A stretch of DNA of 64,000 bases from Niallia sp. FSL W8-0635. GTDB lineage: Bacteria > Bacillota > Bacilli > Bacillales > Cytobacillaceae. The translations under genes and the position numbers were made by a program. The stretch is from positions 3,512,501 through 3,576,500 of the forward strand of contig NZ_JBBOYD010000001.1 of assembly GCF_038007965.1 (NCBI RefSeq), written 5' to 3'. The notes below the pieces were generated by a model. It worked only from the letters and a program-made list of their open reading frames with translations, made no database searches and was not told where the DNA came from. Positions within the stretch are counted from its first letter, which is position 1. The number at the start of each line of letters is the position of its first letter. Below are positions 1 to 64,000 of the stretch, piece after piece.

Positions 1-94
1 ATTTTGAATTTGCCGTCCCCTCAAAATAGGTAGTATAAAATTTCTTCATCCCTTCTAAATCTTTGACCCAAATTGCTACATGTTCTATTTTCAT
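1..94 (-). CDS. VOC (glyoxalase/bleomycin-resistance-like) protein, N-terminal fragment
   Basis: Only the first 31 codons lie in the window; the rest runs off the left edge. The translation begins [20 protein letters not shown], which is the usual opening of vicinal-oxygen-chelate proteins: a first beta strand carrying the metal-ligand His (H5), then the D-LE-M--FY helix. A GGAG motif lies about 9 bases before the ATG. It starts 22 bases after the MFS transporter stop on the same strand, so it is probably the last gene of the ROK-MFS unit. The substrate cannot be judged from this fragment. Confidence 0.75.
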
Positions 95-116
95 TTGTCT
101 GTCACTCCTTATATGA

Positions 117-1340
117 TTAAATTACTTTAGACACACTTTCTTTTACATTTCTTTTATTTAATACAAAATTTAACCGTTCTGTTCCCCACAACATCATGAT
201 AATAAAGCCTGCAATCATATATGGAAAAATCCCTATCGTAGAGTGAGTAGCCATAAAACCAAGAAGAGGAGGAAGGAAGGTACTTCCAGTATAAGCAACA
301 GCCATCTGATATCCCATTATGGTCTGAGCATGTTGCTTCCCAAATCTTGTTGGTGTTTCATGAAGCATACAAGGAAATATTGGTGCTAATCCTAAACCAA
401 CCATAATAAATCCTGCTAATGACCATATTTCTGGAAACGGTAATAATAAAAGGATTGCACCAACTAATGCGACTATTTGTCCCATACGAATAAGCTTTCG
501 ATTACTCATTTTTAACGTAATAAAACCAGTAATGAATCGGCCAATAGTAATTCCAGCGTAATATAAGGAAACCCATTTCGCCGCTGTATCTATGGATATG
601 TTTTTGATAGTAACCAGATAGCTGCTTCCCCAAAGCCCCACTGTTGCTTCAGCCCCACAATAAAATAAAAATGAAAGCAAAGCTAGCTTCATTCCCCTAA
701 TTTTCCAGGACCTGTTGTTAGCTGCTTCTTCTTTATCCAATGGGCTATTTAAGGTTTCTTCTTCTCTATTCACATTACTATTGCTGTTATCTCCAACCTT
801 TTTCCAAAGTGGCAAAGTGAACAATAAAATAATGACTAATGTTAATTGAAGACCAGCAATAGCAAGATAACCACTTCGCCAAGATTCCTGTGTCGAAATA
901 AAATGTGCCATAATGATAGGACCAAGCGTTGCGCCAACTCCCCAAAAACAATGAAGCCAACTCATATGATGTGCCTTATAATGGGTAGCGACATAGTTGT
1001 TTAATCCGGTGTCGACTGCACCAGCCCCTAATCCAAGTGGTATAGCAAAAATAAACAGCCAAATGATAGTAGGTGCTATATAAAATCCTAATAATGCCCC
1101 AGCAGTCATGAGGCAGCTTACAAATGTAACCATTCCAGTCCCAAACTTTTTAAGGACAGCTCCGCTAATAAAACTAGAAACTATGGTTCCGCCTGCTATC
1201 GTCATAAAAAGCACACCAGCAGTCTCAAGTGGTGTATCAAAGTCTAATTGCATGAGTGACCACGATACTCCCAGTAATGAATCAGGTAAGCCTAAACTGA
1301 TAAATGCTAAATAAATAATGACTAAAAAAAATGTAGCCAT
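117..1340 (-). CDS. MFS transporter
   Basis: A 407-residue integral membrane protein with about 12 hydrophobic segments and a long hydrophilic loop at about residues 192-220 ([20 protein letters not shown]), the typical central cytoplasmic loop of the major facilitator superfamily. The start was placed at [10 protein letters not shown] because GGGAGG lies 6 bases before that ATG; the open frame extends nine codons further without a better site. It follows the ROK regulator gene by 42 bases, so the regulator probably controls it and the substrate is plausibly a sugar or sugar derivative. That substrate is inference; the sequence does not fix it. Confidence 0.8.
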
Positions 1341-1382
1341 AAATACCTCCCTTTTGATTAATATCATTAGACATTATATTGG

Positions 1383-2399
1383 TTATACTTCCTTCCTTCC
1401 GTTAATCATTAAATCAAGGCTGAGACGCTGTAACCCATATAAATAGTCTTTTTTCCAATCACTCACCCTAAATTCCGGAAGATGTTCTGGGGGAATATAT
1501 TTCGCGCTTTGTTTTTTCAGTTGGTTAATTGTCATTGGACTTACTTCATCATCGCAGAAAATAATCACATCTGGGTTAATAATTGCCGAAAAGGAAGCAA
1601 TGAGCCTACTTGTTGCATCCAATTCTTCTTCCTTCGAAATAAAGCTTTTTCCCTTTTTAAAAACCTCCCCAAAATTTCGATTATTATATTGTGGCACAAA
1701 GGATACTTCGCCAGCAAAATGCGAGCTTCCTCGTACAATCTTTCCATTAACAATAATCCCAGCTCCCGGCCCATTTTGACCTGAATATAGATAAACAAGG
1801 GATATATTGGTCTTCTTCTCCTGCTGATTTTGATATCCTAACACCGCTGCATTCATATCATTTTCTATTACAACCGGGATAGAAAAATAATGTTCTAAGC
1901 ATCCCTTTAAATCAAAGTTGTGAAGATATTCATACTCAGGAATGTAAATGATTCGTCCATTATCAACCGAACCAGGCACGCCAATGGAGATAGAACTAAT
2001 CTTTGGATATTGAGTTATTAGCAATTCCACATATTCGATCAGTAATTTTACATTGTCATCCTTTAATGCACTAGAAATTTTTCCTACAGCCTTTTCTTCA
2101 CCTAGACAGTTAAACACAATGTAATTGGTTTCTGTCCTTTCTAAAAAAATGGCTAACCCCAACGTATATTCTGGATTATAAGTATACCGCTTTGCTCTTC
2201 TTCCGCCACTTGAATCGTCTAAACCCGCTGACAGCAGTTCTCCATCCTTTTCCATTTGAGCTGTGAATTTACTAATGGTAGGAAAGCTGATTCCTAATTT
2301 ATCACTAAGCTCTACCTTCGTTGCACTTCCATTAGCCAAAAGAAATTGACGAATATTTTGTTGAATGATTATTTTCATTGATTTTGGAGTTGCATCCAT
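1383..2399 (-). CDS. ROK-family transcriptional repressor (XylR/NagC type)
   Basis: A 338-residue protein with an N-terminal winged helix-turn-helix (about residues 15-60, with KVELSDKLGISFPTISKF as recognition region) followed by a ROK sugar-kinase-like fold. The fold is seen in SIGVPGSVDNG, the NDMNAAVLG strand-turn and GPGAGIIVNGKIVRGSSHFAGE. The zinc-binding CxCGxxGC motif of many ROK proteins is not present, so the fold may be degenerate. The ATG chosen has AAAGG 10 bases upstream; the longer frame upstream is an artefact of reading through the operator palindromes. It heads a leftward unit with the MFS gene and probably represses itself through the operators at 2423-2482, relieved by a sugar ligand. 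Confidence 0.82.
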   Translation of the reverse strand: MDATPKSMKIIIQQNIRQFLLANGSATKVELSDKLGISFPTISKFTAQMEKDGELLSAGLDDSSGGRRAKRYTYNPEYTLGLAIFLERTETNYIVFNCLGEEKAVGKISSALKDDNVKLLIEYVELLITQYPKISSISIGVPGSVDNGRIIYIPEYEYLHNFDLKGCLEHYFSIPVVIENDMNAAVLGYQNQQEKKTNISLVYLYSGQNGPGAGIIVNGKIVRGSSHFAGEVSFVPQYNNRNFGEVFKKGKSFISKEEELDATSRLIASFSAIINPDVIIFCDDEVSPMTINQLKKQSAKYIPPEHLPEFRVSDWKKDYLYGLQRLSLDLMINGRKEV

Positions 2400-2422
2400 T
2401 TCGTTCACAACCTTTCCAGCCA

Positions 2423-2482
2423 ACTTATTAAAGATATTTAATAAGTAATCAAAATAAAACTTATTAAACATCTTTAATAAGT
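2423..2482. promoter_or_regulatory. Tandem palindromic operators upstream of the ROK regulator
   Basis: Two 24-bp perfect palindromes lie at 2423-2446 and 2459-2482. Both have arms ACTTATTAAA and TTTAATAAGT and differ only in the 4-bp centre (GATA versus CATC). Their centres are 36 bp apart. They sit 24 bp or more upstream of the chosen ROK start codon. Two identical-arm sites in front of a repressor gene fit cooperative autoregulation; that function is inferred. Confidence 0.7.
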
Positions 2483-2560
2483 ACTTGAGGCAAATATAAC
2501 ACACGAATTTTGGAAATGCAATACAGTTCTCCTACACTCAAAAATATTTCCTACCTGCCC

Positions 2561-2600
2561 AAAATAAAAGAAGACGAACTTCAATGGTTCGCCTTCTTAA
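2561..2600 (-). terminator. Terminator of the suf operon
   Basis: On the minus strand GAAGGCGAAC and GTTCGTCTTC form a hairpin (with a G-U pair) around a short loop, followed by TTTTATTTT. It lies just after the sufB stop. Confidence 0.75.
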
Positions 2601-2609
2601 CTGGATATA

Positions 2610-4007
2610 TTAACCGATGCTGCCTTCCATTTCGAACTTGATCAAACGGTTCATCTCTACTGCATATTCCATCGGTAATTCTTTTGTAAATGGCTCGATA
2701 AAGCCCATTACGATCATTTCTGTTGCTTCTTCTTCAGATATACCTCTACTCATTAAGTAGAATAATTGCTCTTCTGATACTTTTGAAACTTTTGCTTCGT
2801 GCTCTAATGAAATATTATCATTTAAAATTTCATTATAAGGAATTGTATCAGAAGTAGATTTATTATCCATAATTAGTGTGTCACATTCGATATTAGAACG
2901 AGCACCATCTGCTTTGCGTCCAAAGTGAACAATACCACGGTATGTTACTTTTCCGCCTTGTTTCGAAATAGATTTAGAAACAATCGTAGAAGATGTATTT
3001 GGAGCTAAATGAAGCATTTTTGCTCCAGCATCTTGGTGTTGACCTTTACCTGCAAGAGCAATCGATAAAGTCATCCCTCTTGCTCCTTCTCCTCTTAAGA
3101 TAACAGCAGGGTATTTCATTGTTAATTTAGAACCAATATTACCATCGATCCATTCCATAGTAGCATTCGCATCACAAACAGCACGCTTTGTAACTAGATT
3201 GTATACGTTATTTGCCCAGTTCTGAATCGTCGTATAACGGCAATATGCATCTTTTTTAATAATGATTTCAACAACCGCACTATGAAGAGAGTTAGTTGTG
3301 TATACTGGTGCTGTACATCCTTCCACGTAATGCACACTTGCACCCTCATCCACGATGATTAACGTTCTTTCAAATTGTCCCATATTTTCAGAGTTAATAC
3401 GGAAGTACGCTTGTAATGGCGTATCCACTTTAATTCCTTTTGGAACATAGATGAATGATCCACCAGACCATACAGCTGAGTTTAAGGCAGCAAACTTATT
3501 ATCAGTAGGCGGGATAACAGTTGCCCAATGCTCACGGAAAATATCTTCATTTTCTCTTAATGCAGAATCCGTATCTTTGAAAACAATTCCCATGTTCTCT
3601 AAATCTTCCTGCATATTATGGTAAACAACCTCTGATTCATACTGTGCAGATACACCTGCTAAGTATTTTTGTTCAGCTTCTGGAATACCAAGCTTATCAA
3701 ATGTTTGTTTAATTTCGTCTGGTACTTCATCCCAAGATCTTTCTGTTTTCTCTGATGGTTTTACATAATACGTAATTTCATCAAAGTTTAAAGCAGATAG
3801 ATCGCCACCCCATTGTGGCATTGGCATTTTATAAAAATGCTCCAATGATTTCAAGCGGAAGTCTAACATCCATTGTGGTTCAGCCTTCATTTTTGAAATT
3901 TCTTCAACGATTTCTTTCGTTAATCCACGTTTAGAACGAAAGATAGAAACGTCTTTATCTGAAAATCCATATTTATAATCCCCAATTTCGGGCATCTTTT
4001 TTGCCAT
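2610..4007 (-). CDS. sufB: Fe-S cluster assembly scaffold SufB
   Basis: A 465-residue protein, the length of B. subtilis SufB, beginning [15 protein letters not shown] as in that family. With SufC and SufD it forms the SufBC2D complex on which Fe-S clusters are built in the cytosol. The beta-helix core contains [19 protein letters not shown], the C-terminal part has [19 protein letters not shown], and the family end is [20 protein letters not shown]. The ATG was chosen because GGAGG lies 8 bases before it; an upstream in-frame ATG overlaps that site. Last gene of the leftward sufCDSUB operon, in the same order as in B. subtilis. Confidence 0.97.
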
Positions 4008-4046
4008 TTCATTTTCCTCCATTCTACATGCAACCTTGGTGGCACA

Positions 4047-7010
<2,964 letters not shown>

Positions 7011-7029
7011 CTGTCAATCCTCCTAACAA

Positions 7030-7824
7030 TTACGCTTCTTGTTCAACAGTTTCGTCTTCAATACCTAGCTCTTTCTTAATCCAATCATATCCTTCTGCTT
7101 CTAAGCGTTGAGCAAGTTCAGGACCACCAGATTTAACAATACGACCTTGCATCATTACGTGAACGTAGTCAGGAGTGATATAGTCTAGTAAACGTTGATA
7201 GTGAGTAATAATTAAGCAACCGAAATCTTCTTTACGCTCTTCACGCATTTTGTTAATTCCTTTTGAAACAACTTTCAACGCATCGATATCCAAACCAGAA
7301 TCGATTTCATCTAGAATCGCAATTTTTGGATTTAACATCATCAATTGAAGAATTTCATTACGTTTTTTTTCTCCACCAGAGAAGCCTTCGTTTAAATAGC
7401 GTTGCGCCATATCTGGATCCATTTCTAGGTATTCCATGTTTTCATCCATTTTGCGGATAAATTTCATTAATGATATTTCATTACCTTCACCTAAACGGCT
7501 ATTTAAAGCAGAACGTAAGAAGTCAGCATTTGTTACACCGCTAATTTCGCTTGGGTATTGCATTGCTAAGAATAGACCTGCACGTGCGCGCTCATCCACT
7601 TCCATTTCTAAAACAGCTTCGTCATCAAGGATTACTTCACCGCTAGTTACTTCATATTTTGGGTGCCCCATGATTGCAGAAGATAAAGTAGATTTACCAG
7701 TTCCGTTAGGACCCATGATTGCGTGAATTTCTCCACCCTTAACTTCAAGATTAAGACCTTTAATAATTTCTTTTTCTTCGATTGAAACATGTAAATCATT
7801 AATAACTAATTTAGGTTGACTCAT
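7030..7824 (-). CDS. sufC: Fe-S assembly ATPase SufC
   Basis: A 264-residue ABC-type ATPase that drives the SufBCD scaffold. Walker A is GPNGTGKST (38-46), the signature is FSGGEKKRNE (148-157) and Walker B is ILDEID (170-175); the D-loop follows as SGLD. The start MSQPKL has GGAGG 8 bases upstream. It is the first gene of the suf operon; the promoter should lie in 7825-7930. Confidence 0.97.
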   Translation of the reverse strand: MSQPKLVINDLHVSIEEKEIIKGLNLEVKGGEIHAIMGPNGTGKSTLSSAIMGHPKYEVTSGEVILDDEAVLEMEVDERARAGLFLAMQYPSEISGVTNADFLRSALNSRLGEGNEISLMKFIRKMDENMEYLEMDPDMAQRYLNEGFSGGEKKRNEILQLMMLNPKIAILDEIDSGLDIDALKVVSKGINKMREERKEDFGCLIITHYQRLLDYITPDYVHVMMQGRIVKSGGPELAQRLEAEGYDWIKKELGIEDETVEQEA

Positions 7825-7878
7825 ATTATATACCTCCATAGTAAAAAGAAGTTTTGTTCACAAAATTGTCGAAACTTC

Positions 7879-7896
7879 ATTATCAATTTATTATCA
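7879..7896. promoter_or_regulatory. Direct repeat of ATTATCA in the suf promoter region
   Basis: ATTATCA occurs at 7879-7885 and again at 7890-7896, 11 bp (one helical turn) apart, about 55 bp upstream of sufC. The motif resembles a Fur/PerR half-site, but the copies are direct rather than inverted, so assignment to a metal regulator is weak. I see no other feature in 7900-8240 beyond AT-rich sequence. Confidence 0.3.
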
Positions 7897-8240
7897 TTCT
7901 AATCTTATAACAAATAAAAACTGATAGCAACCTATTGATTCCTGTTAGGTAAGGAAAATTCGCATAAAACAAATAAATACGCTTTATTCACTTATAAATA
8001 TGTATTTATTTTTCAAAATGGCAACGTTTTCTTTCTTTATTATAAACACATAGCATCACACTAGTATAAACGATAGGCACTTTAAATTATCTACAATAGC
8101 TTCGTTTTAGTATTGATACACATAATGAATTTAGCCCTAGTACTTATTGGAAAAGGGAAAACGCATTTCTGTTCCGCTAAAATATATTGATTTAACGCTA
8201 AACAATATGATTGCAAAAAAATCGGTTAAAAATATAAAAA

Positions 8241-8346
8241 AATGCCCCTATAAAAAACCGTTACACAAGCTATATCCATTATTGATAGAAATGATTTCAT
8301 TCTCAATTGGATATTTGCTTTGTGTTTTGGTCTTTTATAGGAACAT
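8241..8346. repeat. Long imperfect hairpin at the 3' end of the met operon
   Basis: Nearly the whole segment folds on itself. The left arm (AATGCCCCTATAAAAAACC, then ACACAAGCTATATCCA) is matched by the right arm (TGGATATTTGCTTTGTGT, then GGTCTTTTATAGGAACAT), with G-U pairs and a few bulges. The arms are about 50 bases and the loop is small, near 8292-8297. On the minus strand the hairpin is followed by a T-rich tract (8225-8241), so it may end metNPQ transcription, but it is much longer than a usual terminator. It could also be a degenerate MITE. The plus-strand open frame across it is probably a by-product. Confidence 0.6.
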
Positions 8347-8357
8347 CCCCTTAATCT

Positions 8358-9203
8358 TTATTCATTAACAGGTACAACGGCACCTTTATATTTAGTGTTG
8401 ATGAAATCTTGAATTTCTTTAGAATGAAGCACTTCTACCAATGTCTTAATGGATTCTTTGCTTTCATCTCCTTTACGAACGGTAATGATATTCGCATATG
8501 GAGATTCGCTTCCTTCAATTTCAATCGAATCTTCTACTGGGTTTAAGCCTGCATCTAACGCATAGTTTGCATTGATTACAACAGCGTCGCCCTCATTATT
8601 ATTAAAAATTTGAGGAAGTAATGCTGGCTCATAATCTGCTTTTAATTGAACATTTTTTGGATTTTCTACAATATCTTCTACTGTGGCATTTACTTTATCA
8701 ATGCCATCTTTTAATTTAATTAATCCGCCTTTTTCTAAAAGAGAAAGTACGCGGCCATGTTCAGCAACAGAGTTACTTAGAATGATTGTCGCTCCATCTG
8801 GAAGCTCATCTAAGCTTTTATATTTTTTAGAGAATACACCCATAGGTTCAATGTGGATTCCACCTGCATTTACAAAGTCATATCCATTATCTTTAATTTG
8901 TTGATTCAAATAAGGAATATGTTGAAAATAGTTAGCATCTAATTCTTTTGATTCTAACGCTTTGTTTGGCAATACATAATCTTGGAAAGTAACGATTTCT
9001 AAATCAATTCCTTTTTCTTTAAGAAGTGGCTTAGCTTCTTCTAAAATTTCAGCATGTGGTACGTTAGAAGCACCAACTACTAATTTAGTTGTTTCTTTCT
9101 CTTCGTTAGAAGCACCACTTTCATTTTTCTCCTCAGAGCTTCCGCATGCAGCAAGAACGAATACGAATGTCAAAGCAATTAATAATGACCATAATTTTTT
9201 CAT
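8358..9203 (-). CDS. metQ: Methionine ABC transporter, substrate-binding lipoprotein MetQ
   Basis: A 281-residue NlpA/MetQ-family lipoprotein. The signal peptide ends in lipobox LAAC with C20 as the lipidated cysteine, then a Ser/Glu-rich linker. The mature part starts KLVVGASNVPHAEILEEAKPLL, the typical opening of the family, and contains NYFQHIPYL and VVINANYALDAGLNP of the binding cleft. It binds D/L-methionine and delivers it to MetP. Third gene of metNPQ, 11 bases after metP, under the SAM-I riboswitch. Confidence 0.94.
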   Translation of the reverse strand: MKKLWSLLIALTFVFVLAACGSSEEKNESGASNEEKETTKLVVGASNVPHAEILEEAKPLLKEKGIDLEIVTFQDYVLPNKALESKELDANYFQHIPYLNQQIKDNGYDFVNAGGIHIEPMGVFSKKYKSLDELPDGATIILSNSVAEHGRVLSLLEKGGLIKLKDGIDKVNATVEDIVENPKNVQLKADYEPALLPQIFNNNEGDAVVINANYALDAGLNPVEDSIEIEGSESPYANIITVRKGDESKESIKTLVEVLHSKEIQDFINTKYKGAVVPVNE

Positions 9204-9214
9204 TTTTATTCTCC

Positions 9215-9883
9215 TTATCTTTTATCTAATTTTTTTGTTATATAATCTCCAATAAATTGGATAATAAATACAATGATTAATACAATAATGGTTGAAATTA
9301 GTGTTACATCTCCATTGCCTCTTTGGAAACCTTGTAAATAAGCCAAATTCCCAAGCCCACCAGCACCAATGATTCCTGCCATTGCAGTGGATCCAACTAA
9401 GGCTATCGTAGTTACGGTAATTCCTGAAACAAGGGCTGGCATGGATTCTGGTAACAGAACCTTAAAAATAATGGTTGTCGGTTTGGCTCCCATTGATTTT
9501 GCAGCTTCAATGACCCCTTTATCCACTTCTCGAAGCCCAATTTCCACAAGCCTTGCATAAAACGGTGCAGCCCCAATAATAAGAGAAGGTAACGCTGCTT
9601 TTGGTCCAATCATTGTTCCAATTAAGAAAGTTGTCAATGGGATTAATAGAACCAATAAAATAATGAATGGGATTGAGCGGAAAATATTAACAATCGCGCT
9701 AATCACTTTGTTAATAAAAGAGTTACTCCACATATTCCCTTTCCCCGTTAAAAATAAAGTAATTCCAAGTATAATTCCAAGTATAAAGGTAAAAATAATC
9801 GAGAATCCGGTCATAAAAAGGGTTTCTACTGTTGCTTTCCACATTATTTCCCAATCTACATTTGGCAATAAGCTTTCCATCAT
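9215..9883 (-). CDS. metP: Methionine ABC transporter, permease MetP
   Basis: A 222-residue membrane subunit with five or six transmembrane segments and the EAA loop EAAKSMGAKPTTIIFKVLLPE, which docks on the ATPase MetN. It matches MetI/MetP in length and ends in the usual short basic tail. GGAGGTG lies 8 bases before the ATG, and the start overlaps the metN stop as ATGA. Confidence 0.94.
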   Translation of the reverse strand: MMESLLPNVDWEIMWKATVETLFMTGFSIIFTFILGIILGITLFLTGKGNMWSNSFINKVISAIVNIFRSIPFIILLVLLIPLTTFLIGTMIGPKAALPSLIIGAAPFYARLVEIGLREVDKGVIEAAKSMGAKPTTIIFKVLLPESMPALVSGITVTTIALVGSTAMAGIIGAGGLGNLAYLQGFQRGNGDVTLISTIIVLIIVFIIQFIGDYITKKLDKR

Positions 9884-10902
9884 CTGTCAATCACCTCCAC
9901 ACTAATTTCTTGTGAATGAAGGTATTGAATCGCCTTCTCAATTTCTTCTTCCTCTCCATCCAAATGAATATACAATGTTCCATACGATCCATTTTGAGTC
10001 GGAGAAATTTTCCCTTGAATGATATTCACCGAAATGGAAAATGATCGAATTAGATTTGTGATAACTGGCTGTTCTGCACTTTCACCAACAAATCCAAGCA
10101 TTACCAAGCTTCCTGTTTTGTAGTGAGCTATTAAATGATCAATAGTGTCCTTCGCTTCTTCTGGCTCAATAACTTGTTGAACAAAACGTTTAGTAATCTC
10201 TTTCTCCGGCTTTTTGAAAACATCAATTACAGGTCCTGTTTCTACTACTTTCCCATCTTCCATTACAGCAACTCGATGACAAATCTTTCGAATGACATGC
10301 ATTTCATGTGTAATAAGAACAATCGTAAGACCAAGACGCTTATTAATATCTACTAAAAGGTCTAAGATAGCATCTGTCGTTTGCGGATCCAAGGCCGAGG
10401 TTGCTTCATCACAAAGAAGTACTTTTGGATCACTTGCAAGTGCTCTTGCGATACCAACACGCTGTTTTTGGCCACCGCTTAATTGAGACGGATAAGCATC
10501 CTCTCGCCCTTCTAATCCAACTAGCTTAATTAACTCAAGCACTTTCTTTTCTCTTGCTGATTTTGTCACTCCTGCTATTTCTAAAGGAAAAGCTATGTTT
10601 TCCTTTACCGTTCTTGACCACAGCAGATTAAAATGTTGAAATATCATACTGATTTCTTGTCTTGCCTTGCGAAGCTTGCTTCCTTTAATTTTGGAAACCT
10701 CGTGCCCTGCAACCGAGACACTTCCTTCAGTAGGAATCTCCAATCCGTTCAGCATTCTGATTAATGTACTTTTTCCTGCACCACTATATCCGATTATTCC
10801 AAATATCTCTCCTGAATGAATGGTCAGGTCCACATGATCAACCGCAGTAACCTTCCCACTTCTGGAAGAATATATTTTTTTAACTGCATTAACATTAATC
10901 AT
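9880..10902 (-). CDS. metN: Methionine ABC transporter, ATP-binding protein MetN
   Basis: A 340-residue ATPase. Walker A is GYSGAGKST, the signature is [15 protein letters not shown] and Walker B is VLLCDEATSALDP. The C-terminal 100 residues (from about 240) form the NIL/ACT-like domain that binds methionine and inhibits transport when the cell is replete. The ATG at 10902 has AGGTG 6 bases upstream; a GTG three codons earlier is less well placed. It heads metNPQ behind a SAM-I riboswitch. Confidence 0.95.
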   Translation of the reverse strand: MINVNAVKKIYSSRSGKVTAVDHVDLTIHSGEIFGIIGYSGAGKSTLIRMLNGLEIPTEGSVSVAGHEVSKIKGSKLRKARQEISMIFQHFNLLWSRTVKENIAFPLEIAGVTKSAREKKVLELIKLVGLEGREDAYPSQLSGGQKQRVGIARALASDPKVLLCDEATSALDPQTTDAILDLLVDINKRLGLTIVLITHEMHVIRKICHRVAVMEDGKVVETGPVIDVFKKPEKEITKRFVQQVIEPEEAKDTIDHLIAHYKTGSLVMLGFVGESAEQPVITNLIRSFSISVNIIQGKISPTQNGSYGTLYIHLDGEEEEIEKAIQYLHSQEISVEVIDR

Positions 10903-10992
10903 TTTGTTCACCTACTTCTATATAAAGTTACACTTTGACGATAACTATTTTAAAATAGTTTTCAACAAAGCACATCATATCATTCCATGTAA

Positions 10993-11157
10993 TAAAAAAA
11001 ACCTTTCTGCAAGACGAGCAGAAAGGTTTCTAATATTAGTAATATCCCTTTCTCTCATCTATCAAAGCTTAATGCTTTGTGTGAATTGGCACCGTTTCAG
11101 TATACTGACGGTTGCCGGGTTTCATAGGGCACATCCCTCCACCTCTCTTGATAAGAG
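10993..11157 (-). promoter_or_regulatory. SAM-I (S-box) riboswitch with terminator, controlling metNPQ
   Basis: Read on the minus strand, the aptamer (11157 to 11052) has the S-box core. P1 is CTCTTATC pairing with GATGAGAG. Between them are GAGGTGGAGGGA, CCCTATGAAACCCGGCAACC and ACGGTGCCAATTC. About 20 bases on there is a strong terminator: ACCTTTCTGC pairs with GCAGAAAGGT (11001-11028), followed by a T8 run. When S-adenosylmethionine binds, the terminator should form and stop metNPQ expression. The metN start is about 90 bases further on. Confidence 0.95.
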
Positions 11158-11345
11158 CGTTATCTATATGAAATTATTTAAATTCGTAAATATGATAGAT
11201 GTAATTTACCACTTCCTGATATTAGTGTCAACACATTTTTTAATATAATATTTTTTCTGAATTTTCAATTAAAAATTGTAAGATTTTCTGACATAATTAT
11301 TTTGATAAGAAAAATTGGATTTAAAGTGTATTTGTCTAATTTTGT

Positions 11346-11400
11346 CAAAAAAATAACCTGAAATGCCTTTTCCTTTCGGTAAGAAAAGCTGGCTTTCAGG
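11346..11400 (-). terminator. Terminator after yusD
   Basis: On the minus strand CCTGAAAGCCAGCTTTTC and GAAAAGGCATTTCAGG form an imperfect stem followed by TTATTTTTTT. It lies about 40 bases past the yusD stop. The remaining stretch between here and the riboswitch is AT-rich and should hold the metNPQ promoter. Confidence 0.65.
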
Positions 11401-11440
11401 AATGATTTTGTGATCTTTTTTCTATTTAGGAGCTAACTAC

Positions 11441-11788
11441 TTAACTGATTCGTTTTACAGGCTGTGAGTTGCACAAGAAAAGCAAAGATTCTAACAAAAG
11501 AACTTTCCTTAAAGATCCATCTAATTGAATCACTCCGTTCTTTTTCGCTTCTCTTAGAAGTACCTCTCCTCTCGTGACAGAGATAATACTTTCTCTTTCT
11601 CCTGTCAACCATACATCTGGACTTTCATCTTTCATACTTCTCCATGAAAAATGTTCGTTCCTTACTTCCACTAAATAGGAATCCTTTTGACATGATATTG
11701 CTAATGAAAACGCAGTGTTTCGTAATAATGGTTTTAAAGACTCTTTACGGTTCAACTTATCTACAAAACTTGTCATCCATTCCTGCAA
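11441..11788 (-). CDS. yusD: YusD-like protein with SCP2-type sterol-carrier fold
   Basis: A protein of about 115 residues with one compact alpha/beta domain of the SCP2 type (LKPLLRNTAFSLAIS, DVWLTGERESIISVTRGEVLLREAKKNGVIQLDGSL). The final segment is the phrase where these folds place the ligand-facing strand. It corresponds by position and family to B. subtilis yusD. The start is uncertain: ATG at 11794 directly abuts AGGAG, whereas the TTG two codons later has normal spacing and is used here. The biological role of YusD is not known to me. Confidence 0.65.
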   Translation of the reverse strand: MQEWMTSFVDKLNRKESLKPLLRNTAFSLAISCQKDSYLVEVRNEHFSWRSMKDESPDVWLTGERESIISVTRGEVLLREAKKNGVIQLDGSLRKVLLLESLLFLCNSQPVKRIS

Positions 11789-11983
11789 AAGCATCTCCTA
11801 CTTTCTGCCGAACAATCTTATATTACTTATTCTTGCAATAACAGAAAAAAACCTGCTTAATAAGGAACAAACTTTTGAAAAATATGGTTGGAATAACGTC
11901 AGGATTGGCAGACTTTGATGGGACTTCTCTGTTACCTTCTTTCAACAAATCGGCTTTCAACAATCGAACCACTTCGACTCATT

Positions 11984-12018
11984 AAAATAACGACCCTTTC
12001 CGCCAGAGGAAAGGGTCG
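11984..12018 (-). terminator. Terminator after yusE
   Basis: CGACCCTTTCC and GGAAAGGGTCG form an 11-bp perfect stem (11991-12018). An A-rich run at 11984-11990 gives the U tract on the minus strand. It touches the yusE stop codon. Confidence 0.8.
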
Positions 12019-12019
12019 T

Positions 12020-12331
12020 TTACTTCGCATATTTCTTGATAACTTCTACTAAATGAGGTACCGATTCAAAGCGATACACTTTCTCTTTTACATTCCCCTC
12101 TTCCACAATAACTAGGCATGGAACACTTTCAACTTCATACTTCATGGCCAATTCTGGCGCATAATTCAAATCCATTTTTCCTATATTTAAATCTGGCTTC
12201 ATCGTATGTAATATCGTTAGCATTTTAGAAGCAACCATGCATGTACCACAAAGGGGAGTATACAAATAAAGAAAAGCAAGTGGGGCACCCTTGATTTGTC
12301 TCTCCCAATCATTGATTTTCCAGTCTATCAT
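12020..12331 (-). CDS. yusE: Thioredoxin-like protein YusE
   Basis: A 103-residue thioredoxin-fold protein with a CGTC redox motif (C28-C31) in YTPLCGTCMVASKM and the cis-proline region VESVPCLVIVEEG. The CGTC pair, in place of CGPC, and its small size match YusE. No signal peptide is present, so it should act in the cytosol as an oxidoreductase. The partner is unknown. The start overlaps the yusF stop as ATGA, so the two form a coupled pair. Confidence 0.85.
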   Translation of the reverse strand: MIDWKINDWERQIKGAPLAFLYLYTPLCGTCMVASKMLTILHTMKPDLNIGKMDLNYAPELAMKYEVESVPCLVIVEEGNVKEKVYRFESVPHLVEVIKKYAK

Positions 12332-12681
12332 AATCCATTCATCCTTGTATCTAAGTATTTTGCTTCAATTTCGATGTTTGCTTGTAATAAGAGTGTTGCT
12401 AAATGATGTTCAGGAGAGGCAGCAACTTCTTTGTATTTTCGATCAATATAAAGAAATTCTGCTTCAGGAAGTTCCCTTTTAAATTGCTTTCTAATTTTAT
12501 CTCCTGACTTATCTGCATCCACTAAAATATATACATCTTTATCCATTAGTTCTTCTAGTAATTCATCCAGCTTCGAAACACCAATTGTTCCATTGGTACA
12601 AAGGATATCCACTGGCTCACGCACAATCTTTTCTATTTTTCTTTTATCCGATTTGCCTTCAACAATGATTACTTTTTTCAT
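12328..12681 (-). CDS. yusF: TOPRIM-domain protein YusF (RNase M5-like)
   Basis: A 117-residue stand-alone TOPRIM domain. The first motif is VIIVEGKSDKRKIEKIV (catalytic Glu) and the second is YILVDADKSGDKIRKQF (DxD). These residues bind Mg2+ in primases, topoisomerases and RNase M5. The C-terminus (YKEVAASPEHHLATLLL) is as in YusF. It lacks the extra domains of RnmV, so nucleic-acid cleavage is possible but unproven. It is co-transcribed with yusE. Confidence 0.85.
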   Translation of the reverse strand: MKKVIIVEGKSDKRKIEKIVREPVDILCTNGTIGVSKLDELLEELMDKDVYILVDADKSGDKIRKQFKRELPEAEFLYIDRKYKEVAASPEHHLATLLLQANIEIEAKYLDTRMNGL

Positions 12682-12837
12682 TTTATCACCTAAAGGAGTT
12701 ATTTCATTTTACTTTAACATATTCAAACTAGAAGAGAAAGAAGTTGGTTCATGGAATAATTTTTAATCATTAACTAATACGTATTAGGCACTTTATTCGT
12801 ATTCATCCTTTTCTATTCATATATATTAATAAATGAC

Positions 12838-12869
12838 GAAAAAAAGACACCGGTAAAATACCGATGCCA
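12838..12869 (-). terminator. Terminator after gcvH
   Basis: GGCATCGGT and ACCGGTGTC (two G-U pairs) form a stem around ATTTT on the minus strand, followed by TTTTT. It lies just past the gcvH stop. Confidence 0.8.
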
Positions 12870-12880
12870 TCATTAGGAAA

Positions 12881-13264
12881 TTATCCTTCATTCGTCATTT
12901 CTTCGTATTGTTCTGCTGTCATTAGCGTTTCGATGTCTGCTTTATCACTAGGCTCGATAACGACCATCCATGCTTTTTCATAAGGAGATTCATTAACAAA
13001 CTCTGGATTGTCGCTAAGCTCTTCATTCACTTCTACTACTTTTCCGCTAATCGGAGCATATAATTCGGAAACTGTTTTAACAGATTCTACACTTCCAAAA
13101 GGCTCATTTGCAGTTACTTCATCGCCTACTTCCGGTAGTTCGACAAATACGATATCCCCTAATTCAGATTGTGCAAAGTGTGAAATTCCTACACGAGCAT
13201 TTTCTCCTTCAACTTTTACCCATTCATGTTCTTTTGAATATCGTAAATCCTTTGGTACTGTCAT
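12881..13264 (-). CDS. gcvH: Glycine cleavage system H protein
   Basis: A 127-residue lipoyl carrier. The lipoyl lysine is K63 in [18 protein letters not shown], with the usual [21 protein letters not shown] upstream. It shuttles the aminomethyl group between GcvP, GcvT and the dihydrolipoamide dehydrogenase. In Bacillus it also relays octanoyl/lipoyl groups in lipoate assembly. As in B. subtilis it stands alone between yusF and yusI, away from the other gcv genes. GGAGGGG lies upstream of the ATG. Confidence 0.96.
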
Positions 13265-13335
13265 TATAAAACCCCTCCATATTTATCATTTTCACTCTGG
13301 TAAAACAGAGTTTCCTATTAAAAAAAGCAGGTTAC

Positions 13336-13692
13336 TTATGTCCAACTTTCTTTAAACACTTCTTCTTTAAAGCCTAAAGTTACTTTATTTCCATCTGTCG
13401 TTAAAGGACGTTTAATCAACATGCCATCTGACGCAAGTAAATCGAGTAGTTCGTCATCTGAAGCTTCTTTCATTTTATCCTTTAATCCTAGATCTCTGTA
13501 TTTCTGGCCAGAAGTATTGAAGAATTTCTTTAATTCCAGACCACTTTTTTTATACAAATCCTCCAATAATTCGCGGGAAGGAGGATTATCCACAATATGT
13601 ACTTCTTCATATGACACATGATTTTCATCCAGCCACTTTTTTGCCTTACGACAAGTTGAGCATTTTGGATACCAATAAAAAGTAACTTTCAT
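13336..13692 (-). CDS. yusI: Spx/ArsC-family protein YusI
   Basis: A 118-residue ArsC/Spx-fold protein with CSTC redox motif (C11-C14) in YWYPKCSTCRKAKKWL and the family segment LLDLLASDGMLIKRPLTTDG. The arginine of the LIKRP motif is kept. It is closest in arrangement to YusI, an ArsC-like protein of unknown substrate, rather than Spx itself, which is larger. Start MKVTFYW was preferred to an ATG four codons upstream because GGTG precedes it at normal spacing. It is not linked to arsenic-resistance genes here. Confidence 0.82.
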   Translation of the reverse strand: MKVTFYWYPKCSTCRKAKKWLDENHVSYEEVHIVDNPPSRELLEDLYKKSGLELKKFFNTSGQKYRDLGLKDKMKEASDDELLDLLASDGMLIKRPLTTDGNKVTLGFKEEVFKESWT

Positions 13693-13873
13693 TCCATCAC
13701 CCATAATCTATGTATTTTAAATCATTCCACTAAATATTATCACAATTTTATATAAAGTGAAACTTCAATAGCTGCGGCTTTTTATGGCAGTTAACAGTCA
13801 ACTAGATTTCCATTCTACGAATAGTCCTTCGCACAGTAGTTTCTACTATTGCGAAGAACCTTATCATAAAATA

Positions 13874-15628
13874 CTATACGTAATATTCTCCAGCCTTCAA
13901 CAAACTTGTTGCAGCCTCTCTCTTACTGGCAATAAGGGCCTTTGGTGTATATCTAGTATATTTCTTCAATATGGAAAGGGCTAATCTTAATTCATCGCCA
14001 CTAAGCATATATGCTAAAGTATCTGTTGCTTCTGTGATAACTTGTTGAAAAGCTTCCTGACAATAGATTTCCGTATACAACATTTTTTGTTTTTCTTCTT
14101 TTTTACTTTTTTCCATTGACTTCTCTGTTCTTAAAATACAGGAGTCCATCGCAAAAATAGCATTGATAATATTTGCTAGATTCACCATAATCTCTTGCTG
14201 TTCTTCCAATTTATCCTTATATTTCTTTAGCATCATCCCAAATAGGAGATAACTAATTTTTTTCGAATTCGACAAAAGCATTTTTTCTTGTGATAATGGC
14301 ATTTCATCTGGATCTTCTGGAAGAAAGGAAATCATTTCTTTTTCCGTCATTGCTGCAAGTGCGAATAATGGAAGCTCACCTTTCAAACTCTTTTTGGCCA
14401 AGGTAGGAGGAATCAATAATCGATTTATTTCATTTGTCCCTTCAAAAATACGATTGATTCTTGAATCACGATACATTCTCACAATATCGTAATCTTCCAT
14501 AAAACCATTGCCTCCATGGAGTTGAACACATTCATCTACAACCATATCTAATACTTCTGAAGCAAAGATTTTGTTCAAACTGCATTCTATTACATATTCA
14601 TTTATAATTTTCGCCATCTTTTTCATTTCTACATCGTCTGCTAATCCATCCATTGCTTCTGAAAGCAATCCAGCTGTTCGATAAACAGTACTTTCTGCTG
14701 CATAAATATAGGAAGCCATTGTCGCATACTTTTCAAGTGTAAGGGGAAAACGGGATATCGGAGTGGAGAATTGTATTCGTTTATCTGTATATGCAATAGT
14801 CTTTTTAAGTGCTTCCTTACTAGCACCAATTGCTCCAAGACCTAGCTTGTAGCGCCCAATATTTAAAATATTTAATGCGATTAGATGACCTCTACCTACT
14901 TCTCCCAATACGTTTTCAACCGGTACTTCAACCTGGTCAAATCGTACTGCACAGGTGGAGGAACTCTTGATTCCTAATTTATTTTCTTCTTTTCCCACGG
15001 AAATTCCGGCAAATGCTTTTTCTACGATAAAGGCTGTGAAATGCTCTTGATTCACTTTAGCATACACAATAAATATATCAGCAATACCGGAATTCGTAAT
15101 CCACTGTTTTTCTCCTGTTAATCGATAATGAGTCCCTTCTTGATTTAAAATGGCTGTTGTTTTTACACTTAGTGCATCTGATCCTACAGTCGGTTCTGTT
15201 AATGCATAGGATGCTATTTTTTTACCACTAGCTAAATCAGGTAAATATTTTTCCTTCTGTGCTTTATTTCCGAATAAAACAATTGGTAAAGAGCCGATTC
15301 CTATATGAGCGCCATGAGTGACAGAAAACCCCCCTGCAACAGACATCGCTTCTGAGATAACAGCAGTACTAATTTTATCTAATCCCAACCCGCCATATGC
15401 TTCTGGAATATCTGAGCTTAATAAGCCTAATTCCCCTGCTTCTTCCATCAATTGTTTCGTTATTGTAAATTGATGATTTTCCATTTCAGCCAAATGTGGC
15501 AATACTTTTTTCTGAACAAATTCACTTGTCATTTCCGCAATCATTTGATGCTCTTCTGTAAAATCCTCTGGTGTAAAAATTTCTTCATTGGTGATCTGTT
15601 CTGTTAAAAAACTTCCACCTTTTTGCAT
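13874..15628 (-). CDS. fadE: Acyl-CoA dehydrogenase FadE (YusJ)
   Basis: A 584-residue FAD-dependent acyl-CoA dehydrogenase for the first step of beta-oxidation. The FAD/substrate motifs are present: YALTEPTVGSDALSVKTTA, LTGEKQWITNSGIAD, GYNIGRYK-like LNIGRYKLGLGA, and VDECVQLHGGNGFMEDYDIVRMYRDSRINRIFEGTNEI near 380-425. The catalytic Glu is probably within FEGTNEI. The C-terminal ~150 residues are the helical extension seen in FadE/VLCAD-type enzymes. It lies only 40 bases downstream of fadN on the same strand; the thiolase fadA that normally separates them is absent. Confidence 0.93.
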   Translation of the reverse strand: MQKGGSFLTEQITNEEIFTPEDFTEEHQMIAEMTSEFVQKKVLPHLAEMENHQFTITKQLMEEAGELGLLSSDIPEAYGGLGLDKISTAVISEAMSVAGGFSVTHGAHIGIGSLPIVLFGNKAQKEKYLPDLASGKKIASYALTEPTVGSDALSVKTTAILNQEGTHYRLTGEKQWITNSGIADIFIVYAKVNQEHFTAFIVEKAFAGISVGKEENKLGIKSSSTCAVRFDQVEVPVENVLGEVGRGHLIALNILNIGRYKLGLGAIGASKEALKKTIAYTDKRIQFSTPISRFPLTLEKYATMASYIYAAESTVYRTAGLLSEAMDGLADDVEMKKMAKIINEYVIECSLNKIFASEVLDMVVDECVQLHGGNGFMEDYDIVRMYRDSRINRIFEGTNEINRLLIPPTLAKKSLKGELPLFALAAMTEKEMISFLPEDPDEMPLSQEKMLLSNSKKISYLLFGMMLKKYKDKLEEQQEIMVNLANIINAIFAMDSCILRTEKSMEKSKKEEKQKMLYTEIYCQEAFQQVITEATDTLAYMLSGDELRLALSILKKYTRYTPKALIASKREAATSLLKAGEYYV

Positions 15629-15668
15629 GATATTCCTTTCCTTCCTTTCTATATCATCTTTTAACGGT

Positions 15669-18041
15669 TTATCTCTTTTTTTTCGTAGTCAATGGCTTCC
15701 CTGTTTGTAATAGATGCATCATTCTTTGCTGTGTCTCCTTTTCCTGAATTAAACGAATAAATGCCTCTCTTTCTAGATCTAATAGATAGTTCTCCTCTAC
15801 CAATACGCCACACTCAACATCGCCACCAGTAAGAACTGTTGCAAGATTACTTGCGATAAAAACATCATAGTCAGATATAAAACCGATTTTTTGTAGTTTT
15901 TCTATTTCATTCATTAAGAATTGATATCCCGCTCTACCACAAACCATTATCTTTTCTTTTTGCGGTGCTTCATACTTTTCATTAACCATATGCAGAACTG
16001 CTTTTTTGGCATCTCTTAATAAAAATTGTTCATTATTTGTTATTCCATCATTCTCCGTTAAGAAACCTATTTCTTTTGCGAGAACGGCAGAAGTAGATAC
16101 CTTAGCTGTTAAAATTGTCTGAAATACCTCTCCTGTAAGCTGGAATAATTCTTCAATTGATGGATTTTGTTTTTGTTTCAGCCTATTACAATACAGTTCT
16201 GTTGTTCCTCCACCACCTGGAATAAGCCCAACTCCTGTTTCCACAAGACCTATATATGTTTCTAAAGATGCTTGGACCTTGCTGGCAGCGAGACAAACTT
16301 CCGCTCCTCCTCCTAGCGTTCTTTGATAAGGAGCCACTACAACTGGTTTTCCGCAATATTTTATGCGTTTCATTGCTCGTTGAAAACGGCGGACGGCTAG
16401 CTCTAATTCCGTCATATCTTCGTTTTGGGCTTCTAGCAGCATTAATGCTAAATTAGCACCAAGACTAAAATTCTTTTTTTCACTGCCTATAACTAAGCCT
16501 TTATATTCATGTGTTTCTACCAGTGCTATCGACTTCTCAATCATGGAAAGGATATCGACACCAATACTCATATTCCTACTGTGTAATTCGAGTAATAACA
16601 CCCCATCGCCTATATCAATTAAACTCGCCCCATCATTGGAAAGAAGAGCACCTCTTTGTTTTTTACTTTCATAAATGCTTATTTGATCTTTACTTTTTGG
16701 AATTGGCCAATATTCTCCTTGATGATAATAATGAGCTATCCCATTAATTTCTTTATAAAATTGTTCAAATCCTTGATTAATCATTTCTTTAATCCATAAA
16801 GGAATCTTCATCGATTCTTCTTCCATACGTTGAACCGTATCTTTTAAAGACAATTTATCCCACAAGCGAAACGGACCATTTTCCCAGTTAAATCCAGACT
16901 GAACAGCCAGATCTAACTCATAAATGGAATCGGTAATTTCACCAACCATTTTTGCCGAGTATAGCAAAAATGGAGCAATCCCTTTCCATAAAAATTGCGC
17001 TTTTTTATTTTTCTCCTCTAAAAACAACGGAAGCGATTGGCTTATAAATTGTTCTTTCGTTACAGTCAAATTTTTGTATTTGAACGTATGATAATCTAGA
17101 ACTTTTAATCCTTCCTCTGTTTTTCTATAAAATCCTTTTTTTACTTTTCTGCCAAACATCTTTCTCTTAAGCATTTCTTCTAACAAAACGGGGATTTGGT
17201 ACATCTCCATTTCTTCTGATAGTTTCATTTTCCCTTGCATATTTTGAATGACCTGATAGAAAGTATCCAACCCAACCATATCCAAGGTTTGAAAGGTAGC
17301 ACTTTTTGGTCGGCCAATGAGTGGCCCCGTTAATTGATCCACTTCATCAATTGTTAAATCAGCCTTCATCATTTCTTTAACAATATTTAAAAATGCATAA
17401 GAGCCAATACGGTTTGCAATAAAATTAGGAGTATCACTTGCTTTTACTACCACTTTACCTAATGATTCCTCCGCAAATTCACTTATCATTTTCACAACAT
17501 CTGGGTCCGTTTCTTTTGTAGGAATAATTTCAAGTAGTTTAATATACCGAGGCGGATTAAAAAAATGGGTACCTAAAAAATGAGCCTGGAAATCTGCTGA
17601 GAGATTTTCTTTCATCTCATTAATAGATATCCCAGAAGTATTACTGCTAACAATTGAACCTTTTTTTCTATATTTATCTACTTTTTTAAAGAGTTCCTTC
17701 TTTATGTGAACATCTTCAATTATTACTTCTACTATCCAATCTACTTCCCCTAATAAAGAGAAATCATCTTCTAGATTGCCAATTGTTAAATGCGCTAAGT
17801 TATCAATGGAAGTGAGTGGACTAGGAGTGTCTGTTTTCATTTTTTCGACGGCTAGCCGTACAAATCGATTTCTAACCACTTCATCCTTTTTCGTTAAACC
17901 TTTTTGTTTTTCTTCTTCTGTTAACTGGTTTGGCACAATATCCAGTAAAACCGTAGAAATCCCTGCATTAAGAAACTGTGCCGCAATCGCTGCACCCATT
18001 ACTCCAGAACCGATAACCGCAGCTGATTTTATCTCTTTCAC
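15669..18041 (-). CDS. fadN: 3-hydroxyacyl-CoA dehydrogenase / enoyl-CoA hydratase FadN (YusL)
   Basis: A 790-residue bifunctional beta-oxidation enzyme, the usual FadN length. The N-terminal half is the NAD-binding hydroxyacyl-CoA dehydrogenase (VIGSGVMGAAIAAQF at 8-22; catalytic-His region AHFLGTHFFNPPRYIKLLEIIP). The C-terminal domain (from about 475) is a crotonase/enoyl-CoA hydratase fold with LVIGSEKKNFSLGANL and VGLIPGGGGTTELYCN. First gene of the fad unit; a FadR-like box lies 47 bases upstream. In B. subtilis the order is fadN-fadA-fadE, but here fadE follows directly. Confidence 0.95.
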   Translation of the reverse strand: MKEIKSAAVIGSGVMGAAIAAQFLNAGISTVLLDIVPNQLTEEEKQKGLTKKDEVVRNRFVRLAVEKMKTDTPSPLTSIDNLAHLTIGNLEDDFSLLGEVDWIVEVIIEDVHIKKELFKKVDKYRKKGSIVSSNTSGISINEMKENLSADFQAHFLGTHFFNPPRYIKLLEIIPTKETDPDVVKMISEFAEESLGKVVVKASDTPNFIANRIGSYAFLNIVKEMMKADLTIDEVDQLTGPLIGRPKSATFQTLDMVGLDTFYQVIQNMQGKMKLSEEMEMYQIPVLLEEMLKRKMFGRKVKKGFYRKTEEGLKVLDYHTFKYKNLTVTKEQFISQSLPLFLEEKNKKAQFLWKGIAPFLLYSAKMVGEITDSIYELDLAVQSGFNWENGPFRLWDKLSLKDTVQRMEEESMKIPLWIKEMINQGFEQFYKEINGIAHYYHQGEYWPIPKSKDQISIYESKKQRGALLSNDGASLIDIGDGVLLLELHSRNMSIGVDILSMIEKSIALVETHEYKGLVIGSEKKNFSLGANLALMLLEAQNEDMTELELAVRRFQRAMKRIKYCGKPVVVAPYQRTLGGGAEVCLAASKVQASLETYIGLVETGVGLIPGGGGTTELYCNRLKQKQNPSIEELFQLTGEVFQTILTAKVSTSAVLAKEIGFLTENDGITNNEQFLLRDAKKAVLHMVNEKYEAPQKEKIMVCGRAGYQFLMNEIEKLQKIGFISDYDVFIASNLATVLTGGDVECGVLVEENYLLDLEREAFIRLIQEKETQQRMMHLLQTGKPLTTKKKR

Positions 18042-18087
18042 CTTACTTCCTCCTTGAAAAATATCTTAAAATTTCTTTATGCTCTTT

Positions 18088-18105
18088 TAGATGATTACTC
18101 ATTGA
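18088..18105. promoter_or_regulatory. FadR-like operator upstream of fadN
   Basis: On the minus strand TCAATGAGTAATCATCTA aligns with the Bacillus FadR consensus TGAATGAMTANTCATTCA as I recall it, with 4 mismatches. The inner AATGA-TA-TCAT is intact. It lies in the probable promoter of fadN, 47 bases before the start. FadR would be displaced by long-chain acyl-CoA. Confidence 0.5.
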
Positions 18106-18242
18106 ATTATTCGCCTTTCATTTTTACATGTATATGATTTTACGAAGGATATGTCATATTTAATCTCCAAGCTATCTGCTCATTAAATATGAAAAATAGG
18201 AAATGCTAAAAATGAAACAAGAAAAGGGAGGTGAATAGAAAG

Positions 18243-18377
18243 ATGGCCCGTCTTAAAAAGAATCCTTCTAAAGCAGGGGTTAGTGCAGCTAGTGTGAAAG
18301 GTAATGCTGGTCCTACCGTTGAGGCAGATGGTGGTGGAAAAGTTAACAGTCAAAATAATCAGTATAAAAAGCAATAG
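18243..18377 (+). CDS. YuzL-like small protein
   Basis: A 44-residue gene too short for most gene callers. The protein begins MARLKKNPSKAGVSAASVKG and ends SQNNQYKKQ, matching the YuzL-like family of small basic proteins found next to yusN in Bacillus. GGGAGGTG lies about 8 bases upstream of the ATG. It is followed after 23 bases by a spore-coat gene on the same strand, so the two are probably expressed together during sporulation. Function unknown. Confidence 0.75.
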   Translation: MARLKKNPSKAGVSAASVKGNAGPTVEADGGGKVNSQNNQYKKQ

Positions 18378-18400
18378 TTTATTTAGGAGGTAGAACTTTG

Positions 18401-18673
18401 ATGCAGCAACAACCCAATAATATGACACAACCAAACGGGATGATGATGAAACCACCTGTTATGGTTACAGTCAAAGATTCCCTTTACTTAACAGATATGC
18501 TTTCTTGGAATTTATTAGCGATGAAAAAAGCACATTTCTTTGCCCAAAGTGCCCAAGATCCGGCTATTAAATCCCATCTTGAAAAATGTGGACAAATGCA
18601 TCAGCAACATTATGAAAGAATACTTAATCATCTAAATACAAATAGTCAGCCGATGTCTCAACAACCACAATAA
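18401..18673 (+). CDS. Spore coat protein, CotF family
   Basis: A 90-residue protein of the CotF/YusN coat family. It has a Met/Gln/Asn-rich N-terminus and then one half of the family's ferritin-like helical hairpin (VKDSLYLTDMLSWNLLAMKKAHFFAQSAQDPAIKSHLEKCGQMHQQHYERIL). The domain contains the characteristic LTDML and a helix ending in QHYERILNHL. AGGAGG precedes it; an in-frame TTG one codon before the ATG is also possible. It sits next to a second coat gene, and the pair probably arose by duplication. Confidence 0.82.
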   Translation: MQQQPNNMTQPNGMMMKPPVMVTVKDSLYLTDMLSWNLLAMKKAHFFAQSAQDPAIKSHLEKCGQMHQQHYERILNHLNTNSQPMSQQPQ

Positions 18674-18707
18674 TTACTTACGAAATAGAAGAGATTGTTG
18701 ATTCATT

Positions 18708-18770
18708 ATGCTCATTCTACTAAATTGAATGCAAACTATATTTCGACCTTGTCTTTCGTAGAATGAGCAT
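18708..18770. repeat. Perfect 13-bp inverted repeat between the coat genes
   Basis: ATGCTCATTCTAC (18708-18720) is repeated exactly inverted as GTAGAATGAGCAT (18758-18770) around a 37-base loop. No T run follows, so it is not a standard intrinsic terminator. It may be an RNA processing or stability element, or an operator. Confidence 0.6.
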
Positions 18771-18845
18771 CTTCTCACATAAAAATGGGGATGAATCAGT
18801 AATCAGATTTATGAAATAATAATCTTGTGAGGAAGGACAAAGGAA

Positions 18846-19184
18846 ATGAACAACCAACAATCAATCCAAAATCCTGAAGCCCAGGTACCAAAAACACCAC
18901 AAATGAATGATCGTGATTTTACTAATGATATGCTTGCAACTGAAAAATATCTGACGGATTCTTATTCAACAGCTTTAAATGAAGCTAGTAATGAACCGTT
19001 ATATCAAGACTTGTTGTCGATATTTACTGAAACACAAAATATGCAAAGAGAATTGTATGATTTAATGTTTCAAAAGGGTTGGTATAAGCTTGAAGCGGTT
19101 GATCAGCAAAAGCTTCAACAATCCTATCAACAATTTAAAGGGTATAGTAATCAATTTCCCTATGGAAACACTACTATGCAGTAA
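18846..19184 (+). CDS. yusN: Spore coat protein, CotF family (YusN-like)
   Basis: A 112-residue CotF-family protein and the likely counterpart of B. subtilis YusN. After a Gln/Asn/Pro-rich N-terminus it has the core DRDFTNDMLATEKYLTDSYSTALNEASNEPLYQDLLSIFTETQNMQRELYDLMFQKGWYKLE. The DMLATEK and YDLMFQKGWY motifs are typical of the domain. AGGAAGG lies upstream of the ATG. A terminator follows directly. It should be made in the mother cell during sporulation; the promoter class was not resolved. Confidence 0.85.
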   Translation: MNNQQSIQNPEAQVPKTPQMNDRDFTNDMLATEKYLTDSYSTALNEASNEPLYQDLLSIFTETQNMQRELYDLMFQKGWYKLEAVDQQKLQQSYQQFKGYSNQFPYGNTTMQ

Positions 19185-19196
19185 CCTTTTTTATTC

Positions 19197-19228
19197 ATAC
19201 CACCTAAGGATTGGGTGGTATGTTTTTT
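19197..19228 (+). terminator. Terminator after the yusN-like gene
   Basis: ATACCACC and GGTGGTAT form an 8-bp stem followed by GTTTTTT on the plus strand. Confidence 0.85.
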
Positions 19229-19261
19229 ACACTTTGTCCAGCTTTCTATATAGCATATGTT

Positions 19262-19510
19262 TTACTTTTGATTTTGTTTTCTCATCTCGTTCATTTTTTT
19301 TATTTCAGCTATTATTTGGATAATGTTTTGTTTGCCATCAGGAAATTTAGCATTCCAATGCTTCACCAAGCCTGGCATATTTTTTGACATAAAAGAATAA
19401 AGCATCCATACTTGTACTTTTTCATTAAGCTCTTCATTTTCTTCTCCAAGTAGTAATTCCGTGTAATTGCTCAGTAATGCTTCAAACTCTTCTCTAAATT
19501 TTTCATTCAT
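19262..19510 (-). CDS. yusU: DUF2573 protein (YusU-like)
   Basis: An 82-residue soluble helical protein (MNEKFREEFEALLSNYTELLLGEENEELNEKVQVWMLYSFMSKNMPGLVKHWNAKFPDGKQ) that I recognise as the DUF2573/YusU family of Bacillaceae. The start has GGAGG 7 bases upstream; longer frames skip this site. No catalytic residues are apparent. What is striking is the near-perfect Fur box 67-86 bases upstream, suggesting iron-responsive expression. The gene has no iron-transport neighbour here. Confidence 0.72.
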   Translation of the reverse strand: MNEKFREEFEALLSNYTELLLGEENEELNEKVQVWMLYSFMSKNMPGLVKHWNAKFPDGKQNIIQIIAEIKKMNEMRKQNQK

Positions 19511-19577
19511 TTTCATTCCTCCATCTCTATGCGTTGACAAATAAAATAAATTGAATTATTATAAGAATACACCTAAT

Positions 19578-19596
19578 GATAATGATTATCAATATC
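19578..19596. promoter_or_regulatory. Fur box upstream of the DUF2573 gene
   Basis: GATAATGATTATCAATATC matches the 19-base Fur consensus GATAATGATTATCATTATC at 18 of 19 positions and contains the perfect 7-1-7 palindrome TGATAATGATTATCA (19577-19591). It lies 67-86 bases upstream of the leftward DUF2573 gene, over its probable promoter. The nearest plus-strand gene ends before it. Confidence 0.75.
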
Positions 19597-19671
19597 ATTA
19601 ATTGCATTCCATAATAATTTAGATTCTTTCCTTTTCTTTCCCCCTCATTTTAAGAATTGAGAAAGAATAAA

Positions 19672-19705
19672 CGAAAAGAGGCTGCACCCTGTCAGCCTCT
19701 TTTCG
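19672..19705. terminator. Hairpin after the RodA/FtsW-like gene
   Basis: CGAAAAGAGGCT and AGCCTCTTTTCG form a perfect 12-bp stem with a 10-base loop. Only short T-rich sequence follows on either strand, but its place just after the rodA-like stop fits termination. Confidence 0.7.
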
Positions 19706-19723
19706 TTATTTAAGAAAAACGCT

Positions 19724-20869
19724 TTATTCATCACTTGAAAACATATACTTTTTATAGTGATACCTGATCGAAAAAATTAACCCCATTGATAGCATATTCC
19801 CCATCAATGAGCTACCTCCATAGCTAATAAAAGGGAGTGGAATTCCTGTAATCGGAAGGATACCTACTGTCATCCCAATATTTTGGAAAACATGAAAGCA
19901 AAGCATACTAATGATGCCTACACTCATACAAGTATAAAATGTATTTTTTGTTTCCAATGCCACTTTTGTGATGTGATAGATAAGCAAGAAAAATAAACTA
20001 ATAATAATACTAGCACCAATAAATCCAAACTCTTCCCCTACCACACTAAAAATAAAATCAGTATGATTTTCTGGAAGCACTACTTCACTTGTGCCAACTC
20101 CCTTCCCTGTTGTTTGTCCAGAACCTATCGCAAGTAAGGATTGTGTTAAGTGATAGCCTGTCGTGCTTTGATACGTATATGGATCCAACCAAGAATAAAT
20201 TCTTCCCATTTGATATTCCTTAACTCCGAAATATGTTGTAATCCAATCAGGATGCCAAATAACAAGATACAGAACCGCTGTAGCAATGACTGCAAAAGTC
20301 GAGAAGATAGGCGTTAGAATCTTCCACGAAATACCAGAGATAAAAACCATGCCGAGCATAATCGCAAGGAAAACTAAGGAGGTACCTAAGTCAGGTTGTA
20401 ACATTACTAGGAACAACGGAAGTGCTGTTACACCCCCTATTTTAAATAATAAAAAGAAATCACTTTGTATGGTTTTCACAATATATTTTTCTTGATGTTC
20501 TACAATTAATCGAGATAAGGCTAATACTAAAAACACTTTTACGAATTCAGACGGCTGCAAAGAAAAACCAGGTAATGTAAACCAGCTTTTCGCGCCATTA
20601 ATTTCTCGGGCAATGCTTTCCGGTGCGAGAATTAGCAATACTAATAATAAAAGACCAAATGCATACAGATACCAAGTTAGTTTTTTTAGCTGATCCGAAT
20701 CTAAACGAATTACGCCAATAATAATTCCTATACCAACTCCATAAAATAAAACCTGCTTTAACACATAAGATGAATTTGCTCCATATATAGCAATAAGACT
20801 TGTTAAACATAAAAGCATTAATATTAGAACAAGTGTATAATCTAATTTCGATGAATTTTTTGGGGACAT
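19724..20869 (-). CDS. RodA/FtsW/SpoVE (SEDS) family glycosyltransferase
   Basis: A 381-residue polytopic membrane protein with about 10 transmembrane segments. SEDS hallmarks are present: LQPSEFVKVFLVLALSRL, LQPDLGTSLVFLAI, the large extracellular loop with YQMGRIYSWLDPY, LPENHTDFIFSVVGEEFGFIGA, and NIGMTVGILPITGIPLPFISYGGSS. These proteins polymerise lipid II glycan strands with a partner class B PBP. The sequence is RodA-like, but no mre or PBP gene is near, so it may be an accessory paralogue (as with YlaO/YwcF in B. subtilis). It is a single-gene unit. Confidence 0.88.
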   Translation of the reverse strand: MSPKNSSKLDYTLVLILMLLCLTSLIAIYGANSSYVLKQVLFYGVGIGIIIGVIRLDSDQLKKLTWYLYAFGLLLLVLLILAPESIAREINGAKSWFTLPGFSLQPSEFVKVFLVLALSRLIVEHQEKYIVKTIQSDFFLLFKIGGVTALPLFLVMLQPDLGTSLVFLAIMLGMVFISGISWKILTPIFSTFAVIATAVLYLVIWHPDWITTYFGVKEYQMGRIYSWLDPYTYQSTTGYHLTQSLLAIGSGQTTGKGVGTSEVVLPENHTDFIFSVVGEEFGFIGASIIISLFFLLIYHITKVALETKNTFYTCMSVGIISMLCFHVFQNIGMTVGILPITGIPLPFISYGGSSLMGNMLSMGLIFSIRYHYKKYMFSSDE

Positions 20870-21320
20870 TTTGTCATTGCTCCTCGTTCAGTAAAACTTT
20901 TAACAGTGGGTTAAATTTATTTCACCCTATAAATAATCCATTTTTTTATTTATCTTTACCCCTAAATGAATAGAGTAATATACATATTTACAATTCCCCA
21001 TTATATTTGTATTTGCATGAAATAACAACTTTCGACAATCATTTTCGTGAAATTTATTATTTTGATTCCTAACTTTAACCAAATTGAATAAAAACTGTCT
21101 CAATTGTCATAGAAGTTCTTGTTCCTTTTATATTTCCCTAAAAAAAAAGAATGATCAAAAGCGTTCATCTCACAGAAAAATTTTACTGGATCTGTAACTG
21201 TCTTTGACCATTCTTTTTATTTGATTTTTTCTTTATAGAATTTATTAAAGTAAGGTGTCTTTCGTAAACTTTGTTGCTAGTATTCCGTAGACTGAATTAA
21301 TAAGCTTCCTTATCCTTTAA
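20870..21320. other. Intergenic region with a long-loop terminator
   Basis: No gene is seen in this 451-base AT-rich stretch. It holds the promoter of the RodA-like gene at its left end. At 21147-21215 AAGAATGATCAAA pairs with TTTGACCATTCTT (one mismatch) around a ~43-base loop, with T/A runs on both sides; this is a probable terminator of the chemoreceptor gene. The loop shows no riboswitch motif that I recognise. Confidence 0.5.
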
Positions 21321-22604
21321 TTAATGTACATGTATCGTTTTTGTTAATTCCACTAAGTCATCAGCAATTTTGGCTAAGGATTTAGTAGATGACGTAATTT
21401 CTTCAATTGCTGCCAACTGTTCTTGGGATGCTTCTGATACACTCATGGAATTTTGACTATTTTCCTTTGCGATACCAGTAACTTGATCCACAGATCCTGC
21501 CACCTCTACAATATTCGTTGAAATCTTATTGGCAGCCTCTAGAATATTTTCCATTTGACTGCTCATTGATAACATAGAATCTGAAATAACAGTAAACTTT
21601 TCCTTTGTGTCATTTGTAATATTAATCCCGTCTTTTACTTCCTCTGTTACTCTTTTCATTGTTTTTACAGAAGAAAGGGTATCTTTTTGAATTTCATTAA
21701 CTAAAACAGCAATTTGCTTAGCAGACTGATTGGATTGTTCGGCTAATTTTCTTACTTCTTCGGCTACTACTGCAAAACCTTTACCAGCCTCACCAGCTCT
21801 TGCTGCCTCAATAGCTGCATTTAATGCCAATAGATTTGTCTGATCAGCTATTTCTGTTATAACTTTTAGAAATTGACCAATTTCTTGAGAGCGTGCCTGT
21901 AATAATACAATGGAGTCATTCGATTCTATCACAGAATTTTGGATTAAGCTCATTTGTGTTACCGTATTATCCACTACTTCTTGTCCTTCTTTTGCCTTCA
22001 ACACTGTATTATTTGTGCTTTTTACCATTTCTTCTGTATTTTTTGCAATATCTTTTATTTCGCTATTAACAACTGCTACCGAATCAACAATGAATTCCAT
22101 TCCTTTTGTTTGCTCTTCAGAACCTGCAGCAACACTTTGAATGGCAGAAGAAATTTGCTCCGATACATAGCTTGTTTCTACCGTATTAGCCGTTAATTTT
22201 TCGGCAGATGAGTTAATTTGTTCTGATGTTTCATTTACTTTCTGAACTAAGTTACTAATAAATTCTTTCATTAAAATAAACTCATCTGTTAATTGACCGA
22301 TTTCATCATTCGATGTCTTTTTAATCTCTATATCTAAATTGCCTTCTGTAATTTTCTTCGTAAAATTCAATAATTTTTTAAGTGGAGTTATTATTATTCG
22401 TCGCGTAAATAATGCGACAATAACCGTTACAAACACTAGATTAATAATCGTATTTACAAAAATACTAAATGCTTCCGGGAAAACTCCTGCTTCGAGAATA
22501 AGTTCATGAAGCTTAAACGAAATCATGGTACTAAATAATGTAGCAAAAAATATTATGACAATCATCTTTGTTCGCAAACTACGAAAAATGGTTCTTTTCT
22601 TCAT
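21321..22604 (-). CDS. Methyl-accepting chemotaxis-type signal transducer without ectodomain
   Basis: A 427-residue protein with two N-terminal transmembrane helices (about 13-31 and 47-68) separated by only some 15 residues. The usual extracellular ligand-binding domain is therefore missing. A HAMP domain follows (about 69-125, [27 protein letters not shown]), then the MCP signalling domain with the hairpin tip [40 protein letters not shown]. Start [10 protein letters not shown] has AAGG 9 bases upstream. It probably senses membrane state or energy, or relays another receptor; this is inference. It is a single-gene unit. Confidence 0.88.
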
Positions 22605-23076
22605 ATAAAAATACCTTCCTGACCTCTTTATAGTTCTTAACACCTATCATTTTTTATTAACATCTAACTTTTTTGCTTACACTTCTTTTGCAAATATGAC
22701 TAAAGAAGCATAAATTTGTAAGTTAATGAAATTTTCTCAAAACAAATAGTTGTTTATACCTATTTTACAAAAAAACACTGTTTTAAGCAATTTTAAACAA
22801 TCGTTTATTAATAAAAAAGAGGCATAGCCCAACGAACGGCTATGCCCAAAGTGAGAGGAGGTTATGGGGTTACGGTATAAAGAATATGACTGTGTATTCA
22901 GCTTCTTTAGAAGGTGATACAAGCTATTCCTTATACTTATTAAATATGCTTTTTTGTAAAATGAGTGAGGGCTTATCCCCTTTATCCATAAAAAAGGGCA
23001 ATCATCCTTTAGCGGTAGTATATTTATTATTCTCTACATATACTAAAATATATGAATAGCGGAAAGAAGGTTCGAA
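22605..23076. other. Intergenic region with an orphan terminator-like hairpin
   Basis: At 22821-22846 GGCATAGCC pairs perfectly with GGCTATGCC. An A6 run at 22813-22818 gives a U tract on the minus strand, so this is a good leftward terminator. No leftward gene lies between it and the tcyC terminator at 23372, so either read-through or a short untranslated transcript is stopped here. A GAGGAGG followed by ATG at about 22870 opens only a 17-codon frame with poor spacing. Nothing else is seen. Confidence 0.45.
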
Positions 23077-23268
23077 ATGAAAAACCCCGTATATGTAAAC
23101 TTGATTATCTATTGCTGCTTGTTGACTATCTTCACGACGTTTCTTTTCTATGCTATGACTGGTTTATCCGTTTACACCTTTGCTTCGTTTATTTCAGGAA
23201 TAGCTGTTGCTTTCTTCAATTTATTAGAAGAGGAAGTCATTCATAAGAAAATTCATGATGAACAATAA
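23077..23268 (+). CDS. Small two-helix membrane protein
   Basis: A 63-residue protein with two hydrophobic helices (about 7-27 and 31-48) and a charged C-terminus EEEVIHKKIHDEQ. AGAAGG lies 6 bases before the ATG. Codon use is like that of neighbouring genes, and the frame is the only rightward candidate between two leftward genes. I do not recognise a family. It could be a small envelope protein or a chance frame. Confidence 0.5.
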   Translation: MKNPVYVNLIIYCCLLTIFTTFLFYAMTGLSVYTFASFISGIAVAFFNLLEEEVIHKKIHDEQ

Positions 23269-23371
23269 TATTCTTCGTTTAAAAGAACTCATGTAAATTC
23301 AAAAAGTAGCTGTTTTATAGAATACGTTACAAACATTTAGAATCCAGCAAAAAAATTTAATTTTTATGTAT

Positions 23372-23424
23372 AAAAAAAGAAAAAGGGGACCACAATGATA
23401 CTACAAAGTGTAATTCCCCCTTTT
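23372..23424 (-). terminator. Terminator of the tcyABC operon
   Basis: AAAAGGGG and CCCCTTTT form a stem around about 28 bases, with poly-A/poly-T tracts on both sides. A second stem (GAGTTGC with GCAACTC, 23433-23474) lies between it and the tcyC stop. Confidence 0.7.
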
Positions 23425-23478
23425 GTTTTGAGTTGCTAAGGAAGATCTTTACCAAAGATTCCTTTGCAACTCATTTTT

Positions 23479-24213
23479 TTATTGAATTAATTGCAGAAAT
23501 TGTCGCGTTCTTGCTTCTTGTGGTGTAGAAAAGATATCATGAGGTGTTCCTTTTTCCACAATATAGCCACCATCCATGAAAATAACCTCGTCTGCTACTT
23601 CGCGCGCAAATTTCATCTCATGCGTGACAACAATCATTGTCATTCCTTCATTTGCTAGTTCTTTTATTACCTTCAACACTTCCCCAACAAGCTCAGGGTC
23701 TAATGCGGAAGTCGGTTCATCAAATAACATCACTTCTGGTTCCATCGCTAGTGCCCGTGCAATACCGACACGCTGTTGCTGACCACCTGACAATTGAAAT
23801 GGATAGTAATCGATTTTATCACCGAGGCCAACTTTATTCAATAAATCAGCAGCCTTTTTTCTTGCATTTTCCTTCGATTGCTTCTTCACCGTAATGGGAC
23901 CTTCCATCACATTTTCAATCGCTGTTTTATGTGGGAAAAGATTATAGCTTTGAAAAACCATTCCCGTTAATTTTCGAAAATCTGTTACTGCCTTTTTCGT
24001 CACTTTTTTCGAAAAATCTAATTGTTTTTTCTCAATCGTAATATGACCTGCCGTTGGTGTTTCCAGTATATTCAAACAACGTAGCATTGTTGTTTTCCCT
24101 GATCCAGATGGTCCAATTACGACAATTACTTTGCCTTTTTCTACTTCTAGATTTATGTCCTTTAATACTTGTAAATCACCAAAATGCTTAGATAATCCCT
24201 TGATTGAAATCAT
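23479..24213 (-). CDS. tcyC: Cystine-type amino-acid ABC transporter, ATP-binding protein
   Basis: A 244-residue polar-amino-acid-uptake ATPase. Walker A is GPSGSGKTT (34-42), the signature is [15 protein letters not shown] and Walker B is [13 protein letters not shown]. It closes a three-gene leftward operon with permease and binding protein, in the order tcyA-tcyB-tcyC as in B. subtilis. It is assigned as TcyC through the strongly TcyA-like binding protein; the ATPase alone would not fix the substrate. Confidence 0.88.
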
Positions 24214-24266
24214 GCTATTCTCTCCTTTCTATATCGATTTTTGAACTTCTTAATGGAAGTGTCGTT

Positions 24267-24968
24267 TTATTTATTCAAGTGACGTCCGAATCGATTTTCC
24301 AGACTCTGTTGAATAATAGAAAGAGGAAAACAAATAAGCCAATACAAGAGAGCAACCTCTGAATAAAGCAATAAAAATTCATAGTTCGTGCTCGCTATTT
24401 CTTGTGCCTTTCGAAACATTTCTGTCACTAAGATTAAAGCTGCTAGAGATGAATCCTTAATTAAACTTATAAATGTATTAGACAATGGCGGAATCGAAAC
24501 ACGTGCAGCTTGCGGCAATATAATTCTTTTTAAATTTTGGACATAGCTCATGCCAATGGAATATCCAGCTTCCCATTGACCTTTCGGAATACTTAGAATG
24601 GATCCTCTGACTATTTCTGATCCATAAGCTCCAACGCTTAAGGAAAAACCAATAATTGCTGCTACAAACGGTTCGAGGATGATACCAATATTCGGTAATC
24701 CGTAAAAAATAATGAAAAGCTGCACAAGTAATGGTGTTCCTCGAATGATGGAAACATAAATTCCCGCAATGATTTGCAGAATTTTAATACTTGATAATCT
24801 AGCTAAAGCGGTTAATACAGCAAGGATTATCCCAATGATAAAGGAAATAATTGATAGTGGTATCGTATATAAAATAGCCCCCTTCACCAAAGGGAGAAGG
24901 GAACTAACTGCAATATCGTAATATCGCTGAAATGCTTCTGGGTCTGTGAAAATACTATTTAAGTACAT
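24267..24968 (-). CDS. tcyB: Cystine-type amino-acid ABC transporter, permease
   Basis: A 233-residue HisM-type permease with about five transmembrane segments. The conserved [21 protein letters not shown] and the EAA-loop [25 protein letters not shown] are present. Start [20 protein letters not shown] was chosen because it resembles TcyB; the longer frame overlaps tcyA more deeply. It still overlaps the tcyA end by 14 bases, suggesting translational coupling. Confidence 0.87.
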
Positions 24969-25773
24969 CTTCTCCGAACCATTTCTCCGATATTGATTTA
25001 TACGTACCATCATCAATCATTTCTTGTAAGGCCTTGTTTACCGCTTCTACTAGCGTATCATTTCCTTGTCTAAACATTAAACCACTTTGAGACACATCTT
25101 CAGCAGTATCTGCAATCACAGCTTTTGCATCAGGCTTTTGCTTTTTAAAATCTAAGAAAGATAATTTATCATTAATCGTAATATCAACTCGTTTTGCGTT
25201 CAATAATTCAATCGCTTGATTAAATCCATCAACTCCAACGATTTCTGCACCGTTATCTTTTGCGATTTCTGCGTAATTACTTGTTAGAGACTGTGCAGAC
25301 TTTAATCCTTTAATGTCCTCAAAGCTTTTTACATCTGAATCTTCTCTTGTGATAAGAACAGCAGCAGATGAAATATACGGATCAGAGAAAGAGTACTTTT
25401 CTTGTCGATCTGCTCTTATCCCTACTTGGTTTGCAACCATATCAAATCGCTTAGCATCAAGACCAGCAAACATGGCATCCCACTGTGTCTCCATAAATTC
25501 AGCTTCCACACCTAAATGTTTTGCAACTTCTTGTGCAATTTCTATATCAAATCCAGTTAATTTCCCTGAATCATCATGAAAAGTAAAGGGAGGATATGTA
25601 CCTTCCGTACCAACTACTAATTTCCCATTTTCTTTTATTTGCGCTAATAGATCTGTTTTGTTATCATTTTTATCTGCAGAATCATTTGATTCATTGTCTG
25701 ATTTACTCCCACATGCAGACAAAACAATTGTGAAACTTAGTAATAAACTAAACAATATACTTAATTTTTTCAT
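24955..25773 (-). CDS. tcyA: Cystine-binding lipoprotein of ABC transporter
   Basis: A 272-residue family 3 solute-binding lipoprotein with lipobox LSAC (C21). The mature part reads [37 protein letters not shown], then [24 protein letters not shown] and [20 protein letters not shown]. These segments are very close to B. subtilis TcyA, which binds L-cystine. AGGAGG precedes the ATG. First gene of the operon. I found no T-box or riboswitch in the leader; CymR control is possible but was not demonstrated. Confidence 0.88.
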
Positions 25774-25915
25774 CTTAATCCTCCTAATTCCGATAAGATT
25801 TGTCAGCAATTGCTATCATATTATATGGAATTGCCTTTGTCAAAGCTTTCATTCTAACTTTTATTTTCACCAAAAGTTCTGACTTTAACCAATAGTGATA
25901 TATCCATTTCATACC

Positions 25916-25948
25916 AAAAAAAGCGACCATTTAAACGGTCACTTTTTT
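25916..25948. terminator. Bidirectional terminator left of the NlpC/P60-like gene
   Basis: A7 GCGACC ... GGTCAC T6: a 6-bp stem (one G-U pair) extended by AT pairs, with A and T runs on both sides. It ends the leftward gene at 26093. The rest of 25774-26092 is the tcyA promoter region, with nothing further seen. Confidence 0.75.
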
Positions 25949-26092
25949 CCATTTATATAAAAAATCTATTATTTAAGATTTAATTAATCGTTTTTCATCC
26001 ATCGGAATTATTAAGGAATTAACTCCCTATTACTACCTAGCTTTCTTCTAGGTTAAATGAATCTGTTATGTTATAAATAAAAAATAATAGCC

Positions 26093-26638
26093 TTATACTG
26101 CTGTTCTCATAAAAACATGGGGATATTGATGTAATCTCCCTTCATAAACTCTTTGCATATTGTATTCGTCTAATAAATCATACGGTGTTATTAAACATGG
26201 TGGTTTATTAAAAAATAATACACCACTTTCATGTAAAATCGAGGCGACAAATTGAGAACAAAAATAAGCATTCTCTCGGTTATAGGGTATCTTAAACAAA
26301 ATAAATAATAGTCCAATAAGATTGTAACGATAATTTCTTTGTTCCTTCTCCATCTGTTCAATCTTACTTTTCATCTTTTCATATTGTGTCTCCGTCACGG
26401 AGATCGAATAAATGATGCAACGACTTTTTCGAAAAAAATCATGTTGTACATTTTCTTTCACAAAGCCGCCGATAAAGGGATTTCTAGGTCTCCTTCTCCC
26501 AAAACTATACACTTCCTTTAATTGCGGATCAAAGGAAATAGATGCATGATTATGGGGCTTTCTTGTAAATAATTTAATACAACGTGTGAATAAAGTTCCT
26601 GTATCCGTTAAAATAATATAGACTTTTTGTTCCGTCAC
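26093..26638 (-). CDS. Permuted NlpC/P60 (YiiX-like) cysteine peptidase-fold protein
   Basis: A 181-residue cytosolic protein with the layout of the permuted papain-like YiiX/YycO group. A His appears early in HNHASISF (H31) and a Cys later in AYFCSQFVASIL (about C137), the reverse of classical NlpC/P60 order. GTG start with AGGAGGG 8 bases upstream. Related Bacillus proteins are often uncharacterised; the fold supports a thiol hydrolase, amidase or acyltransferase acting on lipid or peptide amides. No signal peptide is seen, so a cell-wall substrate is unlikely. Single gene between terminators. Confidence 0.65.
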   Translation of the reverse strand: MTEQKVYIILTDTGTLFTRCIKLFTRKPHNHASISFDPQLKEVYSFGRRRPRNPFIGGFVKENVQHDFFRKSRCIIYSISVTETQYEKMKSKIEQMEKEQRNYRYNLIGLLFILFKIPYNRENAYFCSQFVASILHESGVLFFNKPPCLITPYDLLDEYNMQRVYEGRLHQYPHVFMRTAV

Positions 26639-26862
26639 TCAAACATCCCTCCTTTATTAAATTCGCAATTTTCAATCTCTTTGTACAGAACTAATTTAAG
26701 CTATTTCTGCAATGGATTTCACACACAGTTCCATATCCTCATTAGTTCATTTTGCAACAAAACCTTTTTCAAATCCTCTGTTCTATCATATAAAGAATAT
26801 CTAATACTTGAAACAAACTCTTGGATTATTTTTATCTACGTCTTTAGACTTAAAAAAGTTAC

Positions 26863-26936
26863 AAAAAAGCATCCTTACATTAGAATTCTGCCATAATGCT
26901 GATTGTTCCTTCTATGTAAGATGCTTTTGTTTTTTT
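26863..26936. terminator. Terminator after the PfkB-family kinase gene
   Basis: AAAGCATCCTTACATTAGAA pairs with TTCTATGTAAGATGCTTT (one bulge) around a ~23-base loop, with A and T runs on both sides. Confidence 0.75.
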
Positions 26937-26937
26937 C

Positions 26938-27870
26938 TTAAAGAACAAGTGTTTGATAATTATACAGGGTAGGCAGGGAACCCTTTTTAGTTGCCACCAT
27001 TGCGCCTAGCTTATTCGCATGTCCTATATAATTCACCATCTCTTCTTTCGTATGAGGAAATCCCTTTTCGTGTATATAAGATAGAATAGCTGCCATAAAT
27101 GCGTCGCCTGAGCCATTAGTATCTAAAACTTTCACTGCCTCGGCAGGTACATGCACTTTTTCTTGGTCAAACAATTGTCCAATAGCTCCTTTTTCTCCTA
27201 GTGTAACAAGCTGAAATGGCATATGGAAATTTGCCAGCTGTTCCATCCCTTGCTCCACTGTATCTACCTCCATTAGAAAACAAAGCTCTTCTTCTGATAA
27301 CTTTAGAACATCAACAAGAGGCAAAAGCTCCCTAATCACCTGTCTGCATTCCTCTTCCCTATTCCATCGTTTCAGCCGAATGTTCGCATCAAAAGCAATT
27401 AACAGCCCTTCTTCCTTTGCTAAGCTTATTGCTTTTTTTGTTGCTGCTCTTGCATGTGGATGAAAAAGTGTCCCAGATCCGAAATAGAAAATAGATTTAT
27501 TTTCAAAAGATTCTCCTTTAATGTCTGTTTCCAATACGACTTCATCTGGAGTTTCATTTTCGTAATTATGAAAATGCCTTTCTCCAAATGCATCAAGATG
27601 GACAAAAACATTAGAAATTTTCTTTGTTGATGTACGAACACTATCATCCAAATTTATTTGTTCCTTTTGCATCTCCTCTTCCACAAATTTGCTATCTTCT
27701 TCAATCCCTAACTTTGTAATATAAAAGCTTGGAATACCAAATCTACTTATATGTACAGCAACATTAACAGAAGCTCCACCTAAATTTCTATCAAAGCTGT
27801 TATTATCACTTGTTCGTGAAACAAAATCAATAAACGCATCACCAAGAGATAGAATTCCTTTTTGAGCCAT
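26938..27870 (-). CDS. PfkB-family carbohydrate kinase, probable fructokinase
   Basis: A 310-residue ribokinase/PfkB kinase. The N-terminal substrate motif is DRNLGGASVNVAVHISRFG and the C-terminal ATP/catalytic motif is DTNGSGDAFMAAIL (usual form DTTGAGDAF), where the last Asp is the catalytic base. FDANIRLKRW is as in fructokinases. The T-to-N and A-to-S changes in the catalytic motif are conservative. It stands alone, with no sugar transporter beside it, so the sugar is unassigned; fructose or a similar ketose is most likely. Confidence 0.82.
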   Translation of the reverse strand: MAQKGILSLGDAFIDFVSRTSDNNSFDRNLGGASVNVAVHISRFGIPSFYITKLGIEEDSKFVEEEMQKEQINLDDSVRTSTKKISNVFVHLDAFGERHFHNYENETPDEVVLETDIKGESFENKSIFYFGSGTLFHPHARAATKKAISLAKEEGLLIAFDANIRLKRWNREEECRQVIRELLPLVDVLKLSEEELCFLMEVDTVEQGMEQLANFHMPFQLVTLGEKGAIGQLFDQEKVHVPAEAVKVLDTNGSGDAFMAAILSYIHEKGFPHTKEEMVNYIGHANKLGAMVATKKGSLPTLYNYQTLVL

Positions 27871-28135
27871 ATCATTCTCTCCCCCTCTATATTTACTCTC
27901 CTAAGTATACCTTCATTCCGATTATTAAGCATTTTAACCTGAAGGAACTTTGGGAAAATTAGTGAAACTCACGAAACAATTTCTACGTTATACTCTATGT
28001 AAAAATTTTAATAGCAGAAATTTTACCTCACATAGCATTCAGCTTTTGCTAAATATTTGATATGATAGTTGGGTGTATGTTTTTCCGCAAAAAATATAAT
28101 TTTTATATTAATTGATAAATAGGAGTGAAAAAGGC

Positions 28136-28972
28136 TTGGATAAATTATGGGAATTAATAGTTGCCTTTATTTTAGGCATAGTAGAAGGTTTAACTGAATT
28201 TGCACCTGTTTCATCAACAGGACATATGATACTTGTTGATGATTTATGGTTAAAATCAGGAGAAATTTTTTCACCTGAAGTAGCAAATACCTTTAAAGTA
28301 GTAATTCAATTAGGATCGATTTTAGCAGTAGTCATCATCTTCAAAGATCGCTTCCTAAATATTCTAGGTTTGAAAAAAACGATTAATGGTGAAAAAGTAA
28401 CCGGGCATAAATTAAGCCTAGTACAAGTTCTTATCGGATTGATTCCAGCAGGTGTTTTAGGACTCCTTTTTGATGATTACATAGATGAGCATCTATTTAA
28501 TTTTGAAACAGTTGTGTATGCTTTGATTGTCGGTGCCATTTTGATGATTATCGCAGATTACACACAAAAGAAAAAGAAACCAACAACGACTTCTTTGGAC
28601 CAAATTACAAATAAACAAGCATTTTTCATTGGATTATTTCAATGTATTGCCTTATGGCCAGGGTTTTCAAGATCTGGATCAACGATATCTGGTGGAGTAC
28701 TTATGGGACTAAGCCATCGTGTTGCAGCTGATTTTACATTTATCATGGCTGTTCCGATTATGGCTGGAGCAAGCTTTATTTCTTTATTAAACAATTGGGA
28801 ATATATCACATCAGCTTCTCTTCCATTCTTTATTGTTGGCTTTATCAGTGCGTTTATTTTTGCATTAATTTCCATTCGATTCTTCTTAAAGTTAATTGAT
28901 CGAATAAAATTAACACCATTTGCAATTTACCGCATTATTATTGCCGTTATTATTATCGTGGTATTCTTATAA
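28136..28972 (+). CDS. uppP: Undecaprenyl-diphosphatase UppP (BacA)
   Basis: A 278-residue polytopic membrane enzyme that dephosphorylates undecaprenyl pyrophosphate to recycle the cell-wall lipid carrier; it also confers bacitracin tolerance. Catalytic motif one is EGLTEFAPVSSTGH (17-30) and motif two is PGFSRSGSTISGG. Start is TTG at 28136, with AGGAGTG 8 bases upstream; a TTG eight codons earlier lacks a site. A promoter-like TATGAT is at about 28060. Single gene, convergent with the AI-2E gene through a shared terminator. Confidence 0.95.
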   Translation: MDKLWELIVAFILGIVEGLTEFAPVSSTGHMILVDDLWLKSGEIFSPEVANTFKVVIQLGSILAVVIIFKDRFLNILGLKKTINGEKVTGHKLSLVQVLIGLIPAGVLGLLFDDYIDEHLFNFETVVYALIVGAILMIIADYTQKKKKPTTTSLDQITNKQAFFIGLFQCIALWPGFSRSGSTISGGVLMGLSHRVAADFTFIMAVPIMAGASFISLLNNWEYITSASLPFFIVGFISAFIFALISIRFFLKLIDRIKLTPFAIYRIIIAVIIIVVFL

Positions 28973-28993
28973 AAACAGTTGGTAGTTATTCAT

Positions 28994-29037
28994 GAACGAA
29001 AAAGGTCATCTCATTTTTGAGATGACTTTTTTCGTTC
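28994..29037. terminator. Bidirectional terminator between uppP and the AI-2E gene
   Basis: GAACGAAAAAGGTCATCTCA and TGAGATGACTTTTTTCGTTC form a near-perfect long stem with a 4-base loop. Confidence 0.88.
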
Positions 29038-29058
29038 ATTTATTTCCCCATGCTTCAA

Positions 29059-30063
29059 TCATTTTTTATCGCTCTTCACTTCTAATATATCCAGCAAAAA
29101 TATGAAAATAGGAATCCCTACAATTAAACCCCAGACTCCAAAGAAGTGCTCAGAAAATATAAGAACAATAAATGTGAAAAATACTGGCAAATCAGTCTTA
29201 GAAGACATTAACTTTGGATTTAAAATATATGCCTCAATCGAATGAATAACCATAATTAAGACAACAACCGAAATGACATGGGTTATTCCTCCAACGGTGT
29301 AGCCAATAATGCATAATGGGATGAAAGAAATAATGACTCCTGCCACTGGTATAAGCCCAAGCAAAAAAATCATAATGCCTAAGCCAAATAATTGAGGAAA
29401 GCCTAGGAAATATAAAGAAGTTGTCGTTAAAAGGCAATTAATGATTGCAATAATAAATTGTGCTTCAATTACTTTTCCAAAAGTAGCAACAAATTTCTTT
29501 CCGAAATACATACATTCAAAATAAATCGGCGCTATTTTGCTAGTATGGAAACGAATCGCAAATAATCGCAATCGATCCTTTTCTAATAGAAAAAATAAGC
29601 TAAGCACAATTGCCATAAACACTTGCAGAAGATTTCCCCATATATTTGTAAAATACTTAAATATAAAGCTGAAACCCTGATGCAAATAAGTAGTAATACT
29701 TAAATTATTAATTATGTTAACGATAAAATTTAATACAACATTATCATGTGGTTGCATATAAAAATCTGTAATTTGAATAACTAATACAGAAATTTGCTGA
29801 ATGACAACAGGCAAATAGGTGGAAATTCCATATATAAGTAGCGATAAAACGGAAAAATAGAGCAAGATAACAGCAATTGTCCGTTTTATGGCAAACTTAC
29901 TTGTAAAAAACTGAACAAGTCTATCCATTAAAAAGGAAAAAATAAAAGTAAATAAAAGCAGATTTATCATACTTCGAACAAAATAAAGGCACAAACCAAT
30001 TAAAAACAAAATAAAAAATCTTTTTACCCCTCTTTTTTGAAAAAATTGCACCAATGTTTCCAC
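29059..30063 (-). CDS. AI-2E family (UPF0118) membrane protein
   Basis: A protein of about 334 residues with roughly eight transmembrane segments in the AI-2E/PerM/YtvI layout: a hydrophobic pair, a long amphipathic middle, then IPVAGVIISFIPLCIIGYTVGG and the closing FVVLIFSEHFFGVWGLIVGIPIFIF-like end. Family members include the AI-2 exporter TqsA and Na+(Li+)/H+ antiporters, so the transported ion or molecule is open. The start is uncertain: GTG at 30063 has GGGG 8 bases upstream and is used here, while an ATG at 30117 directly abuts its only GA-rich sequence. Confidence 0.75.
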   Translation of the reverse strand: METLVQFFQKRGVKRFFILFLIGLCLYFVRSMINLLLFTFIFSFLMDRLVQFFTSKFAIKRTIAVILLYFSVLSLLIYGISTYLPVVIQQISVLVIQITDFYMQPHDNVVLNFIVNIINNLSITTYLHQGFSFIFKYFTNIWGNLLQVFMAIVLSLFFLLEKDRLRLFAIRFHTSKIAPIYFECMYFGKKFVATFGKVIEAQFIIAIINCLLTTTSLYFLGFPQLFGLGIMIFLLGLIPVAGVIISFIPLCIIGYTVGGITHVISVVVLIMVIHSIEAYILNPKLMSSKTDLPVFFTFIVLIFSEHFFGVWGLIVGIPIFIFLLDILEVKSDKK

Positions 30064-30386
30064 ACAAAAGACCCCTGACGATTTAAAATGCCTAACTAAT
30101 ATGAAATTTTCTTTCATCCTTCATTATCAATCCATTAAAGAAAAATAACAAGAAAAAACGATTGAATTTTTTATGACGTTGATTCTCTTTGAGTATTGCT
30201 AGTACCACCCTATATTTTAGCATTTGATTTTCACGAAATTGTAACAGAAAGGAATAAATTTCTATATTTTTTAGAAAAATCTTTCTTTACAGTCTATATG
30301 ATAATTAGTAAAATAGGAAAGTCGTTTTTTTATACGGTCGATATTTTTATATAATTTTCGCAATTTTTTATCATCAGGAGGTTTAC

Positions 30387-31778
30387 ATGAAAATCTTTAG
30401 AAAAAAGGCAGTAACTTCAAGTACAAGCACCTCGCTAAATCGTGTACTCGGCGCATTTGATTTAACGATGTTAGGAGTCGGTGCAATAGTTGGTACTGGA
30501 ATTTTCGTATTGACTGGTGTTGCTGCGGCTAAATATGCAGGACCAGCTCTTATTCTTTCCTTTATCATTGCCGGCCTAGCTTGTACTTTTGCTGCTTTAT
30601 GCTATTCGGAGTTTGCATCAATGATTCCACAGTCCGGTAGTGCCTATACTTATAGCTATGTAGCATTTGGAGAAGTAATTGCTTGGATTTTAGGATGGGA
30701 TTTAGTATTGGAATATGGACTTGCTTCTGCAGCTGTGGCCAGTGGCTGGTCAGGCTATTTCCAAAGCCTATTATCAGGTTTTGGCATTCATTTGCCTACC
30801 TTTATGACAAGTGCTTTTAACCCTGCAAATGGTACATTTATTGATGTCCCTGCCATTATTATCGTCTTTATTATTACACTTTTATTAACGAGAGGAATTC
30901 AAGAATCCTCTAAATGGAATATCATTATGGTATTTATTAAATTAGCAGTCGTTTTACTCTTTATATTTGTTGGTGTTTGGTATGTAAAACCAGATAATTG
31001 GGTACCATTTACACCATTTGGTTTTTCTGGTATTACGACAGGTGCAGCTGTTGTTATTTTTGCTTATTTCGGCTTTGATGCTGTTTCCACAGCCGCAGAA
31101 GAAGTGAAAAATCCACAAAGAAATCTACCTATTGGGATAATTTCAGCTTTAGCTATTTGTACCGTACTCTACATTATTGTATCGCTTATTCTAACAGGAA
31201 TTGTTCCTTATCATCAATTAAATGTAAAAGATCCTGTTGCCTTTGCTCTTAGCTATATAAATCAAAATTGGGTAGCTGGTTTTGTTTCGCTTGGTGCAAT
31301 CATCGGTATCACTACCGTACTCATGGTAATGATGTTTGGACAAACTCGCCTTTTTTATGCAATTAGTAAAGATGGTTTGCTTCCAAAATCTATGCAAAAG
31401 GTTAGTAAGAAAACCCAAGTTCCTATTGTCAGTACATGGATAACATCCGCTTTAGTAGCTATATTTGCAGGCTTTGTGCCACTAGATCGTTTAGCAGAAC
31501 TAACAAATATCGGAACATTATTTGCTTTTACTATGGTTTCACTTGGTGTTGTTGTATTACGCTATACCCAACCAGACCTGCAACGTGGTTTTAAAACACC
31601 TTTCGTACCATTTATCCCAGGGCTAGCTGTTATCTTTTGCGTTTATTTAATGCTCCAGCTAAGCACCTTCACTTGGAAGGGCTTCGCCGTTTGGCTAGTA
31701 ATTGGATTAATTATTTATATTGCATATGGTTATAAGCACAGTAAATTAAATGATTCTAATGAAAAATCTATTGAGTAA
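30387..31778 (+). CDS. APC-family amino-acid permease (YfnA/CAT type)
   Basis: A 463-residue permease with 12 transmembrane segments. It opens LGAFDLTMLGVGAIVGTGIFVLTGVAAA, the unwound-helix motif of APC transporters, and has AYFGFDAVSTAAEEVKNPQRNLPIGI in TM6, typical of cationic/branched amino-acid (CAT) members such as YfnA. AGGAGG precedes the ATG. It is a single gene. The upstream gap (30064-30386) holds a T-rich promoter region and no recognisable riboswitch. Substrate not assigned. Confidence 0.87.
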   Translation: MKIFRKKAVTSSTSTSLNRVLGAFDLTMLGVGAIVGTGIFVLTGVAAAKYAGPALILSFIIAGLACTFAALCYSEFASMIPQSGSAYTYSYVAFGEVIAWILGWDLVLEYGLASAAVASGWSGYFQSLLSGFGIHLPTFMTSAFNPANGTFIDVPAIIIVFIITLLLTRGIQESSKWNIIMVFIKLAVVLLFIFVGVWYVKPDNWVPFTPFGFSGITTGAAVVIFAYFGFDAVSTAAEEVKNPQRNLPIGIISALAICTVLYIIVSLILTGIVPYHQLNVKDPVAFALSYINQNWVAGFVSLGAIIGITTVLMVMMFGQTRLFYAISKDGLLPKSMQKVSKKTQVPIVSTWITSALVAIFAGFVPLDRLAELTNIGTLFAFTMVSLGVVVLRYTQPDLQRGFKTPFVPFIPGLAVIFCVYLMLQLSTFTWKGFAVWLVIGLIIYIAYGYKHSKLNDSNEKSIE

Positions 31779-31780
31779 TA

Positions 31781-32193
31781 AAAGGCTGGGACAAAACTAA
31801 ATAGCCAATCTGTACAGACGAACAATCTATAATTTAGAGCTTAAATAAAGGCTACTTTATCATACTGGTTATTTATGTTTTTAAATATAGTCATGTGTAA
31901 AAACTAATCATTTTTCCAAGAAAAAATAAATTAGTAAGAAAAATGGAGCAGCCTGAATACACGTAGACTCCTATGGGAGCTGCGAGAAAGTCCGAGACCC
32001 CGCAGGAACGTAGTGACGAGGAGGCTCGGCGCTCGCCCCATGGAAAGCGAAGTGTATTCAGGCTGCGGATAATAACACCATTTTTACTGAAACAGCCTTT
32101 TATAAACCAAAATAAACCCGAACAATCATACGGAACTACCGTACGGTTATTCGGGTTTATTAATGGATGGAATACTTATGTCCCAGCTTTTTT
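31781..32193. repeat. Structured intergenic repeat with inverted GCTGGGACA ends
   Basis: The segment fills the gap between two convergent genes. Its ends, AAAGGCTGGGACAAAA (31781-31796) and ATGTCCCAGCTTTTTT (32178-32193), are inverted copies. Inside, GCAGCCTGAATACAC (31948-31962) and GTGTATTCAGGCTGC (32052-32066) form a perfect 15-bp stem. It encloses a GC-rich core containing CCGAGACCCCGCAGGAACG and GGAGGCTCGGC. A further stem pairs AATAAACCCGAA (32111-32122) with TTCGGGTTTATT (32150-32161). The core is more GC-rich than its surroundings. From memory similar sequences recur in Bacillaceae intergenic regions. It has no transposase, and its plus-strand frame is not a convincing gene. Confidence 0.7.
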
Positions 32194-35100
32194 TAGTCTT
32201 TTACTCGCTTAAATGGCCACCAGTTTGCTTCTCCAAAATTCTTTACAAGTACAGGGATAAGCAATGGCAAGATAATAAATGCATATAAGAATAATCCAAC
32301 CAAGACTATACTAGCTATTTGCAATAAGGAAAGCATTCCCGATGGCATCATCGCTGCGAATGTCCCACCTAAAATAATCGCTGCTGAGATAATCACAGTT
32401 CCCATCTTCTTCATCGCTTCTAGCATCGCTTCTTTTATTGTCAAATCCTTATATTCATTGAAACGATCCATAAGGAAAATACTATAATCCACACCTAAAG
32501 CCACTAAAATTACAAATCCAAAAAATGGTACTGCCCAGCTGATTCCAGAATAGCCAAGCATATTGACATAAATCGCTTCATTAATTCCAAGTGCCGTGTA
32601 GAACGTTAAAATTAATGAGCCAATAATATAGGCTGGCATAATAATGGAACGGAATAAAAAGATTAATACAATGGAAATTCCAATCATCATCCAAATAACA
32701 GTATTAGTATAATCTGCATTTGACATCGTTCGAAGGTCTGCATTGGTACTGGTAATTCCCGAAACAGCAACTTCTGCATTTTCTAGCTTCGTCCCTTTAG
32801 TTATACGCTCCACACTATCCTTAATCGTATCAATTTGATCGATTGCTTCATTAGAATAAGGATTATCCGCAAATATAACGTCAAAAGTCATTATTTTATT
32901 ATTTGGAGATAAATACGTATCTAACGCTTCCTTAAATTCATCGCTCTTTAATACATCTTCAGGAATGTAGAAGCTATTTGTTTCATTCTTGGATAAACCA
33001 GATAAATAATCTGTAGCAGAACCTAATCCATCGGAAACTTGATCTAAGCCTTCTGCACTTTGTGTTAGTCCATCTGTTAATTGGCCAAGCTGTCCGCCAA
33101 TGTCACTAAAACCATCCAATAATTGCTTTTGTCCCTCATTGATACTACTTAATCCGTTCGTTAATTTAGGCATATTGGCAACGATTTGCCCTTGGCCTTC
33201 TGCTAATTGTCCTAATCCCTTTTGTTGTTGTTCGATAGCATCAATTAATTGTTGTAATCCAGTCGTTAGATTGCTTTGATTTTTTACTATTTCTGCATAA
33301 CCATCATTTGCTAAGCTAATTCCTGATTGAAGTTCAGTTAGACCTGCATTTAGTTTATTCACACCAGAACTAATGGCTGGCAATTGTTGCTGCGCTCCTA
33401 AAAATCCAGATTTAATGCCTACATAACCTTGTTCATTAGCTAATCCAGTATATTTATTTTCTAGATAACCAAATGTTTCTTCTGGAACTTTATTTAGACC
33501 ACTTGCTAATTGCTCTAACCCTAAACTAATTTTTTGATATTCCTCGAGAATCGTAGATAAATTGGTTTCTACCTTCTCATAGCCACCTTGTAGATCTTTA
33601 TGGGCTGTTAATAATGCCTCCGCACCTGTTTTTGCTTCTTGTAATCCTGCTTTTATTTGGTCGGATCCAGTAGCCCCTAATCGAATTCCATCTTCAATTT
33701 TTTTCAAATTGGTTTGAATTTCTCCTAAACCAGATTTTACATCATTTGTTCCTTGTATGAGTCCATTGATTCCATCTGCGGCTTCATTTAGCTGTGGTCC
33801 TGATTTTTGCAGCTCATCTCCTGCACTGTGTAGTCCTTCACTAATTTGATCAATTCCTTCTTTTCCTTGATCCAAGCCCTCTTCTAATACCTCTGCTTGC
33901 TTAGAAATATAAAGATCTTCAATCGATTCTCCCATTGGTCTTGTTACAGAACGTACTTTATCTACCAAATCTACCTTGGATAATTCATTAGTAATAGAAT
34001 CTGCTAAAGATAAATATTCAATCGTGTCTAATTCATCATCATTTTTGATGATAACAGTTGTTGCCATCGATTCTCCTGGACCAAAACTGTCAGCAATTGC
34101 ATTAAATGCTTTAATAGACGAATAATCATCACTAATTTCTTCTAAGGAATTAAAAGAAAGATCTCCATCATATGTGACAAGGAAAGGCACACAGATACAT
34201 GCGACAACTAGTAAGGACAATAACGGTCTTTTTAAGGAGAAATTACCTGCTATTGCCCAAATCTTACTATCTCCATGCTCAGCTGACCCTTTAGACGGCC
34301 AAAATAATTTATTACCTAGCAGTAGCATAAAAATTGGTACCACCGTGAACAAGGCAATTAATAAAATAGCTACTCCAACCGCTACTGCAGAAGCAGATTG
34401 ATAAAGCACAAATTTTGAAAATCCAATTGCAGCAAACCCAATCATTACAGCAATCCCACTAAAAAATACGGTTCTCCCTGCATTCTTGTACGTCTCTACG
34501 ATCGACTCCCAAATACTTTCCCTATGCATCATTTCCTCTTTAAATCTACTTAATAGCAGGATGCAATAATCTGTTCCTATCCCAAAGAGAACAGCCACTA
34601 AGAAGATTTGCGTATAAGTGGAAATCGGAAAATCAAATTTATCCACTAGAATCGACACGATGGACTGAGATGCTAAATAGGTTACACCTACTGTGATTAA
34701 AGGAATAAATGGTGCAATAACTGATCTAAATACTATTAATAGCACAGCGAGAATGAAGACAACTGTTATCCCTTCCGTTTTCTTTAACCCTTCTTGAGAA
34801 CTATTAACTAAATCTTGATCAATCATCCAATTGCTCGTATAAAAGTGATCCACATCATATTTTTCTATTGTTTTATATAATGCATCACTTACTTCATCTG
34901 CTTCTCGGCCATTCCAGCTTATCGTTAAGGAAGTAAGTATCGTTTTTCCATCTTCTGAAACCAATTGCTCTTCAAGATTTTTATTATTAAAAGAAGAAAG
35001 AATATCTGTAATTCCAAGCTCTTCTTTGTTTGCTTCTAATGCTTCAACCGCTTTTTCTGCTTCCTTTATATCGTTTTCGGACAACTTCTTATCATTATGA

Positions 35101-35318
35101 AAGACAAGTGCTACAGTGGACTGCTCCCCTACATTTTTCTGATTTTGAATTTCATCCAGAATTTTTCCTGCTTGGGAAGAGGAGTACTCATCAGGAATAG
35201 TAATCTGACCTTTTTCCTTCACTAAATCTCCCATATTTGGAGCTATCATAAATAAACCGACTATAGCAATAACCCATACTCCAAGAATAAACCATTTACC
35301 TTTTAAAATAGCATTCAC
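32193..35318 (-). CDS. MMPL/RND-superfamily exporter with internal YhgE/Pip-like repeats
   Basis: A 1041-residue protein with two MMPL transmembrane halves of about six helices each. RND-type motifs include GIGTDYCILLLSRFKEEM and ALGVDYSIFLMDRFNEYKD in the second helix of each half. Between the halves, about residues 480-780 hold many short repeats of the form LxxGLxxLxxG, as in YhgE/Pip phage-infection-type proteins. The GTG start has GGAGGG 6 bases upstream and overlaps the marR gene by 23 bases. The pair matches B. subtilis ydgG-ydgH. Probable drug or lipid exporter; substrate unknown. Confidence 0.85.
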   Translation of the reverse strand: MNAILKGKWFILGVWVIAIVGLFMIAPNMGDLVKEKGQITIPDEYSSSQAGKILDEIQNQKNVGEQSTVALVFHNDKKLSENDIKEAEKAVEALEANKEELGITDILSSFNNKNLEEQLVSEDGKTILTSLTISWNGREADEVSDALYKTIEKYDVDHFYTSNWMIDQDLVNSSQEGLKKTEGITVVFILAVLLIVFRSVIAPFIPLITVGVTYLASQSIVSILVDKFDFPISTYTQIFLVAVLFGIGTDYCILLLSRFKEEMMHRESIWESIVETYKNAGRTVFFSGIAVMIGFAAIGFSKFVLYQSASAVAVGVAILLIALFTVVPIFMLLLGNKLFWPSKGSAEHGDSKIWAIAGNFSLKRPLLSLLVVACICVPFLVTYDGDLSFNSLEEISDDYSSIKAFNAIADSFGPGESMATTVIIKNDDELDTIEYLSLADSITNELSKVDLVDKVRSVTRPMGESIEDLYISKQAEVLEEGLDQGKEGIDQISEGLHSAGDELQKSGPQLNEAADGINGLIQGTNDVKSGLGEIQTNLKKIEDGIRLGATGSDQIKAGLQEAKTGAEALLTAHKDLQGGYEKVETNLSTILEEYQKISLGLEQLASGLNKVPEETFGYLENKYTGLANEQGYVGIKSGFLGAQQQLPAISSGVNKLNAGLTELQSGISLANDGYAEIVKNQSNLTTGLQQLIDAIEQQQKGLGQLAEGQGQIVANMPKLTNGLSSINEGQKQLLDGFSDIGGQLGQLTDGLTQSAEGLDQVSDGLGSATDYLSGLSKNETNSFYIPEDVLKSDEFKEALDTYLSPNNKIMTFDVIFADNPYSNEAIDQIDTIKDSVERITKGTKLENAEVAVSGITSTNADLRTMSNADYTNTVIWMMIGISIVLIFLFRSIIMPAYIIGSLILTFYTALGINEAIYVNMLGYSGISWAVPFFGFVILVALGVDYSIFLMDRFNEYKDLTIKEAMLEAMKKMGTVIISAAIILGGTFAAMMPSGMLSLLQIASIVLVGLFLYAFIILPLLIPVLVKNFGEANWWPFKRVKD

Positions 35319-35790
35319 TTTCTTCCCTCCAACCTTTATCCTTATTTCCCTCAATCAGTCCATCTAATTTCGCATATGTGTCTAAGAAATTTTGAATTTC
35401 AGTATAATCAAATTTCGAGATGACAGATTCAATTACACTTTGGATTTTTTTCTCCATTTCGCTAAAAGTCACTTTTCCTTCAGATGTTAACGTTAAATAT
35501 ATGACACGCCTATCCTTTTCATCTCTTGTTCTTTCCACCCATCCCTTTTCAACTAGGCGATTGATAATGGGCGTAATAGCACTTTTCTTTACACCGAAGA
35601 CAGTCGCAAGCTCCGTAGATGTACAGACTTCCACTTTGTTTATATGACGCATCGTAAAATGCTGCTCTGTTGTAAGAACATCGCCAATTTCCTGCCTTAT
35701 TAGCTGATCAAATTTACGATTAACTGAAAAATTTATACTGACATATCGATCAATTATTTTATTTATATCTGTTCGATTAATAATAGTCAC
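35296..35790 (-). CDS. MarR-family transcriptional regulator
   Basis: A 164-residue winged-helix regulator (STELATVFGVKKSAITPIINRLVEKGWVERTRDEKDRRVIYLTLTSEG), with helical dimerisation ends. It is upstream of and overlaps the MMPL exporter gene, the usual arrangement for a repressor of its own efflux operon. The GTG start is the only standard start near the beginning of the fold, but no strong ribosome-binding site precedes it, so initiation may be weak or at a rare codon. A 17-bp palindrome 14 bases upstream (35804-35820) is a likely operator. Confidence 0.83.
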   Translation of the reverse strand: MTIINRTDINKIIDRYVSINFSVNRKFDQLIRQEIGDVLTTEQHFTMRHINKVEVCTSTELATVFGVKKSAITPIINRLVEKGWVERTRDEKDRRVIYLTLTSEGKVTFSEMEKKIQSVIESVISKFDYTEIQNFLDTYAKLDGLIEGNKDKGWREESECYFKR

Positions 35791-35803
35791 CTCTTATCCA
35801 TTT

Positions 35804-35820
35804 AGTTAAATAACTTAACT
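35804..35820. promoter_or_regulatory. MarR-type operator palindrome
   Basis: AGTTAA-ATAAC-TTAACT is a perfect inverted repeat with 5-bp spacer. A related TTAAAC-TTTTAACT lies just to the right. It sits 14 bases before the marR start codon, as expected for autorepression. Confidence 0.6.
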
Positions 35821-35994
35821 ATTAAACATTTTAACTTTATTGTTATTTTTATGTCAACAAAAAATTTTCATTCTAAAAAGATAAAGGAACTAACCTTATC
35901 CTTTATTCCACAACTAAGGGTGAAGCCTAGTGATAGCTAACATCAAAGCTTCTCTATGCTATAATAAGGAAAAAAGTAAACGGAGAATAAGATT

Positions 35995-36396
35995 ATGTTT
36001 CCAAACATCTCAATGAAAAATACGCTTATGGAAAGTTTAGGAATCCAAATAGTCGAGGTAGATAAGAACGGTACATGCATTGCAACAATGCCAGTAGATG
36101 CTAGAACAAAGCAGCCATTTGGCTACCTTCATGGCGGTGCTTCCGTTGCTCTAGCAGAAACTGCTGCAAGCGTTGGAGCTGCAAATCTTGTTGATGTTAA
36201 TAAGCAGGCTGTTTTTGGACAAGAAATAAATGCAAATCATATCCGCTCTGTTAAAGAAGGAATCGTAACAGCAACAGCCAACGTCATTCATCAAGGAAAA
36301 TCTAGTATGGTATATGAGATAAAAATAGTAAATGAACAAGAAAAATTAATTTGCATCTCGCGGTGTACGATGGCAGTGATTCAGTTAGAAGGGTAA
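35995..36396 (+). CDS. Hotdog-fold acyl-CoA thioesterase (PaaI/YuxO family)
   Basis: A 133-residue single hotdog domain. The helix motif GYLHGGASVALAETAASVGAANL carries the HGG and catalytic Glu of the PaaI/EntH/DHNA-CoA thioesterase group. FGQEINANHIRSVKEG and QGKSSMVYEIKIVN are the matching strands. In this clade YuxO/MenI hydrolyses 1,4-dihydroxy-2-naphthoyl-CoA in menaquinone synthesis, but no men gene is near, so the substrate is unproven. A TATAAT lies at 35960-35965, 30 bases before the ATG, with GGAG at normal spacing. Confidence 0.85.
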   Translation: MFPNISMKNTLMESLGIQIVEVDKNGTCIATMPVDARTKQPFGYLHGGASVALAETAASVGAANLVDVNKQAVFGQEINANHIRSVKEGIVTATANVIHQGKSSMVYEIKIVNEQEKLICISRCTMAVIQLEG

Positions 36397-36429
36397 AATG
36401 GAGTGTTATTTCACAAAACGCTTTATTAT

Positions 36430-36484
36430 AAAAAAGAGGCTTCCAATTTGCCAGTTATCTGACTTTTTGGAAGCCCCTTTACAA
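36430..36484. terminator. Bidirectional terminator between thioesterase and glucosidase genes
   Basis: AAAGAGGCTTCCAA pairs with TTGGAAGCCCCTTT around a ~20-base loop, with A-rich and T-rich flanks. Confidence 0.8.
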
Positions 36485-36496
36485 TAAATTAGAAAA

Positions 36497-38161
36497 TTAC
36501 TTACATGTATACAATCTTGCTTCATACGGTTTCAATGTAATAGTTGTAGTTGGCTCATGTTCTTCTACTTCATAATTCGCTAACAATAGATTTTCATGCT
36601 CTAATTCTACAACACGATTTTCAAATACTGCCTCTTCTGCTGATAAATTAGATACAATCACCATTTTCTTATCATCTAGCGTTCGAGTATATGCAAATAC
36701 TTGTTTATTATCCTCATCTACTAAATCAAACGTTCCATAGGTTAAAATAGGGCCTGATTTTTTCAACTCTATCATCTTCTTATAAAAATGATAAATAGAA
36801 TCTGGATCTTTCTTTTGATTTTCTACATTAATGTCTAAATAGTTAGGATTGATTCCCATCCATGGAGTATTTTTAGAGAAACCTGCATAAGCCTCGCTTG
36901 ACCATTGCATTGGCGTTCTAGAATTATCACGGCTAGAAGACCATATAATTTCCATTATATCCTTATGACTAAAGCCTTCTCCACGTTTCAGGTTATAAAG
37001 ATTTTTCGTTGCCACATCATCATATTCCTCAATCGTTGGAAATTGAACATTTGTCATTCCGATTTCTTGCCCTTGATAAATAAACGGAGTTCCTTGCATA
37101 AAGAAATACATCATGCCAAATGCCTTCGCACTTTCCTGCCAGTATTCCTTATCATTCCCCCATGTGGAAACAGATCTTGCTTTATCATGGTTTTCGATAA
37201 ATAGAGCATTCCACCCTTTATTTTCTAAGCCTTTTTGCCATTTATTTAATACTTGCTTCAGTTCCATGACATCTACGCCATAATTTTTTTCATTATCCCA
37301 TAAATCAAGATGTTCAAATTGGAAGACCATATTAAATTTCCCTTTTGTTTCTCCAACCCAAAGCTCTGCTTCTTCTACTTTAACGCCATTCGCTTCTCCG
37401 ACAGTCATAATGTCATATTTAGCAAATGTCTCTTCCTTTAACTCTTCTAAAAATGTTTGAATTCCCTCGACATTCATATGTTTATCAAAAGAAGGTACAT
37501 AGTCTAAGCCTAAAGGATTATCCATATCTTTTAATCCTTCTTCTTTTTTAATATGGCTAATCGCATCAATTCGGAAACCATCTATTCCTTTATCTAACCA
37601 CCAATTAATCATATCGTATAAAGCTTTTCTTACATCTTCATTTTCCCAATTTAAATCCGGTTGTCTTGTAGAGAAAATATGCATAAAATACTGTCCTGTT
37701 GCTTCGTCAAGCTTCCATGCAGAGCCTCCGAAAATACTTTCCCAGTTATTTGGCTCCTTTCCGTCAACTCCATCTCTCCATATATACCAATCTCTTTTCG
37801 GATTATCGAGAGAAGAACGAGATTCCACAAACCATTCATGTTCATCACTAGTATGATTAATAACTAAATCAATAATTAGCTTCATTCCACGTTGATGAAC
37901 TTCATATAAAAGTAAATCAAAGTCATCCATTGTACCAAACTCATCCATAATATCCTGATAATCACTAATATCATAACCATTATCATCATTTGGAGACTTA
38001 TACATTGGGCAAATCCATATGCAATCAATTCCAAGTTCTTTTAAATAATCTAACTTTGTAATGATTCCCTTTAGATCCCCAATCCCATCTCCATTGGAAT
38101 CCATGAAACTTCTAGGATAAATCTGATAAGCTACTGCTTCTTTCCACCACTTTTGCGTCAC
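36497..38161 (-). CDS. GH13 alpha-1,6-glucosidase (oligo-1,6-glucosidase/DexB type)
   Basis: A 554-residue cytosolic GH13_31 enzyme that releases glucose from isomalto-oligosaccharide ends. The catalytic residues are D199 (nucleophile, DGFRIDAISH), E256 (acid/base, MTVGEANGV) and D326 (FIENHDKARS). The MTVGEANGV and FQFEHLDLW phrases are those of glucan 1,6-alpha-glucosidase DexB rather than of maltase-type MalL, as I recall them. The valine after the first catalytic Asp in alpha-1,4-preferring members is replaced here by Ala (RIDAI). It is followed upstream by a LacI regulator on the same strand, probably an operon with the regulator first. Confidence 0.88.
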   Translation of the reverse strand: MTQKWWKEAVAYQIYPRSFMDSNGDGIGDLKGIITKLDYLKELGIDCIWICPMYKSPNDDNGYDISDYQDIMDEFGTMDDFDLLLYEVHQRGMKLIIDLVINHTSDEHEWFVESRSSLDNPKRDWYIWRDGVDGKEPNNWESIFGGSAWKLDEATGQYFMHIFSTRQPDLNWENEDVRKALYDMINWWLDKGIDGFRIDAISHIKKEEGLKDMDNPLGLDYVPSFDKHMNVEGIQTFLEELKEETFAKYDIMTVGEANGVKVEEAELWVGETKGKFNMVFQFEHLDLWDNEKNYGVDVMELKQVLNKWQKGLENKGWNALFIENHDKARSVSTWGNDKEYWQESAKAFGMMYFFMQGTPFIYQGQEIGMTNVQFPTIEEYDDVATKNLYNLKRGEGFSHKDIMEIIWSSSRDNSRTPMQWSSEAYAGFSKNTPWMGINPNYLDINVENQKKDPDSIYHFYKKMIELKKSGPILTYGTFDLVDEDNKQVFAYTRTLDDKKMVIVSNLSAEEAVFENRVVELEHENLLLANYEVEEHEPTTTITLKPYEARLYTCK

Positions 38162-38205
38162 TATATTTCTTCCTTTCTACATCTAGTTTCTGTTTTATTA
38201 CCACT

Positions 38206-39243
38206 TTAGAGCTTGTAATACTCCGCTACTTGACAACAAGAGTTTCGTTCCACCATTTTTGCTGGCACTGTTATCCGCTTCGTTACAGAATTCGGATACG
38301 TAATATCATCTAGTAAACATTTCGTTGCTTCGACACCAAGCTGAAAAATATTAATATCAACACTTGTCAACGAAGGCTTCATATACTTACCGGTTGAAAT
38401 ATTGTTAAAGGCTACAATCGATAAATCTTCTGGAATAGATATAGAAAGTTCCTCTGCATAGCTAATTAATTCAATAGCGATAAAATCATCGGAGACAACA
38501 AGTGCTGACGGTCGATTCTCCATATTCAATATTTCAGCGAGCTTTTCTTTCGTTCGTCCAGTTAATTCCTTATCATATACAATTAATTCCTTTTGATAAG
38601 CAATTTCATTTTCTTTCAATGCTTGTTTAAAGCCTTTTAAACGATCAATGGTAAAAACCATTTCCATGTTTGCACCAATAAAAGCGATTTTTTTATGTCC
38701 TAGCCGTATTAAATGCTCCGTAATTTGTTTCGTAATAAACACATTATCATTGTCCACAAACGTAATTCTTTCGGCATTCTGATACGGTCTACCAATGACA
38801 GTAAACGGGAATTTTTTTTGCAAAAGATAATCCATAATCTGGTCATTTGTTTTACTATATAAAAGAATGATTCCATCCACTCTTTTGCCCTGAACCATCT
38901 CTATGACTTCTTGTAATATTTCCTCTTCTGTTGCTCCAGTCGTTAAATAAATACCAAACTGGCTTTTTCTTGCTTCTAAACATATTCCTCTTAATACTTC
39001 TGGAAAAAACGGGTTTTCCAATACTCTTTCCGTTGAGTTCGGCATAACAATCCCAATCGTTTTTGTGCTCTTAACTACCAAACTTCTTGCTTGAAGATTC
39101 GGATGATATCCTAATTCCTCCATTGCTTCTCGAACTTTACGCTTTGTTTCATCACTTATTTTAGGATGATTTGCAAGGACTCTTGAAACTGTAGAAGGAG
39201 AAACATTTGCTAATTTACCAACATCTTTAATAGTTACTGCCAT
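38206..39243 (-). CDS. LacI-family regulator of the glucosidase gene
   Basis: A 345-residue LacI/GalR repressor. The N-terminal helix-turn-helix and hinge read VTIKDVGKLANVSPSTVSRVLANHPKISDETKRKVREAMEELGYHPNLQARSLV. The rest is a periplasmic-binding-protein-like sugar sensor (GIVMPNSTERVLENPFFPEVLRG). GGAGGTG lies 5 bases before the ATG. It is 44 bases upstream of the glucosidase gene. It is MalR-like by family and context, so an alpha-glucoside is the likely effector. Operator-like sites lie upstream. Confidence 0.87.
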   Translation of the reverse strand: MAVTIKDVGKLANVSPSTVSRVLANHPKISDETKRKVREAMEELGYHPNLQARSLVVKSTKTIGIVMPNSTERVLENPFFPEVLRGICLEARKSQFGIYLTTGATEEEILQEVIEMVQGKRVDGIILLYSKTNDQIMDYLLQKKFPFTVIGRPYQNAERITFVDNDNVFITKQITEHLIRLGHKKIAFIGANMEMVFTIDRLKGFKQALKENEIAYQKELIVYDKELTGRTKEKLAEILNMENRPSALVVSDDFIAIELISYAEELSISIPEDLSIVAFNNISTGKYMKPSLTSVDINIFQLGVEATKCLLDDITYPNSVTKRITVPAKMVERNSCCQVAEYYKL

Positions 39244-39273
39244 GATTGCACCTCCATCCTTTTCAACACTTAT

Positions 39274-39342
39274 AGTAAACGTTATCATTTTATTTTAAAA
39301 AATTTTGCAGCTTAATTTGCTTCTTTTGTGCAAACGATTGCA
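39274..39342. promoter_or_regulatory. LacI/CcpA-type operator sites before the LacI-glucosidase unit
   Basis: TGCAAACGATTGCA (39329-39342) is a near-palindrome centred on CG, the form expected for MalR-type LacI repressors. A second site on the minus strand, ATGATAACGTTTACT (39274-39288), matches the catabolite-response element WTGNAANCGNWWNCA with two mismatches. Together they suggest specific repression plus carbon catabolite control. Confidence 0.5.
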
Positions 39343-39626
39343 TCAACATATGTTGAATATACCATAGGAAATGTTTTATATCAATAAAAAATTACATTTA
39401 GAGGAATTGATGCTTTTAAAAAAAGATGTTTTGCAAGGCCATCTCCGTTAACTTTTGGAGGACTTTTTTGTCGAATTGGGCTTTGAGACGATTCCTCTAT
39501 TACCTTTTCTTCTTTATCTTTTGCTTTTCGGGCTCAGAGAGGGCATTACACTCTTTCCAAATCAGCTTTAATATCCAATCTACCAAAAAAAACCTCACAA
39601 GGAGGATTTTCTTTTATATATAAAAT
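39343..39626. other. Intergenic region between LacI and hxlR
   Basis: No convincing gene is seen. A weak terminator lies at 39585-39612: on the minus strand CCTC-CTTGT-GAGG followed by T8, which would end leftward hxlR transcription. The remainder is AT-rich, with no clear repeat. Confidence 0.35.
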
Positions 39627-40001
39627 TTATTTATCCAATGACTCTAGTTCCTTTATAACTGGAGGATTCTCTAGCACAGTGTCCATATAATTTCGTCCCC
39701 AACTATACATAGCATCTAAAATTGGCATCAGAGATTCGCCTTCCTTTGTTAAGGAATATTCCACTTTTGGTGGCACAACAGGGTAGACAACTCTTTTTAC
39801 AATATAGTCATTTTCTAATTCACGTAATTGATTGACAAGCATACGTTGCGTTATCCCAGGTATCAAAGCCTTTAATTCACCAAATCGCTTTGTTCCTTCC
39901 TTTCCCAGATGCCAGAGAATGAGCATTTTCCATTTTCCGCCTATTATGCTTAAAGTTAGCTCTTTCTCACAATTGAATTCTTTGCCAGCCATTCGTTCCA
40001 T
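39627..40001 (-). CDS. hxlR: HxlR transcriptional activator of the RuMP operon
   Basis: A 124-residue winged-helix protein of the HxlR/DUF24 family. The segment [55 protein letters not shown] is almost that of B. subtilis HxlR. The conserved Cys (C12 in FNCEKEL) is the residue that senses formaldehyde by cross-linking in the Bacillus protein. AAGGAGG lies 7 bases before the chosen ATG. It is divergent from hxlAB, with a 178-base shared control region. Confidence 0.93.
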
Positions 40002-40179
40002 CAAAAAACCTCCTTCATCCAAAATTCACTTAGTATACTTTTAGGCACTATATAAAAATAAAGTGCGTACTTACTTACATGGATTATAAAACGTATAATA
40101 ACGATTGTACAGAAATTAAACATATTTCAACACAGCATAACACAATATATAACGAAAAAACGAAAAGGAGCAAAACAAA

Positions 40180-40812
40180 ATGAAATTACAATTAGCATTA
40201 GATTTAGTAAATATCCCGCAAGCAATCGAGGTAGTATCACAGGTTGAGCAACATGTAGATATCGTGGAAATTGGAACACCGGTTGTAATTAACGAAGGAC
40301 TTCATGCAGTTAAACAACTGAAAGAAGCATTCCCTAACGTATCTTTTTTAGCTGACTTAAAAATTATGGATGCAGCTGGATATGAAGTTAGCCAAGCAGT
40401 TAATGCTGGTGCTGATATTGTTACTATTTTAGCAGTAGCAGAAGATGAGTCTATTAAAGGTGCTGTAGCAGAAGCAAAAAAACATGGCAAAGAAATTCTT
40501 GTGGACATGATTGCTGTAAAAGATATTAAAGCCCGTGCACAAGAATTAGATGCATTTGGTGTAGATTACATTTGTGTTCATACTGGTTATGATTTACAAG
40601 CAGTTGGGAAAAACTCTTTTGAAGATTTAAAAGCTATTAAAAGTGTTGTAAAAAATGCAAAAACTGCTGTTGCAGGTGGAATTAAATTTGATACATTGCC
40701 TGAAGTTATTGCAGCACAACCAGATTTAGTAATCGTTGGTGGAGGAATCACTAGCCAAGAAAACTTAAGCGAAGCTGCTTCTAAATTTAAAGAACTAATT
40801 GCTCAAGGATAA
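40180..40812 (+). CDS. hxlA: 3-hexulose-6-phosphate synthase
   Basis: A 210-residue TIM-barrel of the orotidine-phosphate-decarboxylase superfamily. It condenses formaldehyde with ribulose 5-phosphate. Motifs: LQLALDLVNIPQAIEV, VDIVEIGTPVVINEG, FLADLKIMDAAGYE (the DxKxxD catalytic motif) and VAGGIKFDTLPEVI for phosphate binding. First gene of hxlAB; a ribosome-binding AAAAGGAG precedes the ATG. Confidence 0.95.
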   Translation: MKLQLALDLVNIPQAIEVVSQVEQHVDIVEIGTPVVINEGLHAVKQLKEAFPNVSFLADLKIMDAAGYEVSQAVNAGADIVTILAVAEDESIKGAVAEAKKHGKEILVDMIAVKDIKARAQELDAFGVDYICVHTGYDLQAVGKNSFEDLKAIKSVVKNAKTAVAGGIKFDTLPEVIAAQPDLVIVGGGITSQENLSEAASKFKELIAQG

Positions 40813-40816
40813 ATCA

Positions 40817-41374
40817 ATGAAAACAACTGATTACCTTGATCGTGTTATCCAAGAGCTATCTCAGGCTGGGACACTCATTGCTAATGATGACTTAGAAAAA
40901 CTCGTCGAACGTATTCTTACTGCCAATAAAGTATTTGTTTATGGCGCTGGTCGTTCTGGATTTATGCTTAAATCATTTGCAATGCGAATGATGCATATGG
41001 GAATTGATGCCTATGTTGTGGGAGAAACGGTTACCGCTACTTATGAAAAAGATGATCTTCTTATCGTAGGAACCGGATCTGGCGAAACGAAAAGTATCAT
41101 TACTATAGTGGAAAAAGCAAAAAGTATTGGTGGAAATATTACCGCTCTTACTATTTCTCCTGATTCAACTGTTGGTAAATTAGCGGATCAAGTTATTAAA
41201 ATCCCTGGTTCACCAAAAGATAGAGGCAATGAAGAAGCAAAGAGCATACAGCCAATGGGTTCTATGTTTGAACAATTACTCCTAATCGTCTTGGATAGTG
41301 TGATTTTAAAATACATGGAATTAAAAGAATTAGATTCCAATAAAATGTATGGAAAACATGCTAATTTGGAATAG
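40817..41374 (+). CDS. hxlB: 6-phospho-3-hexuloisomerase
   Basis: A 185-residue SIS-domain isomerase that converts hexulose 6-phosphate to fructose 6-phosphate, the second step of formaldehyde fixation. SIS phosphate-binding loops: VYGAGRSGFMLKSFAMRMMHMG and IVGTGSGETKSIITIV. The catalytic Glu region is near GNEEAKSIQPMGSMFEQ. It begins 4 bases after the hxlA stop, with AAGGA inside the hxlA end, so the pair is tightly coupled. Confidence 0.95.
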   Translation: MKTTDYLDRVIQELSQAGTLIANDDLEKLVERILTANKVFVYGAGRSGFMLKSFAMRMMHMGIDAYVVGETVTATYEKDDLLIVGTGSGETKSIITIVEKAKSIGGNITALTISPDSTVGKLADQVIKIPGSPKDRGNEEAKSIQPMGSMFEQLLLIVLDSVILKYMELKELDSNKMYGKHANLE

Positions 41375-41380
41375 CAGTTA

Positions 41381-41427
41381 AAAAAAAGGAAAGATACAGC
41401 ATTTATTGCTTATTCTTTCCTTTTTTT
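41381..41427. terminator. Terminator after hxlAB
   Basis: AAAAAAAGGAAAGA pairs with TTCTTTCCTTTTTTT around about 18 bases. A second hairpin for the convergent hemAT gene lies at 41494-41528 (AAAGCCAACAGA with TCTGCTGACTTT). Confidence 0.85.
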
Positions 41428-41529
41428 GTGTACTATACATAAAAATTCACCACTTTTGCAGTTGGTACCTCTTTCTGACAAACCGAGTAAAATAAAAGCC
41501 AACAGAAATTAATCTGCTGACTTTTTTTC

Positions 41530-42837
41530 TCACATTTGTTTTGCAATTTCAGTTAAATTATCAGTAGAGGTTGCAACACTGCTGACACCATCTGTAATTT
41601 CTTCCATAACAGTGACAAGTGATTGCAACTCCTTTTCAATCTGAATACTTCCGTTTTTGATGTCTCCCATAGAATTAATCACCTGATCAAAAAATTGATC
41701 TAATTCGTTGATACCCTCAACACCACTAGTTACCAAAGTATTCGCTTGGCCCATTGATAGATATACTCCTTCTATTCCTTCGTTTGTTTCAGAAATGAGC
41801 TTACTTACATTTTCTAAACTACTTTTTGTCTGCTCTGCAAGCTTTCTCACTTCGTCTGCTACAACTGCAAACCCTTTTCCATGTTCCCCAGCTCTAGCTG
41901 CTTCTATGGCTGCATTTAATGCCAAAAGATTGGTTTGATCAGCAATAGATGAAACAATCATAGTTACATTTTGGATTTTGGCAGATGTTCCTTTAAGCAT
42001 TTCAAGCTGTTCATTCACTTGACTCATATATTTCTCCACATTTTTCATCACTTTCATCTGTTCCATAAGACGTTGCTGAGCATCCAAGGATTTTTGTTCG
42101 GTAGCTTGTGCAGACATGGAACCAGCCTGTGCAAAGGCTACCATTTGACCTGATTGTACGGATACCTGTTGCAAGGAGGCACTAGACTGTTCTGAAATAG
42201 CAGCGAGATTTTCGGCAGTCTCCTTAACTTGATTCTGAACTGCCTCTTTTGCTAAGTCAGACTCTTGCTTGATACGCTCATTTTCCTTTTCATAAGCTTC
42301 TAATACGATAACTTGTTCAACAGATAATATCTTACTGACTGCTCCAGAGAACACTGCATATTCATCTTTATTTGTAGTGTTTTCCAAAACAATCTCATAT
42401 AAGCTATTGGCTAAGTCAGCAAAAGCTAACATATACCACTTGGGCTGTAGACCTATCCGCACGTGAACATGTGCAATTATGTGTCGTTGCTTTACAAAAC
42501 CATCATCTATCTTTCCAGAGAAAAGTTGGATAATATGTTGACTCAGTGTCTTTTTTAACCGCTCTATTGTACTATTGTCTTCAATAATTTTAATTAAGCT
42601 AGACTCATAAGCTAAATTCCCATAAAAATTTCCCACAATACGATCAATGTTATCCTGAACAAATGGTCGTAATAACTGAATTGCAGCAAGTTCATTTAGG
42701 GTGAGCTTAGCCATTTTCAATATTTTGCCAACTTCACTATTGGGATTCACAGCAATCTTAACATTAGCTTCATTTGATTTAATTTGGTTAAGCAAATTTA
42801 TACAGGTGTCTTGATTTTTTTTAAAAACATTTAACAA
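41530..42837 (-). CDS. hemAT: Globin-coupled aerotaxis transducer HemAT
   Basis: A 435-residue soluble chemoreceptor for oxygen. The N-terminal globin domain (about 35-180) has the proximal heme ligand H125 in [17 protein letters not shown] and the distal tyrosine Y72 in [13 protein letters not shown], aligning with H123 and Y70 of B. subtilis HemAT. The C-terminal MCP domain has [40 protein letters not shown]. There is no membrane helix. The TTG start has GGAGG 8 bases upstream and gives the family length; a GTG 20 codons earlier extends the frame without a site. Confidence 0.93.
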
Positions 42838-43006
42838 TGAAACAGCCTCCGAATACATAAATTTAACGCTAAGTATTTTATCGGTCTTTGTCACCAATTG
42901 TTAATACCTGTCATTTCAAAACCGAGAATGCAACATAAAAATAACCTGAAAAATAGACAATCAGTAAAATTAGATGATACCTTAATTAAACCTGTAGCCT
43001 CTTCAC

Positions 43007-43906
43007 TTAATCCGAACCCCCACCACAGCTTGAACAAGAGCTGTCGGATGAACAGGAGCTATGGGACGAACAAGAAGAGCCAGATCCACAGCTGGTGCAA
43101 CTTGCAGAACTATCACTTCCTACTTTTAAATAACTTGCAAATTCCTCATAATGAAAATAAGAAACGGATAAAAAAGGAACAACCATAGAGTTAAATTTTT
43201 GTTCTCTTTTACTTTTCTCCATTTTGTCATATATGACGCTTTTTTGATAATCCCTTACTTTCCTTACTGTTTTTTTCATAGATGCGATAAGCGCGAGTAC
43301 AGTATTTAGGTATTTCGTGTCACTTTTAAAATATAGATCAAGCAGTTCTTCTTCTGATAAATTTTTAAAGTCCTCAATAACAGTTGGATTCACAGGATAC
43401 CGGAAAAAGCCCTTATATAAATAGATATTCTCTTTTCTGATCAGAAAAAGCTCTGCATACACCCAATCAAAGAACCCTCGTAAATCGGGATCAGATTTCG
43501 CTTTAACATTGGGGCTGTGATGAAGAGTAGCACCTAGATATTTTTTAGAAAAATCATCATATTCACGAGTGAACATAAGCATATGATGCCATAATTCATC
43601 CACTTTCTTACTAAACATCGGTGCCTCTTTTAAGAGAGAAGTTAAAATAAAATAACGTTTCAAATCAAGTAAACGCCATTCATACTCATTTTCTTTTAAT
43701 TTATTCTCTTCCTTCACTCTATTTTCTACATTTTCCATATAGCTTCTAGTAAGGGATTGTTCTAAATCATCATTTAATTTTTTTAATCCTTTAATCGGCT
43801 GTACCTCTAATACTTTAGGCGATAAACCAAATTTAAAAGTGAGTTTTTTACGTAAAAATATTATAAACCAAATAATAAAAACAGCTAGTAGAAGCAACCA
43901 TGCCAT
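43007..43906 (-). CDS. Membrane-anchored protein with GRDP-like WHH motif and Cys/Ser/Gly-rich tail
   Basis: A 299-residue protein with one N-terminal transmembrane helix (about 2-19), then a soluble helical region. The region holds DLKRYFILTSLLKEAPMFSK, VDELWHHMLMFTREYDDFSK (102-121) and LHHSP (128-132). This D-LWH-...-HHSP pattern resembles glycine-rich-domain-protein-like (DUF1399-like) sequences. The last 38 residues are almost only Ser, Cys and Gly with six Cys (SASCTSCGSGSSCSSHSSC...SSCGGGSD). Such tails occur in uncharacterised bacterial membrane proteins. GGGGAG precedes the ATG. Function unknown; His and Cys content suggests metal or redox chemistry, which is a guess. Confidence 0.7.
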   Translation of the reverse strand: MAWLLLLAVFIIWFIIFLRKKLTFKFGLSPKVLEVQPIKGLKKLNDDLEQSLTRSYMENVENRVKEENKLKENEYEWRLLDLKRYFILTSLLKEAPMFSKKVDELWHHMLMFTREYDDFSKKYLGATLHHSPNVKAKSDPDLRGFFDWVYAELFLIRKENIYLYKGFFRYPVNPTVIEDFKNLSEEELLDLYFKSDTKYLNTVLALIASMKKTVRKVRDYQKSVIYDKMEKSKREQKFNSMVVPFLSVSYFHYEEFASYLKVGSDSSASCTSCGSGSSCSSHSSCSSDSSCSSCGGGSD

Positions 43907-44091
43907 CTAATTTCTCCCCTTCCTATTAGAAACATATAAAAGCTAATTACCTTGGTTCTTACTATTACGAATTTGAATGTATAAAGTTCCATCTTTACAA
44001 TTTCTTCATATTTAGCCATTTGGATTTCTTCCCCATTTTTAAGATAAGGTATTTTCGATTTTTCTATTGCCTTTAGAAAACAGCAAAAAAC

Positions 44092-44129
44092 TAAAAAAGG
44101 TACACCACTAACGTTAGAGTGATGTACCT
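44092..44129 (-). terminator. Terminator after the sortase gene
   Basis: On the minus strand AGGTACATCACTCT and AGTGGTGTACCT form a strong imperfect stem around AACGTT, followed by TTTTTTAG. The gap to 43906 shows no other feature. Confidence 0.8.
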
Positions 44130-44150
44130 AATTATTTGCCTATCTTATAT

Positions 44151-44729
44151 TTACATTCTTTCTGCATAAATAATATATCGCTGTGGTGCATTTCCTACAA
44201 ATCGGAATGGATAACATGTGGTTAAGATAAGCTCTTCTTTTGTATTATCTAATGTAATAATTGATCGATCATCTGCCTCGACGATTTTAGTCGAAGTGAT
44301 TTGATAAGAGAATTCACCATATGGCAAAACAATTTTAAGCTCGTCCCCGATTTCTAATTCTCCCGCTCTTCTAAATACTGTATCGCGATGACCGGACAAG
44401 ACAATTTGTCCATTTTCCTCTGGATAGAAGCTACCTTTATAATGGCCGACCCCTTTTTCTAGATCATCTGGATCGGTACCTTCTACAATCGGTAATTCAC
44501 CATCGATCTTATCGATTACCAATAGTCCCACTGCATCACCAATAGATGGAATAAAACGGTCACTATCTTTATCTACCCATTTTTCATTCCCTTTTTCGAT
44601 GGCTACCTTAGCTTCCGATAAAGAATTCTCTGTTAGCGCTTTCGTGTCCATAATATTCCAGACACCATACCCAATAAAAAGTACTCCTCCTACTATAAGT
44701 AGGAGGGATAACCATTTCGTCCATTTCAT
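44151..44729 (-). CDS. yhcS: Class D sortase (YhcS-like)
   Basis: A 192-residue sortase. One N-terminal membrane anchor (about 6-25) precedes the sortase beta barrel. The catalytic triad is H114 (LSGHRDTVF), C172 (LTTCYPF) and R184 (APQRYIIYAE). It should join surface proteins to peptidoglycan at LPXTA-type signals. The ATG at 44729 comes 7 bases after the stop of the upstream surface-protein gene, whose own signal is LPNTA, so enzyme and substrate are encoded as a pair, as in B. subtilis yhcR-yhcS. The longer frame upstream overlaps that gene and is not used. Confidence 0.92.
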   Translation of the reverse strand: MKWTKWLSLLLIVGGVLFIGYGVWNIMDTKALTENSLSEAKVAIEKGNEKWVDKDSDRFIPSIGDAVGLLVIDKIDGELPIVEGTDPDDLEKGVGHYKGSFYPEENGQIVLSGHRDTVFRRAGELEIGDELKIVLPYGEFSYQITSTKIVEADDRSIITLDNTKEELILTTCYPFRFVGNAPQRYIIYAERM

Positions 44730-44736
44730 GTTTATC

Positions 44737-47700
44737 TTATGCCTTTCTTCTATTATTTCTATAGAAAACAACAAACCCTATTACAAACAATAATAATCCT
44801 ACGATGATTAAATTGTAAGTCATTGTCGCTGTATTTGGCAATAGATTTCCTTTTCCGTTCTCTTGCTGATTTACTGTATCCTGGTTGTCACCTAATGAAG
44901 TTTCTGTTTCCTTATCAGATTCACCGTTTCCATCACCTGGTGTTTCCAGATTCTCTCCTGGATTTCCTTCTCCATCACCTGGTGTTTCCGGATTCTCTCC
45001 TGGATCTTCTTCTCCATCACCTGGTGTTTCCGGATTCTCTCCTGGATCTTCTTCTCCATTACCTGGTGTTTCCGGATTCTCTCCTGGATCTTCTTCTCCA
45101 TTACCTGGTGTTTCGGGATCTACTTCAGGTTCTTCTGCTGTATCTGAAACTTCTGAAATACGTCCTTCAGCAGTATAAGCAATTGGTTCATCGAAGGATT
45201 TAATGAAATCCACTGTCGCCTGTAAATCCTCAGATCCCTGAACCGGATTTTTACCATACGTATTTAACAAATAGGAATCGGTACTATGTGGATACATATA
45301 GCTATTAACCGTTACAGTATATGTTTTCTCTAAATCCAGCTTTGTTCCGTCTGGCATGAAGAGATCCACAACTTGTCCAAATTGTCCTAAAGAGGCATCC
45401 CAAGTATATTTAAAGCCTGCAATACTTACGTCTGGACCATAGGAACTAAATTGTGTATTTAATACTTCTTTTAGCTCTTGACCAGTAATTTCTAACTTAA
45501 CAAGGGTATTATTAAATGGCTGAATATTAAAGAGTTCCTGCCAAGTAATCTCGCCTTCCATTAAATCATCTCTAATTCCTCCACCATTCATTAAGGCAAA
45601 ATCACTGTCCATCGCGGCTTTCATTCCATCAGCAATTAGATTGCCAAGACCATTATCGCCAACTTCTCCTTTTTGTGCATAGCCACCTGTTATGTCTGTA
45701 GCAGCTATTCCAATTACCTCATTTAGCTTTGGACCAACTTGCTCCAGATACTTATCCAATATTGCTTTTACTTCTGGATCAGGTGTTACACCTTCTTGAA
45801 CAACATCCACTATCTCTGCTGTTTTTTCAGCAAAATCTTTTGTTGCTGGGTCTATCGTAAAATCAATATCCGAATAGGCTTTTCCATATTCCCATGCCTG
45901 AACAATCAATTTATTATCGACAACGCCATTTAACTTTACATGATTATGGGCTGCAAAAATAATATCTACAGCATCATCCGCCTCGCGTGCGATATCTGCA
46001 ATTTCTCCCGTTATTTCATTTGTTCCTTCTTCTTGGTCGCCAGGAACATGTGCTAAAACAACAATTGCTTCAATTCCTTGCTTTTGCAATTCAGGAACAT
46101 ACTTATTAATTGCCTCTACCTCATCGGTAAAGCGAATATGTTCATTGCCTGTAGCTACAATCATACTCGGTGTTTCTACTGTCGCAACTCCAATAAAGCC
46201 AACCTTTACTCCATCTATTTCTTTTATCGCGTATGGATCTAATACTAATTCACCAGAATCCTTATATTCCACATTAGCTGCAAGAACTGGGAAATTCATT
46301 CCATCATATCCACTTGTTCCGTTAGGATGCTCTCCTCCATTAATCATGCGGAGCATCTCGTCTACTCCTTCGTCAAATTCATGGTTTCCTACTACTCCTA
46401 CATCGAAGCCTAATGATTCCATAATTTCAACAGTTGGTTCGTCCTGTAAAAGGGCTGATACTGGTGAACTGCCACCAATCATATCCCCTGCATGTAATAA
46501 TAATGTGTTCGGGTTCGTTGCTTCTGCTTGTCTTAAGTAAGCAGCCAAATAATCCATTCTTCCATAATTAACACCATTAACTGTTCCTGTTACATCAATT
46601 TTCCCGTGCAAATCATTCACACCAAGGAACTGACCAGAAATGGATGGAAGGGTTTCTGCATTTATTTCCTTAATTCTTCCCGTATTGTAAGAGATAGGGC
46701 CATTAAAGCTTCTTACAAATGCTACAGTTGCTTCTAAATCTTCTCCACCTTGAATTGGGTTCTCTCCAAGCTTTTGAAGAAGATATTGGTCTGATGAGTG
46801 TTCAGCCATATAATTATTCACAGTTACCGTATAGTTTCCATTCGAATCTATTTTTTCGCCATTAGGCAAGAATATATCTACTACTTTTCCATATTTTCCA
46901 GCCTTACTATCCCAAGTATATGAAAATCCACCAATACTAACATCTGGACCATAGCTACTAAACTGACTATTTAAAATTTCTTCTAAATCACTACCACTTA
47001 TCTCTAACTTTACTAATGTATTATTAAAAGGTTGTACGTTAAATAAATCATTCCAAGTTATTTCCCCGGCAACTATATCATCGCGAATTCCGCCACCATT
47101 CATTAAAGCGAAATCACTATCCATCGCTGCCTTCATGCCATCAGCAATTAAATTTCCTACAGGGTTATCCCCTTCCGCTTCTTTTGTTGCATATCCACCT
47201 ACCATATCAGTCGCAGCTACACCAATTACTTCATTTAGTTTTGCACCAACTAATTCTTGGTATTTTGCTAAAATGGAAGAAACTTCAGGATCTGGAGTAA
47301 CTCCAGTTTGAACTACATCCACGATTTCAGCTGATTTTGTCACAATGTCCCCTGTTTCCGGGTCAATTTCTAAATCTACATCTGCAAAAGCTTTTCCATA
47401 TTCACCAGCTTGAACAATTAATTTATTATCCACTACTGCATTTATTTTCACATGATTATGAGCTGCGAAAATAACATCAACAGCATCATCTACTTCTGTG
47501 GCAATTTTAGCAATATCACCAGTCGCGCTTTCACCTGCTTGATTTCCAGGAACATGTGCTAGCACAATAATCGCTTCTACACCCTGTGATTGCAATTCTG
47601 GTACAAACTTATTAATCGCTTGCGCTTCATCTGTAAAACGAACATTTTCATTCCCTTTTGCAATAATCATATTAGGCGTTTCTGTTGTAGCGACCCCAAT

Positions 47701-50049
47701 AAATCCAACCTTGACTCCCTCTACTTCTTTGATAGCATATGGATCAATTACTAGTTTGCCAGTATCCTTGTATTCAACATTTGCTGCTACCATTGGAAAA
47801 TTGATTCCATCATACTCCTTTGTTCCATTTACATGATCCCCACCGTTGATTAAACGGAGCATTTCGTCTACTCCTTCATCGAACTCATGATTACCAACAG
47901 TACCTACGTCGAAACCAATTGATTCCATCATCTCCACAGTAGGCTCATCTTGAAGCAGTGCAGAAAGTGGTGAACTACCACCCACCATGTCACCAGCATG
48001 TACAATTAGTGTATTAGGATTTGTAGCTTCTCTTTCTCGCAAGTAAGTTGCTAAATAATCCATTCTACCAATCTTGTTCGTTTTCGCTTCATCATCATAC
48101 TCCTCTGTAACCTTGCCATGAAGGTCATTTACACTAAGGAGTTGTAATTTAATCGTGTCCTTCTCTTCACTAGCATTTAATGCAGTATACCCATTGTTCT
48201 CTGCTTCATTGGCACTTGCAAAGAAAACACGACTTTCCACTGGTACTTCCTTAAACTCTTCTGGTAAAACATATTTCTTTGTTTCAGAATTTCCTACATA
48301 TCGTAACAAGCCTTTTCCTTGTTCTCTTGCTCTAAATTCAAAAGGTTGTTCTATTAAAGGATTTTCTTTATCCCAAATCCCTTTATGATTATCCTTTGCA
48401 TCTTTCACTGCTGATTGGAACATTTCATAATCCGCTTCATCAGCAACTGGCCAAATAAAGTATGTCGATGCATATCCTTGTTTCACCATTTCAAGATTGG
48501 TATTTAATTGATCACTCTTACGAATAATTTGTGCAAGTAGACGTCCATAATCATCTGTTGCTTCTTCCCCTACTTTTACAATTACTTCATCACCTGGCTT
48601 TAAAAGCGTATTTAAATACTCTTTCGCTTTATTCCCGTGTTCTAATTGATTTTCATCTGCTTCATTCTTTGGACTATGGTACGTTTCAGGTGTATCGATA
48701 TTCACATAGCGAACCTTCGTTGTCCCTAATACTGGAGATTGCAAATGGATTGTATCACCGTCTACCACACTGCTTACAGTGCTTACATATTCTCCTTTTG
48801 CAGATGGGGAAGCTGGTTGTTCTGCCAATAAATGAACATCACTAGCTTTTCTAGGTAAAACTTGATAGGTATTATATTGGCTAAGAATTCCTGTGAACTC
48901 ATACCATTTTCCTGATTGGATAGAAGAAATTGCCTCGGTTTCTTCCATTACTCGAATAGTCGTTCCATTAAAGCTTTCATCTAACACCGTCACATTATAT
49001 CCGCCACCAGCAGCAGTTTCAGGAACGGTTTGAACATAACCTTTTACTTTCACTAACTGTCCTTCTTTTGATTCTGCTACACTAGCATTATTTAAATCTG
49101 CTAGATTCATAGTAACTGGTACAGGTAACTCATTGTTTTCAGAAATTACCTCAATCCCATCTTCTGCTGGGACAATTTCTAAGAGTTTATTGTATTCTGT
49201 TACTTTCCCTGTAACTTTTACTTTCTGTCCCTCTGTTAATGCAGGGAAAGCACTTGCATTCTGTGAAAAAACATTAATGCCAGCCTCATCATCTTGAATA
49301 TAAGTAGATAGTTTTCCACCACCTATACTTGTATTGTCAGCAGTAACAATTCCTTCAATTGTTACATTTTGTCCTGTCTTTGTACGAGCTTCTTTGATTG
49401 ATAACAGTTCTACTTCATCTGAAGGTGTTTCTTCTTTTCCATATAGGACGCCTCCAAACTGATGGTTGCCTAAATGTGAAACGTCATCTTGATTATATAT
49501 ATCCCATTCTACTGATGGATCGAACTGATTATTTCCTTTATTTCCAGATGTAATATTATTTTTTCTTACAAGGGTATGATCTTTTGTTAGTCCATTGCCC
49601 CATTCTTGCTGTTCGCCAACTATCCCAAATACATCAATGTTTTCTTCATTATGTTTTAAAACAATGGCGTCATCTCCATTAAAGTTTGCTACACCACTCA
49701 CCATATTTGCCTTTGCCTTAATAGCTTCATTAGCAGATGAATGAGCAATAATAAATAATTCACCTTGTTTTAAAGTTCCTTCTAAACGAAGAGTCGATGT
49801 TGCACTTGTTTTTCCATTTGAATAGAGTTCAACGGAATAAGAAGATAAATCCAAATCTTTTCCAGTTCCGTTAAACAACTCTATCGCCTTATTATTGGAA
49901 GCACCTTCTATGTATTCTGAAATAAATAAATCTGTTGCCGTTATGTTTTCTGAGGCTGCCTTTACCGAAAGTGTGCTAAAGATGTTCGAAAAAACTAATA
50001 AAAAAATTAAAAATATTGCGAATAATCTTTTTCTACTATTTCCTTTCAA
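44737..50049 (-). CDS. yhcR: Cell-wall-anchored multidomain nuclease/5'-nucleotidase, YhcR-like, with duplicated nucleotidase
   Basis: A 1770-residue surface protein. TTG start with GGAGG 8 bases upstream. Order: signal peptide (1-31, ending SVKA-AS); lamin-tail domain (~32-150); two OB-fold regions of YhcR type (~215-400); thermonuclease-like domain (~415-560, VVDGDTI, RYVNIDTPET, DDYGRLLA); two 5'-nucleotidase modules (~640-1145 and ~1145-1640). Each module has NDLHGK, HAGDM-GGSSP, GNHEFDEGVDEML, LAHVPG, AAHNHVK and MNGGGIRDD. A spacer of 14-residue repeats follows, then LPNTA (1737-1741), a membrane helix and NNRRKA. One visible difference is LIVQAGEYG in the first module versus LIVQAWEYG in the second. 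It should degrade nucleic acids and release phosphate or nucleosides at the wall. Confidence 0.93.
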   Translation of the reverse strand: MKGNSRKRLFAIFLIFLLVFSNIFSTLSVKAASENITATDLFISEYIEGASNNKAIELFNGTGKDLDLSSYSVELYSNGKTSATSTLRLEGTLKQGELFIIAHSSANEAIKAKANMVSGVANFNGDDAIVLKHNEENIDVFGIVGEQQEWGNGLTKDHTLVRKNNITSGNKGNNQFDPSVEWDIYNQDDVSHLGNHQFGGVLYGKEETPSDEVELLSIKEARTKTGQNVTIEGIVTADNTSIGGGKLSTYIQDDEAGINVFSQNASAFPALTEGQKVKVTGKVTEYNKLLEIVPAEDGIEVISENNELPVPVTMNLADLNNASVAESKEGQLVKVKGYVQTVPETAAGGGYNVTVLDESFNGTTIRVMEETEAISSIQSGKWYEFTGILSQYNTYQVLPRKASDVHLLAEQPASPSAKGEYVSTVSSVVDGDTIHLQSPVLGTTKVRYVNIDTPETYHSPKNEADENQLEHGNKAKEYLNTLLKPGDEVIVKVGEEATDDYGRLLAQIIRKSDQLNTNLEMVKQGYASTYFIWPVADEADYEMFQSAVKDAKDNHKGIWDKENPLIEQPFEFRAREQGKGLLRYVGNSETKKYVLPEEFKEVPVESRVFFASANEAENNGYTALNASEEKDTIKLQLLSVNDLHGKVTEEYDDEAKTNKIGRMDYLATYLREREATNPNTLIVHAGDMVGGSSPLSALLQDEPTVEMMESIGFDVGTVGNHEFDEGVDEMLRLINGGDHVNGTKEYDGINFPMVAANVEYKDTGKLVIDPYAIKEVEGVKVGFIGVATTETPNMIIAKGNENVRFTDEAQAINKFVPELQSQGVEAIIVLAHVPGNQAGESATGDIAKIATEVDDAVDVIFAAHNHVKINAVVDNKLIVQAGEYGKAFADVDLEIDPETGDIVTKSAEIVDVVQTGVTPDPEVSSILAKYQELVGAKLNEVIGVAATDMVGGYATKEAEGDNPVGNLIADGMKAAMDSDFALMNGGGIRDDIVAGEITWNDLFNVQPFNNTLVKLEISGSDLEEILNSQFSSYGPDVSIGGFSYTWDSKAGKYGKVVDIFLPNGEKIDSNGNYTVTVNNYMAEHSSDQYLLQKLGENPIQGGEDLEATVAFVRSFNGPISYNTGRIKEINAETLPSISGQFLGVNDLHGKIDVTGTVNGVNYGRMDYLAAYLRQAEATNPNTLLLHAGDMIGGSSPVSALLQDEPTVEIMESLGFDVGVVGNHEFDEGVDEMLRMINGGEHPNGTSGYDGMNFPVLAANVEYKDSGELVLDPYAIKEIDGVKVGFIGVATVETPSMIVATGNEHIRFTDEVEAINKYVPELQKQGIEAIVVLAHVPGDQEEGTNEITGEIADIAREADDAVDIIFAAHNHVKLNGVVDNKLIVQAWEYGKAYSDIDFTIDPATKDFAEKTAEIVDVVQEGVTPDPEVKAILDKYLEQVGPKLNEVIGIAATDITGGYAQKGEVGDNGLGNLIADGMKAAMDSDFALMNGGGIRDDLMEGEITWQELFNIQPFNNTLVKLEITGQELKEVLNTQFSSYGPDVSIAGFKYTWDASLGQFGQVVDLFMPDGTKLDLEKTYTVTVNSYMYPHSTDSYLLNTYGKNPVQGSEDLQATVDFIKSFDEPIAYTAEGRISEVSDTAEEPEVDPETPGNGEEDPGENPETPGNGEEDPGENPETPGDGEEDPGENPETPGDGEGNPGENLETPGDGNGESDKETETSLGDNQDTVNQQENGKGNLLPNTATMTYNLIIVGLLLFVIGFVVFYRNNRRKA
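44930..45111 (-). repeat. 42-bp tandem repeats encoding a wall-spanning spacer
   Basis: Copies of a 42-bp unit begin at about 44930, 44972, 45014, 45056 and 45098 on the plus strand (CCATCACCTGGTGTTTCC, or CCATTACC in the last two). They encode the 14-residue unit PGNGEEDPGENPET or PGDGEEDPGENPET just before the LPNTA signal. The near-identical copies suggest recent expansion; copy number may vary between strains. Confidence 0.92.
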
Positions 50050-50300
50050 TCTTTTTTCCTCCTTCAACCTATTAATATCGTAATCTCTTCTATTCATTTA
50101 TTCTGTAAAACGCTTTTAATAGAATTAATTACTATATAAAGATAACTTAATATTGTAAAATCTACACTAGCTTTTTGTAAATTTATTCATAGAATTGGAA
50201 TATTTCGTTATTTTTACCTATTTTCCAAATGAAGTTACCTAAGAAAATGTCCCTATTATTAATTGATTTTCTACCTAACTTAACATAAAGCTTTTTTCGT

Positions 50301-50341
50301 AAAATAAAAATTAGACCACATGAGAATTCACCCATGTGGTC
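50301..50341 (-). terminator. Terminator after the Na/Pi cotransporter gene
   Basis: On the minus strand GACCACATG and CATGTGGTC form a 9-bp perfect stem followed by TAATTTTTATTTT. The rest of 50050-50300 is AT-rich and carries the promoter of the surface-protein gene; nothing else is seen there. Confidence 0.82.
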
Positions 50342-50352
50342 ATTAACATTCT

Positions 50353-51981
50353 TTATTTAACGATTGCTATCGCCTCTGCAATATTGGCAGCATGATCGCC
50401 TACTCGTTCTAAATTACTGATAATATCGACAAAAACAATGCCTGCATCGCCGCTACATTTTCGTTCATTTAAACGGCTGATATGCTTTTTACGATATTGT
50501 TTTTCCATTTTATCAATTTCTTCTTCGTTTGTAATAGCTTTTTTAGCAAGCTCTACATCTTTTGCGAAAAAGCTATCATAGGAAGTTTTTAATGTATCTA
50601 CTGTAAAGCGATACATGTTTTCTAATTCATTTTTCGCCTCTGTGGAGAACTCTACTTTTTTATTGATTTTATACTCCACAAGCTCCACGATGTTTTCCAT
50701 ATGATCACCGATTCTTTCAATATCTCTGATTGAATCAACTAGGATAGAGAACTCTTCACTTTCATGTGGAGTAAGAGCTTTGGAAGAAAGCTCTACCAAA
50801 TATTGCGTTATTTCCTTATCTAAGTTATTAATTCCTTGTTCATATTGGAGCGCTTTTTCTTTATGCTTCTTTTCTCCTGTTTGTAAGTACTTATATGCTT
50901 CTTCTAATCCTTTAATAGAGAAATCCTTCATTCTTTCTAATTCTTCCTTTGCTTGCCCTAAAGCGATAGAAGGAGAATGTTCAATAAAGGTTGTGTTTAA
51001 ATGTTGCGGTTTTGTAATAATAGCTCCATCTTCTCCAGGAATTAACTTTGTCACAAGCCATGCTAATGCAAAAATAAATGGGAATTGAATAATCGTATTA
51101 GATACATTAAAAATCCCATGGGCAAAAGCAATCGTCATCGGTTCATTTAAACCTAATACTCCTTGCAAATACGTAATGAAATGAGTAAACGGTGCTAAAA
51201 TAATTACAAATATTACTGTTCCAATAATGTTAAAGAGTACATGAACCATAGCAGCTCTTCTTGCAGCTATTGATGCACCAATGGAAGCAAGAATCGCAGT
51301 AATCGTTGTTCCAATATTGTCACCAAACAAAACTGGTAAAGATGCTTTCAAAGATATAGCATCTGTTGCGAATAACTCTTGTAAAATTCCAATTGTAGCA
51401 CTAGAACTTTGGACGATTAATGTCAAGACCGTTCCAACTACAACCCCAAGTATTGGATTGTTACTCATATTTACTGTTAACTCATGAAAAGCTTCTAATG
51501 ATCGTAGCGGCTTCATACCAGCACTCATTAGTTCTAGTCCATAAAACAATGCTCCAAACCCAAATACAACTTGTCCGAATGAAGTGATTTTTGGATTTTT
51601 AAAGAAGAATAAAAGAACAGCTCCTGCTGCAATAATTGGTAAAGCATACTCCCCAATATCGATACCGATGATAAATGCAGTAACAGTTGTACCAATATTT
51701 GCCCCCATGATAACACCAATTGCTTGACGCAATGTCATAAATCCAGCACTTACCAACCCTACTGTTATTGCTGTAGTTCCTGAACTAGACTGAATTAAAA
51801 TCGTAACAAATATACCAGCCAATACGCCCATGAATGGATTGGTAGTAAACCGATCTAAGATTTCTTGCAGACGATCCCCTGCAGCATTCTGCAAGCCATC
51901 CCCCATATATTTAATACCAAAAAGAAATACCCCTAATCCCCCAAGAAACTGGAAGATCATTTCTTGATAATTTATTTCCAA
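50353..51981 (-). CDS. Na/Pi cotransporter family protein (NptA/YjbB type)
   Basis: A 542-residue protein. The N-terminal ~310 residues form two inverted Na/Pi repeats with the QSSS motifs (IQSSSGTTAITVGLVSAG and VQSSSATIGILQEL). The C-terminal ~200 residues are a PhoU-like helical domain (SIRDIERIGDHMENIVELVEY and ISNLERVGDHAANIAEAIA), which probably governs transport according to phosphate state. TTG start with GGGGG 8 bases upstream. Phosphate uptake or export is both possible in this family. It lies next to the surface 5'-nucleotidase gene, which would release phosphate. Confidence 0.9.
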   Translation of the reverse strand: MEINYQEMIFQFLGGLGVFLFGIKYMGDGLQNAAGDRLQEILDRFTTNPFMGVLAGIFVTILIQSSSGTTAITVGLVSAGFMTLRQAIGVIMGANIGTTVTAFIIGIDIGEYALPIIAAGAVLLFFFKNPKITSFGQVVFGFGALFYGLELMSAGMKPLRSLEAFHELTVNMSNNPILGVVVGTVLTLIVQSSSATIGILQELFATDAISLKASLPVLFGDNIGTTITAILASIGASIAARRAAMVHVLFNIIGTVIFVIILAPFTHFITYLQGVLGLNEPMTIAFAHGIFNVSNTIIQFPFIFALAWLVTKLIPGEDGAIITKPQHLNTTFIEHSPSIALGQAKEELERMKDFSIKGLEEAYKYLQTGEKKHKEKALQYEQGINNLDKEITQYLVELSSKALTPHESEEFSILVDSIRDIERIGDHMENIVELVEYKINKKVEFSTEAKNELENMYRFTVDTLKTSYDSFFAKDVELAKKAITNEEEIDKMEKQYRKKHISRLNERKCSGDAGIVFVDIISNLERVGDHAANIAEAIAIVK

Positions 51982-52132
51982 AAGTTTGTCCCCCTAAATC
52001 CTAATTCTATTAAGACAGATACCAAGTTATCATAACAAGTTACGACAAGCATTTACACTATTCTCGTATATTATTTACATGAATTTAATAATGAGTTTAC
52101 AAAAACTTTACATTTTACCACCATCAAAATTC

Positions 52133-52160
52133 TTGACATATTCTATTTTGTTCCTATGAA
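52133..52160 (+). promoter_or_regulatory. Candidate sigma-A promoter of the YoaK gene
   Basis: TTGACA (52133-52138), 16-bp spacer, TATGAA (52155-52160). It implies an untranslated leader of about 125 bases, in which I see no structured motif that I recognise. The gap 51982-52291 otherwise holds the divergent promoter of the Na/Pi gene. Confidence 0.45.
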
Positions 52161-52291
52161 AGAAAAACTATCCTTTTAGGGAAAATTCATTTTTTGTTCA
52201 AATAAACATTCCATGATTTATGATAAGATAATAATGTTTTTCCTAAACATTTTTATTGGAAAGAATTATCCTGCAAGGAGCGTAATTATTC

Positions 52292-52999
52292 ATGATTGAT
52301 AAAATCAAACCAATACCTTCCTTATCTTCGAATTCCGTATTCTTAGCTGCTCTATTAGGAATGGTTGGTGGTTTTTTAGATGCTTATACATTTATTAGTA
52401 GAGATGGGGTATTTGCCAATGCACAAACAGGGAATATCGTTTTATTCGCGGTCAACGCTGCAACTGGTGAATGGGCGGAATCCCTCCATTATATCCCTCC
52501 ATTAATAGCCTTTGTCTTAGGAGTCTTGGTTTCTGAAATTGTCAAAATACCATCTCTAAGGGAAATCCTATATAGCTATAGACGATCGATCCTTATTTTA
52601 GAATGTATCGTCTTAATTATAGTCGGATTTTTGCCAACATCTGTTCCGAATATCATTGTTACAACCAGCATCTCATTTGTATCTTCTTTACAAATATCGA
52701 CATTCAACAAATTAGATAAATGGGCATATAATTCAACAATGACTACTGGGAACCTAAGAACTGCTACTCAAGCTGCTTATGCTGCTTTTACAAAACAAAG
52801 TCAAGAGGCGAAGATCCAATTTAAAGAGTTTTCCATTATTATCGGCTCCTTTTTATTTGGGGCATTACTAGGAACCTTTACAACCACTCAATTTGGCAAT
52901 AAAGCCATATGGGTATCGGCAATTATTCTCATCGTCGCATTAGTCCTTTATCATAAAGATAAAGGGTATATTCGTAAACGTTGTACAGATAATTTATAA
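52292..52999 (+). CDS. YoaK family (DUF1275) membrane protein
   Basis: A 235-residue protein with about six transmembrane segments of the YoaK/DUF1275 family. Typical phrases are ALLGMVGGFLDAYTFISRDGVFANAQTGNIVLFA near the N-terminus and SFVSSLQISTFNKLDKWAYNSTMTTGNLRTATQAAY in the middle. The function of the family is not established. AAGGAG lies 11 bases before the ATG. Single gene, sharing a terminator with the convergent ABC-F gene. Confidence 0.88.
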   Translation: MIDKIKPIPSLSSNSVFLAALLGMVGGFLDAYTFISRDGVFANAQTGNIVLFAVNAATGEWAESLHYIPPLIAFVLGVLVSEIVKIPSLREILYSYRRSILILECIVLIIVGFLPTSVPNIIVTTSISFVSSLQISTFNKLDKWAYNSTMTTGNLRTATQAAYAAFTKQSQEAKIQFKEFSIIIGSFLFGALLGTFTTTQFGNKAIWVSAIILIVALVLYHKDKGYIRKRCTDNL

Positions 53000-53041
53000 A
53001 AAAGGAGAAAGGCTGAATGATTGACAGCCTTTCTCCTTTTT
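52998..53041. terminator. Bidirectional terminator between yoaK-like and ABC-F genes
   Basis: AAAAAGGAGAAAGGCT and AGCCTTTCTCCTTTTT form a 16-bp stem. It overlaps both stop codons. Confidence 0.9.
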
Positions 53042-54926
53042 ACTTACGATTCATAAGCCCATATAGTTCCTCCCACTGCCTTTCAAGCTCCTCCTTTTCA
53101 GAAAACAACTTCTCCAATTTATCCCAATCCGTTTCTATTTCCATTCTTTTCTCTAATTCTGCAATCTCTCTTTCCACTCCTTCTACTTCCTTTTCCAAAT
53201 AAATTTGATTAAAAGTAGCTTCCCTCTCCTGTTTTTCCTTAATCGGTGCTTTCTCTTTTTTTGATCTTACGGAATTACTTAGTAGATTCTTTGACGTTTG
53301 TCTTTCCTTTGACTTTTCTCTTGCATACGTATAGTTCCCCTCATAACAATGAACTCCCTTTTCTTGAATCCAATAAATCTTTTGAAATAGCTTATTTAGA
53401 AAATAGCGATCATGGGAAACAGCAAGAATCGTGCCATCAAAATCTTCTAAAGCCTCTTCTAATACTTCACGAGACTCAATATCTAAATGATTGGTTGGCT
53501 CATCTAGAATTAATAGATTGATTTCTTGATACATAAGCTGAGCTAAACGAAGCCTCATTCTCTCTCCACCGCTTAAATTGCTTACCTTTTGAAAAACAGA
53601 ATGACCATAAAAGAGGAATTGAGCTAAAATATGTCTAGCCTCTCCCTCTGTCACATGCACTTCATTTCGAAAAGCTTCGATCACTGTTTCTCCTTCCATT
53701 TCCATTAATACATGCTGAGAAAGATAACCAATTTTCACATTACTTCCAATCTTAACTTCACCTTTATCTGGCTCTAATTGTTGAAGTATCATCTTCAACA
53801 AAGTTGATTTCCCCGATCCATTCTCTCCAATAATTGCCACTCTTTCTTTATAGCTTATTTGCATTTGAACTTGCTGAAACAATAGCTGGTCGCCAAAGCT
53901 TTTTGATACATTCTTCAGCTGAATAACATCCTTCCCACTTCGGTCACTTGCTTCCATATCGAAATTCATTTTCTTTCTATTTATAATAGGGCGAGCTAGT
54001 TTTTCCATTCTTTCAATAGCCCTTTCCATATTTCTCGCTCGCTTATGCAACCCTTCATTAGGCGGATTTGCCCGATTCGCCCATTCACGAAGTCGTTTGA
54101 TTGCTTCTCTCATTTTCTTGATTTTCTTTTGCTGTTCCTCATATGCCTGAAACTCTCTTAAAAGTTTTTCCTCCTTTTCCTTTGTGAAATTTGTGAAATT
54201 AGTATGATAGGTTGTTACTTCTCCATCTTCTAAATCTACCACCTTTTGAATCACTTCATCTAAAAAGTAGCGATCATGGGAAACCACTAAAATGGTACCA
54301 TTATAATCCTGAAGAAATTTCCCAAGCCACTCGACTGCCATTAAATCCAAATGGTTCGTCGGTTCATCCAATAAAAGAAAATCAGGTTCTTGGAGGAGTA
54401 GCATCGCTAAACCAACCTTTGTTTTTTCCCCTCCACTTAAAGCTCCATATTCCTTCATGACTAACTGCTCAATTTTTAGCCCATTAACCATTTTCTCTAT
54501 TTTTGCTTCCATTTCATATCCACCAGCATTCGTAAAATACTCCTGCAATTTTCCATACTCCTCCATTAATAGCAATAGCTGTTCTGGGTTGATATCCCTC
54601 GCCATTTCCTGTTCCATCTGTTTCATCTTCCCTTCTATCGTTTCGAGGTCAGAAAATGCCTTTTTTAATACTTCCTTCACCTTCATAGATTGTTCATATT
54701 CCGGAATTTGTTCTAAATATCCAATCTTTAATCCTTTCTTCCAATGGATTTGTCCAGCATCGGGGGTTTCCTTTCCTGCAAGTAATCGAAATAATGTGGT
54801 CTTTCCGCTCCCATTTCTTCCAACAAGACCAACTCTTTCTTTTTCCTTTATTTCTAATGATATGTCTTCAAATATTGTATTTCCTCCGTACATCTTCGCT
54901 ACATGATTGACACTGCAAATAATCAT
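53040..54926 (-). CDS. ABC-F family ATPase (possible ribosomal protection protein)
   Basis: A 628-residue soluble protein with two ABC cassettes and no membrane domain. First: Walker A GRNGSGKTT, signature LSGGEKTKVGLAML, Walker B LLLDEPTNHLD. Second: GENGSGKST, LSGGERMRLRLAQL, LILDEPTNHLD. The interdomain linker (about 240-330, FQAYEEQQKKIKKMREAIKRL, with ANRANPPNEGLHKRARNMERA) is the ribosome-contacting PtIM. A C-terminal coiled coil follows (EVEGVEREIAELEKRMEIE). ATG with AGGAG 10 bases upstream. ABC-F proteins act on the ribosome E site; some (VmlR, Vga, Msr) give antibiotic resistance. The attenuator-like leader at 55008-55075 supports an inducible resistance role, but the subfamily is not certain. 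Confidence 0.88.
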   Translation of the reverse strand: MIICSVNHVAKMYGGNTIFEDISLEIKEKERVGLVGRNGSGKTTLFRLLAGKETPDAGQIHWKKGLKIGYLEQIPEYEQSMKVKEVLKKAFSDLETIEGKMKQMEQEMARDINPEQLLLLMEEYGKLQEYFTNAGGYEMEAKIEKMVNGLKIEQLVMKEYGALSGGEKTKVGLAMLLLQEPDFLLLDEPTNHLDLMAVEWLGKFLQDYNGTILVVSHDRYFLDEVIQKVVDLEDGEVTTYHTNFTNFTKEKEEKLLREFQAYEEQQKKIKKMREAIKRLREWANRANPPNEGLHKRARNMERAIERMEKLARPIINRKKMNFDMEASDRSGKDVIQLKNVSKSFGDQLLFQQVQMQISYKERVAIIGENGSGKSTLLKMILQQLEPDKGEVKIGSNVKIGYLSQHVLMEMEGETVIEAFRNEVHVTEGEARHILAQFLFYGHSVFQKVSNLSGGERMRLRLAQLMYQEINLLILDEPTNHLDIESREVLEEALEDFDGTILAVSHDRYFLNKLFQKIYWIQEKGVHCYEGNYTYAREKSKERQTSKNLLSNSVRSKKEKAPIKEKQEREATFNQIYLEKEVEGVEREIAELEKRMEIETDWDKLEKLFSEKEELERQWEELYGLMNRK

Positions 54927-55007
54927 AATACCGCTCGCTCCTTTTTCTATGATTATCTCTTTTCCCTGACTCTTCCATGGACGGTTTAGTCCACTTTTTA
55001 GCAACGC

Positions 55008-55040
55008 AAAAAAGCCATGGAAAACAAAGTTCTCCATGGC
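55008..55040 (-). promoter_or_regulatory. Attenuator (intrinsic terminator) in the ABC-F leader
   Basis: On the minus strand GCCATGGAGAAC and GTTTTCCATGGC pair over 12 bp (one G-U) around a TTT loop, followed by TTTTTT. This is a strong terminator placed 82 bases before the ABC-F start and 5 bases after the stop of a 9-codon leader frame. A third TCCATGG copy downstream (near 54974-54981) could pair with either arm. The layout matches ribosome-mediated attenuation of ABC-F resistance genes. Confidence 0.75.
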
Positions 55041-55045
55041 AACAT

Positions 55046-55075
55046 TTAAGGAAAAAGCCAGATACACTTTTCCAT
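55046..55075 (-). CDS. Candidate 9-residue leader peptide of the ABC-F gene
   Basis: ATG-GAA-AAG-TGT-ATC-TGG-CTT-TTT-CCT-TAA encodes MEKCIWLFP. AGAGGT lies 11 bases upstream. The stop is 5 bases before the terminator hairpin, so a ribosome stalled on the last codons would cover the 5' arm and prevent termination. Expression is not demonstrated; the frame is short, and the assignment rests on position. Confidence 0.5.
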   Translation of the reverse strand: MEKCIWLFP

Positions 55076-55156
55076 TAAATATAAATACCTCTAAATGTAC
55101 TTTTAGAAAGATCCATATATAGTTCCTTCTATTAATAGATGACTTGGTAAGCCATT

Positions 55157-55184
55157 AAAAAAAGAGCGCATGAAAATGCACTCC
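55157..55184 (-). terminator. Terminator after the 45-residue gene
   Basis: On the minus strand GAGTGCAT-TTTC-ATGCGCTC (one G-U pair) is followed by TTTTTTT. It lies 37 bases past the stop at 55221 and separates that gene from the ABC-F leader. Confidence 0.85.
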
Positions 55185-55220
55185 TTTAACCGTCCATATA
55201 GATGTGGGTAAGAGATGTTT

Positions 55221-55358
55221 TCACTGTTTTAGTTTGCTATTTAGTTGTTTAAAAAAGGGCACACTTATCCCGTTAACAACTACCATCGCAAATTTTGCAC
55301 GGTTAATATATAGACTTTCTATCATATAACCTTGCACTAAAACAGTTGAACTTAACAT
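55221..55358 (-). CDS. Small hypothetical protein, 45 residues
   Basis: A 45-residue frame beginning MLSSTVLVQGYMIESLYINR and ending in a basic KQLNSKLKQ. GAGGTGGGAAGG lies directly upstream of the ATG, and a strong terminator follows. These two signals are the main support for a real gene. I recognise no family. It lies between the ABC-F gene and a divergent LacI gene, and could relate to either. Confidence 0.55.
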   Translation of the reverse strand: MLSSTVLVQGYMIESLYINRAKFAMVVVNGISVPFFKQLNSKLKQ

Positions 55359-55515
55359 CCTTCCCACCTCTTTTCTTTTATAAGTTAGTTTTATTATATC
55401 TTTTAAAAACATCTCACACAAGAGAATTAATAAGAAAAATCAGTAATATTGGAATCATAGCATTTTTCCTTTAATAATTTAAGCATGATTCTTACCTTTT
55501 AGAAGAAAATCCTTC

Positions 55516-55563
55516 TTGTTAAAAAAATAAAAACTCGATATAATATTATAACAACGTTGTTAT
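55516..55563 (+). promoter_or_regulatory. Promoter and operator of the LacI gene at 55594
   Basis: TTGTTA (55516-55521), a 17-bp spacer and TATAAT (55539-55544) form a good sigma-A promoter. The perfect 16-bp palindrome ATAACAACGTTGTTAT (55548-55563), with the central CG of LacI operators, overlies the expected transcription start. This suggests autorepression. Confidence 0.75.
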
Positions 55564-55593
55564 TTTTCGTTTAGTAAATCGGGGGAATGAAAA

Positions 55594-56574
55594 ATGAGTG
55601 TCACAATTAAAGATATAGCTAAAACTGCTGGTGTAAGTTATTCTACAGTATCAAAGGCACTTCGAGATAGCCCATTAGTAAAAAAGCCTACGAAAGATCG
55701 AATTATAGCAGTGGCCAATGAATTAGGCTATCAGCCAAATGTGGCCGCTAGAAGTCTTGTATCAAAAAGATCATTTACAATTGGCGTTGTATGGCCAACC
55801 ATTGAACAAACCGTTCTTTCTACACTTATTACAACAATTAACAAGAAACTGGAGCAGCTTTCTTATACGACATTAATATCGATTAATGAAGTAGAGTCAG
55901 CTTTAAAAATCTTTAATCGTTATCAAGTGGATGCCATATTAGTATTTGATTCCAGTCAATCCATCGATTCCTATACATCAGATGTTCCTATTGTCACCTA
56001 TGGACTAGCAAACAAAGAAACAGTCTATCCCATCATTGATGTGAATCGTCTAAAATCTACTTACATTGCTGTGCAACACCTTCACAATATCGGGCATCGT
56101 TACATTAGCTATATTGGGGAAGTAGAAAAAGAAGAGCTGCAAAGAGAAAAGGTACAAGGCTTTACTCAAGCTATCTCCAATCTAGGATTACCATCTTTTC
56201 CAGATCAAATAGTGAAGGTACAAGATTTTGACCAATACGATGGCTACGAGGCTACTAAACAATTACTTGCTTCCACTAAACTACCAACCGCTATTCTCAC
56301 TGGTAGTCATGATCTTGCTCGAGGTGCCCTTCAAGCAATATACGAAAAGAAGCTCTCCATCCCAAATGATATTTCTATTATTAGTTATGATAATATTACA
56401 GCAATAGATCGTTTCGATACTCCATTGTCTACCGTAGGAGTACCATTAGATAAAATAAGTGATAAGATAATCGAAGTATTAATGAATGTTATAAGTGGCA
56501 AAGAAATTGAAACAACCATTTTTCTTGAACCAGAATTAAGAATAACAACTTCTTGTTCAACACCTTTAAAATGA
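55594..56574 (+). CDS. LacI-family transcriptional regulator
   Basis: A 326-residue LacI/GalR protein. The DNA-binding head reads VTIKDIAKTAGVSYSTVSKALRDSPLVKKPTKDRIIAVANELGYQPNVAARSLVSKRS. The effector domain follows from about residue 60 and ends in the usual IFLEPELRITTSCS. GGGGG lies about 8 bases before the ATG. It is convergent with the sugar-use cluster on its right, so it may control that cluster, but its only visible operator is its own. The effector is unknown. Confidence 0.87.
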   Translation: MSVTIKDIAKTAGVSYSTVSKALRDSPLVKKPTKDRIIAVANELGYQPNVAARSLVSKRSFTIGVVWPTIEQTVLSTLITTINKKLEQLSYTTLISINEVESALKIFNRYQVDAILVFDSSQSIDSYTSDVPIVTYGLANKETVYPIIDVNRLKSTYIAVQHLHNIGHRYISYIGEVEKEELQREKVQGFTQAISNLGLPSFPDQIVKVQDFDQYDGYEATKQLLASTKLPTAILTGSHDLARGALQAIYEKKLSIPNDISIISYDNITAIDRFDTPLSTVGVPLDKISDKIIEVLMNVISGKEIETTIFLEPELRITTSCSTPLK

Positions 56575-57174
56575 GGGTTCCTTGGATTATGGGATCAAAC
56601 TCACTCCCTTTTAATTAAGGTGTCTTATCCTGAATCGAGTAAACTGCAAAAGGAAAATAAGTGGAGATTTTCCAGTTATATACAGAATAGAGCTCATTTC
56701 AGGGTAAATAAGGGTAGGTTAATGCAAAGCAAAACCTACCATTTTCATATTTTTCGAGTCAATAGGCGGAAGCTCTCCGTCTATTTTAGCTTTTTTAAAT
56801 AATAATTACCAAATAAGCGAAATTTTTCCGTTTATTTTTCAACTCAGGTGCTTAACCTTATCTCCCAACCGATAAGTGCGAACTCTCTCGATTCTAGATG
56901 AGGGAATCCGCAGCAAAGATCAATAAAATTGGTACTCAAAATGGTACTACAAATGACAGTAGACTTGACCGTCTTTCTTAATTGTACAATACTTATTGTC
57001 CATCTTAATAATGATGTCAATCGCTATGACAAAGTTAATGAAATTTCGTAGAAACGTTGATAAATAAGGAAAAAGACGTATGCCAATTCATACGCCAATT
57101 CTTGTGTCATTTAATAAGAATGCACCCGAAAATGGAACCCTTTACCATGTTAGTTTCCTCGTTTTTTCTTGTAG
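56575..57174. other. Intergenic region with stacked terminator-like hairpins
   Basis: No convincing gene is seen in 600 bases. GGTAGGTT pairs with AACCTACC (56713-56740), followed by a T-rich tract, a probable terminator of the LacI gene. Two further short hairpins follow: ATAGGCGGA with TCCGTCTAT (56761-56785), and an AATAAGCG/CGTTTATT copy (about 56813-56840), each with T runs. On the right side nothing is recognisable; a long plus-strand frame lies opposite the yesL end. Confidence 0.5.
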
Positions 57175-57813
57175 CTACTTATTCGCTTTTACTAAATCCA
57201 TTTGTCCCTGATTATTTATTTTTAAAAATCCTCTATAAGCGGGCCACATGACAATTACGCCAATTACACTCATACTAAAAAATAGTAAAGTTGCCGGAAG
57301 CTTCATATATACAAAGGTAACAGCAACACAGCCTAAAATGATTACTATTGTTCCCCCAATATTGGTTATCCCTAATATCAGAGCATACTTCACATATTGA
57401 AAGCCTTTGAGCTCGAAATGAACATAGGTCGGGATCAGATATAGAATAGTGATTAAGTAAAAAAGACTTAAAATACCAAAAATGATTAGGATGCTTTTAG
57501 AAAGGAGAGAATTGATGGAACTGAAATAATAGATATCTACAGCTAAAACAAAGCCAATTATTCCTAGCACAAGACCGATAACATTTATGCCGACAAAATC
57601 GCGCTTATAGCATTGCCAAAATGTTTGAAAGATAGAAATATCCTTATTTCCCATTATCCATTTCCTTATGACAGTAAATAGTGCTACTGTTGCAGGAAAC
57701 ACGCCTAAAATAATGCCACCTAACAATGAAAATCCAATCCATAAAAGATTTAAATAGGCTAATTTCATAATCATATCTGACCCACGATAAATACTATTGG
57801 CAAATCCGCTCAC
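57175..57813 (-). CDS. YesL family (DUF624) membrane protein
   Basis: A 212-residue protein with about five transmembrane helices. The family phrase is MKLAYLNLLWIGFSLLGGIILGVFPATVALFTVIRKW near the N-terminus. YesL-type proteins accompany carbohydrate ABC transporters and glycosidases in Bacillus; their molecular role is unknown. GTG start at 57813, with AGGGGG 10 bases upstream, gives MSGFANSIYRG, which fits the family; the frame is open for eight codons more. Last gene of the leftward sugar cluster. Confidence 0.8.
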   Translation of the reverse strand: MSGFANSIYRGSDMIMKLAYLNLLWIGFSLLGGIILGVFPATVALFTVIRKWIMGNKDISIFQTFWQCYKRDFVGINVIGLVLGIIGFVLAVDIYYFSSINSLLSKSILIIFGILSLFYLITILYLIPTYVHFELKGFQYVKYALILGITNIGGTIVIILGCVAVTFVYMKLPATLLFFSMSVIGVIVMWPAYRGFLKINNQGQMDLVKANK

Positions 57814-57883
57814 TTTTTTGCATCCCCCTTCAACCATCCAATAAAGCTAGCACTATTTTAATCTAGTAATCAACATGATTAAA

Positions 57884-59170
57884 CTAAAATTTCACTAAGG
57901 AATCTAATTTAACAGGCTTTCCAGTTTTAATGGAAATATTTCCCGCAATTCCTGTTAGGATGGATTTCACACCATCAATATGTGTGGCTGCACGATTAAA
58001 TCGATCCTCGACTGGCTCACCAAATATATCGCGAAGTAATACTGGATCTCCCCCACCGTGTCCTCCTTCTCCTTCTTCTATTTCCACTTCATAAGGCTTT
58101 CCTAGCATTGGGTGAACCGTAATAGATTTTGAGGATAATGCCCCTTCTTCTTCTTTATTTCCACCAGAATTGACATATGATTTTTCTACTACATTTACTT
58201 CTATTCTGCCCTTTGTTCCATTAAAGGCAACATTAAAGCCTTCCCAAGGTGCATAAGCATGTAAGGAATAAGTAAGAATCGCTTTATTTTTATACTTAGC
58301 GATTAAACCTAAAGTGTCTTCTGTGCTAATTCCATCTCCAAAAACGCTTTGATCGCGCTGATATCCATCTTCCTTTTCAGCATGCAGATACATTTCCTTT
58401 AAATGCTCATTTTCCTCTAAATGCAAAGCAAAATGATCTGATTTTGCATATTCACTTCCATATGCCCTTTGATAGAATTGGGTCTCCCCTCTCTTTTCGG
58501 CATTTTCTCTTCCGTAAAACATTAAGTCACCCATTGCTAAAACAGTGTCTGGATAAGATTGCAACCAGAAATTGACGAGATCGAAATGATGGGTCGATTT
58601 ATGAACAAGTAACCCCCCACTATTTCGTTTGTCACGATGCCATCTTCTAAAATAATCCGCTCCATGCTCTGTATTAAGAAGCCATTCAAAATGTACTGCA
58701 TGAACATCCCCGATGACACCATCTTCAATTAGCTCTCTTATTTTCGTATTATGCGGGGCATACCGATAGTTAAATGTTACACGCAGCTTTCTATTTGTAC
58801 GTTCAACCGCCTCTAAAATAGATTGCGCTTTTTCTTCATCAATCGTCAAAGGCTTTTCAGTAATGACATCACATCCCATTTCCATAGCCTTTATTATATA
58901 TGTATGATGCGTCCGATCCATCGTCGTAACGATACAATAATCTGGTTTTAGTTCTTCTAGCATTTCTTCAAATTTGTCTGCTTTATACGTTGGAACAGCT
59001 TTATAATCATACTTCGTTGCTAATAAATGATTCGCATAATCCATTCTCGTTTGATTCAAATCACAAAAACCTACTAAATCAGCTGTTTCTCTAAAATCAC
59101 GGGCAATTGCACCATAAAAAAACTCTGCTCTTCCTCCAGTTCCTACTAATGCATATGTTTTTTTAGTCAT
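57884..59170 (-). CDS. Gfo/Idh/MocA family oxidoreductase
   Basis: A 428-residue NAD(P)-dependent sugar oxidoreductase. The Rossmann motif is YALVGTGGRAEFFYGAI and the diagnostic EKPLT (DVITEKPLTIDEEKA) carries the catalytic lysine. The C-terminal domain has GGLLVHKSTHHFDLVNFW, with a His of the active site, and a Gly/Glu-rich EEGEGGHGGGDPVLL segment. GGAGG lies upstream. The family oxidises or epimerises sugars, and some members act as glycosidases by a redox route. It lies 20 bases after the GH43 gene, so it probably acts on a monosaccharide released by the neighbouring hydrolases. Confidence 0.85.
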   Translation of the reverse strand: MTKKTYALVGTGGRAEFFYGAIARDFRETADLVGFCDLNQTRMDYANHLLATKYDYKAVPTYKADKFEEMLEELKPDYCIVTTMDRTHHTYIIKAMEMGCDVITEKPLTIDEEKAQSILEAVERTNRKLRVTFNYRYAPHNTKIRELIEDGVIGDVHAVHFEWLLNTEHGADYFRRWHRDKRNSGGLLVHKSTHHFDLVNFWLQSYPDTVLAMGDLMFYGRENAEKRGETQFYQRAYGSEYAKSDHFALHLEENEHLKEMYLHAEKEDGYQRDQSVFGDGISTEDTLGLIAKYKNKAILTYSLHAYAPWEGFNVAFNGTKGRIEVNVVEKSYVNSGGNKEEEGALSSKSITVHPMLGKPYEVEIEEGEGGHGGGDPVLLRDIFGEPVEDRFNRAATHIDGVKSILTGIAGNISIKTGKPVKLDSLVKF

Positions 59171-59190
59171 GTTTCATCATCCTCCTAAAT

Positions 59191-60108
59191 CTATCTTTTG
59201 TTAAACTTACACTCACTCGCACCCATCACTTTGATTCTTCCATTATCATTAATTTCTATGTCTAAGAACAGTGGACGTTCATTCGGTGTGTCATTAGGAG
59301 CATGTAGGGTTAACTTGAAATCTCCTTCAAAGGTTTGAAAAATCATTCCATGTCCACCATTATTCTGATAGATTGCTTCGGAATCATGCTCCCATGGTCC
59401 TTGAATAGTACCAGTCCTAGACCGTGAAACACCTTGTGCATAGACATTATTGATAAAACTCGCCCATAGCATTCCTAATTCTCCGTTAGGAAGTGTGATG
59501 ACAAATGGACCATCTGTCACATAATTGTTTCGCCCTGGAAATCTTTTGTGTTGAAAAGAAGTTGGCCATCTTGCATCCGAAGCATGGAATAGAATAATAG
59601 GATCTTTAATCACATCTATTAAATTATCTTGAAGCTGCACGGCACAAATTTGCCCATCACTAACCTGAACCCATTCATGGCAAAACACTAGCCAAGGTTT
59701 TCCATTCTTATCGATAAATAACGTCCCATCTAATGAATACCAATTTTCAGGTGTTAAAGGTGAAGTGTTATGGGGTTTAAACGGTCCCATAAGCTGATTC
59801 GATACGAGGACGCCTGTTCCTCTACAACCATTATCTTTTCTAAGAAAGGTTGCAAACATATAGTATTTTCCTTTATATTCATGTACTTCTGGCGCCCAAA
59901 AATTTTCTTCCGAATAAAAGTCTTCCTCTGGACGAAATACTGGATAAGGTCCTTCCCAATTTTCTAAATCAGGACTTACATAAACATCAAAGCCTGTTCC
60001 TTTTCCCCAAATATTTTTATCCGTACTGCCAAATAAATAATAATTCCCTGACTTTTGATCTGGAAATATAAACGGATCACGTATTTGGATATCTTGTGTT
60101 TTTACCAT
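59191..60108 (-). CDS. GH43-family glycoside hydrolase
   Basis: A 305-residue five-bladed beta-propeller enzyme. Motifs of clan GH-F are visible: IQIRDPFIFPD (general base Asp), FWAPEVHEYKGKYYMFATF, WYSLDGTLFIDKNGKPWLVF and CHEWVQVSDGQI (candidate acid Glu), then FVITLPNGELGMLWASF. There is no signal peptide, so it acts in the cytosol on imported oligosaccharides, arabinose- or xylose-type by family. Start at MVKTQDIQIRDP, with GGTGG at normal spacing; the frame extends 22 codons upstream into the preceding gene. Confidence 0.83.
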   Translation of the reverse strand: MVKTQDIQIRDPFIFPDQKSGNYYLFGSTDKNIWGKGTGFDVYVSPDLENWEGPYPVFRPEEDFYSEENFWAPEVHEYKGKYYMFATFLRKDNGCRGTGVLVSNQLMGPFKPHNTSPLTPENWYSLDGTLFIDKNGKPWLVFCHEWVQVSDGQICAVQLQDNLIDVIKDPIILFHASDARWPTSFQHKRFPGRNNYVTDGPFVITLPNGELGMLWASFINNVYAQGVSRSRTGTIQGPWEHDSEAIYQNNGGHGMIFQTFEGDFKLTLHAPNDTPNERPLFLDIEINDNGRIKVMGASECKFNKR

Positions 60109-60134
60109 GCTTTTTCCCACCATTCTAAGTAAAC

Positions 60135-62186
60135 TTACAAAATAGGATGTAGCCCTTCCCACTTTACTTGCCATGTTCCATCTTGCGGAAATCCTTTTAT
60201 ATGTTGATCTTCATTTCCTCGCCACCCACATGCCATCATAGCTACAGCAGTTAATAGCCCACCATTTCCCGGTAAATAACAAGATAAACTACTATTTTGA
60301 TAGTTATGCCCATTTGGTAAATACATATTTTTCACTTTATCCATTAATAGAAAATCAACTGCTCTTTCACTATCACCAAGGCGTGCTGCTGTCATTGCAC
60401 ACATAGGAAAGTCCCATCCCCAGGCAGTTTCCCATTGCCATTCTTTTTCTACACGTTCTAGTGTTTGTTTCATTACTAGAGGATCAATTAAGGTGCCTTC
60501 TAGTATTCCAAGTGCTGCCACCATGGATGGATGATCGTGATTAAACTGTGTAAAGGTATCCACGCAATTTTCATGGGCTAAATACACTCCATCTATTTGA
60601 TGTGGTTTTGCTACTGCTCTCGCTACCTCTATCCATTTAGGATTAGCTTTTCTTCCTAACCTCTCCACCCATTCAGTGGCAACTTCTAAACCATATTTCC
60701 AATACTCTAATTCATATGGTGGATTTAAACTTATTGCTGGATCATGACACTCCTGCGCTGGAATTAATGGAGGTCCTAATATATATGCCTCTTTGTCTTT
60801 ATCCCATACTGCAAAAGATGCCATAAAGTCAGCTGTTTCTATAATAACTTCTTCCCATCTTACTAATAGCTCTTCCTTTGGATTAGCTTGATAACATAAT
60901 TCAGCTAAGGCGATTGGATGTGGTTGCTGCCAAATCAAAAGAGGTGCAATTGGTGATGGACTTTGTTTGCCATCCACTCCAATCATTTTTGGCCATCGCC
61001 CCCCTTCATAGCCTTGCTCTTTAGCTAAGTCTTTTGCAATAGAAAGATGTGATACATACCAATCCATCGCTTTTTCAACGATTGATTCACGCCCCCATAA
61101 TGCAAAATGAGCGACATGCCACCAATGCATTTCCAAATGGAACTTTCCAAACCAGCTATTATACATATAACCAGTTTCCTGTGGCGGTGCAGTTCCACTA
61201 TCATGAATGGCAGTTAAAAATTGCGAGAAGACCACTCTCCGTTCAAGTTCATTCGCTCTCGAATCAGTGCTTCCAGAAAAATCAATCGCTCCACCGCTAT
61301 TCCAAAATTCTTCCCAATGATTCTTACTAGCGGAAAAAATTCGATCATAGGAGTGATTTGTTGGTGCGTGTTCAGCAAAGCTCATGGAAAAGGAAAATTC
61401 CGCTGTCTTATTATCAGGAATAAGCACATATCGCATATTGCTATCTTTGGTTAATTGCCCACCCGACCATGTCCAGCCTACCTCATAACTATCTTCATCC
61501 ATTTGTCTACGTAAAAAAACAGATGACTCCGTTTGTCTCAGCACCTCTATTTGATCTATGGAATATTCCTTTGGAAAAATCGATTCTTCCCATTTCACCG
61601 ATGTCATTTCTGGCGAGGGGAATGACAAGGTTATTTGTAATTGACTAAGTGAAATCAAAGGAGAACATATATGAACACCAATTTCATCTGATTCAGGATG
61701 ACAAATCGTTACAACAGAAACAGGTTTATTTTCTAAATAAAAGGTGCTTAATAGAGTCCCTTCCCATAGATTTAACTCTTGGTCAATATTGTAAATATCA
61801 TTCATATTCGCTTCCTGGTTATCTTCCTTTAATAAACGAAAGCCAATGATACCAAGATGGACACGATGTGGATTCTGCCTCAGCCAATGATAGGCTTCTT
61901 CCTCTTGCTCCTTAGGAAACAATGGATATTCTACCACTCGGCCATATGTATCCAACCTTTGCTGAGTAAGCTGTTCTTTCCTATACAAATCTCTTCCACC
62001 AGAGGAATGCCATCCCCATTCGGATTGTGTTCCAAGTGGTACCTGATATTCTTTCGGGAAGGATTGCAGCCCTGTTATATCTGCCGAAAAGGCAAAGCTT
62101 CCATTCCCAACGGCTAATGGCGCTAGACTTTCTATTCGTTTATATTTAGGATTATGTCTTGATACTACAGCCTTACGATTAATCAT
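60135..62186 (-). CDS. Six-hairpin glycosidase-like protein, family unassigned
   Basis: A 683-residue protein with an N-terminal beta-sandwich (LAPLAVGNGSFAFSADITG opening) and a C-terminal (alpha/alpha)6-barrel-like region. The barrel contains HWWHVAHFALWGRESIVEKAMDWYV, LIPAQECHDPAISLNPPYELEYWKYGLEVA and ETAWGWDFPMCAMTAARLGD. The layout recalls GH65/GH95-type enzymes, but the usual catalytic motifs of those families are not obvious. Candidate acids are the Glu in PAQECHDP and the Glu/Asp in ETAWGWD. No signal peptide, so cytosolic. GAGGTG lies 8 bases before the ATG. It is 26 bases before the GH43 gene in the same operon. Confidence 0.7.
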   Translation of the reverse strand: MINRKAVVSRHNPKYKRIESLAPLAVGNGSFAFSADITGLQSFPKEYQVPLGTQSEWGWHSSGGRDLYRKEQLTQQRLDTYGRVVEYPLFPKEQEEEAYHWLRQNPHRVHLGIIGFRLLKEDNQEANMNDIYNIDQELNLWEGTLLSTFYLENKPVSVVTICHPESDEIGVHICSPLISLSQLQITLSFPSPEMTSVKWEESIFPKEYSIDQIEVLRQTESSVFLRRQMDEDSYEVGWTWSGGQLTKDSNMRYVLIPDNKTAEFSFSMSFAEHAPTNHSYDRIFSASKNHWEEFWNSGGAIDFSGSTDSRANELERRVVFSQFLTAIHDSGTAPPQETGYMYNSWFGKFHLEMHWWHVAHFALWGRESIVEKAMDWYVSHLSIAKDLAKEQGYEGGRWPKMIGVDGKQSPSPIAPLLIWQQPHPIALAELCYQANPKEELLVRWEEVIIETADFMASFAVWDKDKEAYILGPPLIPAQECHDPAISLNPPYELEYWKYGLEVATEWVERLGRKANPKWIEVARAVAKPHQIDGVYLAHENCVDTFTQFNHDHPSMVAALGILEGTLIDPLVMKQTLERVEKEWQWETAWGWDFPMCAMTAARLGDSERAVDFLLMDKVKNMYLPNGHNYQNSSLSCYLPGNGGLLTAVAMMACGWRGNEDQHIKGFPQDGTWQVKWEGLHPIL

Positions 62187-62226
62187 ATGAATAGCACCTC
62201 TTTAAAAATTGTAAAGGAGTCCCAAC

Positions 62227-63069
62227 TTATCCCTTAATCCCAGTAGTCGCAATACCTTCCACGATGTATTTTTGAAAGATAAAGAAAATAATCGTAATTG
62301 GAAGTATAGACAGAATGGACATCGCAAACATCGGTCCCCAAGCAGATTGGCCTTGTGAATCTAAGAAAAGTTTAAGTCCTAATGTCACCGTATAATTCGA
62401 TGTAGTATTTAAGTAAAGCATTTGACTAAAGAAGTCATCCCATGTCCATATAAAAGAGAAAATAGCCGTTGTAATAAGAACTGGTGTTGCAAGCGGAAGA
62501 ATGATTCGGAAATAAATACGAACAATACCACACCCATCCATAATCGCACTTTCATCTAAATCTCTTGGAATTCCACGAATAAACTGCACCATTAAAAAGA
62601 TAAAAAAGGCTTCTGTTGCAAAAAACTTAGGAACCGTTAACGGTAAAAATGTATCGATCCAATCAAGATAGTGGAAGATGGCATATTGTGGTACCAAGGT
62701 AACATGAACAGGAAGCATTAAAGTTGTAAGCATACAAACAAACCATACTTTTTTAAGCGGGAATTGTAATCTAGCAAATGCATAAGCTACCATTGAACAA
62801 GAGATAAGGTTTGCGACAACATTAATGCTACTTAACAATAAGGAATTCTTAAAAAATGTAGCAAAGCTTAAATCCTGGATAACGTACCAGCCTCTAGCAT
62901 AGTTTTCGAGTGTAAATTCCTTTGGCCATAATCCTTGCTGGCTAAAGATGAGTGCTTCTGGCTTCAACGAGCTAGAAAGGAGCCATAGGACTGGATATAG
63001 CATAAGGATTCCTATGAGACTTACAAATAGATAAACAAAAGCTCTTTGTATTCTTCTCTTTACAATCAT
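62227..63069 (-). CDS. Sugar ABC transporter permease (MalG type)
   Basis: A 280-residue permease with six transmembrane segments. The EAA loop is DESAIMDGCGIVRIYFRIILPLATPVLITT, as in MalG-type CUT1 transporters. GGGGGG lies upstream of the ATG, inside the end of the preceding permease gene, from which it is separated by 3 bases. With the MalF-type partner it imports an oligosaccharide, probably the substrate of the glycosidases downstream. The ATPase is not encoded here; a shared MsmX-type ATPase is likely, as in Bacillus. Confidence 0.9.
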   Translation of the reverse strand: MIVKRRIQRAFVYLFVSLIGILMLYPVLWLLSSSLKPEALIFSQQGLWPKEFTLENYARGWYVIQDLSFATFFKNSLLLSSINVVANLISCSMVAYAFARLQFPLKKVWFVCMLTTLMLPVHVTLVPQYAIFHYLDWIDTFLPLTVPKFFATEAFFIFLMVQFIRGIPRDLDESAIMDGCGIVRIYFRIILPLATPVLITTAIFSFIWTWDDFFSQMLYLNTTSNYTVTLGLKLFLDSQGQSAWGPMFAMSILSILPITIIFFIFQKYIVEGIATTGIKG

Positions 63070-63072
63070 CTG

Positions 63073-63975
63073 CTATTTCCCCCCTGCATCTTCGTAATAC
63101 ACCCAATATCTAGAAGTGATAAATAGAATTCCTGTAATGATTGCCAATACAAGCACAAGTATCCAAGCCATTGCAGCTGCATAGCCCATATTAAAAAAGG
63201 AAAAGCCGTTTTGATAAAGGTAAAGCGTATAAAATAAAGTAGAGTTAATCGGTCCTCCAGTTCCTCCACTAATAATATAAGCAGATGTGAACGCTTGTAG
63301 TGACTTAATAACTTCCATTACGAGGTTAAAGAAGATAACTGGTGATAGCATTGGCATCGTAATATGGATAAAGGACTGAAATTTATTAGCTCCATCTATT
63401 TCTGCTGCCTCATATAAGTTTTCCGGTATTTGCTTTAGACCAGCTAGGAAAATTATCATAGAAGCACCGAATTGCCAAATAGATAAAATTACTAATGTGT
63501 ACAAGGCATAATCAGGATGGGAAATCCAGGCTTTACCCTGTATCCCAAAAAGAGCTAAAAAGGAATTAACTAAGCCATTCGAATCGAACATATTGCGCCA
63601 GAGAATAGCAATCGCAACACTACCACCTAGTAAAGAAGGCAAATAGTAAATCGTTCGATAGATCCCAATTCCCTTTAATCCCTTTTTCAGTAAAAGAGCT
63701 ACTAGCAATGCAGAAAGTAATTGAGTTGGGACAGATAACACAACATATTTAGCTGTTACGTGAACAGAATCCCAAAAATTATCGTCATCAAAAAACATAT
63801 TTTTATAGTTTTCTAAACCAATCCATTCTGGTGCATTTAACAAATTATAATGGGTAAAAGATAAATACAATGATGCAATCATCGGACCTAATACCAAACC
63901 GAAAAAACCGATGAGCCAGGGTGTTAAAAAACCGTATGCAATCAGACTATTTTTCGTTTTCGCTCGTAATGACAT
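63073..63975 (-). CDS. Sugar ABC transporter permease (MalF type)
   Basis: A 300-residue CUT1 permease with six transmembrane segments; opening LIAYGFLTPWLIGFFGLVLGPMIASLYLSFTHYN and EAA loop YEAAEIDGANKFQSFIHITMPMLSPVIFF. GAGGGGG lies upstream of the ATG at 63975, close to the window edge. The substrate-binding lipoprotein gene that usually precedes these permeases should lie just beyond the right edge. Confidence 0.9.
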   Translation of the reverse strand: MSLRAKTKNSLIAYGFLTPWLIGFFGLVLGPMIASLYLSFTHYNLLNAPEWIGLENYKNMFFDDDNFWDSVHVTAKYVVLSVPTQLLSALLVALLLKKGLKGIGIYRTIYYLPSLLGGSVAIAILWRNMFDSNGLVNSFLALFGIQGKAWISHPDYALYTLVILSIWQFGASMIIFLAGLKQIPENLYEAAEIDGANKFQSFIHITMPMLSPVIFFNLVMEVIKSLQAFTSAYIISGGTGGPINSTLFYTLYLYQNGFSFFNMGYAAAMAWILVLVLAIITGILFITSRYWVYYEDAGGK

Positions 63976-64000
63976 CCCTATCCCCCTCTATTAATCTAGT

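Follow-up and report, generated by a model that had tools for sequence, protein, structure and literature searches.

The ABC-F gene in the window (the whole 64,000-nucleotide stretch of Niallia sp. FSL W8-0635 DNA analysed here) is likely under the control of an rliI-type transcription attenuator that senses ribosomes and has two tandem terminators. A conserved regulator is located 82-346 nt upstream of a 9-codon frame on which a preliminary description of the region had centred, and includes a promoter, a strong ribosome binding site (RBS), an upstream ORF (uORF), an anti-RBS and a first terminator (T1). The candidate sensor with evolutionary support is the 45-codon uORF, rather than the 9-codon frame, and the leader probably lets the cell switch the ABC-F gene on when ribosomes are blocked. 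The preliminary description had proposed an attenuator made of a leader peptide and a terminator. The leader type, a translated uORF followed by a terminator, and the gene class (NF000355) hold; the role of main sensor given to the 9-codon frame does not. Leaders of this kind may form a Bacilli-wide family, inclusive of Listeria rliI, in which a long uORF within a three-way junction is coupled to termination before an ABC-F gene, and a 23-nt pause-like core is common to the leaders of ABC-F, Msr-, Mef-, Mph-like, Cfr, FexA and Erm genes, each with its own sensor peptide; the chances that this broader picture is correct are about even.

The ABC-F gene and the set of leaders

The product scores 494.5 bits against NF000355, "ribosomal protection-like", whose cut-off is 380, and falls far below the cut-offs of the named resistance models among those listed (NCBIfam). 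By sequence score, EttA-like factors are among the best solved relatives, alongside VmlR and PoxtA. Within the genus, orthologs are found in 6 of 13 genomes, the window's own included (100, 94, 81, 79, 79 and 70% identical). The leader of one genome of the genus (L005) is identical to that of a Niallia circulans record (L021). Ortholog loci number 86 (57-100% protein identity), the search for related loci having kept the best 80 of 487 relatives, and 81 of their 84 leaders are distinct. The working list of 80 distinct leaders omits the duplicates L020, L021 and L027 and the partial L056. Alignment A1 holds 76 of the 80, as L066, L081, L092 and L096 were left out because of inserts or a short match. 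Alignment A2 and the covariance model R1 were built from 29 of 46 diverse leaders, without Listeria. The features of the region are collected in Table 1. A divergent gene on the plus strand (55594-56574), which reads as a putative LacI-type regulator, starts about 170 bp from the leader promoter. A SAM riboswitch resides elsewhere in the window (11052-11157, minus strand).

Table 1. Features of the ABC-F leader region, in window coordinates
Feature	Position	Strand	Evidence
Promoter-like site TTGTGT-17-TATAAT	55393..55421	-	9/12 consensus matches
rliI-type leader RNA	55157..55385	-	nhmmer, Rfam rliI; start inferred from promoter, end at T1 U-tract
uORF Shine-Dalgarno (SD) GAGGTGGG	55363..55370	-	invariant and nearly invariant columns, 76 leaders
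P0 5' strand, RBS and start codon (GTGGG..ATGTT)	55354..55367	-	swap test z -12.1, 0/2000 permutations
Conserved uORF MLSSTVLVQGYMIESLYINRAKFAMVVVNGISVPFFKQLNSKLKQ, 45 codons	55221..55358	-	0/76 in-frame stops, 27-codon block
P1 5' strand ACTGTTTTAG	55337..55346	-	swap test z -11.1; covarying pairs
P3 hairpin of three-way junction	55296..55336	-	88% of cells paired; both-side changes in 3/8 pairs
P2 hairpin, upper part (TAGTTGTT / AACAACTA), GGG/CCC cap	55242..55282	-	swap test z -12.3; two helices in the covariation analysis
Core ACGGGATAAGTGTGCCCTTTTTT, putative NusG-type RNA polymerase pause hairpin and TTNTTT	55251..55273	-	63/76 leaders; pattern search
P1 3' strand CTAAAACAGT	55223..55232	-	swap test; covarying pairs
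P0 3' strand, anti-RBS AACATCTCTTACCCAC	55204..55219	-	swap test, covariation
Terminator T1, hairpin 55183-55164, T7	55157..55183	-	78/81 distinct leaders; arms swap test z -10.6
13-codon frame MDLSKSTFRGIYI (55116-55075) with SD AGAAGGA	55075..55130	-	read in window, L002, L003
9-codon frame MEKCIWLFP (ATG to TAA)	55046..55075	-	present; kept only in nearest relative
Terminator T2, CCATGG-type 12-pair hairpin 55040-55014, T6 at 55013-55008	55008..55040	-	further terminator in 74/81 distinct leaders
ABC-F gene, 628 aa, ribosomal protection-like	53040..54926	-	NF000355 494.5 bits

A conserved leader with a translated uORF

A leader profile derived from positions 55382-55157 matches 84 of the 86 ortholog loci after iteration (nhmmer), and 83 when the window sequence is used alone. 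The two negative loci have only 130 and 92 nt of sequence upstream, and one of the 84 matches (L056) is partial. A promoter-like site with at least 10 of 12 consensus bases was found in 30 of 80 leaders (within the 75 nt ahead of the element), against 1 of 240 control windows, and the leader element begins about 20 nt past the site. T1 is at its place in all but three of the distinct leaders.

The uORF is about 37-46 codons long across ortholog leaders. Its gap-free 27-codon block is free of in-frame stops throughout, while stops occur in the other forward frames in 64 and 66 of the 76 leaders, and in the reverse frames in 47-66. Codon changes are conservative, the mean BLOSUM value being 0.55 versus -0.41 in column shuffles (sd 0.32, maximum 0.37 of 60). 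The lack of stops and the conservative changes make it very likely that the uORF is translated. The position of its stop varies among leaders, and release at a fixed codon is therefore not key. In L056 the uORF finder returned no frame, and in L078 it picked an incorrect one.

RNA structure

In the consensus fold of 29 leaders the RBS and the start codon of the uORF are paired to the strand directly 3' of the uORF (P0). Inside this RBS/anti-RBS pairing are helix P1, the P3 hairpin and the long P2, the whole being a three-way junction of 54 pairs. Changes on both sides are found in 19 of the 54 pairs, versus 9.3 in shuffles (sd 1.9; 0 of 500), 89.7% of cells pair in the consensus structure versus 44-50% in slid versions, and covariation is 0.189 versus 0.048-0.075; the alignment was not fitted to the structure, the structure itself being derived from the same sequences. 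When the swap test was run on the 76 leaders, P1, P2 and the RBS/anti-RBS pairing gave z values on a par with those of the T1 arms, used as yardstick (Table 1), while the GGG/CCC cap gave -2.2, and unrelated segments -0.7 to 2.2; the test carries no correction for relatedness, which is the same for its controls. The narrow segment SD x ACATCTC does not covary in the same test (z 1.1), and support comes from the longer RBS/anti-RBS pairing. RNAalifold, run on the 76 leaders, retained only 17 pairs. The notion that the R-A-[KI]-F stretch of the uORF is conserved purely as peptide was discarded, since the same bases pair in P3.

How the leader may work

According to the model favored here, polymerase would pause past the P2 cap, and a ribosome could consequently load on the uORF ahead of anti-RBS synthesis. 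As long as the uORF is untranslated, the RBS/anti-RBS fold would keep the anti-RBS off the T1 left arm, and the same would be done by the passing ribosome if the uORF is translated to its end without delay. With the anti-RBS kept off, T1 would form, and an rliI-like RNA of about 230 nt would be released. Ribosomes held early on the uORF, as by a 50S-targeting antibiotic, would leave the RBS occupied; the anti-RBS could then pair with the left arm of T1, and transcription would run on into the gene. T2 would be a second gate after T1, and an insert with two overlapping mini-frames between the two terminators may add a local sensor in this lineage.

Folding of transcripts cut ahead of the T1 right arm pairs RBS and anti-RBS in 75 of 76 leaders, and anti-RBS and T1 in none; when the RBS is blocked in the fold model, the anti-RBS pairs with the T1 left arm in 71 of 76. 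Pairing of anti-RBS and T1 is still obtained when the T1 left arm or the anti-RBS is shuffled (88% and 84%), and the antiterminator is for this reason not specifically supported, while the RBS/anti-RBS fold is. With ribosome footprints chosen by the analyst, a single ribosome at R-A-[KI]-F frees the anti-RBS in 0 of 76 leaders, one with a second behind in 53, and one at the uORF end again in none. The anti-RBS x T1 left arm duplex has an energy of -7.05 versus -5.70 for shuffled sequences (z -3.0), a wider duplex of -8.96 versus -8.29 (z -3.8), both modest margins; the 3' part of the latter, taken by itself, does less well than shuffled sequences (-5.51 versus -6.31). At equilibrium, the full leader of the window keeps T1 in every state tried. 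After the shuffle control, the antiterminator made by the anti-RBS and the T1 left arm is retained only as a proposed component of the switch.

The 9-codon frame, the mini-frames and the second terminator

Several elements of the preliminary description are found as reported. The frame MEKCIWLFP is there, and 5 nt past its stop comes the 12-pair hairpin with its run of six Ts. The distance to the ABC-F start codon, given as 82 nt, was about right, the exact figure being 81. A third CCATGG, proposed as an alternative pairing segment, exists at 54980-54975, but is not conserved: the closest relative has CCATGA instead, and the next ones lack it. It was dropped as a conserved alternative arm. Conservation had been named as a check of both frame and hairpin. 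A terminator at the place of the hairpin is conserved: the count of 74 of 81 distinct ortholog leaders takes in any further terminator ahead of the start codon, and it is because of this conservation that T2 can be regarded as real and old. A CATGG-like arm pair, searched with a loose pattern, follows T1 in 64 of 81 leaders. The peptide is kept, with one residue changed, in only the nearest of five other members of the genus. The 94% identical relative has MEKCICLFP, the 81% relative a stop after three codons, both 79% relatives a different frame (MDRKEDRSFL); in the 70% relative no frame adjoins T2. MEKCIWLFP was consequently abandoned as a conserved sensor, the frame being lost or replaced in relatives of the genus.

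MEKCIWLFP is preceded by an SD-like AGAGG at 12-nt spacing. Among 5000 dinucleotide shuffles of the 114-nt spacer, a frame with an SD-like tetramer arose by chance in 2.5%, and in 11.5% when no SD was required, the criterion being an ATG frame of 4-20 codons ending at most 12 nt from the hairpin. The preliminary description mentions neither the 13-codon frame MDLSKSTFRGIYI nor the conserved leader farther upstream. The SD of the 13-codon frame is better placed (AGAAGGA, 8-nt spacing), and the TAA of this frame overlaps the ATG of MEKCIWLFP. The 94% and 81% relatives retain both the end of the 13-codon frame and its stop-start overlap (the L003 frame ends in CTFRGIYI). T1 and T2 are 118 nt apart in the window, and often about 10-50 nt apart in orthologs. 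The mini-frames look like a recent insert of the lineage between T1 and T2, and the 9-codon peptide looks like a local addition to the leader.

Relationship to Listeria rliI and spread in Bacilli

On the evidence of sequence models the leader is homologous to Listeria rliI, an RNA found at the same place, before the orthologous ABC-F gene, in L. monocytogenes. The Rfam model of rliI (RF01487), catalogued as a Listeria sRNA, aligns along its entire length with the window leader and scores 23 bits, below its gathering score of 45 (E 9e-4 for 741 bases, 1.5e-3 for the genome as a whole); no other match to it at E <= 0.1 occurs in the whole genome. R1 recovers Listeria rliI at 30.9 and 30.3 bits, homology being thus seen in both directions, and the nhmmer leader profile detects it at 1.4e-9. 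R1 also recovers ten of ten held-out leaders (ten of the 17 omitted from the model), and has no match at any of 5 paralogous ABC-F loci. The rliI of L. monocytogenes records (282-292 bits) is directly upstream of the ABC-F ortholog, which is 54% identical to the gene product of the window. Records L132 and L133 have rliI at 1196-1435 and the ABC-F gene at 1501, with guaB and a gene of glycoside hydrolase family 1 as neighbours in L133. Judging by these neighbours, the ABC-F gene is presumably lmo2760. Inspection of L132 by eye revealed the same frame core, which reads FLYIVRAIF there. Searches with the rliI RNA alone retrieved 32 loci, 31 of which are directly upstream of a relative of the ABC-F gene (48-100% identical, the window's own included), the sole exception being the weakest match; in genus g63, rliI was matched in 19 of 19 genomes, and the LhrC model in none of them. 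As to published work, rliI has been reported as a putative conditional terminator upstream of lmo2760 (PMC8079631, accessible text). The accessible portions of the rliI literature (PMC8079631, PMC11394854, PMC4959528, PMC5623016) describe no uORF, fold or relatives outside Listeria.

R1 matches occur in 112 of 398 genomes of the class, and in 45 of 146 genera. Among the 68 that were inspected, 61 are accompanied by a same-strand ABC-F gene 31-276 nt away: 30 of the 30 best, for which distances assume a 1500-nt flank, and 31 of 38 weaker ones. The remaining seven precede Cfr-, FexA- or MFS-type genes in six cases, and a short-chain dehydrogenase gene in one (L176). The Cfr methylase is assigned by NCBIfam in L185, and putatively, by sequence reading, in L191; the efflux protein of L189 is above the FexA cut-off, that of L184 is FexA-like and below it; the MFS proteins of L182 and L196 are putative, by sequence reading, the latter having no NCBIfam match.

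The model recovers, in addition, the leaders of ABC-F genes on staphylococcal plasmids (17.5-26.3 bits, E 0.022 to 9e-5). The plasmid loci L134-L136 (proteins 50% identical) carry an rliI-type uORF (MFLIAYCCRYLQIIRNKFS...) and no evident T1. A hairpin seen by eye before the gene could hide its SD, which suggests translational control.

A pause-like core shared with other resistance leaders

The P2 cap matches the geometry of NusG-dependent pause sites, in which a hairpin precedes a TTNTTT located at -11 to -6 of the non-template strand (PMC12288461); such pauses are known in the tlrB, vmlR and ribD leaders (PMC6851288, PMC9226507, PMC12288461, in the sections available). In 63 of 76 leaders TTNTTT is found 0-1 nt from the GGG/CCC hairpin, versus a background of 2.3%. 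By analogy, the P2 cap may pause polymerase.

Matches to the core pattern ACRGGAKNNGTNTGYCCHTTTTT number 53 and come from 45 of 299 genomes; the reversed control has none. All 53 matches were looked at. The downstream gene encodes an ABC-F protein in 42, though in G171 it starts as far as 1.3 kb away. This share is expected, because the pattern was made from ABC-F leaders; the other genes are not. These include, in one case each, Cfr, FexA, Erm, Mef-like and Mph-like genes (the last two below their cut-offs), a gene for an RlmA-like methylase, recognized by sequence reading and with no NCBIfam match, and, again by sequence reading, a putative ribD behind an FMN riboswitch. Four matches have no resistance-type gene. 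Where the gene is of the Msr-, Mef-, Mph-like, Erm or RlmA-like type, the core comes after an MTHSMRLRF-type uORF, known as the ErmK/ErmDL arrest peptide (PMC4335068, PMC10314930, as far as accessible). The "MRLRF-type" flag used to sort leaders wrongly includes G323, whose uORF is of the rliI type, and overlooks G307, with SVRLRF in its leader. The core is conserved as nucleic acid, since it is outside the uORF in MTHSMRLRF leaders, and first codon positions vary in the rliI-type uORF. For the same reasons, conservation of NGI[RS]MPFF as peptide was rejected. Sharing of the core among fexA, cfr and erm leaders was not found in a search of mainly open-access literature; the available text of PMC4335068, comparing streptococcal mef(E) and erm(K) leader regions, notes no homology beyond the peptide.

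Alternative readings

Could a ribosome stalled on MEKCIWLFP and blocking T2 be the main drug sensor? The complete arrangement of SD-like element, frame and adjoining terminator, the low frequency of SD-preceded frames in spacer shuffles and the persistence of the frame in the nearest relative speak in favor, as does the precedent of MsrD, reportedly controlled by a short leader frame ahead of a terminator (PMC10314930, accessible part). Yet the frame is cut, replaced or missing from 81% identity downward, T2 is conserved even where no frame fits, and the better SD belongs to the frame ending on the MEKCIWLFP start codon. This makes the reading unlikely, although MEKCIWLFP may have been added to the conserved leader in this lineage. 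Comparably improbable is that the junction is a ligand-binding riboswitch, an aptamer for a drug or a metabolite in which the uORF is incidental. A covarying three-way junction closed by the anti-RBS helix, with highly conserved loop positions, is what an aptamer could look like; the coding constraint described above, however, makes translation very likely, and in leaders with the same core the uORFs encode peptides of the known ErmK/ErmDL arrest type.

A role as source of a trans-acting small RNA, proposed for Listeria rliI, would make the position before ABC-F genes secondary. RliI has been reported to bind the lmo1035-lmo1036 mRNA (PMC8079631), and Rli21/RliI to bind Rli51 (PMC11394854), both according to the accessible text, and a function in trans is compatible with cis attenuation. 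As the main function it is quite doubtful: the RNA stays before ABC-F genes in nearly all the R1 matches inspected, and uORF, RBS fold and T1 are kept over ortholog leaders. Tandem constitutive terminators, finally, might do no more than protect the gene from read-through, regulation playing no part, and the conservation of both T1 and T2 is in line with that. Conservation, however, extends upstream to a promoter-like site, a coding-constrained uORF and a covarying RBS/anti-RBS fold, and shielding is the least likely of these alternatives, a very improbable one.

Comparison with known leaders

The proposed attenuator with its long uORF has known parallels in the vmlR, cplR and tlrB leaders (PMC9226507, PMC10201436, PMC6851288, accessible portions). 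Like the leaders of the vmlR, cplR, msrD and lmo0919 kind, it has a uORF with an RBS upstream of a terminator, the uORF here being under coding constraint. The vmlR leader of B. subtilis is similar for the presence of a uORF inside an anti-antiterminator hairpin, of TTNTTT and of an intrinsic terminator before an ABC-F gene. Its uORF has three codons (MIN), and its SD is reported to be single-stranded (PMC9226507, sections available); leaders of the window type differ in the long uORF set in a three-way junction, the paired RBS and the two terminators. The uORFs of known ABC-F leaders considered for comparison have 3-6 codons (MIN, MRI, MK[L/Q], MAGN, MYLIFM), as given in the accessible literature. 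In the tlrB (yxjB) leader of B. subtilis a uORF, a NusG-dependent pause hairpin and a terminator are found, but the peptide has 9 codons and ends in RYR, the gene encodes an rRNA methylase, and translation attenuation acts in addition (PMC6851288, in the part consulted). In the genomes searched, several ErmK/ErmD-type leaders (MTHSMRLRF...), including one that the window's own genome has ahead of an Msr-type ABC-F gene, have the same ACGGGAnnnGTnTGYCC-T5 core, but outside and downstream of a uORF encoding a short macrolide-arrest peptide.

If the family is real, sensor peptides would be exchangeable parts mounted on a common platform for polymerase pausing and attenuation, a poorly understood Listeria RNA would be explained as one member of a widespread type of ABC-F leader, and the leader would offer a long, conserved candidate arrest peptide. 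From the spread of the core it seems that, in Bacilli, inducible resistance to ribosome drugs of several classes may be built on a single polymerase-pausing module; were this so, inducible resistance genes as yet unknown could be searched for systematically.

A few single leaders deserve mention. The Msr-type locus of the window's own genome (L245, C1:2875900-2879300, minus strand) has a MTHSMRLRFLALNK uORF and the same core, and its ABC-F product scores 562 bits, under the Msr cut-off of 680. The Cfr/FexA-type leaders L184, L185, L189, L191 and L206 have a common uORF pattern, VKVSGDF..TGxVCPFL / KIGN..LADKGSSLSFF, which surrounds the same or a similar core. In L205, L234 and L239 the core follows GTGGATAA(C), near no recognised resistance gene. 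In L214, near position 1500, sequence reading places the core between an FMN-riboswitch-like aptamer and a terminator before the putative ribD.
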